A DNA stretch of 27,268 bases, taken from IMG/VR virus record IMGVR_UViG_3300028829_006017, positions 1-27,268 of that record, one strand, 5' to 3'. Origin of the DNA: a virus. The number at the start of each line of letters is the position of its first letter. Within the stretch, counting starts at the first letter, position 1. Positions 1-27,268 of this stretch are shown piece by piece. The notes below the pieces were generated by a model. The model ran no database searches and was not told where the DNA came from. It saw nothing but the letters and a program-made list of their open reading frames with translations. A program made the translations under genes and the position numbers.

Positions 1-1
1 T

Positions 2-106
2 GAATATTGCCAAGCGTTGAGAGACCTGCCACTGAACAGTGATCCTCAACTGGATGAGAATGGTCAATTGACCAATGTAACATGGCCGGAGAAACCAAAT
101 GCCTAG
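2..106 (+). CDS. Tail-fibre assembly chaperone, C-terminal part (5' end outside window)
   Basis: An open frame enters from the left edge and stops with TAG at 104-106; 34 residues are visible. They contain QALRDLP and end in NVTWPEKPNA. This is the same C-terminal signature as the complete gene at 683-1000, which has QALRDV and NVTWPEEPA. In the family that it resembles (Phage_tail_APC-type chaperones, PF16778, from memory) this is the conserved end of a small protein encoded next to tail-fibre genes and thought to help fibre folding or attachment. The stop overlaps the ATG of the next gene (99-101), so the two are translationally coupled. The upstream part, with the expected RDxxLxxTDW motif, lies outside the window. 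Confidence 0.75.
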   Translation, partial: EYCQALRDLPLNSDPQLDENGQLTNVTWPEKPNA

Positions 107-686
107 TGCTTTACGAATCAAAGAGATAAGAGACTTAGAAGATAATGTGATGATGTCAAATGGAGCATTGACGGAGAATGTTTCTTTAGAAAGTGCTTCT
201 TTTCCTGCTGGACACATTATACAAACAGTGACTGAATATAAAACAGATACTGAAACAATTTCTGGTTATAGTGGTTATGTAGATATAGATTTTCAATGTC
301 AAATCACACCGAAATTCAGTAACAGTAAAATACTGGTGTCTGTAAATATCGAAGCGGCTGGTGGCGGTTCGAATTATACACTGTCTTTTAAATTATTAAG
401 AGATAGCACAGAAATTGGATTAGCAGATGCTCTGAGTAGCAGACCGAGAACATTTGGTGTAATAGGCGCACAACCTTGGAGTAATTATGTAAGAAGTTAT
501 ATGTCAAAACAATTTCTTGATACCCCACCAATACCATCAACTCCAATACCAATAACATATAAAATGCAAGCAAGAGACAATCGTGATGGTGGTTATATAT
601 TGATTAATCGTCAGTGGTATGACTATGATGGAGGTTCTCATTCTACAGGAACTTCATCAATAGTTTTACAGGAGATTTCACAATGA
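99..686 (+). CDS. Putative tail-fibre / adhesin protein
   Basis: A 195-residue protein with a polar N-terminus (about 1-30) and a beta-rich body opening with FPAGHIIQTV, followed by alternating hydrophobic strands such as SKILVSVNIEA. This pattern (FPAGHvIQ, then a Tyr-Val-Asp strand, then ITP...SKILV) is recurrent in structural proteins of marine phages and is probably a receptor-binding or fibre-tip fold. The gene is sandwiched between two copies of the fibre chaperone and overlaps both (99-106 and 683-686), so it is probably an exchangeable fibre/chaperone unit. The exact receptor is not predictable. Start ATG 99 is forced by the overlap with the upstream stop. Confidence 0.7.
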   Translation: MPSALRIKEIRDLEDNVMMSNGALTENVSLESASFPAGHIIQTVTEYKTDTETISGYSGYVDIDFQCQITPKFSNSKILVSVNIEAAGGGSNYTLSFKLLRDSTEIGLADALSSRPRTFGVIGAQPWSNYVRSYMSKQFLDTPPIPSTPIPITYKMQARDNRDGGYILINRQWYDYDGGSHSTGTSSIVLQEISQ

Positions 687-1000
687 TGTTACAAGCATTA
701 GATGAACTTGGTTATAGTGGATATTCTTGGCGATTAAAGAATGATAAACTTATTTGGAATGATAGTAGACCAGGACCAACTGAAGAACAAATCCAATCAA
801 AAATAGAGGAACTAAAAGCCGCTGAACCTCTTCGATTGCTTCGAGAAGAAAGAGATCGAAAATTAGCAGCAACAGATTGGCGTGCCACAATTGATTATCC
901 AGGAGACGACCAAGCAGCATGGCTTGAGTATCGTCAGGCACTTCGAGATGTTACAGAACAAGATCCAGAAAACGTCACTTGGCCAGAGGAGCCGGCATGA
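683..1000 (+). CDS. Tail-fibre assembly chaperone (Phage_tail_APC-like)
   Basis: A 105-residue protein. The N-terminal 30 residues (LDELGYSGYSWRLKNDKLIW) resemble a short fibre-recognition region. A charged helix follows at about 35-58 (QIQSKIEELKAAEPLRLLRE). The conserved C-terminal module then has RDRKLAATDW at about 57-66, WLEYRQALRDV and a final NVTWPEEPA. This module is typical of small phage tail-fibre chaperones (PF16778-like). The start overlaps the stop of the fibre gene (ATGA at 683-686), and its own TGA overlaps the ATG of the C1q-like gene at 997. The same C-terminal module ends the partial gene at 2-106, so the unit is duplicated. Confidence 0.8.
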   Translation: MMLQALDELGYSGYSWRLKNDKLIWNDSRPGPTEEQIQSKIEELKAAEPLRLLREERDRKLAATDWRATIDYPGDDQAAWLEYRQALRDVTEQDPENVTWPEEPA

Positions 1001-1536
1001 TCAAGATTCATGGTTCATCAGGAATTGAATTTCCAAACAACTATTCAATCAAGTCAGACAGTGGTGACTTAACTGTAATGAATGATGTGAACAAGTTATG
1101 GGGAATGAATTCTGCTGGTTATGAAAGTAAGCCTAATATTCCAGCTTTTTATGGTTCCGACCTTAGTCCTGTAACAGTAGATAGATTTGCTAGAGCAAAT
1201 AATATTTTAATAAACAAAGGTAATCACATTACACATGTCAGTCCTGATGGCAATGAGAGAACAAGATTTAATGCTCCTGTAACAGGATTATATCATGCAT
1301 GGATGGGTAATATAGGTACAAATGTTGCAGGAACTCTTAGAATGCATTTTTATATAAATGGAACCTCTCAATATCCACAACTAAGAAACGCTCAAACTCT
1401 TAATAATGGTACTAGTGCATCAATGGTAGGTATATTTGAAATGAGTGCGGGAGATTATTTAGAGTGGTATTCATCTGACCAATATGGATGGTATAGTAGT
1501 ATTTATGCTCATATTGGTTGTTATTTGATAGGTTAG
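997..1536 (+). CDS. C1q/TNF-like head-domain protein, probable fibre tip
   Basis: A 179-residue protein. After an N-terminal collagen-free linker (IKIHGSSGIEFPNNYSIKSDSG), about residues 70-179 match the pattern of the C1q/TNF-like trimeric jelly roll: RFNAPVTGLYHAWMG, then LRMHFYINGTSQYP, then MSAGDYLEWYSSD, then a final strand IGCYLIG. Such heads are known at phage fibre tips, where they may bind host surface carbohydrate or protein. I place the start at ATG 997 rather than the in-frame TTG at 979, because AGGAG lies just upstream and the ATGA overlap with the chaperone stop is typical here. It may be served by the chaperone immediately upstream. Confidence 0.72.
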   Translation: MIKIHGSSGIEFPNNYSIKSDSGDLTVMNDVNKLWGMNSAGYESKPNIPAFYGSDLSPVTVDRFARANNILINKGNHITHVSPDGNERTRFNAPVTGLYHAWMGNIGTNVAGTLRMHFYINGTSQYPQLRNAQTLNNGTSASMVGIFEMSAGDYLEWYSSDQYGWYSSIYAHIGCYLIG

Positions 1537-1539
1537 TCT

Positions 1540-1692
1540 ATGAGCATCAAAAATAAACTTTGGAATGACTATCGACTCTTTCAAAGTTTATTCACACGCA
1601 AAGAACTTTTTCATCCAAAAGTGATCAGTGTGTTTGTCTTTTCATATCTTTTCGTTTTTGCTACTACAGTGATTGTATACATTTCTCAATAG
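1540..1692 (+). CDS. Small membrane protein, one transmembrane segment
   Basis: A 50-residue ORF starting at ATG 1540, a few bases after the stop at 1534-1536, and ending TAG at 1690-1692. The N-terminal half is basic and polar (KNKLWNDYRLFQ). The C-terminal half (about 28-49) is one hydrophobic segment, VISVFVFSYLFVFATT. The predicted topology is N-in with positive residues before the membrane segment. The stop codon is immediately followed by a late-promoter-like box. No family is recognised. A small inner-membrane phage protein is plausible, but coding is inferred only from position and composition. Confidence 0.5.
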   Translation: MSIKNKLWNDYRLFQSLFTRKELFHPKVISVFVFSYLFVFATTVIVYISQ

Positions 1693-1702
1693 ATAAATAT
1701 AG
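1692..1702 (+). promoter_or_regulatory. T4-type late promoter box
   Basis: GATAAATATAG lies 36-46 bases before the ATG at 1738 in a short intergenic gap. T4 late promoters are defined by a TATAAATA -10 element read by the phage sliding-clamp-dependent sigma factor (gp55 type). The same 11 bases occur on the minus strand at 19850-19860 upstream of another gene. It is called from the motif only. Confidence 0.6.
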
Positions 1703-1737
1703 AAAACTGAATTTTCAATTTTTTTCATAGAAAAAAT

Positions 1738-1965
1738 ATGGGCAATATCATTAAACATCTTAGAGGTACAACCACCGACCATGCTTCATATACCGGTGAA
1801 AAAGGCGTGATTTCCGTTGTTACTAATGAAGGCCCAGAATATTTACCAACAGGTGAAATACGAGTGCATGATGGTAAGACCGCCGGCGGGCTTGATCCGT
1901 TAAGTGAACTCAAACAAATGATCGTAGATTTACAAAATCGAGTTACCACTTTAGAGGGAAGTTAA
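1738..1965 (+). CDS. Short fibre protein with Mtd-N-like motif
   Basis: A 75-residue protein. HLRGTTTDHASYTGEKGVIS and GEIRVHDGKTAGG match the RRGTt....f.GaaGEltvdtdt.tLrvHDGtTAGG pattern of the N-terminal domain of phage tropism determinants and many tail fibres (Mtd_N/hyaluronidase-type repeat, from memory). The last 22 residues (LSELKQMIVDLQNRVTTLEG) form a heptad-like coiled coil likely to trimerise. It is short for a fibre, so it may be a connector or a module that pairs with the 614-residue fibre downstream, whose ATG follows after one base. A late promoter box precedes it. Confidence 0.7.
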   Translation: MGNIIKHLRGTTTDHASYTGEKGVISVVTNEGPEYLPTGEIRVHDGKTAGGLDPLSELKQMIVDLQNRVTTLEGS

Positions 1966-1966
1966 T

Positions 1967-3811
1967 ATGGCCGGTGTTTTAATTGTAGAAGAGATACGTC
2001 CACCAGCGGATAAAACGTATATCAAAATTTCGGCACCTTTGACAAACGTACAAGGAACCGCAATCTTTGATCCGGTTTCTGGGAATACAAGTGTTCTCAT
2101 GTCAAAGTTTGCCGATGGTGAAGTACCTCTCGAAAAAATGACAATCAATGATGAATCAATTCCTTATAAAAGAATTGCGATTGCTAACAATCAAATTCTT
2201 GAGGAAAAGCTAGGACCAATTTCTTATGATAAGATTGTAATACCAGAAAAAGCAATCAAGCTTGACAAGATTGATATACCTCTCGCATCAATACATTGGA
2301 ATAAAATTGAAAATGGAATTCCAATTCACAAACTCGCTCCTGTTCCCTACAATAAACTTGCATTGAATGATGGTGATATTGAAGTAAGTAAACTTGCTCC
2401 AATACCATATGAAAAAATTGTTATCAACAAACATCAAATTCCACTTGACCATCTACCATCAAGTTTTGACTATAGCATGATCAATGTTCCTGATGAGGCA
2501 ATTGAATTAAGTAAATTGCCCGCAACAATACCATTCTCAAAAGTTGATATATCGGAACATCAAATTGGTTGGAACTTATTGCCGAATACAGTACCTTATG
2601 AGATGGTTGAAATTGCAGATGGTCAAATTGATATATCAAAGGTAACTATACCTGATGGTTCAATTTCTCTTACTGCATTTGAAATTGATCCTGGTACAAT
2701 TGAAGTTGATATGAGTGCTGCATTGATCCCTCCTGCATCAATTTCTGGTGCAAGCATAAAGACTTGGGAAACAAATTACATGCACTATATGCCAAACTAT
2801 ATTCTTCCTGGTCAGCAAAGAGTGATGCGCCAGAGATATGTAACTAGTATGGCTGAAGATATCAAGGAAATGATTCCTGCAGCATGTTTTATGCGTATTA
2901 GTGCAAAGGGTGGTGGTAATAATTCTTCACAGTGGACAGGTGTCCATATTAATGAAATGCTATATGAATCAAAAGGCAATTTCAATGTGCTAGTCATTGG
3001 CGGGCCGACCGGTAGATATCTTGATGATTTTCACAATCAAGACAAGCTTGATGCAGTTGAAGATTGGCGATTAAATATGTGGCATGCCGTTCCTCAAGAA
3101 TCAGTTATACTAGCGAACACCGCAAATATAACATTTTCAAATAATACAAATACAATCATCACAACTGATACTGGAGGAATCACAACATATACAGACCTTG
3201 ATGGCAATACAGTCAATACTGTAAATGCAACATTCATTATGTCTGAAGATTTTAATGCTCACACACCTGCAAATAATTATCCGATTTTAAGATTCGAATC
3301 GAATACAACTATTACAACAACAGATAGTAATACAATTTTCACAGATAGTGTTACTGGTAATACTATCAATACAATGAATGTTGTTATAACAACAAATAAA
3401 TGGGTGGAAAAAGATAAGCCATATTTAAATAAAAACATCCAATATGGACGTATAATCTATCATGAAGGATTTCCAAATAGTTCAACTGGAAGAAGTCAAG
3501 CAAGTGATGCATTTAACTTGTATTTGAAAGATGGCAACTATGTAATTTTTTGGACAAATGGTGCTGGCGCTCAATACCTTTCTGATTCAATGTCCGCACT
3601 TTCACCAAGAGGTGCAAACTATCCATCGAAATTTGCACATAACTTACCAAATGATTCAGCATACTACTGTATAATGATGGGCGGCGTTTCAGATAATCAC
3701 CATGAATTTTTATATGATCCGCCATTTGGTATTATTGATGAAGGATATTCACCAGAAGGTAATAATTCAAGAGCCTTTATAACATATAATAATTTCTTAC
3801 TATTATTCTGA
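1967..3811 (+). CDS. Long tail-fibre protein with about 20-residue repeats
   Basis: A 614-residue protein. Residues about 47-245 are made of roughly nine imperfect repeats of about 20-22 residues with the form I-Y-x-K-I-x-I-x-x-x-x-I-x-x-x-K-L-x-P (for example APVPYNKLAL, APIPYEKIVI). They look like fibrous trimeric beta shaft (triple-beta-spiral-like). The C-terminal part (about 285-614) is a globular, Gly/Asn/aromatic-rich head with several Trp and His residues. It also contains two similar Thr/Asn-rich stretches (about 390-426 and 443-479) that read TNTIITTDTGG and SNTIFTDSVTG. It follows the Mtd-N-like gene with one base between and probably encodes the main receptor-binding shaft. No catalytic motif was seen. 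Confidence 0.75.
   Translation: MAGVLIVEEIRPPADKTYIKISAPLTNVQGTAIFDPVSGNTSVLMSKFADGEVPLEKMTINDESIPYKRIAIANNQILEEKLGPISYDKIVIPEKAIKLDKIDIPLASIHWNKIENGIPIHKLAPVPYNKLALNDGDIEVSKLAPIPYEKIVINKHQIPLDHLPSSFDYSMINVPDEAIELSKLPATIPFSKVDISEHQIGWNLLPNTVPYEMVEIADGQIDISKVTIPDGSISLTAFEIDPGTIEVDMSAALIPPASISGASIKTWETNYMHYMPNYILPGQQRVMRQRYVTSMAEDIKEMIPAACFMRISAKGGGNNSSQWTGVHINEMLYESKGNFNVLVIGGPTGRYLDDFHNQDKLDAVEDWRLNMWHAVPQESVILANTANITFSNNTNTIITTDTGGITTYTDLDGNTVNTVNATFIMSEDFNAHTPANNYPILRFESNTTITTTDSNTIFTDSVTGNTINTMNVVITTNKWVEKDKPYLNKNIQYGRIIYHEGFPNSSTGRSQASDAFNLYLKDGNYVIFWTNGAGAQYLSDSMSALSPRGANYPSKFAHNLPNDSAYYCIMMGGVSDNHHEFLYDPPFGIIDEGYSPEGNNSRAFITYNNFLLLF
2105..2701 (+). repeat. In-frame degenerate repeat array encoding fibre shaft
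   Basis: About nine protein-level repeats of 20-22 residues inside the 614-residue fibre gene. Each carries a Pro-(Tyr/Phe)-x-Lys-(Ile/Val/Leu) core and a second Ile-x-x-x-x-Leu half. The DNA copies have diverged, so this is not a simple tandem DNA repeat. Confidence 0.65.
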
Positions 3812-3820
3812 TAGGATAAA

Positions 3821-4228
3821 ATGCCGTATATAGGATCATCTAACCAAAATGTAAATACACGGTCATTGATTGAACATCAACATTATCTTCGTGTTGATGC
3901 TGATACAACAACATATCCTAATTACTATGCATTTCAAGTAAACTATACACCAGGAAATATAACTGTAGTTGTAGGTAATACCTTTTTAAAGCATACAGAA
4001 TACGTTGCAACAAATGGTAAAGAAGTTTTAATACCAACTTCATACACAATTTTAAGTACAGACCCAATTGAAATTATTGGATACAACGTACCAACAAGTT
4101 ATGCACTTGAACGTTCAGATGTAAACATTACTAATGGTATTATTGGTGGTGTAAATGTTACCGACTTTAAATCAATTCTTGATAGACTTGATGCGCTTGA
4201 GGCACAGGTTGCAAGCTTAACATCTTAA
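3821..4228 (+). CDS. Tail-fibre-associated structural protein
   Basis: A 135-residue protein. After a short lead (MPYIGSSNQNVNTRSLIEHQ) it has a beta-rich core with VNYTPGNITVVVGNTFLKH and YTILSTDPIEIIGYNV. This resembles the NYTPGNVdVyvNGvkL...dy.a.dGt.v.l...l...D.vev.~y pattern found repeatedly in marine phage fibre proteins. The C-terminus (about 112-133, FKSILDRLDALEAQVASL) is a heptad-type coiled coil likely to trimerise. Its ATG is 10 bases after the long fibre stop. Its role is probably a fibre subunit or connector. Confidence 0.62.
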   Translation: MPYIGSSNQNVNTRSLIEHQHYLRVDADTTTYPNYYAFQVNYTPGNITVVVGNTFLKHTEYVATNGKEVLIPTSYTILSTDPIEIIGYNVPTSYALERSDVNITNGIIGGVNVTDFKSILDRLDALEAQVASLTS

Positions 4229-4240
4229 TAAGTTAAAAAT

Positions 4241-4882
4241 ATGTTTATTGGAAATCAACCCGGAAGTGAAAAGATACAAGACCATAAATCATATGCAGGT
4301 GACGGAAACAGAAAGTTTTTTGCAATTGCCTATCAAGGTAATAATGTTCTTGTTTTTCTAAATGGTATTAAATTAAAAGAAGGCATTGATTATCATATTG
4401 AACCTACTGGTTCATATGTTGAATTTACTCTTGCACCTGAAATTGCAGACTCAATTGATCTTTATGGTGCAAGTGAAGTAACAGACCTTTCTCGTTCAAC
4501 ATATTCAAAAGAAACATTCACTGCAGGTGCAGGTCAAACAATGTTTCAATTGCTTGGTCAAATTGCAGGTGGTGAAAGAATCAATGTATATTTAAATGGT
4601 CTTCGTTTAGCAGAAAGCGATTATGAGATTGACTATATAAATAAAAATATAACAATTTCTCCCAGATTAGAGGGTGACATTATATTTGTTGAAATACTTC
4701 AACATGGTTTTCGAAGTTCAATGCACAATGCAAAGAACGAGAAAGCATTACACCCAATGTTTGCAACACCTTCAAAAGTCACTCAAAATCTATTAGTACC
4801 TGAAGGTGAGAATGCAATGTTAGTTGGTCCAATTGATCTAGAAGGTGTCATTGAAGTTAATGGCACTTTAACAATCGTTTAA
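4241..4882 (+). CDS. Tail-fibre-like structural protein with two tandem repeat domains
   Basis: A 213-residue protein. It contains two copies of a GdG/GaGqt-x-F...V-x-L-NG-x-x-L-x-x-x-x-DY domain: residues about 20-75 (AGDGNRKFFAI, VLVFLNGIKLKEGIDYHI) and about 95-150 (AGAGQTMFQL, INVYLNGLRLAESDYEID). This repeat is common in marine phage fibre and structural proteins and gives beta-sandwich modules. The C-terminal 45 residues (TPSKVTQNLLVPEGENAMLVGPI) resemble a fibre-attachment tail. It is co-directional with its neighbours, and the late promoter box after it starts the next transcription unit. Confidence 0.65.
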   Translation: MFIGNQPGSEKIQDHKSYAGDGNRKFFAIAYQGNNVLVFLNGIKLKEGIDYHIEPTGSYVEFTLAPEIADSIDLYGASEVTDLSRSTYSKETFTAGAGQTMFQLLGQIAGGERINVYLNGLRLAESDYEIDYINKNITISPRLEGDIIFVEILQHGFRSSMHNAKNEKALHPMFATPSKVTQNLLVPEGENAMLVGPIDLEGVIEVNGTLTIV

Positions 4883-4893
4883 ATTGTGAATAA

Positions 4894-4902
4894 GATAAAT
4901 AC
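4894..4902 (+). promoter_or_regulatory. T4-type late promoter box
   Basis: GATAAATAC lies about 40 bases upstream of the ATG at 4942, in the 59-base gap after the preceding structural gene. It matches the T4 TATAAATA-type late element and the box at 1692-1702. Confidence 0.6.
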
Positions 4903-4941
4903 TATTAATTGCTTAACAATAACAATTTAAAAAAAGTATAA

Positions 4942-5364
4942 ATGGCAAGTGTATTAAAAGTAGATAGTTTACAGGAATTAACGGCTAATGCTGGTATTCA
5001 TATTGTTGGTAAGATTACAGGACCTTCCGGTGATCTAATTACTGCTGACGGTAGACTTTCTGTAACGAGACAGAATATTAATGTCACTGAGGATTTAACA
5101 GCAAACAAAGTTATCGGTACTCAATTTGTAGGTTTTAAATTAAACATGGTTGAGAACCTAATAAATGCTGATAGTGCAGGAATAAATCAAGTATTAACCA
5201 CAGATGGTGCCGGCAACTTCTTTTTTGCTAATCCGATAGAAGCTGGAGCCATAGGATACGCTACTGACGCAATCGACAACATCATCGATGGTGGTGGACC
5301 CGGAGTAGTATATCTTGCTGAACTAGGAACAATCGATGGAGGAGGAGTAGTACAAGATGGCTAG
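4942..5364 (+). CDS. Tail-fibre-like structural protein
   Basis: A 140-residue protein. It opens with ASVLKVDSLQELTANAGIHI, the form of N-terminal fibre segments (sVLkVdtiqe.t...gi.i.g) shared by many marine phage structural proteins. Repetitive beta-type stretches follow, and it ends in a Gly/Asp-rich tail (IDNIIDGGGPGVVYLAELGT). It overlaps the next gene by 8 bases (5357-5364). A likely role is a fibre base or connector that attaches to the baseplate; the exact role is unknown. Confidence 0.6.
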   Translation: MASVLKVDSLQELTANAGIHIVGKITGPSGDLITADGRLSVTRQNINVTEDLTANKVIGTQFVGFKLNMVENLINADSAGINQVLTTDGAGNFFFANPIEAGAIGYATDAIDNIIDGGGPGVVYLAELGTIDGGGVVQDG

Positions 5365-5854
5365 TCTAATTCAAATACGAAGAGGAACTAAACAAGAGTG
5401 GTCAGACGAAAATCCTATTCTCAATTCTGGAGAGTTTGGATTTGAAACTGATACAGGACGATTAAAGATTGGAGACTCAACTAAACCATGGATTAATCTT
5501 GAATATTTCGTAAGAAACGAAAGTGATATTCGTGGTGATTTGTTACCACTCACACTTCAAACTGAAGATGTTACACTTCGTCGAAGTGATGGTGTTTCAA
5601 TCATTCGTGAAGAAAGTGGCACCGCTATTCTTGAAAACATTTCCATAGGTGTTAATGTTTCAGGTATTGCTGGTGGAGGTGGTGGTGCGGCAAACACTGC
5701 ATTCTATCGACTATCACTTGGTGCAAGTGGCACAGAACTTAATTGGGAAACTGTTGAAGGTGCAGAACAAGTTGACCTTGGACAAGAAGACCAATATCAT
5801 ATTGGTACAGGATCATTCTCACTTATTAACAACAATCTAGTATTAGTAATATGA
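5357..5854 (+). CDS. Fibre protein with Mtd-N/hyaluronidase-type N-terminal motif
   Basis: A 165-residue protein. Residues 4-55 read IQIRRGTKQEW, then ILNSGEFGFETDTGRLKIGD and TKPWINL, a clear match to the IQiRRGt...W...nPvLa.GE~g~e~dt~~lKiGDG.t.W motif at the start of many phage tail-fibre and neck-appendage proteins. A Gly-rich hinge (GIAGGGGGAANTAF, about 104-117) precedes a short C-terminal part. It starts inside the preceding gene and ends four bases into the next (ATG 5851), so translation is coupled through the cluster. Confidence 0.7.
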   Translation: MASLIQIRRGTKQEWSDENPILNSGEFGFETDTGRLKIGDSTKPWINLEYFVRNESDIRGDLLPLTLQTEDVTLRRSDGVSIIREESGTAILENISIGVNVSGIAGGGGGAANTAFYRLSLGASGTELNWETVEGAEQVDLGQEDQYHIGTGSFSLINNNLVLVI

Positions 5855-7635
5855 ATATAGATTTCAAAAAACTCGGATATCGTTGGCGTGGCTATTACGA
5901 TGTCAATCAAGTATATGCAGATAAAGATGTAGTATTTAAAGAAGGTGCTGCATTTGCATATGATTCACTTAGTCAGAATTTTAGGATATTTGCACGTGGG
6001 CATGAAGAAGCATTAGTCAAAGGTGAAATCATCGTTGGTGGTGATATTGACCGAGCGATTGGCAATCCTGGTGAATATCTTTATGTACGAGAAGGAAAAG
6101 TAAAGTTTGAACATCCAATTGACCGTAACGGAATAAAAGTTGTAAGACTTGGACAAAAAGCAGATTGTTGGATGGGCAACATTAATTACATGTCACATTG
6201 TTATGGTGTGTTTATCATGAGTGATGGTTCTGTTCGTGCGATGGGTAGAACATGGGAAGGTCAGCTTGGAACAGGTGACAAAGACGAAGGAATTGGTTAT
6301 TGGACTCCAATTCGTGTTAACTATCCTAACGGAACACCTGCACAAGTAAAAGCATTTCCTGGATACCATTGTTTACATACAATTGATGCTAAAGGACAAC
6401 TTTGGGGTGCTGGTGATGAATTTGCAGGTTGGTCATCATCCACAGACCATTTTGCTGATCCCGGTGGAGATGAAACTGAACAACGAATGACAAATGTTGG
6501 TGAACGTAGTGATATTGGTGATGCTAAAATTGTAGATGTTGTAAAATGCTTAGATCAATACTCACATTACGAAGTATTCTATGCAATTGATGATCAAGGA
6601 AGAGTTTATTCTTGGGGACATAATCCACATGGCATCCTTGGACACGGAAACACTAGTAGTATTCGGAGAGCAAAATTAATCGAATTTACAAAAGATATAC
6701 CAATTGCAAAAATTGGAACCGATGCTCATACTGTTACCGGTATGATTGACTATGATGGAAACTTATATACCTGCGGTCATTCAGGTTATAACTGGCATGG
6801 ACATCATCGTTACACTTTTGAAAAGGTTCATGGACTTCAAGGTAAATGTGTAGAGTTTACAGGAAATTCAAACGAAGGACATTGGAATCACGGTCATTAT
6901 TTATTCAGTAGTGTACTTCTTGAAGATGGTAGATTGTATGTTCGTGGAAATGGTTTTGGACAAGTAGGTTGGGGAACACCATCACCAGATACATCAAACG
7001 CATTCATCAATGATAATCATTTGCTTGGTAAAAACATTAAAAGAAGTTTTATGAAGCATGGTGGGTATGGAATATGTATAGCACAAAAATTTGATGGTTC
7101 TTGGATCTTTAGAGGTGATAACCGTTGGCATCTAAATTCCGGTGGACAAGCAAATATTGCACCATCAAATGCTGAAGACTGGGATACACGAACTGATTGT
7201 ATTTTAAATCCAGACTACTACAATAACAATATTGATCGCTATATATTTGTCGGCTCAAACATTAACGAAAATGCAATCGGACTAACAAAAGATGGTCGTG
7301 CATTTGTTGATGGCTGTAATCGTGTTGGGCAAAGAGGTAAAGGTGTATATGATTATTACTGGTACCTTGGTAAAAACTGGACAATAAACAACAGTAGCTA
7401 TACTGCAGACTTTGCACATAGCGGTGATGATTACATGCGTATCCGAGATAAAATTGTTGATGTTGCTTTCGCAGGTCACAATTGGCATCCTTATAACGCT
7501 AGTTATTATGATTACCTAGCTTGTTATTTCCTTACCGACAAAGGAGATGTTTTCGCAACTGGATCAAATCATTATGGAATTAATGGAAGTTATACCGGTG
7601 GTAATGCTGGTTGTCCACAAAAGATTTATTTTTAA
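5851..7635 (+). CDS. RCC1-repeat beta-propeller protein, putative adhesin (first of two)
   Basis: A 594-residue protein. Residues about 8-50 (YRWRGYYDVNQVYADKDVVF) form a small WrG.y.....Y...DvV...g..y module like the carbohydrate-binding-type N-terminal domain of phage fibres. From about residue 120 there are seven or eight RCC1-like repeats: GSVRAMGRTWEGQLGTGD, GQLWGAGDEF, GRVYSWGHNPHGILGHGN, GNLYTCGHS, GRLYVRGNGFGQVGWG, GRAFVDGCNRVGQRGKG, GDVFATGSNHYGING. RCC1 repeats fold as a seven-bladed propeller. Here a surface-exposed receptor-binding head is likely, because the gene lies among fibre genes. It is paralogous to the next gene. No signal peptide or catalytic motif was seen. Confidence 0.78.
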   Translation: MNIDFKKLGYRWRGYYDVNQVYADKDVVFKEGAAFAYDSLSQNFRIFARGHEEALVKGEIIVGGDIDRAIGNPGEYLYVREGKVKFEHPIDRNGIKVVRLGQKADCWMGNINYMSHCYGVFIMSDGSVRAMGRTWEGQLGTGDKDEGIGYWTPIRVNYPNGTPAQVKAFPGYHCLHTIDAKGQLWGAGDEFAGWSSSTDHFADPGGDETEQRMTNVGERSDIGDAKIVDVVKCLDQYSHYEVFYAIDDQGRVYSWGHNPHGILGHGNTSSIRRAKLIEFTKDIPIAKIGTDAHTVTGMIDYDGNLYTCGHSGYNWHGHHRYTFEKVHGLQGKCVEFTGNSNEGHWNHGHYLFSSVLLEDGRLYVRGNGFGQVGWGTPSPDTSNAFINDNHLLGKNIKRSFMKHGGYGICIAQKFDGSWIFRGDNRWHLNSGGQANIAPSNAEDWDTRTDCILNPDYYNNNIDRYIFVGSNINENAIGLTKDGRAFVDGCNRVGQRGKGVYDYYWYLGKNWTINNSSYTADFAHSGDDYMRIRDKIVDVAFAGHNWHPYNASYYDYLACYFLTDKGDVFATGSNHYGINGSYTGGNAGCPQKIYF

Positions 7636-7657
7636 ACAATAGAAGAGGTTAAGAATT

Positions 7658-9430
7658 ATGGCAAACGTAGTTTTAGGAAAGGTTGCGATTTCTTGGAAAG
7701 GAGAATGGTCAACTAGTCTTACATATACAAAACAAGATGTAGTCAGAAATGGTGCATCTGCTTATATTTGTGTAGCCGATGCAAGCACTCCAGGTACATT
7801 TGATACAGATGAGTGGGAACTATTTGCCCAAGGTACCTCTGATATTGCATCCACTGCTGGTGACATTATATATCATGATGGTACAGAACTTGTATCATTA
7901 CCAATTGGTACACAAAATCAAACACTCACTGTAAATCTAAACGGTGTTCCTGAGTGGACTTCAAACCCATCAAGAAGTTCTGTTCGTGTCCGTAACTTTC
8001 CAATGTGGACTGGTGTCGGACTGAATAGCTATGAGCAATGGGCGATCATGGACAATGGTGACATGCGAGCCTGGGGTCATGGTGGACACTATGGTTTAGG
8101 ACAAGGAAACAATAGTAATGCCCGAGCAGTACCGAACATCATTCCATTTCCACAAGGATTTCCTGGTGTAAAAGCTGACAATGCACAAAGAGCATATGCA
8201 TATGGTTTTAGCATCATTGATGAAAATGATGATTTATGGACATGGGGTAGAATAGAATATGGTGTTACAGGAATGAATGGTGATGCATGGGTTCCTCATA
8301 ATATCATGAAAGTTAATGATGGTGCAAATCCATTCTATGAAGGTAATGTTGATCCTGTAAAAGCCGCATACTTAGCATTGCCTTGTGGTTCAGAAAGTTA
8401 TGTTTGTATGGGTGTACTCGGAACAGATGGTAAAGTGTACATGACAGGATATAATGGTTATGGTCAACTAGCAAGAGGAAGTACATCAGATAGCGGATGG
8501 TTTGTAAGAAGTGATTACTTCAACAATATCGTAGATGGAACTCCTGCAGTTTTTGCAGAAGATGGTGTAACAATTGTAACACCAGAAATTGTTGGTACAC
8601 CAATTACAAAATTTAAACTCGGTAGATGTAGATATACACATGGTTTGGCAGTTGATACATCAGGACGGTTGCACATGTGGGGATACAATGGTGACTATCA
8701 ACTTGGAAATGGTAACTCAACAAATCAACCAACTCCTTTTCATCTAAATCAAGGTTCAATCACTGGACGTAGAATTGTGGATGCTTGGGGTGCCTGGTGT
8801 TGTACATACATTCTTGATGAAGATCAAAATCTTCATTTCTGTGGTTCCGATCATTACGGTAGAAGTGGTCTTGGTATTCATACTGGTAGTAGCGGAAATA
8901 ATGGTTCAACAAGAAATCCTGTATTAACAATTGATGATGTTGAATTAGTTGCATTTGATACTTATGATTATCCAGCAGCATATGTTATGAAAACAGATAA
9001 GACTTTGTGGGCAACAGGATATAATAGCCCAGGAAATCTTGGAATTAATAGTACAAGCCATAGTTCATCTTGGGCACAAATGGACATGAGTAATTTCATG
9101 TCTGATGAAATTCCAACCAAAATTTTCTGCAATGGCTCAAATGGTCATAACGTATTTGGTTGTGTGACAAACAAAGGACGAGTAATGGTTTGTGGATACA
9201 ATGGATACGGACAACTTGGTATAGGACATTCATCAAGTAGATCCAAGCTTGAACCTGTTATATGCCGTGAATTCATTGTTGATGCAATCTTCCAAGGACA
9301 TGAAAGATACATGAACTTGAATGTTCTACTTGAAGATGGTCAAATGCTATCAACCGGTTGTGGTGATAACCATGCACTAGCATCTGAAGATGGTGAAGAA
9401 TACTGGACATTATCACCAATTCGTTTCTAA
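7658..9430 (+). CDS. RCC1-repeat beta-propeller protein, putative adhesin (second of two)
   Basis: A 590-residue protein. The N-terminal module (about 8-55, ISWKGEWSTSLTYTKQDVVR then ASAYICVADA) is a typical WkG.W...t.Y...DvV...G..Yic domain. A short linker follows, then about six or seven RCC1 repeats from residue about 125: GDMRAWGHGGHYGLGQGN, GKVYMTGYNGYGQLARGS, GRLHMWGYNGDYQLGNGN, QNLHFCGSDHYGRSG, KTLWATGYNSPGNLGIN, GRVMVCGYNGYGQLGIGH. This copy keeps the RCC1 consensus better than the upstream paralog. It starts 22 bases after it, with AGAGG upstream of the ATG. The role is inferred to be host recognition or fibre decoration. Confidence 0.8.
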   Translation: MANVVLGKVAISWKGEWSTSLTYTKQDVVRNGASAYICVADASTPGTFDTDEWELFAQGTSDIASTAGDIIYHDGTELVSLPIGTQNQTLTVNLNGVPEWTSNPSRSSVRVRNFPMWTGVGLNSYEQWAIMDNGDMRAWGHGGHYGLGQGNNSNARAVPNIIPFPQGFPGVKADNAQRAYAYGFSIIDENDDLWTWGRIEYGVTGMNGDAWVPHNIMKVNDGANPFYEGNVDPVKAAYLALPCGSESYVCMGVLGTDGKVYMTGYNGYGQLARGSTSDSGWFVRSDYFNNIVDGTPAVFAEDGVTIVTPEIVGTPITKFKLGRCRYTHGLAVDTSGRLHMWGYNGDYQLGNGNSTNQPTPFHLNQGSITGRRIVDAWGAWCCTYILDEDQNLHFCGSDHYGRSGLGIHTGSSGNNGSTRNPVLTIDDVELVAFDTYDYPAAYVMKTDKTLWATGYNSPGNLGINSTSHSSSWAQMDMSNFMSDEIPTKIFCNGSNGHNVFGCVTNKGRVMVCGYNGYGQLGIGHSSSRSKLEPVICREFIVDAIFQGHERYMNLNVLLEDGQMLSTGCGDNHALASEDGEEYWTLSPIRF

Positions 9431-9449
9431 GTTTATAGGAAAATGAACT

Positions 9450-9923
9450 ATGTGGCAAGGAACATCTTTTGTTGGAATGATTGCACCATTTGGAACTAAC
9501 AAAGTACCTCAGGGTTGGTTAGCTTGCAATGGTGCAACTCTAAATGCAGTTAATGATCCTACATTCTGGGATTTATGGCTATATCTTGGAACTGCTTGGG
9601 GCGGTTCAGGTTCAAGTAGTTTTAGTATTCCCGACCTAAGAGGTGAATTTATTCGTGGTTGGGATGCCGGTAGAGGTACTGATAGCGGACGAGGACTTAA
9701 TAGTCATCAAAGTGACGCAATGCGAGAACTCACTGGTTGGTTTCAATCAGGTACAAATTCAACAGGATCTGGAGGTTGTTTTTGGGGTGGAAGAAATGGT
9801 GGTGGGGAAAGACAAGGATATCACAATGGTGTCCGTTTTTGGTTTGCAGCATCAAGACAAGTACCAACTGCTGGCGAAGTTCGTGTAAGAAATCGAGCAC
9901 TACAATTCTGTATAAGATACTAG
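9450..9923 (+). CDS. Phage tail-collar-domain fibre protein (first of two)
   Basis: A 157-residue protein. Residues 6-60 (FVGMIAPFG, then VPQGWLACNGATLN and FSIPDLRGEFIRGWDAGRG) match the phage tail collar domain (PF07484: G.i.pfag...p.gWl.cdG..ln...yp.L...iG..~G......F.lPDlrG.f.rG.d.g). DSGRGLNSHQSDAMREL is the usual continuation. The C-terminus ends VRNRALQFCIRY, the common ending of such proteins (vRPRNvAl.~cI.~). These occur in short tail fibres and receptor-binding tips. It is followed two bases later by a paralog at 9925. Confidence 0.85.
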   Translation: MWQGTSFVGMIAPFGTNKVPQGWLACNGATLNAVNDPTFWDLWLYLGTAWGGSGSSSFSIPDLRGEFIRGWDAGRGTDSGRGLNSHQSDAMRELTGWFQSGTNSTGSGGCFWGGRNGGGERQGYHNGVRFWFAASRQVPTAGEVRVRNRALQFCIRY

Positions 9924-9924
9924 C

Positions 9925-10455
9925 ATGGCCCAATTAGTTATTGAAAGTAAATCAGGACAAAGTGACTTAGTAAATACTTTGTATTCACAGGAAGTCACTT
10001 GGGGTTCTGCGATACCTAAAGGTATGATTGCTCCTTTTGGAAGTTCAACAGCACCTGAAGGATGGTTGATTTGTGATGGCTCAACTCTCAATGCTTTACA
10101 AGATGTCGCTTTTCGAGACCTATTCAGTGCGATTGGTACAACATGGGGAGGTTCTGGTGAAGGAGACTTTAAGATACCAGATTTGAGAGGAACTTTCTTG
10201 AGAGGTTCTGGTACTCAAACATATAACTCTAAAATGTTTGATGGTGGCAATGTTTCACAAAAGAGCAGGGATGAATATGAAATGCATCGTCACGAAATAA
10301 GATCTATAACTCTGGCTGGGGCACCTTATGATCGGGCTGTGGCAGGAGGTTCTGAATCTGGGCACTGGTCTACTGATGCAATAACAAAATATTCAGGAAG
10401 CGCAAGCGAAACAAAACCATTCAATACATCAGTCTTATATTGTATTAAATTTTAA
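9925..10455 (+). CDS. Phage tail-collar-domain fibre protein (second of two)
   Basis: A 176-residue protein. It has an N-terminal extension of about 30 residues absent from the neighbour. The collar domain follows at about 31-95 (PKGMIAPFGS, APEGWLICDGSTLNAL, WGGSGEGDFKIPDLRGTFLR). The tail includes EMHRHEIRSI and SETKPFNTSVLYCIKF. In T4-like short and long fibres, His-rich HxH segments after the collar bind metal inside the trimer, and MHRHE may be of that kind. It is paralogous to 9450-9923 with a different C-terminal tip. The two may be alternative tips or a heteromeric pair. Confidence 0.83.
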   Translation: MAQLVIESKSGQSDLVNTLYSQEVTWGSAIPKGMIAPFGSSTAPEGWLICDGSTLNALQDVAFRDLFSAIGTTWGGSGEGDFKIPDLRGTFLRGSGTQTYNSKMFDGGNVSQKSRDEYEMHRHEIRSITLAGAPYDRAVAGGSESGHWSTDAITKYSGSASETKPFNTSVLYCIKF

Positions 10456-10464
10456 GGAAAAATA

Positions 10465-10857
10465 ATGAAAACAGTTTATTCAATTTACGGTGGTGAGCCA
10501 GTACTTGCACAAGAAAATCCTGTGCGGCCTGGTGACTATTTAATACCTGCAGACTCAACAGAATATCCACCACCAGTCCATGATCGTGAAACTCAAGAAG
10601 TTTTTTATAATGGTACACAATGGGAAATTAAAGACATTCCTCAAACTATTGATCCAGAAACAGGATTACCAGTCAGTGATCCTGATCCATTATTTGGGAC
10701 TGACGCACCTGAAGAAGTTCCGCAATATGTACAACAACGGCTTGAAGCATATGGTACATTAGCTCAACAAATTGAATATCTTACAGAACATGGCTTTGAC
10801 GCTTGGAAAGAAAGAGTAGAAGAAATTAAAGCAATGTATCCTAAGCCGGCTGAGTAA
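10465..10857 (+). CDS. Tail-fibre-associated protein, possible chaperone
   Basis: A 130-residue protein. The N-terminus (VYSIYGGEPVLAQENPVRPG) and middle (Pro/Glu-rich, PETGLPVSDPDPLFG) are followed by a helical C-terminus (about 90-126) rich in Tyr/Glu: YVQQRLEAYGTLAQQIEYLT, then GFDAWKERVEEIKAMYPKP. The C-terminal pattern R...YG....QlEyl.enG...w..~v..Ik..~P is found in phage proteins encoded next to fibres. It is not the PF16778 module of 683-1000, although the position after the collar genes fits a fibre-assembly role. Function is inferred from context. Confidence 0.55.
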   Translation: MKTVYSIYGGEPVLAQENPVRPGDYLIPADSTEYPPPVHDRETQEVFYNGTQWEIKDIPQTIDPETGLPVSDPDPLFGTDAPEEVPQYVQQRLEAYGTLAQQIEYLTEHGFDAWKERVEEIKAMYPKPAE

Positions 10858-10859
10858 TT

Positions 10860-11492
10860 ATGCCAAGTCAATTATATATTGAAGAAGTTTATAGTAAAAA
10901 TTCAAAGTATAAACTTGTTGACCTAAGAGGATTTTCAGCAAACAATTTTGTTCAAATCGGACATGCAAACACAATGTTGCATGTTGCTCAATCATATTAT
11001 GGTAATGCTGTAATGATTGAAAGTGAAACAGGTACTCCTTTCATTATCAATCAACAAGGTGTTCTTGAAGAAGCATCAATTGCATCAACTGTTCGTATGC
11101 CATCAGGTATTATAAAACTGTTGAGTGTTGGATCAATTGCGCCAAATAACACAATCACGGCAGATACAACACTATATTCATATACACTTGGGCAGGATGT
11201 TAGCCTTGGTACAAAGTTATATGTCGATGTTTCTTTGACTATCGATAAACTTGATGCAGATGCAACAGCAACTGCAGATTTAGTATTCACCGGTGACCAT
11301 ATTTCAGACAAAATATTTGCTCAATCAGTTGGAATGGTTGCGCAAAACGGTAGACAATATTTAACAGGAATTGCCTTAACATCTGAAATTACTTCCGTTC
11401 CATCCTCACTAAATATAGAAATCAAGAACTTCACAAACAATCCTCAGTTTTCTTTGATAAGTGGTACAGTCTCAGTTAGTGAGGTGTTTTAA
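10860..11492 (+). CDS. Tail-fibre-like structural protein
   Basis: A 210-residue protein with beta-strand-rich composition and no catalytic motif. It opens MPSQLYIEEVYSKNSKYKLV. Later parts, LGTKLYVDVSLTIDKLDADA and ISDKIFAQSVGMVAQNG, look like the beta-sandwich of fibre proteins. The ATG is two bases after the preceding stop, and it is the last clear virion gene of the adhesion region. No closer family was recognised. Confidence 0.5.
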   Translation: MPSQLYIEEVYSKNSKYKLVDLRGFSANNFVQIGHANTMLHVAQSYYGNAVMIESETGTPFIINQQGVLEEASIASTVRMPSGIIKLLSVGSIAPNNTITADTTLYSYTLGQDVSLGTKLYVDVSLTIDKLDADATATADLVFTGDHISDKIFAQSVGMVAQNGRQYLTGIALTSEITSVPSSLNIEIKNFTNNPQFSLISGTVSVSEVF

Positions 11493-11513
11493 TTAAATTA
11501 TTATAAGGTTACT

Positions 11514-11663
11514 ATGTCACCATATGAAAAAGAAGAATTATTAAAAAGTATTCAAGATAAAATTGATCAACTTTCATTAATGGTCTTTGAGTTTAATACA
11601 AAAATAAAAATTGAAATGAGAGACATTGTTGATGAGTTAGAAAAAGTAAAAAATTCCCAGTGA
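11514..11663 (+). CDS. Small coiled-coil protein
   Basis: A 49-residue protein made of helix-forming residues with heptad spacing (LLKSIQDKIDQLSLMV, then IKIEMRDIVDELEKVK). The ATG at 11514 is preceded by AAGG. The stop TGA at 11661-11663 overlaps the GTG start of the next gene (GTGA at 11660-11663), which supports both reading frames. The function is unknown. Confidence 0.55.
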   Translation: MSPYEKEELLKSIQDKIDQLSLMVFEFNTKIKIEMRDIVDELEKVKNSQ

Positions 11664-12493
11664 TAGAATTTAAACATTGTTTTCTGCGAACAGGAATCTT
11701 TGTAACAGAATCAAAAGAATATTATAAAAAAGCTGACTTTAGTACTATTAATAAAATTTTAAAAAGTTTTAATATACTCGGACTATATGATGCATTTGAA
11801 GAAAAAAAAGATTTAAGTTTACCTATACTTGAAGATATTGCTGTTACTTGCACAAATTATGGTATATATCTAAAGCCGCTTCACGCTAAATATCAAACTT
11901 ACATCGTTGAAAAATTCATAAATTCAGATTCAGAATTACAACAAAAACAAAATATTGATCTTTCATTTAAAGATTCTATTTCAAAATATCACGGTAAAAT
12001 AAGCGATAACATTGAAATTGAAAACTTAATTATATTGTCTTCAAAAATAAAATGGATTGATTATGATTGGTCATTGATTAATCGCATGATTAAAAAACAA
12101 AATAGTTTTATTAAACTACATCCAATTTTTACTGAAGATGATAAGCAATTTCTAGCTAAAAAATTTGGCAAACATAAACTTATTGATAGTGATAATATTG
12201 CAGATGTATTAATAGCTAATGCAAAAAAGATTGGAATCGGTGCGTCATCAGAAACATTAATTACAAGTAATTTATTAAATAAAGAAATTGAATTTCTAAA
12301 TGTTTCAAATCCTAAAACAATACTTCTCTATACTGTAGTGTATGAAGGTCTAAAAAAAGGATATCATATAAATGAATTGATTAACTCATTAGTATTTAAT
12401 TTAATACCATGGAGCTATATTCACGATGAAACTGTAATAAAAAATAATATTGAATTTATACGAGAACAATATGCAGAGTGTCACAAAATTTGA
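11660..12493 (+). CDS. Putative GT-B-like surface-polysaccharide transferase
   Basis: A 277-residue protein starting at GTG 11660, fixed by the GTGA overlap. In the second half, FIKLHPIFTEDD (about 150-161) and later ADVLIANAKKIGIGASSETL with ITSNLLNKEIEFLNV resemble the C-terminal half of GT-B enzymes that act on surface polysaccharides (capsule KpsC/S, CDP-glycerol or sialyl-type transferases). Those have a K-x-HP loop and a later (G)-x-SS-E loop. The assignment is weak but specific to these two motifs. It is very AT-rich like the following genes. It may modify host surface or virion glycans. Confidence 0.45.
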   Translation: MIEFKHCFLRTGIFVTESKEYYKKADFSTINKILKSFNILGLYDAFEEKKDLSLPILEDIAVTCTNYGIYLKPLHAKYQTYIVEKFINSDSELQQKQNIDLSFKDSISKYHGKISDNIEIENLIILSSKIKWIDYDWSLINRMIKKQNSFIKLHPIFTEDDKQFLAKKFGKHKLIDSDNIADVLIANAKKIGIGASSETLITSNLLNKEIEFLNVSNPKTILLYTVVYEGLKKGYHINELINSLVFNLIPWSYIHDETVIKNNIEFIREQYAECHKI

Positions 12494-13226
12494 ATTTTAT
12501 GTTAATAATGTTCAAGATAATTTTTTTGAATCTTATTATAATTTAATATTTGATAATGATTTAAAAATATTATCAACCGATAATTGTTCAGTATATACTA
12601 TACTTGATAATATATCAAAAAGTAAACTTACAGAACACAAAATTATTGTATTAGTAAATGGAAATGTTTTGATTAATAACAATTATGATCATTTATCATT
12701 ATTTAATGATTTTCATAATGTTTTACAAAATACAAATAAGTGTATTGCTGAAATTAAATATTTTTCAGGAGAACATAATGATTCAGTGTTGGTTTTTAAT
12801 TCTGAAAAATGTAGAGAATTAGAAGTTTTTGAAATTTTACAAAATGATGTAAAATTATTAACACATCAAAAAAATAATACTCATGTACTTAACATCATTG
12901 ATAATTTAATCCTTGATTTAAAAGAAGTTTATCAAGACGGTGAAATATTATTGAGTCCTAAAAATTATTTGTTAGATGTTAATGAAGGATTCAAACCGGG
13001 TGATTTTATAAAAATAGATCCTGCTTTTTTTGAATACGTTGATACACCAAAAAATCATGTCAATTCAACAGTAGTTCAATTATGCAATGATTTAATATAT
13101 TGTTTAATGAATCAGTATTCTTGTATTAAGAATAAAGAACTTTCACAAAAAATACTAAAAGAAACATTCTACATTAATACATTATTATACTTAAAGGACA
13201 GAAAAAATGAAATGTCTAATTATTAA
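12471..13226 (+). CDS. Unknown protein in the AT-rich glycan cluster
   Basis: A 251-residue protein from ATG 12471. An in-frame TTG at 12450 would add seven residues, but ATG is preferred. It overlaps the previous gene by 23 bases and the next by 20. It is rich in Asn, Asp, Ile and Lys. The N-terminal half alternates strand and helix (HKIIVLVNGNVLI, CIAEIKYFSG), vaguely alpha/beta as in nucleotide-sugar enzymes, but no DxD or other diagnostic motif was found. The function is unknown; the context suggests a role with the flanking putative transferases. Confidence 0.5.
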   Translation: MQSVTKFEFYVNNVQDNFFESYYNLIFDNDLKILSTDNCSVYTILDNISKSKLTEHKIIVLVNGNVLINNNYDHLSLFNDFHNVLQNTNKCIAEIKYFSGEHNDSVLVFNSEKCRELEVFEILQNDVKLLTHQKNNTHVLNIIDNLILDLKEVYQDGEILLSPKNYLLDVNEGFKPGDFIKIDPAFFEYVDTPKNHVNSTVVQLCNDLIYCLMNQYSCIKNKELSQKILKETFYINTLLYLKDRKNEMSNY

Positions 13227-14496
13227 TGATGGTGATATTTATGGATATATTTTTGCATATTCATTATTCAATATGTCTCTTGAGAGAAGTATTTCAATTG
13301 ATATTGAATTCATCAAACTACCAGACTCAAAAGAAGTTGTAAACGATAATCTATTATTAAATCAAAGTCTACAGTATATGAATAGGTCTTGTTTTTTTAA
13401 TAATATTGATATTTCAACATTTAATGCAGTTTATGCAATCAATCAACAACTTTGTAATTTTTTTGAAGAAGATGCTGAGACATATTTGAATCATAATAAT
13501 GGATGTCTTCGACACGATGCTAAAGAAATAGCCCAATATATGGAAGTACATGATAGTCAATATGATGTAGATAATCTTTACTATCAAAATATACTTGCTA
13601 AGAACGACCTTTTTGATTCAAGTTTGATCAACTCTATGTATAATATTACATTTGATTCTGCATACTTTGTTGAACAAATGACAACACTGTTCAAAAGTTT
13701 AAACAATTTTACATATCGTGAGACTGATTTGTCTGACGATATTTTTAAGACAGAATCAAATGGCCAATTGTTCTTCTTTGACAATACCTATGACAACGTG
13801 ATGACAAATGCTGAGTATAGTAAAAGTGGTTCGAAATTTCAATTTAAGTATGATCGACAAATTAAAAATCCACATAAATACATCGAAGAAGATATTTTAA
13901 ATTTTGAAAAAATTGAATTTTCAAATAAAGAAATCAAGCAGACCATATCATCCTTTGATAGCAACATAGAAACAATTTATCTGAAAAATGATAGTGTCAC
14001 AAATGATTTAAATTCACATGTCTATCAAAACAATGTGTTCAATATTGGTGTTGCTTTTTGCAAATATAACTTTTCGTTTCATTTAGATCAATTTTTACAT
14101 TTTTATGTTCTAGATAAAGTATCTACTTTCATATTGAATAATAAAAGAAATTTTTCATATCTAAAATCAGTTCACATATATGCTGCTAAAATTATGAAAA
14201 ATATTGATATGTTTTTACACAAATTATTAGTGTGTTCCGGACAATTAGAAGAATTACCTTCTTATAATTTTGATTTATTACAAGGAACAAATATTGACTT
14301 TTTGAACTTGAAATATTTTAATGTTGATAGAAATAATTTTACTGAAAGTACTCAAAGAAAAGTTTTTGATTTTATATCCATGAATAAACCATTTATAAAA
14401 ACTAAAAATTATAAGTTATCAAATCAATATGTATATCTTATGCAACACCAATACAAACAAGATTTATCTTTAAAGACGGAGTTATTATATGTCTGA
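13207..14496 (+). CDS. Large unknown protein in the AT-rich cluster
   Basis: A 429-residue protein. It opens with a short hydrophobic strand and helix (MKCLIINDGDIYGYIFAYSL), which could be an alpha/beta nucleotide-binding start but lacks a GxGxxG. The remainder is Asn/Phe/Tyr-rich with long helices, including FHLDQFLHFYVLDKVSTFIL and FSYLKSVHIYAAKIMKN. A tryptophan-halogenase-like relationship was considered and not supported. It overlaps its neighbours by 20 and 8 bases. The function is unknown. Its size and co-transcription with the glycosyltransferase pair make an enzyme of the same glycan pathway possible. Confidence 0.5.
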   Translation: MKCLIINDGDIYGYIFAYSLFNMSLERSISIDIEFIKLPDSKEVVNDNLLLNQSLQYMNRSCFFNNIDISTFNAVYAINQQLCNFFEEDAETYLNHNNGCLRHDAKEIAQYMEVHDSQYDVDNLYYQNILAKNDLFDSSLINSMYNITFDSAYFVEQMTTLFKSLNNFTYRETDLSDDIFKTESNGQLFFFDNTYDNVMTNAEYSKSGSKFQFKYDRQIKNPHKYIEEDILNFEKIEFSNKEIKQTISSFDSNIETIYLKNDSVTNDLNSHVYQNNVFNIGVAFCKYNFSFHLDQFLHFYVLDKVSTFILNNKRNFSYLKSVHIYAAKIMKNIDMFLHKLLVCSGQLEELPSYNFDLLQGTNIDFLNLKYFNVDRNNFTESTQRKVFDFISMNKPFIKTKNYKLSNQYVYLMQHQYKQDLSLKTELLYV

Positions 14497-16198
14497 GGAC
14501 TATCAAATAAAAATTGCAGACAAAAATTTTAAAAAAAATTTGAAATTAAATGAAGAATACCCCGCTAATGTTTGGACTTTCGCACATGTGAATTTGTATA
14601 ATGATTATTTCATACCTTGTCCGCCTAAAGATAGCACGGAAAAATATAATAAAAGATGGGATTTTAATTCAACGGAAAGAATTTTTTCACCCGAAAATTA
14701 TCTATTAACTTATCACAATAAAAGATTTTTTGATATTCAAACTAAAGAATTAAGTCTTTCAAATCGTGAAAGGTCAAAAATCAAAGATAAATCAATGATC
14801 ATTGGTTCACGATATCGGTTTTATATTCCACTCATTGATAAAAGTTCAGATTATCCATGGGTAATATATGCTGACCCAACAATGCTATTTCTTAATAATC
14901 CTAGAAGTATTATTGAAAATTTAGATCCATCTAAAACTGTTTATGTGTGTAAGCATGACAATTATACTACAAAAAAACAAACTAAAACTTTGATACCGAG
15001 TATAAATTATCCATTCAACGTAAGTATAAAAGATTTTTTTGAACTTTTAAAATATTTAAATGAAAATCCAGAACATTATTTTCACAAAGGAAGAAACATC
15101 GTAATTGAAACTTTAAAAGAATTATATTCATCTGAAAATTTTGAAAAGTTTGAAAAGTTATTTGCACAAAGAGATTTAAGCCAAGATGACTTTATGAAAG
15201 CATGTCTTGCTATTTTTAAAGATAAAAAGAATTATATGCTTCGCAATAAACATATTGCAAGTGAACAAGTACTTGAAGAAATTTATCAAAGATGGTATGT
15301 TAGTGATGAAATGGAATCATTTGATAATTTTGATTATGATAGAAAAAATTGGTCAAGCTTTATGATCTTTAACAAAGAAAAATTTAATTTGAAATGGCGT
15401 CAACTTGATAGTTATTCAATTGAAGACTTGCATCAATTCAAATGGTGTACTGACGAAGAAATTGGTGAATTACCATTAAGTTGGAATCATCTTGTAGATG
15501 AGCAAGAAGATATTTCAAATCCAAATGCGTTGAATTTTACTGTTGATTCTCCAGGTAGATACAAATCAAACAGTACTTCAAAACTGAATCAAAAATATAT
15601 TAATATAAATTTGGCGCAAATCTTATGTTTAGAAGAACTACCTTTTTCCACACCTGATGAAAATGCTCCTGAAGATGAAGGCTCTTATTGGCTTGATGTA
15701 TTTGAAAAAACTATTAAATACATTCTAGATCTAACACCAAAAAAATTAGAAAGTGCATGTGAAAAGTTGAATATTAAAAATTTTTCACCACTCGAAGTTT
15801 TATACACTCAGAAAGATGCACAACATGGGTTTGGACTTGCTGATTTACAATATTCTAACAATGTTAAAGATCCTTTGCCTAGTCCGATTCGAGAAGAACA
15901 CCTTACTAAAGAATTAGATAATGAAGTTAATAAAAATTATAATCAACAGTGTGCAGTACACAATGGATATAATATAGAATTTTATGTTCAAAATTGCTAT
16001 GATTCAAAAAATAAAATTAAAGAAATGATGAAAATACTACAAGAACAAATTAAGAATTTATCAGAAAATGATAAAAAAGAAATTGTTAATATCATGCATA
16101 CTTATAATCTTACTGCTCAGAATGCCGTATTAGGTACTGATACATTTCACCGAGATAAATGTTTGAGTATTCGTGAACTAACAGGAAGGTTGATATAA
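14489..16198 (+). CDS. Glycosyltransferase-like protein with degenerate DxD motif and a large insertion
   Basis: A 569-residue protein. Residues about 105-160 and 285-360 align by eye with the 237-residue protein encoded next (16203). Shared segments are PWVIYADPTMLFLNNPR versus DWVFYCDDDFLFLNDPR, SKTVYVCKHD versus KKVYVCKHD, RKNWSSFMIFNKEKF versus RKNWSSFMIFNKRKF, and the LHQF-WC-EIGE-SWN-LV series. The acidic DDD of the neighbour is replaced by ADPT here, so metal-dependent sugar transfer is doubtful. About 110 residues (roughly 165-280) are inserted between CKHD and NWSS, and about 215 are added at the C-terminus. A catalytically dead partner or retargeted paralog is plausible. Confidence 0.62.
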   Translation: MSEDYQIKIADKNFKKNLKLNEEYPANVWTFAHVNLYNDYFIPCPPKDSTEKYNKRWDFNSTERIFSPENYLLTYHNKRFFDIQTKELSLSNRERSKIKDKSMIIGSRYRFYIPLIDKSSDYPWVIYADPTMLFLNNPRSIIENLDPSKTVYVCKHDNYTTKKQTKTLIPSINYPFNVSIKDFFELLKYLNENPEHYFHKGRNIVIETLKELYSSENFEKFEKLFAQRDLSQDDFMKACLAIFKDKKNYMLRNKHIASEQVLEEIYQRWYVSDEMESFDNFDYDRKNWSSFMIFNKEKFNLKWRQLDSYSIEDLHQFKWCTDEEIGELPLSWNHLVDEQEDISNPNALNFTVDSPGRYKSNSTSKLNQKYININLAQILCLEELPFSTPDENAPEDEGSYWLDVFEKTIKYILDLTPKKLESACEKLNIKNFSPLEVLYTQKDAQHGFGLADLQYSNNVKDPLPSPIREEHLTKELDNEVNKNYNQQCAVHNGYNIEFYVQNCYDSKNKIKEMMKILQEQIKNLSENDKKEIVNIMHTYNLTAQNAVLGTDTFHRDKCLSIRELTGRLI

Positions 16199-16202
16199 CA
16201 AT

Positions 16203-16916
16203 ATGACTAATTCATGGATTAATTTTTGGATTGGGCATACACCCAAGCATGTGATTGCTTCTGAGGTTTGCGCTCAAGTTTTATATGACAAATATAAATT
16301 CCCAGTATATCGACATGTTGCCTATTTTAAGGATAAGAACACAACAAATCCTTTTTCAAGAACACGATTTACTACACCTCTCTTAGATGATGATGTTTCT
16401 GATTCAGATTGGGTATTTTATTGTGATGACGATTTTCTTTTCTTGAATGATCCAAGAGTACTATTGCGTGAACTTGATGATTCAAAAAAAGTGTATGTAT
16501 GTAAACATGATTATACACCAAAGACAGCAAAAAAACTTGACGGTGAAATTCAGAACACTTATGAAAGAAAGAACTGGTCAAGTTTTATGATCTTCAATAA
16601 AAGAAAATTTGATTTGAAGATGTCTGATATTTTTGAAATCTCATTGATGGATTTACATCAGTTTCGATGGTGTGATGATAAAGAGATTGGTGAAATTCAC
16701 AAGTCATGGAACTGGCTTGTAGGTGAGTACGAAGAAGAACCAACTTCATTGAATGCATTGCACTATACATTAGGTGGACCTTGGTATGAGGAAGAAGCTT
16801 ATCAATCTAAATATAATGACTTATGGCTCGAATATAAAGATCACTACTTCCCGGAGGCACCACCAATCTATGAAGGCACTAATAGTTATCGGCTATCACA
16901 AGAAGGACAGCTTTAA
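16203..16916 (+). CDS. Putative GT-A-type glycosyltransferase
   Basis: A 237-residue protein. SDSDWVFYCDDDFLFLNDP (D75-D77) is a DxD-like metal/nucleotide-sugar site preceded by a hydrophobic strand. YERKNWSSFMIFN (about 120-132), LHQFRWCDDKEIGEIHKSWN and WLVGEYEE follow in the order seen in a family of small putative glycosyltransferases of alphaproteobacteria and their phages, known from memory without a firm name. The protein has no signal peptide, so it would act in the cytoplasm on host or virion glycans. It lies next to a longer paralog with a degenerate DxD. The flavodoxin-fold gene starts inside its 3' end at 16870. Confidence 0.65.
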   Translation: MTNSWINFWIGHTPKHVIASEVCAQVLYDKYKFPVYRHVAYFKDKNTTNPFSRTRFTTPLLDDDVSDSDWVFYCDDDFLFLNDPRVLLRELDDSKKVYVCKHDYTPKTAKKLDGEIQNTYERKNWSSFMIFNKRKFDLKMSDIFEISLMDLHQFRWCDDKEIGEIHKSWNWLVGEYEEEPTSLNALHYTLGGPWYEEEAYQSKYNDLWLEYKDHYFPEAPPIYEGTNSYRLSQEGQL

Positions 16917-17490
16917 TCACGGTATCGCACATACTATCAGAAAAGAATATGAATCATTTGAAAAACCATGCACAGTAATTGATTTGTATGATGATGAGTT
17001 TCACGCCGCTTTTCATGCCGAGAAAAACGAAAAATTAATTGAGAAGTATAAAAAACTGATTAAAGATGCAACGCACATATACTTTGTCAGTCCTGTTTGG
17101 TGGTTCCGTTGTACGTCAATGCTTGAAGGGTTTTTTGACCAACTCTTTGTGCCTGGATTTGCTTACAAGTTTCGAGCAATCACTAAGACATATGGAGTGC
17201 CAGAACCGTTGCTACGAGACAAAACTGTTTATACCTATCTCACACACGGCGCTCCAGCTTTACCTGTCCATACGCTTTATATTAACTCTGTGAAGTGGAG
17301 ATTACAGTTAGGTGTGTTCAGTTTTGTTTTTGGTTGGTTCAGACCTACAATACGACAATTCTTTTCCGTGCCGTTTTGTTCTGATCAAAAGAGAGAAAAG
17401 ATGTTGAAGATTGTTCGGAAGGATGTTGAAATGGAAGTAGGCAAGTGGACAAAAGATGATTGGTTTTCCGACTTACCTTGGCATTCATAA
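16870..17490 (+). CDS. Flavodoxin-fold NAD(P)H:quinone reductase-like protein
   Basis: A 206-residue protein from ATG 16870, with GGAGG 12 bases upstream. MKALIVIGYH with SFNHGI (14-19), TVIDLYDDEF, a SPVWWF loop (74-79) and LEGFFDQLFVPGFAYKF (about 85-101) follow the pattern of the NQO1/MdaB flavodoxin_2 family (PF02525). THGAP (125-129) fits the usual T-x-G segment. Members bind FAD or FMN and reduce quinones by two electrons. A redox role in infected cells is inferred only. It is the last gene of the plus-strand block, and its TAA (17488-17490) overlaps the convergent gene. It is less AT-rich than the preceding genes. Confidence 0.75.
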   Translation: MKALIVIGYHKKDSFNHGIAHTIRKEYESFEKPCTVIDLYDDEFHAAFHAEKNEKLIEKYKKLIKDATHIYFVSPVWWFRCTSMLEGFFDQLFVPGFAYKFRAITKTYGVPEPLLRDKTVYTYLTHGAPALPVHTLYINSVKWRLQLGVFSFVFGWFRPTIRQFFSVPFCSDQKREKMLKIVRKDVEMEVGKWTKDDWFSDLPWHS

Positions 17491-17655
17491 ACGATTGGCA
17501 CGGTCTTCTTCTATAGCCTCACGAACCATATCAGTTTCTCTTGCTTTTCGTTCCCAAACTGATTCATCATATTCTGGCCAGCACATTCTTGAGATGTGAA
17601 GTCCTACAATAATGCCGAGCGCAAACCCGACACCAAACATAAATCCTATTTCCAC
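17485..17655 (-). CDS. Small membrane-anchored protein
   Basis: A minus-strand ORF of 56 residues from GTG 17655 (51 from ATG 17640). An N-terminal hydrophobic segment (FMFGVGFALGIIVGLHI) is followed by a charged helix (WERKARETDMVREAIEEDRA). This is a typical single-span, cytoplasmic-tail topology. GTG lies one base after the TGA of the upstream gene (17657-17659), which fits coupling. The stop at 17485-17487 overlaps the stop of the plus-strand flavodoxin-like gene. No family recognised. Confidence 0.55.
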   Translation of the reverse strand: MEIGFMFGVGFALGIIVGLHISRMCWPEYDESVWERKARETDMVREAIEEDRANRL

Positions 17656-17656
17656 G

Positions 17657-17908
17657 TCACTCTTTTTTCTTTACATCTGAGTTTTCATAATCATCATCAT
17701 GCCTTACGTCATAAACATTGAGTTCGATAAGTTTAAGACCGATGATATAAAAAGACCAATAGAACCCACGATGTGATCCTTTGATTTTTGCAGATAAACT
17801 ATTTTCGTAAATTGGAAACCAACCTGGCGAACCAAACCATGTAAGAACGTCAATCTCAAATGCCCAGTTATCCGTAAGTTTTGCTGTAAAATATGTTTTG
17901 ATTTTCAT
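17657..17908 (-). CDS. Small unknown phage protein
   Basis: An 83-residue protein with many aromatic residues (TWFGSPGWFPIYEN, SHRGFYWSFYIIGLKLIELN), probably a compact beta-rich fold. The end is strongly charged (RHDDDYENSDVKKK). The ATG at 17908 follows the previous stop by two bases. No family or motif is recognised. Confidence 0.55.
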   Translation of the reverse strand: MKIKTYFTAKLTDNWAFEIDVLTWFGSPGWFPIYENSLSAKIKGSHRGFYWSFYIIGLKLIELNVYDVRHDDDYENSDVKKKE

Positions 17909-17910
17909 CT

Positions 17911-18312
17911 TTACCTATTGTTAAAGTAGTCGAAAAATACGTCTGTAGGTGTCTTATGGCTACCAGTTGCCACACCACGATGATATACATAGGCGATTAA
18001 ATCGCCATTGCTATCTTCAACAATATGTAAATCTGGATACTTACTGATGTTTGATCGTGAAAGTGATGCAGAACCTTTTTTCAAATAGTTCTTCATTGAT
18101 TCCACAAACATCGGTACGGCTTTAATTCGTTTATGACCAAAGAATTCCTCAATGACTTCTTCTGTTAAAGTCAATTCATCAAGTCCTTCAAGATACTGTA
18201 GTTCATCACGAACCAAATCTTGCTTCTGACTCATTACATACATTTGATTACTCACCATATCTGATGTATAATTTTGAATATCTTCTTCAAATAAATTCAA
18301 TTGCACTGTCAT
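17911..18312 (-). CDS. Unknown phage protein
   Basis: A 133-residue protein from ATG 18312. A TTG nine bases earlier is possible but lies too close to the GGAGG. The N-terminal half is acidic helical (LNLFEEDIQNYTSDMV, LVRDELQYLEGLDELTLTEE). The C-terminal half is a small alpha/beta region with DLHIVEDSNGDLIAYVYH. No catalytic motif is evident. It is co-transcribed with the surrounding small membrane genes, and its start overlaps the end of the small gene at 18314-18421. Confidence 0.5.
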   Translation of the reverse strand: MTVQLNLFEEDIQNYTSDMVSNQMYVMSQKQDLVRDELQYLEGLDELTLTEEVIEEFFGHKRIKAVPMFVESMKNYLKKGSASLSRSNISKYPDLHIVEDSNGDLIAYVYHRGVATGSHKTPTDVFFDYFNNR

Positions 18313-18313
18313 G

Positions 18314-18421
18314 TCATTCAATACCCTCCGGGATGGCTAAATCTTCAAGTACAGGAAAGCCTATAAGAAATAGAATCAAAATGGCAAGAATTACAAACAA
18401 TGCAAATCCTTCGTTACGCAC
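18314..18421 (-). CDS. Very small membrane protein
   Basis: A 35-residue GTG-started ORF preceded by a strong AAGGAGG Shine-Dalgarno. It consists almost entirely of one membrane segment (GFALFVILAILILFLIGF) followed by PVLEDLAIPEGIE. It starts two bases after the stop of the next small membrane gene (18423). Its own TGA at 18314-18316 lies just beyond the start of the 133-residue gene. The strong RBS is the main argument that it is translated. Confidence 0.5.
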   Translation of the reverse strand: MRNEGFALFVILAILILFLIGFPVLEDLAIPEGIE

Positions 18422-18422
18422 G

Positions 18423-18563
18423 TTAAAGGCCTCCTTGTATTACTGCAATTGCAAAAACTGTATTGAAAATAAAAAATCCAAGAATGCCAATGATGATATC
18501 ATACTCTTGGATTTTACTATTCTCAACTTTATACTTATTTAGATCATCGGATGAATGCTGCAT
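18423..18563 (-). CDS. Small membrane protein
   Basis: A 46-residue protein from ATG 18563 (AAGG nine to twelve bases upstream). Longer in-frame starts up to 18617 exist but overlap the preceding gene more. The polar N-terminus (SSDDLNKYKVENSKIQEY) is followed by one hydrophobic segment (DIIIGILGFFIFNTVFAI). The function is unknown. It is part of a run of small membrane genes. Confidence 0.5.
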   Translation of the reverse strand: MQHSSDDLNKYKVENSKIQEYDIIIGILGFFIFNTVFAIAVIQGGL

Positions 18564-18672
18564 ATGGAGACCTTGGTTGAGGTTGTTGTTCATCGGTAAC
18601 ATTGTAAATGTAAACATTAAAAATAAATGAAAAAACTAAACTCATAAAGATAATCATTCTTAGACTTGTCAT
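18544..18672 (-). CDS. Small protein with N-terminal hydrophobic segment
   Basis: A 42-residue ORF. MTSLRMIIFMSLVFSFIF is a signal-anchor or signal-peptide-like stretch, followed by a polar tail (NVTDEQQPQPRSPYAAF). It overlaps the start region of the next gene by 20 bases, and the Shine-Dalgarno is weak. Coding is inferred from its place in a compact run of similar genes. Confidence 0.42.
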   Translation of the reverse strand: MTSLRMIIFMSLVFSFIFNVYIYNVTDEQQPQPRSPYAAFIR

Positions 18673-18691
18673 AACAAACTCACATTAAATG

Positions 18692-18847
18692 TTAATAATC
18701 AGCCTTTGTACTATCTAAGAAAAAATCAAGTAATGTCTTATTTTGCAACATCACTTCTTCAATAAATGGATAGGACAACATAAACAAAAGTAAAAGAGAA
18801 GACCAAATTAATATTCTTCTCCATCTACGGTAGTTTGCAGGAGTCAT
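18692..18847 (-). CDS. Small membrane protein
   Basis: A 51-residue protein. The basic N-terminus (MTPANYRRWRRI) precedes one membrane segment (LIWSSLLLLFMLSYPF), and a C-terminal charged tail follows. The positive residues before the segment predict an N-in topology. GAGGT lies just upstream of ATG 18847. No family recognised. Confidence 0.52.
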   Translation of the reverse strand: MTPANYRRWRRILIWSSLLLLFMLSYPFIEEVMLQNKTLLDFFLDSTKADY

Positions 18848-19006
18848 ATTACCTCTATTGAAAATGCGGCAATTACATGCCGCTTGTTGGTGGCAATTTC
18901 AACCACAATGACGACCTTTTCTTCATTCAGTGACACAACGAATATCATCAAGGATGTAGACGTAGGTATGAATGCCGCTATCTATCGCCTTCGATAGCGA
19001 AACGGC
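18848..19006 (-). other. Gap with possible small or remnant coding sequence
   Basis: This 159-base stretch lacks a clear gene but is not random. On the minus strand, the frame of the 19007 gene continues past its TGA for 27 codons to a second TGA (AVSLSKAIDSGIHTYVYILD and on). A different frame encodes a possible 34-residue peptide (MIFVVSLNEEKVVIVVEIAT and on) whose TGA overlaps the ATG at 18847. A perfect 6-bp inverted repeat (CTATCG/CGATAG with CCTT loop) sits at 18982-18997. The stretch could be a decayed gene, a readthrough tail or a 34-residue gene. Confidence 0.35.
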
Positions 19007-19261
19007 TCAACGCCAATCTTTTCTATCGCCAATAATTTCTGAGTATTTGTAGCCAGCGTAGTAGTCGGCAACTTGTTCGGGCGTCATCGATTCTTCGGTG
19101 ATTCTTTTGCCACGAACTTTACTACCTTCCGTATAGTAGTGAGGATCTTCCGGGCGATAATAGTAAAAGTCAGCAGTGCCACAATCCCATGGAGAACAAT
19201 GTGATGTATCACGACCTTCTTTTAACTTTTCTAATTCTTCGGTGTTTTGAAAAACAATCAT
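19007..19261 (-). CDS. Small conserved-type phage protein
   Basis: An 84-residue protein. SPWDCGTADFYYYRPEDPHYY (about 23-43) and MTPEQVADYYAGY near the C-terminus resemble a small protein widespread in proteobacterial phages (sP.DRGsADsYYgR...PH, then lT.eE..aY..GY), whose function is unknown to me. It is the first gene downstream of the early promoter cassette at 19298-19341, with the ATG about 40 bases from the predicted start of transcription. It is followed in frame by a further open stretch after its stop. Confidence 0.6.
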   Translation of the reverse strand: MIVFQNTEELEKLKEGRDTSHCSPWDCGTADFYYYRPEDPHYYTEGSKVRGKRITEESMTPEQVADYYAGYKYSEIIGDRKDWR

Positions 19262-19297
19262 GACAACTCCTTATAAGAAATATCAATCACTCAACTC

Positions 19298-19341
19298 ATG
19301 ATCAGATCATATCATATTGAGAAGAAATGTCAAGAACTTTT
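19298..19341 (-). promoter_or_regulatory. Early (sigma70-type) promoter cassette, copy 1
   Basis: Read on the minus strand, AAAAGTTC precedes a consensus -35 TTGACA (19333-19328). A 16-base spacer, -10 TATGAT (19311-19306) and the dyad TGATCTGATCA follow. Two other copies (20787-20830 and 22130-22173) share the upstream block and the -10/dyad block with unrelated spacers. It would drive the 84-residue gene ending at 19007. It probably uses host RNA polymerase early in infection. Confidence 0.8.
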
Positions 19342-19477
19342 ATGCAGTGAAAGTTTTCTGCATTTTTTTACGTTCTTCTTCTTTCTTATCTTGGGCAGCA
19401 AGCAAAGCTTCTTTCTCTTTTCTGCTTCGCTCTCGAACGAGAATATCATAACTACTTGGAGGTAAATCATTTCCCAT
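19340..19477 (-). CDS. Small Lys/Glu-rich helical protein
   Basis: A 45-residue protein from ATG 19477, MGNDLPPSSYDILV, followed by a highly charged helix (RERSRKEKEALLAAQDKKEE). It is probably a long single helix or coiled coil. The stop TAA (19340-19342) abuts the promoter cassette. It is downstream of the secreted-protein gene. The function is unknown. Confidence 0.5.
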   Translation of the reverse strand: MGNDLPPSSYDILVRERSRKEKEALLAAQDKKEEERKKMQKTFTA

Positions 19478-19505
19478 GTCCGCACCAAATTAAAGTGTTA
19501 TAAGG

Positions 19506-19820
19506 TTAAATCCAGATTGTATCCTTTCTTGGTCTTTGAATCATTTTCTTGCAAGTTGAAGTAACATATTTCCATTCACCGAGTTGTCTTTCATCAGCAC
19601 TAGTCCAATAACTCAAGAATTCATCATATGTGTTACGCATTGCATAATAACTTTGTACACACTCAATCAAATTTACCATATCAAGTTTATCAGATGTATC
19701 TGAAACTTTGTCGGGATCATAAAGTAAGTCAAAAAAAGCATTTCGTTCTTCATTAGACCACATTCCGTAAGCATTAGTACTTAGAATCAATGCAGTCAAT
19801 GCAATCATAAATTTTTTCAT
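19506..19820 (-). CDS. Probable secreted/periplasmic phage protein
   Basis: A 104-residue protein from ATG 19820, with AAAGGAAC upstream. The ORF opens further upstream but only with a weak alternative start. MKKFMIALTALILSTNAYG is a classical signal peptide with a cleavage site near A-x-G. The mature part is about 85 residues with two cysteines (IECVQSYY, TSTCKKM) that may form a disulfide, and several Trp/Tyr. This suggests a small exported protein acting in the periplasm. A late-promoter box lies 30 bases upstream, so late expression (lysis, superinfection exclusion or envelope function) is a reasonable inference. It is not a recognised family. Confidence 0.62.
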   Translation of the reverse strand: MKKFMIALTALILSTNAYGMWSNEERNAFFDLLYDPDKVSDTSDKLDMVNLIECVQSYYAMRNTYDEFLSYWTSADERQLGEWKYVTSTCKKMIQRPRKDTIWI

Positions 19821-19849
19821 AGTTGTTCCTTTTTTTCGGTTGTACAAAA

Positions 19850-19860
19850 CTATATTTATC
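19850..19860 (-). promoter_or_regulatory. T4-type late promoter box
   Basis: On the minus strand the sequence is GATAAATATAG, identical to the plus-strand box at 1692-1702. It is placed about 30 bases before the ATG of the secreted-protein gene and just beyond the 3' end of the 89-residue gene at 19863. It gives a late start inside an otherwise early-type region. Confidence 0.62.
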
Positions 19861-19862
19861 TT

Positions 19863-20132
19863 TTATACAACTTCTACAGCATAGTGCAAAGCAATCCAAT
19901 CGTCAATACAATCTTCAACTGTATAGTTCTTGATCACATGATCCATCCCATGTTTTGATACTTGTTTTTCAAGCCAAGGTTGCCAATGAGAATTGATGAT
20001 TTCAATTTCAGTGACTGTCACATATTCTGGAACTGAAAGACTTGGTGGACTTTTATATGTGAAGCTTCGTGTCCGGTTTAATTCTTTATTTGTTGGTAAA
20101 ACGGAAATCAATTTCCTAACAAAGTTGTTCAT
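19863..20132 (-). CDS. Small unknown phage protein
   Basis: An 89-residue protein. MNNFVRKLISVLPTNKELNR is followed by a beta stretch (VPEYVTVTEIEII) and a C-terminal helical part (VEDCIDDWIALHYAVEV). The ATG lies inside the 3' end of the DUF3310-like gene (17-base overlap). ESLTL-like or catalytic motifs are absent, and the function is unknown. Confidence 0.52.
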   Translation of the reverse strand: MNNFVRKLISVLPTNKELNRTRSFTYKSPPSLSVPEYVTVTEIEIINSHWQPWLEKQVSKHGMDHVIKNYTVEDCIDDWIALHYAVEVV

Positions 20133-20529
20133 TTCTTCTTTCTACTTCTCTAAGTATTTGTTGCAAATAATCAATTGCATCTTCAAGGTCTCCAGAATGT
20201 CCGCCATAAAATTGGCAACGGAAGATTAATTGAAAAACATTATATGCTTTAATGTTATCTTCGCATTTTAAAAACTCTTTCATCTTCATTCGAATAGGAC
20301 TTCCGGCTTGTATATTTTCAGATAAAATCGGAATTTCTTTTAAGGTCTTTTGCCTATTTAGATACCAAATCGCTTTGTGTATATCTTGAATACCACCCTT
20401 CAGGTGGTAGCGAAAAAGATATTTGAAAGCATTGCCTAAGTTAAAACACATCTGCTCACAAATATCTATCGCCTCAATTCCTGAAGGATGTCGGTTGTAG
20501 TGTTCGGGATGGTTTACTTTTTCACTCAT
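20116..20529 (-). CDS. DUF3310-like protein (T7 gp1.7 nucleotide-kinase-related)
   Basis: A 137-residue protein. VNHPEHYNRHPSGIEAIDIC (5-24), FNLGNAFKYLFRYHLKGG (about 29-46) and HKAIWYLNRQKTL match the DUF3310 signature (vnhP.HY..~giE.id~i....gf.~GNaiKYi.R...K....DL.KA.wYl.r). T7 gene 1.7, in that family, is a dTMP/dGMP kinase. Here the domain is longer than usual: after the first AIWYL comes an extra segment of about 45 residues and a second GDLEDAIDYLQQILREVE. A role in nucleotide metabolism is suggested but not shown. Confidence 0.75.
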   Translation of the reverse strand: MSEKVNHPEHYNRHPSGIEAIDICEQMCFNLGNAFKYLFRYHLKGGIQDIHKAIWYLNRQKTLKEIPILSENIQAGSPIRMKMKEFLKCEDNIKAYNVFQLIFRCQFYGGHSGDLEDAIDYLQQILREVERRNEQLC

Positions 20530-20744
20530 GATATTACTTTGTACTTCTTGCCATTAATGACTTCAATCTTACGAACTTTCAGTGCTGACGGTGGTGACAA
20601 AGTATTATCAGGATTATCACTACCGCCGTTGTCAAGAAAACGAACCTGCGCCGTTCGCATGTCTGCATTAAATTGACGATCACCCTTTGCATTTGTCTTA
20701 GCTTTTGGAAGGCATCGTGATACGAAAGGGATTTGCTGTGACAT
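20526..20744 (-). CDS. Small unknown phage protein
   Basis: A 72-residue protein. It has a basic, polar N-terminal half (RCLPKAKTNAKGDRQF), a Ser/Asp/Asn-rich turn region (NGGSDNPDNTLSPPS) and a short strand end (RKIEVINGKKYKVI). It is the first gene downstream of promoter cassette copy 2. Its stop overlaps the ATG of the DUF3310-like gene (ATGA, 20526-20529). No function is recognised. Confidence 0.55.
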   Translation of the reverse strand: MSQQIPFVSRCLPKAKTNAKGDRQFNADMRTAQVRFLDNGGSDNPDNTLSPPSALKVRKIEVINGKKYKVIS

Positions 20745-20786
20745 AATATTCTCCTGATGGGTTTAAATTCAACTCACTCACTCAAC

Positions 20787-20830
20787 ATGATCAGATCTTA
20801 ACAGACTGGTCAGGAATGTCAAGAACTTTT
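20787..20830 (-). promoter_or_regulatory. Early (sigma70-type) promoter cassette, copy 2
   Basis: On the minus strand it has AAAAGTTC, -35 TTGACA (20822-20817), a 16-base spacer, -10 TAAGAT (20800-20795) and the dyad TGATCTGATCA. The TGA inside the -35 is the stop codon of the upstream gene (20819-20821). It drives the 72-residue gene and probably the DUF3310 gene. Confidence 0.8.
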
Positions 20831-21307
20831 TTCGAAAAAAGTATGATTCTTTGCATTGGGAACAACTAGTTCATCATCATTCGTTCCATTGCCAAATGTA
20901 AGATTTGGTCCTTCGACTGTTCCTGCTTCAAGTGCAATCATAGCATCTTCAACTTCAACCTCAGTATTTTCCCAATAGTAATTCCCATCATCTGATAGGT
21001 ACATACCCCATACTATGCCATCGCCTTTTTGAGACCATTGTATACGATAACTTTTTGGTGTTCTTCGTGCACGATTATCTTTAAGATTTGCGAGAGCAAC
21101 CGCAGTCAGTTCTGGAGAAAATTCAAGTTGTCTGACTGTTGCATGGTCAAATAATTTAGGATCAAATTCAACTGCTGAATGTGAAGCCATTGCTTTATAG
21201 TCATTCACCATTTGCTCAACTCTTCTGCCTAGTTCAAGTTCTTCTGGTGTTGGCATTTCGTATCCTGTATTATTGTAGTCTTGGATTATTTGTTGATTAA
21301 TTTTCAT
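20819..21307 (-). CDS. Unknown phage protein
   Basis: A 162-residue protein from ATG 21307, four bases after the preceding stop; earlier in-frame starts overlap that gene. MKINQQIIQDYNNTGYEMPT is followed by an acidic helix (PEELELGRRVEQMVNDYKAM). A central alpha/beta part contains RIQWSQKGDGIVWGMYLSDD and VEVEDAMIALEAGTV. The final codons (Lys-Ser-Ser-stop) lie within promoter cassette copy 2. The function is unknown. Confidence 0.58.
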   Translation of the reverse strand: MKINQQIIQDYNNTGYEMPTPEELELGRRVEQMVNDYKAMASHSAVEFDPKLFDHATVRQLEFSPELTAVALANLKDNRARRTPKSYRIQWSQKGDGIVWGMYLSDDGNYYWENTEVEVEDAMIALEAGTVEGPNLTFGNGTNDDELVVPNAKNHTFFEKSS

Positions 21308-21309
21308 AT

Positions 21310-21696
21310 TTAGACTTTGCTCCATGGGTGAGGTCGGTATTCTGGTCCTGTCCATTGAATACTATATTCACCAAACACATTACCTCGAGAATGATTCAAC
21401 AAAGGTCCTGCCCAGCCTGCTGGCAATAAAATATCACCACGTTTAAATTTATCTGTATCTTTTACTACTACGAATGAATGGACTCTGCGCTGAGAGTAAC
21501 CATATGGGTCTGGAGATTTATCACTGTATACACGAATATATTTTTGATTGACAGTATATTTCAAACTATCTTTGAACATTTTGCTCATGTCATCAGAAAC
21601 TGCATCATCATGGCATCGCCATTTTTCATAATCAGCATGAATGTTTTTCAAATAGGTAACCAAGGCACCTTTGAAATCAGCAGAAAGTTTTTTCAT
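21310..21696 (-). CDS. Unknown phage protein
   Basis: A 128-residue protein. MKKLSADFKGALVTYLKNIH is followed by a mixed beta part with RRVHSFVVVKDTDKFKRGDI and LLPAGWAGPLLNHSRGNVFG. This last GDIL.PagW..P...~RGn pattern resembles a small barrel domain in several phage proteins of unknown function. It is co-transcribed with its neighbours and in the early-type region. Confidence 0.55.
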   Translation of the reverse strand: MKKLSADFKGALVTYLKNIHADYEKWRCHDDAVSDDMSKMFKDSLKYTVNQKYIRVYSDKSPDPYGYSQRRVHSFVVVKDTDKFKRGDILLPAGWAGPLLNHSRGNVFGEYSIQWTGPEYRPHPWSKV

Positions 21697-21706
21697 ATGA
21701 CCTTTA

Positions 21707-22096
21707 TTAGTACGGGTTTACCATTCCACGGACTCTTTGAATTGCATCATAATGAGTTCCATACTCATAATTCAATTTCTCCAATTCTCGAAGTTTTTCA
21801 TCTTTTTGTTTTTGCCACTCTCTACGTCTTCCGGTATTCTCTTGAATTGATGAATTAGTGGTAGTTGACTTAGCGGAAGAGGCAGCAATTTTAGCGGCTT
21901 TCTCCACAAGTTGATCATATCGGTCAGCTTTTTCAAGTTGCTGCTTTAAATAATCTTCGCCAAAACCTTTCGTTAGCTCGAGATATTTCTCTTCAATTTC
22001 ACAAAGTCTCTTATATTCTCCACGAAGGTAATCAATCTCTTCTTGAGGAGATTTATAAATATTCAGTTCTTCAAGTTCAGCTAAAAATGATGACAT
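21707..22096 (-). CDS. Coiled-coil protein of unknown function
   Basis: A 129-residue protein from ATG 22096; a start four codons earlier is possible. It is mostly helical with heptads (IDYLRGEYKRLCEIEEKYLE, YLKQQLEKADRYDQLVEKAA). A Ser/Thr-rich linker at about 70-85 separates a second charged helix (REWQKQKDEKLRELEKLNYE). It is the first gene after promoter cassette copy 3, so probably early. No domain was recognised. Confidence 0.55.
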   Translation of the reverse strand: MSSFLAELEELNIYKSPQEEIDYLRGEYKRLCEIEEKYLELTKGFGEDYLKQQLEKADRYDQLVEKAAKIAASSAKSTTTNSSIQENTGRRREWQKQKDEKLRELEKLNYEYGTHYDAIQRVRGMVNPY

Positions 22097-22129
22097 GTTC
22101 AATCTCAAAAAGATTAATAATCAATCACT

Positions 22130-22173
22130 ATGATCAGATCATATCAGATTATTTCGGAATGTCAAGAACTTTT
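22130..22173 (-). promoter_or_regulatory. Early (sigma70-type) promoter cassette, copy 3
   Basis: On the minus strand it has AAAAGTTC, -35 TTGACA (22165-22160), a 16-base spacer, -10 TATGAT (22143-22138) and the dyad TGATCTGATCA. The stop of the A-type carrier (22162-22164) lies inside the -35. It should start transcription toward the coiled-coil gene at 22096. Confidence 0.8.
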
Positions 22174-22518
22174 TTTGTATGGTGTGAAAGATTCTCCGCA
22201 GCCGCATTGCTGACCGGATTGTCGAACAAAAATGAATCCCTGTTCAACGAGGTTCTTTGTAGAGAAGTCAATTGTCACGGGTCCAATAATTTCTTCAAAT
22301 AAATCATTATCAACTAAGATCTTAATATCATTTGAAACAAAAGTCAAGTCATGCTCTTGAATATCAGCTTGAGTATTTGTTTCAAGCTCCCAACGCCAAC
22401 CGGAACAGCCACCTTGATTTGCACTTACACGGAGATAGGTGTCATCAAGATTTAAATTCTCTGATTCAAATGATTCAATGAATTTTTCTGCTGCTGTTGA
22501 TGTTAATTCAATTTGCAT
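22162..22518 (-). CDS. A-type iron-sulfur carrier (IscA/ErpA/HesB family)
   Basis: A 118-residue protein, the usual length for the family. LTSTAAEKF at the start, NQGGCSGWRW (Cys38), and the C-terminal QCGCGESF (Cys105 and Cys107) give the three cysteines that bind iron or a [Fe-S] cluster in A-type carriers. These proteins pass clusters from a scaffold such as IscU to target enzymes in the cytoplasm. The phage copy lies in the same direction as the split iscU about 2.7 kb upstream and a second A-type gene at the right edge. The last codons, Lys-Ser-Ser-stop, belong to the promoter cassette. Confidence 0.88.
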   Translation of the reverse strand: MQIELTSTAAEKFIESFESENLNLDDTYLRVSANQGGCSGWRWELETNTQADIQEHDLTFVSNDIKILVDNDLFEEIIGPVTIDFSTKNLVEQGFIFVRQSGQQCGCGESFTPYKKSS

Positions 22519-23119
22519 TTTTCTTCATCTCCATACGGATGTCGATAACTTGTTGAACTAAATCTTGTATGTTTACTTGTAATGCATTTAAGTACTTATT
22601 CAATTCATTCATATCTTTTGCTGAGGTTGTTGAATCTTTAAATTTTTGATATAGCAATTGCACATCGTGTGAATTCGTCATTTCGGTTCTGTGCATTCTT
22701 TCTTCAAGTTCTTGAACCTTTTCTTCCATTTTTGAAATGCGATTATCGCCTTGTGTACCTTTCATCAAATATTTTGAAGTGCCTTCAATACCTGAATTAA
22801 TACTTTGATGTGTAAACCAGGCGTCACTATTAAATGCCTTATCACAAATCATAATATCGTAATGTGGTTTTTTACCAACAGTTAAAGAAGTATACTTACA
22901 TTTCCATGTACCAAGTTGTTCTTCTGTTAAGTCTGTCCAATCAATACCACTTCTTGCACCTCTTGCAGTCCAATAATGAATTTCATGACCTTCATCAAAC
23001 AATGAATTAATATAATTAATTCTGTCAAAGAAAGGTGTATGATTTTTATAATCTTTAGTACCATCTTCAAGAATTTTTTCTTTACAAATAGTACCATCAA
23101 TATCAACATATATGATCAT
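22508..23119 (-). CDS. HAD-family phosphatase-like protein with C-terminal coiled coil
   Basis: A 203-residue protein from ATG 23119; the TTG at 23131 overlapping the upstream stop is less likely. Residues 1-10, MIIYVDIDGT, are HAD motif I (D-x-D-G-T, catalytic Asp6/Asp8). YWTARGARSG (about 49-58) fits motif II, and HYDIMICDKAFN (about 85-96) with following Asp fits motifs III/IV. This is typical of small phage HAD proteins acting on sugar or nucleotide phosphates. The domain ends near residue 110. The rest (about 125-200) is a coiled coil, ISKMEEKVQELEERMHRTEM and later heptads, which probably oligomerises it. It overlaps the A-type carrier start by 11 bases. Confidence 0.75.
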   Translation of the reverse strand: MIIYVDIDGTICKEKILEDGTKDYKNHTPFFDRINYINSLFDEGHEIHYWTARGARSGIDWTDLTEEQLGTWKCKYTSLTVGKKPHYDIMICDKAFNSDAWFTHQSINSGIEGTSKYLMKGTQGDNRISKMEEKVQELEERMHRTEMTNSHDVQLLYQKFKDSTTSAKDMNELNKYLNALQVNIQDLVQQVIDIRMEMKKNAN

Positions 23120-23127
23120 AATATTTC

Positions 23128-23787
23128 TCAATTAATAGTTGTAAATGGTATCCAGTGATTTAACTCATAACTTTCGTATTCATTTTCGTCCTTTCTATAT
23201 TGAGTATTATCAAGATATTCTCTTGGAATAATATCATATGCTATAGTTATTCTCTCTTGGTCATTATCCCATTCTGTTGAACGATGAAAATCATTTTCAC
23301 ATTTTCCAAGTATTATTAAATTATTTCTACTCTCAATATCTATATGCTCTGTTGTACCATCTTCAACTACAAGACGATATTTTGTAAAACTTTCTTGCGC
23401 CTCGGAATCAACAATAAACAATCCATGCCAAGCATTTATACCCGCTGGCCAATGAGAGTGCCAATCAATGTATTCTGATTTTCTATATACATTCAACCAT
23501 GATTGCATATAATATTCATCAGGAACATTAGTTGCATATTCAAACAATTGTTTTAACTGATTGAGTGCTTTTGAAAATTCTGGAAATGGATATAGAAATG
23601 TGTTATAGTATCTGTATAATCCGGTTGTCATTGTTGATTGTCCATCATAATGTCGAATGCCGTCAGGATGAAAATTTTCTTTTACTATTTCATATAGACG
23701 CATTGCTGAATTACGAAACTCTTTATTATCTACATCTTCTAAAAATTTAGTATATATTATATTATAATAATTATCTTCTAATTCCAT
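23128..23787 (-). CDS. Putative 2OG-Fe(II) oxygenase
   Basis: A 219-residue protein. SWLNVYRKSEYIDWHSHWPA (about 96-115) with H110 and H112, then AWHGLFIVDS, NNLIILGKCENDFHRSTEW (H168) and ERITIAYDII (R179) follow the order of the double-stranded beta-helix of 2-oxoglutarate and Fe(II)-dependent oxygenases (2OG-FeII_Oxy_5-like: H-x-H, distal His, R for 2OG). Many phages encode such enzymes, often of unknown substrate (protein hydroxylation, nucleic acid or sugar modification). It lies between a HAD phosphatase and a Hint protein gene. The ATG at 23787 is two bases after its neighbour's end. Confidence 0.68.
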   Translation of the reverse strand: MELEDNYYNIIYTKFLEDVDNKEFRNSAMRLYEIVKENFHPDGIRHYDGQSTMTTGLYRYYNTFLYPFPEFSKALNQLKQLFEYATNVPDEYYMQSWLNVYRKSEYIDWHSHWPAGINAWHGLFIVDSEAQESFTKYRLVVEDGTTEHIDIESRNNLIILGKCENDFHRSTEWDNDQERITIAYDIIPREYLDNTQYRKDENEYESYELNHWIPFTTIN

Positions 23788-23788
23788 A

Positions 23789-24019
23789 TCAATATAAATC
23801 TTCTATGTAGTCGGGTTGAACATTAAAAGGTATGACAGTATATACAACTTTTGATTTGCGATTTGCTTCAGAGGCCATTTTATGTTTGTATGCTGCATCT
23901 TCGTTTGTATATATTGCAGTTACTCCGCTTTCATTTTTCTTTTCCCACATTACTATATAAACTGTAAATGTTAATTTATATTCTGATAATAATGTGATAA
24001 CATCATTCAAATTTGGCAT
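23789..24019 (-). CDS. Small unknown phage protein
   Basis: A 76-residue protein from ATG 24019, whose start overlaps the end of the Hint gene. It contains YKLTFTVYIVMWEKKN and then NEDAAYKHKMASEANRKSKV, ending in VYTVIPFNVQPDYIEDLY. The pattern is a short alpha/beta fold: a strand with Tyr, a helix of Asn-Glu-Asp-Ala-Ala, and a strand. It resembles small phage proteins of the VYvl...S...A type. The function is unknown. Confidence 0.5.
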   Translation of the reverse strand: MPNLNDVITLLSEYKLTFTVYIVMWEKKNESGVTAIYTNEDAAYKHKMASEANRKSKVVYTVIPFNVQPDYIEDLY

Positions 24020-24512
24020 TAAATTCTTCCATACGATCAATTTCACTTTGACTTTGTTCCATCGTCAGTCCACTGACTAATAGACCAGAAGCCAAATAAT
24101 AATTTAAAACACCATCAAGTCCTATATTATATAGTTTATATTGGTCACCTTCTTTTTCAAACTTTTTAAGTTGGTGTTCTTCAACAATACTCTCTTTGGT
24201 TAACACACTAAATGTTCCATGGTGTAAACCTTTAACTTTTTGTCCTATTTCAAGATTCTCAGCTTTGACTTGCACCGAGCCAATACCTGACTGATAGAAT
24301 ACGGTATCAAGTGCGCAAGTCAATACTTTTTCTACACCTTCAAAACGAACTTTTATAAGTTGGTCCATAGATTTAAGAATAGTTTGTACATATGTTACTG
24401 TATGCACACCCATCTTAATACCATCAAGAGCAATAACTTGATCACCTATTCTTAAATTTCGAACTTTAACTGCACCATCAGGTACATAGATTCGTGTTGA
24501 TGGTCCTAACAT
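24003..24512 (-). CDS. Free-standing Hint (hedgehog/intein-type) domain, splicing residues lost
   Basis: A 169-residue protein. LGPSTRIYVPDGAVKVRNLR then IGDQVIALDG (2-30) is the intein block A pattern (C-x-x-x-x-T-x-(I/V)-...-dG...i.dl..GD.V...dG). EKVLTCALDTVFYQSG occupies the block B place without the usual T-x-x-H His. VKAENLEIGQKVKG matches the A-x-x-L-x-x-G-D/Q-x-V segment. The C-terminal YNIGLDGVLNYYLASGLLVSG matches blocks F/G, where splicing inteins end VHN. Here Met1 sits at the Cys1 position and Ser147-Gly148 replace His-Asn, so splicing or cleavage is not expected. About 21 residues follow. The domain may bind or be structural; its role is unknown. Confidence 0.72.
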   Translation of the reverse strand: MLGPSTRIYVPDGAVKVRNLRIGDQVIALDGIKMGVHTVTYVQTILKSMDQLIKVRFEGVEKVLTCALDTVFYQSGIGSVQVKAENLEIGQKVKGLHHGTFSVLTKESIVEEHQLKKFEKEGDQYKLYNIGLDGVLNYYLASGLLVSGLTMEQSQSEIDRMEEFNAKFE

Positions 24513-24515
24513 ATA

Positions 24516-24725
24516 TTATCCCATCACTGGTTCATTTGACATCATTGTCATGTTATAATTGTCATCAGTTGGCTCAAGGCCATTTGCTGCAGCATGATCA
24601 TCAATAATTTTTTGTCTTGCTGCAATATATTCATCCTTGTTAGCATTTTCGGTTAAAAATTCTTCTGTTTGTCCAATTTTTTCTTTTTTATACCAAACAC
24701 TATAATATATCATTGACTTTTTCAT
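24516..24725 (-). CDS. Small unknown phage protein
   Basis: A 69-residue protein. MKKSMIYYSVWYKKEKIGQT begins a beta-turn-beta part, then a charged helix (NKDEYIAARQKIIDDHAAAN), and the end is NMTMMSNEPVMG. It is directly upstream of the Hint gene, whose ATG is three bases after its stop. A late promoter box precedes it (24760-24768). No family recognised. Confidence 0.5.
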   Translation of the reverse strand: MKKSMIYYSVWYKKEKIGQTEEFLTENANKDEYIAARQKIIDDHAAANGLEPTDDNYNMTMMSNEPVMG

Positions 24726-24759
24726 TTTTTCCTTTATTGAAAGAGTTTAATTGTTTATT

Positions 24760-24768
24760 GTATTTATT
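24760..24768 (-). promoter_or_regulatory. Possible T4-type late promoter box
   Basis: On the minus strand AATAAATAC overlaps the 3' end of the 154-residue gene and lies 35-43 bases before the ATG at 24725. It is close to the consensus but lacks the G of the better boxes. Confidence 0.45.
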
Positions 24769-25228
24769 TCTTTTCTAAAAGCATTTTTCTCAACTCTCCT
24801 ATTTGAGAATATAATTCATCAATCTTTGAATGCAAATATTCATCACCTTCAATTTGTGGATAAAATTGTCTTGCTTCTTCCATTGTAAGAGCAGATTCAT
24901 ATACATCAAATCTTAGCAATAGTTTACCCGCTACACTTAGGTCTGGATATTTCTTACCATAATATCCCGCAGTAAAACCTAATGACTTACGAAAATAATA
25001 TTGATATTCGGAAGTCAGTGTTTCAATTTGTTTGATTACAGCATTAAGCATTTCTTCAGCATGTATTTTTAATTCAGAAAGTGATGGTTTTTTCTCACGA
25101 TTCCAATTTAAAAACCATTTCTGATCCATGCCAGATATTGCCTTGTGTACTAACTCAAAGTTGAAATCTTCAAGAACTATTGCTTTAAGTTTTCGAATCT
25201 CATGTATTCTATCACCATATAAATTCAT
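24764..25228 (-). CDS. Unknown phage protein
   Basis: A 154-residue protein. VHKAISGMDQKWFLNWNREK (about 27-46) followed by KPSLSELKIHAEEMLNAVIK and SLGFTAGYYGK, then LLLRFDVYES. This W.W....vPs...lk..A..ll..~......GF.a......l.L.F.ve pattern is found in small proteins of many phages with no known function. The C-terminal 30 residues are a helix (IDELYSQIGELRKMLLEKK). Its ATG overlaps the iscU stop (ATGA, 25225-25228), so it is translated with the Fe-S scaffold; a link to Fe-S chemistry is not shown. It was checked as an HscB co-chaperone and lacks a J-domain HPD. Confidence 0.55.
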   Translation of the reverse strand: MNLYGDRIHEIRKLKAIVLEDFNFELVHKAISGMDQKWFLNWNREKKPSLSELKIHAEEMLNAVIKQIETLTSEYQYYFRKSLGFTAGYYGKKYPDLSVAGKLLLRFDVYESALTMEEARQFYPQIEGDEYLHSKIDELYSQIGELRKMLLEKK

Positions 25229-26082
25229 AATGTTAAACTCTCTTTCTTTTTACGGTAGTCAGCAATTGCTGCTTTGATTGCATCTTCTGCCAAAACAGAA
25301 CAATGAATCTTTACAGGTGGTAAACTCAACTCTTCAACGATATCTTTATTACTGATCTCCATTGCATTATCAACTGTCTTACCTTTAATCCATTCAGTTG
25401 CCAATGAACTTGATGCAATCGCAGAACCGCAACCAAATGTTTTAAACTTTGCGTCAATAATCTTTTCATTGTCATCAACTTCAATTTGAAGTTTCATTAC
25501 ATCACCACAATTTTTCACAACAACACCAGAATATACTTCATGATCAAAATGTGTGATAATGATATAGTTATTTGTTTCTTCAACTTGTAATGTATAACAA
25601 TCATCTTCAATTGGTGGTTCGTCATAGCAAGGCATTATTAAGCGATGATTTGATTCAAAATCATATATGTCTGCATTAATTTCTGATTGAACACCTCTTA
25701 CAAAATCAGAAGTTTTAATATCTTCAATTGCTTTATATCCATTTTCGACAGTAAGAAACTGATGATCCTTTGTTACACGAACTTTACGATCACCAATTTC
25801 ATAAGTAAATAAATATTTTTTACCAGAATACACAACCTTCGCCATTTTAAATTTATAAGTATCTTCATTTATACTATATGACCAAACATTAATTGTACGT
25901 TTAAGTGTATATGCTTCTTCCAATGAAATATATTGTTGAACTGGTGTATGTATTAACGTTTCTCCACCAAAGCATTCTGGCGCACCAACAAGACCAGTAC
26001 CTACATTTTCTTTAGTTTTATCAAGAGATCCAACATTTTTTGGATTGTCATAATGTTCCATAACTTCTTTAGAATAAGCCAT
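25225..26082 (-). CDS. iscU: Iron-sulfur cluster scaffold IscU interrupted by an intein
   Basis: A 285-residue precursor. Residues 1-36 plus 192-285 join into a complete 130-residue IscU that is very similar to the E. coli protein: MAYSKEVMEHYDNPKNVGSL, the junction GAPE/CGDVMK, FGCGSAIASSS (Cys218) and LPPVKIHC (Cys261). The three cluster-ligand cysteines, the Asp of CGD, and the LPPVK site for the HscA chaperone are all present. IscU receives sulfur from IscS and assembles [2Fe-2S] clusters in the cytoplasm. Residues 37-191 are the intein. AGGAG lies upstream of ATG 26082. It is co-transcribed with BI-1 upstream and the 154-residue gene downstream. IscS and HscA/B are not in the window. Confidence 0.93.
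   Translation of the reverse strand: MAYSKEVMEHYDNPKNVGSLDKTKENVGTGLVGAPECFGGETLIHTPVQQYISLEEAYTLKRTINVWSYSINEDTYKFKMAKVVYSGKKYLFTYEIGDRKVRVTKDHQFLTVENGYKAIEDIKTSDFVRGVQSEINADIYDFESNHRLIMPCYDEPPIEDDCYTLQVEETNNYIIITHFDHEVYSGVVVKNCGDVMKLQIEVDDNEKIIDAKFKTFGCGSAIASSSLATEWIKGKTVDNAMEISNKDIVEELSLPPVKIHCSVLAEDAIKAAIADYRKKKESLTL
25510..25974 (-). mobile_element. Mini-intein (no homing endonuclease) at the catalytic cysteine of IscU
   Basis: A 155-residue insertion within the iscU frame. It starts with Cys37 of the precursor in CFGGETLIHTP (block A), has GDRKVRVTKDHQFLT with T104-x-x-H107 (block B), and ends VYSGVVVKN (block G), followed by Cys192 as +1 residue. The penultimate residue is Lys rather than the usual His, seen in a minority of active inteins. 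Only about 50 residues separate block B from blocks F/G, so there is no room for a LAGLIDADG or HNH endonuclease. Splicing would leave GAPE-CGDVMK with no scar. Confidence 0.88.
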
Positions 26083-26089
26083 TAGTCTC

Positions 26090-26788
26090 CTAATCTGAAT
26101 TTGATGAATAACCAGTAAGACTGAGAATCATCTGAAATAGATTAATAAAATTAAGATATAATGAAAGTGCAAACTTAATACCATATCTCGGATCATTTGT
26201 TTCATAATACATCTCTTTTGCCATTTGCGTATCATATGCAGTAAGTCCTAAGAATAGAACAATACCTACAATTGAAATAACAAGTGCAAATACAGAACTT
26301 GCTAGCCAAATATTTAGAACACCAGCAATAATAATACCTACTAAACCTACCAGTAGAAGGTTGCCCCAACCTGATAAATCTCGTTTAGTTACATAACCAT
26401 ATAAACTGGCAAAGCCAAATGTTAGTGATGTTGTAAGAAATGCCTCAACAATATTTGTTGATGAATAGATTGCAAATATACTACTGAGCGATAAACCCAT
26501 TACTCCTACAAATGCATAATAAAAACTTGTGAGTGTTTCAATTGGCCAGTCTTGTCCTTTAAATGAATACCATAGAATCATTCCGAGTGGTGCTAAGAAC
26601 ACCAGCCACATGAACAATCCGCCACTAAAAATTGTAGAGACAAAACCTGTTGAATATGTCAAGTAGGCAACCAAGGCACTTACGCCAAGACCACCTGCTG
26701 TATGATTATACATTGTTTGAAAGAATTTTCTTAATCCAACTTGATCGGCCTGAGGAGTTGGATTGAGACTTGATTGTATCATTGACAT
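26090..26788 (-). CDS. BI-1/YccA-family (Bax inhibitor-1) membrane protein
   Basis: A 232-residue protein with about seven hydrophobic segments (LFMWLVFLAPLGMILWYSF, TLTSFYYAFVGVMGLSL and later ones). TMYNHTAGGLGVSALVAYLT near the N-terminus, YETNDPRYGIKFALSLYLNF and then INLFQMILSL at the C-terminus match the BI-1/TMBIM family, including bacterial YccA/YbhL and YetJ. These are inner-membrane proteins; YccA inhibits the protease FtsH, and YetJ is a pH-dependent calcium leak channel. It lies seven bases before iscU, with AGGAGG eight bases upstream of the ATG and a late-promoter-like box before it. A host-membrane role during infection is inferred. Confidence 0.85.
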   Translation of the reverse strand: MSMIQSSLNPTPQADQVGLRKFFQTMYNHTAGGLGVSALVAYLTYSTGFVSTIFSGGLFMWLVFLAPLGMILWYSFKGQDWPIETLTSFYYAFVGVMGLSLSSIFAIYSSTNIVEAFLTTSLTFGFASLYGYVTKRDLSGWGNLLLVGLVGIIIAGVLNIWLASSVFALVISIVGIVLFLGLTAYDTQMAKEMYYETNDPRYGIKFALSLYLNFINLFQMILSLTGYSSNSD

Positions 26789-26816
26789 AAGACCTCCTTA
26801 TAATTGGGTGTATATT

Positions 26817-26825
26817 ATTATTTAT
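26817..26825 (-). promoter_or_regulatory. Possible T4-type late promoter box
   Basis: On the minus strand ATAAATAAT overlaps the stop of the small gene at 26818 and lies about 30 bases upstream of the BI-1 ATG. It is the only promoter candidate near the BI-1 and iscU genes. It is weaker than the GATAAATA boxes. Confidence 0.45.
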
Positions 26826-26958
26826 TAGAGATCATCGTATTTGCTTTTAATTCTTCACATCGAGTGTGTAAAAGACGCAAACGTTTTTGTCTTTGTTCTT
26901 GGTCTCGTTTCATACGTTCAAACATTCCACGCATTGCCTCATCGCTATATCTTGTCAT
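26818..26958 (-). CDS. Small basic helical protein
   Basis: A 46-residue protein from ATG 26958. MTRYSDEAMRGMFERMKRDQ is followed by EQRQKRLRLLHTRCEELKAN, one long charged helix with heptad spacing of Leu/Met. Its TAA (26818-26820) overlaps the late-promoter-like box. No Shine-Dalgarno is obvious. It may be a small DNA- or protein-binding helix; the function is unknown. Confidence 0.45.
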   Translation of the reverse strand: MTRYSDEAMRGMFERMKRDQEQRQKRLRLLHTRCEELKANTMISNK

Positions 26959-27008
26959 TTGTATTCTCGTTTGACAAAGTAATAGATTAACCTATCAAAA
27001 ATAATAGG

Positions 27009-27268
27009 TCACCAAGTGGGTTTAAATACAGGTTCTTCTTGTTCTGGCATATCAACTTGAAAACTTATTCGGCAGCCACAACTCATCTTTGCAGCAGGAT
27101 TTTCAAATTGTAATCCTCTTTTCGCCAATTCATAAGACCAATCAATCACTGTATCTTTAATGAACAAATAACTTTTTTTATCTACAAGAACACATATACC
27201 TTCTGATTGAAATAATAAATCATGTCGACGTTTGGTGTCATCAAAATCCATTACATATGTGAAACCGC
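27009..27268 (-). CDS. Second A-type iron-sulfur carrier (5' end outside window)
   Basis: About 85 residues are visible and the frame is open at the right edge. It continues upstream of the ATG at 27251 as GFTYV, preceded by a codon ending in GC. The pattern then runs GFTYVMDFDD, GICVLVDKKS, DWSYELAKRGLQFENPAAKM and SCGCRISFQV. In IscA/ErpA proteins the visible start corresponds to the C-S-G-F segment, and the final cysteines are those of CGCxxSF, so the first Cys should lie just beyond the edge. It differs clearly from the other A-type protein at 22162, so the phage carries two. The end has an extra acidic/Pro tail (MPEQEEPVFKPTW). Confidence 0.8.
   Translation of the reverse strand, partial: GFTYVMDFDDTKRRHDLLFQSEGICVLVDKKSYLFIKDTVIDWSYELAKRGLQFENPAAKMSCGCRISFQVDMPEQEEPVFKPTW

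Follow-up and report, generated by a model that had tools for sequence, protein, structure and literature searches.

A stretch of viral DNA 27,268 bases long, hereafter the window (IMG/VR record IMGVR_UViG_3300028829_006017, from a metagenomic bacterial virus; G+C 33.8%), carries what is, judged by sequence, a complete Hint domain encoded as an independent gene. Autoprocessing is what Hint domains are known for. The product of this gene (24003–24512, minus strand, 169 amino acids; P0001) is homologous to Hint proteins, its catalytic residues are replaced in all three virus lineages in which the gene is known, it is under purifying selection, and it did not arise by duplication of the mini-intein in the neighbouring iscU gene. 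The reading that we prefer, at a probability of roughly 55%, is that a Hint fold devoid of exteins and splicing chemistry is kept as a small protein that works as a binding or adaptor module in the accessory set of the iscU-iscA operon. An ancestral Hint fold would have lost its exteins and all of its splicing chemistry, and the virus would have kept an ordinary small protein. What was left would be a beta-rich Hint scaffold with a short, predicted-helical tail under purifying selection, which most likely belongs, with the orphan genes next to it, to one accessory set. The protein would then act by binding a partner, its helical tail may take part in this, and its role would concern the viral Fe-S assembly genes.

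Homology to the Hint superfamily is supported by significant similarity over blocks A, B and F/G, the blocks that the original prediction had recognized and that phmmer, a profile search and a shuffling test bear out. A phmmer search of the PDB matched P0001 to 2LWY, a bacterial intein-like (BIL) domain of Clostridium thermocellum (E=1.5e-6). Pfam yielded PT-HINT (PF07591, 9.5e-5) and Hint_2 (5.5e-4), each under its gathering cut-off; for PT-HINT the score of 23.1 bits stays below the 27.7 bits that define membership. Scanning bacterial genomes with the P0001/2LWY alignment retrieved BIL domains of Acetivibrio, Ruminococcus and Sinomonas with tblastn E-values of 2e-10 to 1e-5, which are relative to the candidate stretches, and P0001 scores 20.8–37.3 bits against these domains. 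An HMM made from BIL domains only placed P0001 at E=1.5e-12 among all ORFs of the sequence set, a search that is no blind test since the BIL domains had been retrieved via P0001. The N-terminal 95 residues scored 22–29 bits against the Acetivibrio and Ruminococcus BIL domains and a phage portal intein, and 60 shuffled sequences reached at most 10.6 bits. The best PDB matches of an AlphaFold model built on a ten-sequence alignment including BIL domains (mean pLDDT 58.6, pTM 0.54) were all Hint folds, from BIL domains, inteins and Hedgehog proteins (best E 3.7e-6, TM 0.40–0.52); as this weak model was seeded with BIL sequences, the fold match is partly circular and is taken as supporting, not independent, evidence. 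A model from three sequences, without BIL domains, had a pLDDT of 33.9. PHROGs gave only weak matches to the Hint protein, and searches with PADLOC and NCBIfam gave none.

The Hint ORF runs from the ATG at 24512 to the stop at 24003, and its start codon (24510–24512, minus strand) falls, by alignment with BIL domains and by the DNA itself, at the position of intein Cys1. Directly upstream lies an orphan gene of 69 amino acids (24516–24725, minus strand) in the same frame, and a single codon, TAT, stands between its TAA and the Hint ATG, so that there is no hidden in-frame N-extein and nothing is translated ahead of the domain in that frame. In the homologs found in contigs L007 and L008 the open frame ahead of the ATG is four codons long, and thus in three contigs the domain is its own gene without an N-extein. 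The gene is neither an in-frame insertion flanked by the N- and C-exteins of a host protein, as an intein is, nor half of a split intein, for its N- and C-terminal parts both lie within one ORF. It starts 713 bases downstream of the iscU stop (25225) on the same strand, close to the 700 or so given in the original prediction, whose phrase that an intein seemed to have become an independent gene is apt for an ORF that begins exactly at Cys1. The Hint core occupies approximately residues 1–148 and is followed by a tail of 21 residues, for which a helix (151–168) is predicted at low confidence.

Alignment with BIL domains also confirmed the three residue losses that had been read from the sequence. 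Met1 stands at Cys1. The TxxH of block B has become A-L-D-T, with Ala67 replacing the Thr and Thr70 (codon 24303–24305, minus strand) replacing the catalytic His. The terminal His-Asn of block G is Ser147-Gly148 (24069–24074, minus strand). In addition, the block F His is a Leu. The same places in the L007 and L008 proteins hold Met at Cys1, S-x-D-T in block B, Val in block F and KP (L007) or KS (L008) at the end. Consequently, the catalytic set of inteins (Cys or Ser at position 1, the block B His and the terminal Asn) is absent from all three proteins, and Cys66, Asp69 and Thr70 are invariant among them. All three have a Thr at the position of the catalytic His, which was therefore probably lost before they diverged. 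Since an N-extein, a nucleophile and a terminal Asn are all missing, the known routes of splicing and cleavage are excluded on established mechanism.

L007 and L008 are virus contigs from other metagenomes that encode a 171-amino-acid Hint homolog directly after iscU, with the Hint ATG overlapping the end of iscU. These homologs match P0001 with pairwise E-values of 3e-29 and 5e-30 at 30–33% identity, and the intein-containing IscU products of the two contigs are 73% identical to that of the window. The allele of a further contig, L001, is identical in DNA to that of the window. The known carriers are thus three virus lineages (window/L001, L007 and L008) that form one clade. A GTDB scan with a profile of the Hint family found nothing, no Hint homolog was present in 41 virus contigs reached via a neighbouring Bax-inhibitor-like gene or IscA2, and the L008 protein had no match among sequenced phages. 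Between L007 and L008 the Hint gene has a dN/dS of 0.15 (bootstrap 0.08–0.25) at a dS of 0.73, which indicates that the gene is kept by selection and is not a relic; in IscU the ratio is 0.12 for the extein and 0.32 for the intein.

Much the same neighbours recur in the three lineages, but their order differs. The window order is iscU, a 154-amino-acid orphan gene, the 69-amino-acid gene, Hint, an 85-amino-acid ORF, a 2OG oxygenase-like gene, a HAD-like gene and iscA2, and in L007 and L008 it is iscU, Hint, a 159-amino-acid gene, a 62-amino-acid gene and iscA2, gene names in both cases being partly assigned by reading. In all three, Hint stands downstream of iscU and upstream of another gene for an A-type carrier, accompanied by homologs of two orphan genes. 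The first of these (24764–25228, minus strand, 154 amino acids) corresponds to the 159-amino-acid gene and diverges together with the free Hint. The other, which follows the Hint gene (23789–24046, minus strand), is 85 amino acids long when read from a GTG and corresponds to the 62-amino-acid gene by a homology test that used its 76-amino-acid version from an ATG. The 69-amino-acid gene was not found in L007 or L008. The conserved operon ends with iscA2 (22162–22518, minus strand), similar to annotated iscA/erpA genes. The ORF at 22508–23131 encodes a protein of 207 amino acids whose N-terminal part is HAD/kinase-like (phrog_1238, 3e-21; phrog_415, 1.1e-7) and whose C-terminal part looks like a coiled coil. 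Between the window and L007/L008, identity is 31–33% for Hint, 24% for the 154/159-amino-acid protein, 34–36% for the 85/62-amino-acid protein and, within IscU, 65% for the intein and 80% for the extein; between L007 and L008 the respective values are 84%, 90%, 92%, 76% and 86%. This pattern shows that the Hint gene diverges in step with the two orphan genes, and not with the IscU intein.

The iscU gene of the window (25225–26082, minus strand; TIGR01999 iscU, 3.7e-63; TIGR01445 intein_Nterm, 5.4e-6) is interrupted by a mini-intein of 155 amino acids (25510–25974, minus strand). It has no endonuclease and retains Cys1, TxxH and the terminal Asn, with Lys as the penultimate residue instead of His. 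The site-a IscU inteins that were read (window, L007–L010 and L046) all end in Lys-Asn or Arg-Asn and not in His-Asn. The original prediction had raised the question of whether the free Hint is a sister of this intein, and for the mini-inteins the answer is negative. Full-length comparisons of free Hints with site-a IscU inteins gave at most 1.5 bits, which is noise level, against the 21–37 bits of P0001 with BIL domains, and hhalign assigned a probability of 0.1% to a match between the free Hint and IscU intein families. AU tests rejected trees in which the free Hint was constrained as sister of the mini-inteins (p=0.003 and 0.013) but did not reject a deeper placement as sister to all IscU inteins (p=0.35 and 0.55); they used 5000 replicates, fewer than the program considers necessary for a dependable result. 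A duplicate of the neighbouring mini-intein is ruled out by these three lines together. As to deeper relationships, the free Hint and the IscU inteins were separate in one tree and joined with 100% support by two long branches in a second; ultrafast bootstrap values thus conflict between the two alignments, and those at deep nodes are not to be trusted.

Several other explanations were weighed against an adaptor module. The original prediction had proposed a decoy, chaperone or dimer partner of an intein, and a trans-acting modulator of the adjacent mini-intein, be it chaperone, inhibitor or decoy, that times IscU activity is possible though unlikely, with adjacency and co-occurrence as the points in its favour. 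The Hint gene is present in all three lineages with an endonuclease-less IscU mini-intein and in none of seven virus records (fragments) with an intein-less IscU, and the overlap of the Hint start with the iscU stop in L007 and L008 suggests coupled translation. These two points, shared presence and adjacency, speak for the idea. However, the co-occurrence may reflect a single event, since the three lineages together make up one clade, and the records that lack the gene are only fragments. The Hint protein is unrelated to the mini-intein by hhalign, bit scores and AU tests, and its sequence changes much more quickly than that of the intein (31% versus 65% identity), in step with the orphan genes. 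Records with larger IscU inteins (L009–L011 and L046, also fragments) have no Hint gene; the one that was tested, in L009, has an HNH match. Lactobacillus phage P1 has a similar dead Hint gene and, in the part of its sequence that was read, no further Hint. The proposed service to the intein is weakened by the co-divergence with orphan genes and by the phage P1 case, and the reuse of a structural Hint fold, which the original prediction also offered, is the best-supported option. A role in virions or DNA metabolism, with the place in the Fe-S operon a matter of chance, seems unlikely as well: gene order does vary between lineages, which makes the position look loose, but Hint stays between iscU and iscA2 in three out of three.

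Non-canonical inteins exist, and the invariance of Cys66, Asp69 and Thr70 in the three proteins could indicate that some autoprocessing or nucleophile chemistry is retained through unusual residues such as Cys66 and Thr70. We regard this as improbable, as there is no N-extein to serve as substrate, the start Met occupies the Cys1 position, the proteins do not conserve the terminal Asn and Cys66 aligns with no known catalytic position. It is more improbable still that a stop at the junction of N-extein and intein split a single former intein-containing gene into the 69-amino-acid ORF and the Hint ORF, the 21-residue tail being the C-extein. The shared frame, the mere TAA TAT between the ORFs and a break exactly at Cys1 would fit such a split, but the L007 and L008 homologs follow iscU and carry the tail with no 69-amino-acid homolog, and no uninterrupted protein joining the 69-amino-acid part to the tail was found in phages; the 69-amino-acid ORF is therefore unlikely to be an N-extein. 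Least probable of all is that an intein or BIL domain died recently and that its remnant is now being lost from the genome. The catalytic residues are gone and no function is known, as a relic would have it, but the ORF is intact in all contigs, its start and tail are conserved, the dN/dS of 0.15 is measured at a dS of 0.73, and the gene sits in the same operon in lineages that are only 31% identical.

Among known systems, the BIL/PT-HINT domains exemplified by 2LWY are closest by sequence, being full-length Hint domains with the same blocks. Those of Acetivibrio, Ruminococcus and Sinomonas are embedded in longer frames and keep Cys1, TxxH and HN, whereas P0001 has all of these residues replaced and an unflanked N-terminus; it thus lacks both the conserved catalytic residues and the embedding in a longer protein that characterize BIL domains. 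The site-a IscU inteins (window, L007–L011 and L046) have the Hint fold that is predicted for P0001 and, in three lineages, share its operon. They differ in having Cys1, TxxH and Asn and in being embedded in IscU, and the mini-inteins among them are not sisters of the free Hint. The best phage tblastn match to P0001 is the portal intein of mycobacteriophages of the genus Bixzunavirus (Colt, ET08; 31% identity over residues 4–87, E=7e-3), which unlike P0001 lies inside a portal protein, keeps Cys1, TxxH and HN and has an insertion between its Hint halves. The nearest precedent that we found is yeast HO/WHO, intein-derived genes that stand alone without exteins, as the phage Hint gene does, and have lost the C-terminal intein motif; HO does not splice (PMC7282813). 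HO/WHO retain an endonuclease and a zinc finger (PMC7282813), while the phage gene is viral and encodes 169 amino acids of Hint and short tail, in which a Pfam scan found no endonuclease or zinc-finger match.

A fold search of viral proteins (BFVD) returned several Hint-sized proteins, including A0A1S5RCV4 of Lactobacillus phage P1, which appears, from phage and length, to be LVP1_g075. This gene of 143 amino acids, annotated as a hypothetical protein (phage P1 61821–62252, equal to L108:12822-13253), is a second free-standing, splicing-dead Hint gene, with Pfam matches to Hom_end_hint (2.6e-5) and Hint_2 (4.3e-5). Gly occupies its Cys1 position and Gln replaces the block B His; the protein ends in His-Asp, the terminal Asn being replaced by Asp, and no extein follows. 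The gene is conserved, again annotated as hypothetical, in phages P2, Maenad and Satyr; the Maenad and Satyr homologs are 58.7% identical to it and have an annotated start 27 codons earlier. In this family dN is approximately 0.29 and dS is saturated. LVP1_g075 resembles P0001 in being a free-standing Hint gene with Cys1, the block B His and the terminal Asn replaced, but its replacements are others, it has no tail and its origin is apparently separate. BLASTP detected no similarity between the two proteins, and dead free-standing Hint genes are thus present in at least two phage groups, in which they probably arose by separate routes. A general Hint HMM over the phage P1 sequence that was read detected no Hint besides LVP1_g075; the Lactobacillus group has a dead Hint without any detected intein to serve. 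The same fold search returned further Hint-sized viral proteins of 132–172 amino acids (A0A8S5P792, A0A8S5VRF6, A0A218MLH4, A0A1C3NFC5 and A0A2Z3EFP0).

A chemistry-free, Hint-only gene under selection in three related viruses, together with its apparently separate Lactobacillus phage counterpart, suggests that viruses reuse the fold beyond splicing and turn it into a structural or binding module. Searches of the open-access literature did not turn up any description of an inactive Hint standing alone in a phage. A bolder reading, which we hold only tentatively and think rather doubtful, is that such genes are a recurrent, undescribed phage class, recruited more than once, and that here the protein would control the maturation or activity of a phage IscU whose active-site cysteine is intein-interrupted. 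The cultured Lactobacillus phages offer a laboratory system in which to test the reuse of the fold, and the IscU operon permits a direct test of a dead Hint acting on a live intein.

Two inteins interrupt one phage IscU gene in L010 (5529-7109) and L011 (6001-7440), at GAPA|C and FKTYG|C, both conserved IscU cysteines; the second intein is incomplete, ending with the contig in L010 and with the available stretch in L011. In L007 (6379-7932), the apparent start of a substrate-binding lipoprotein gene precedes an ORF that resembles a reverse transcriptase, and a group II intron may have inserted there. An ORF of L001 (60-1193), upstream of the Fe-S genes of the phage, reads as a TRAP-transporter substrate-binding protein, and an ORF in L012 (5392-7287) reads as a sugar-nucleotide epimerase-like protein that is itself interrupted by an intein.
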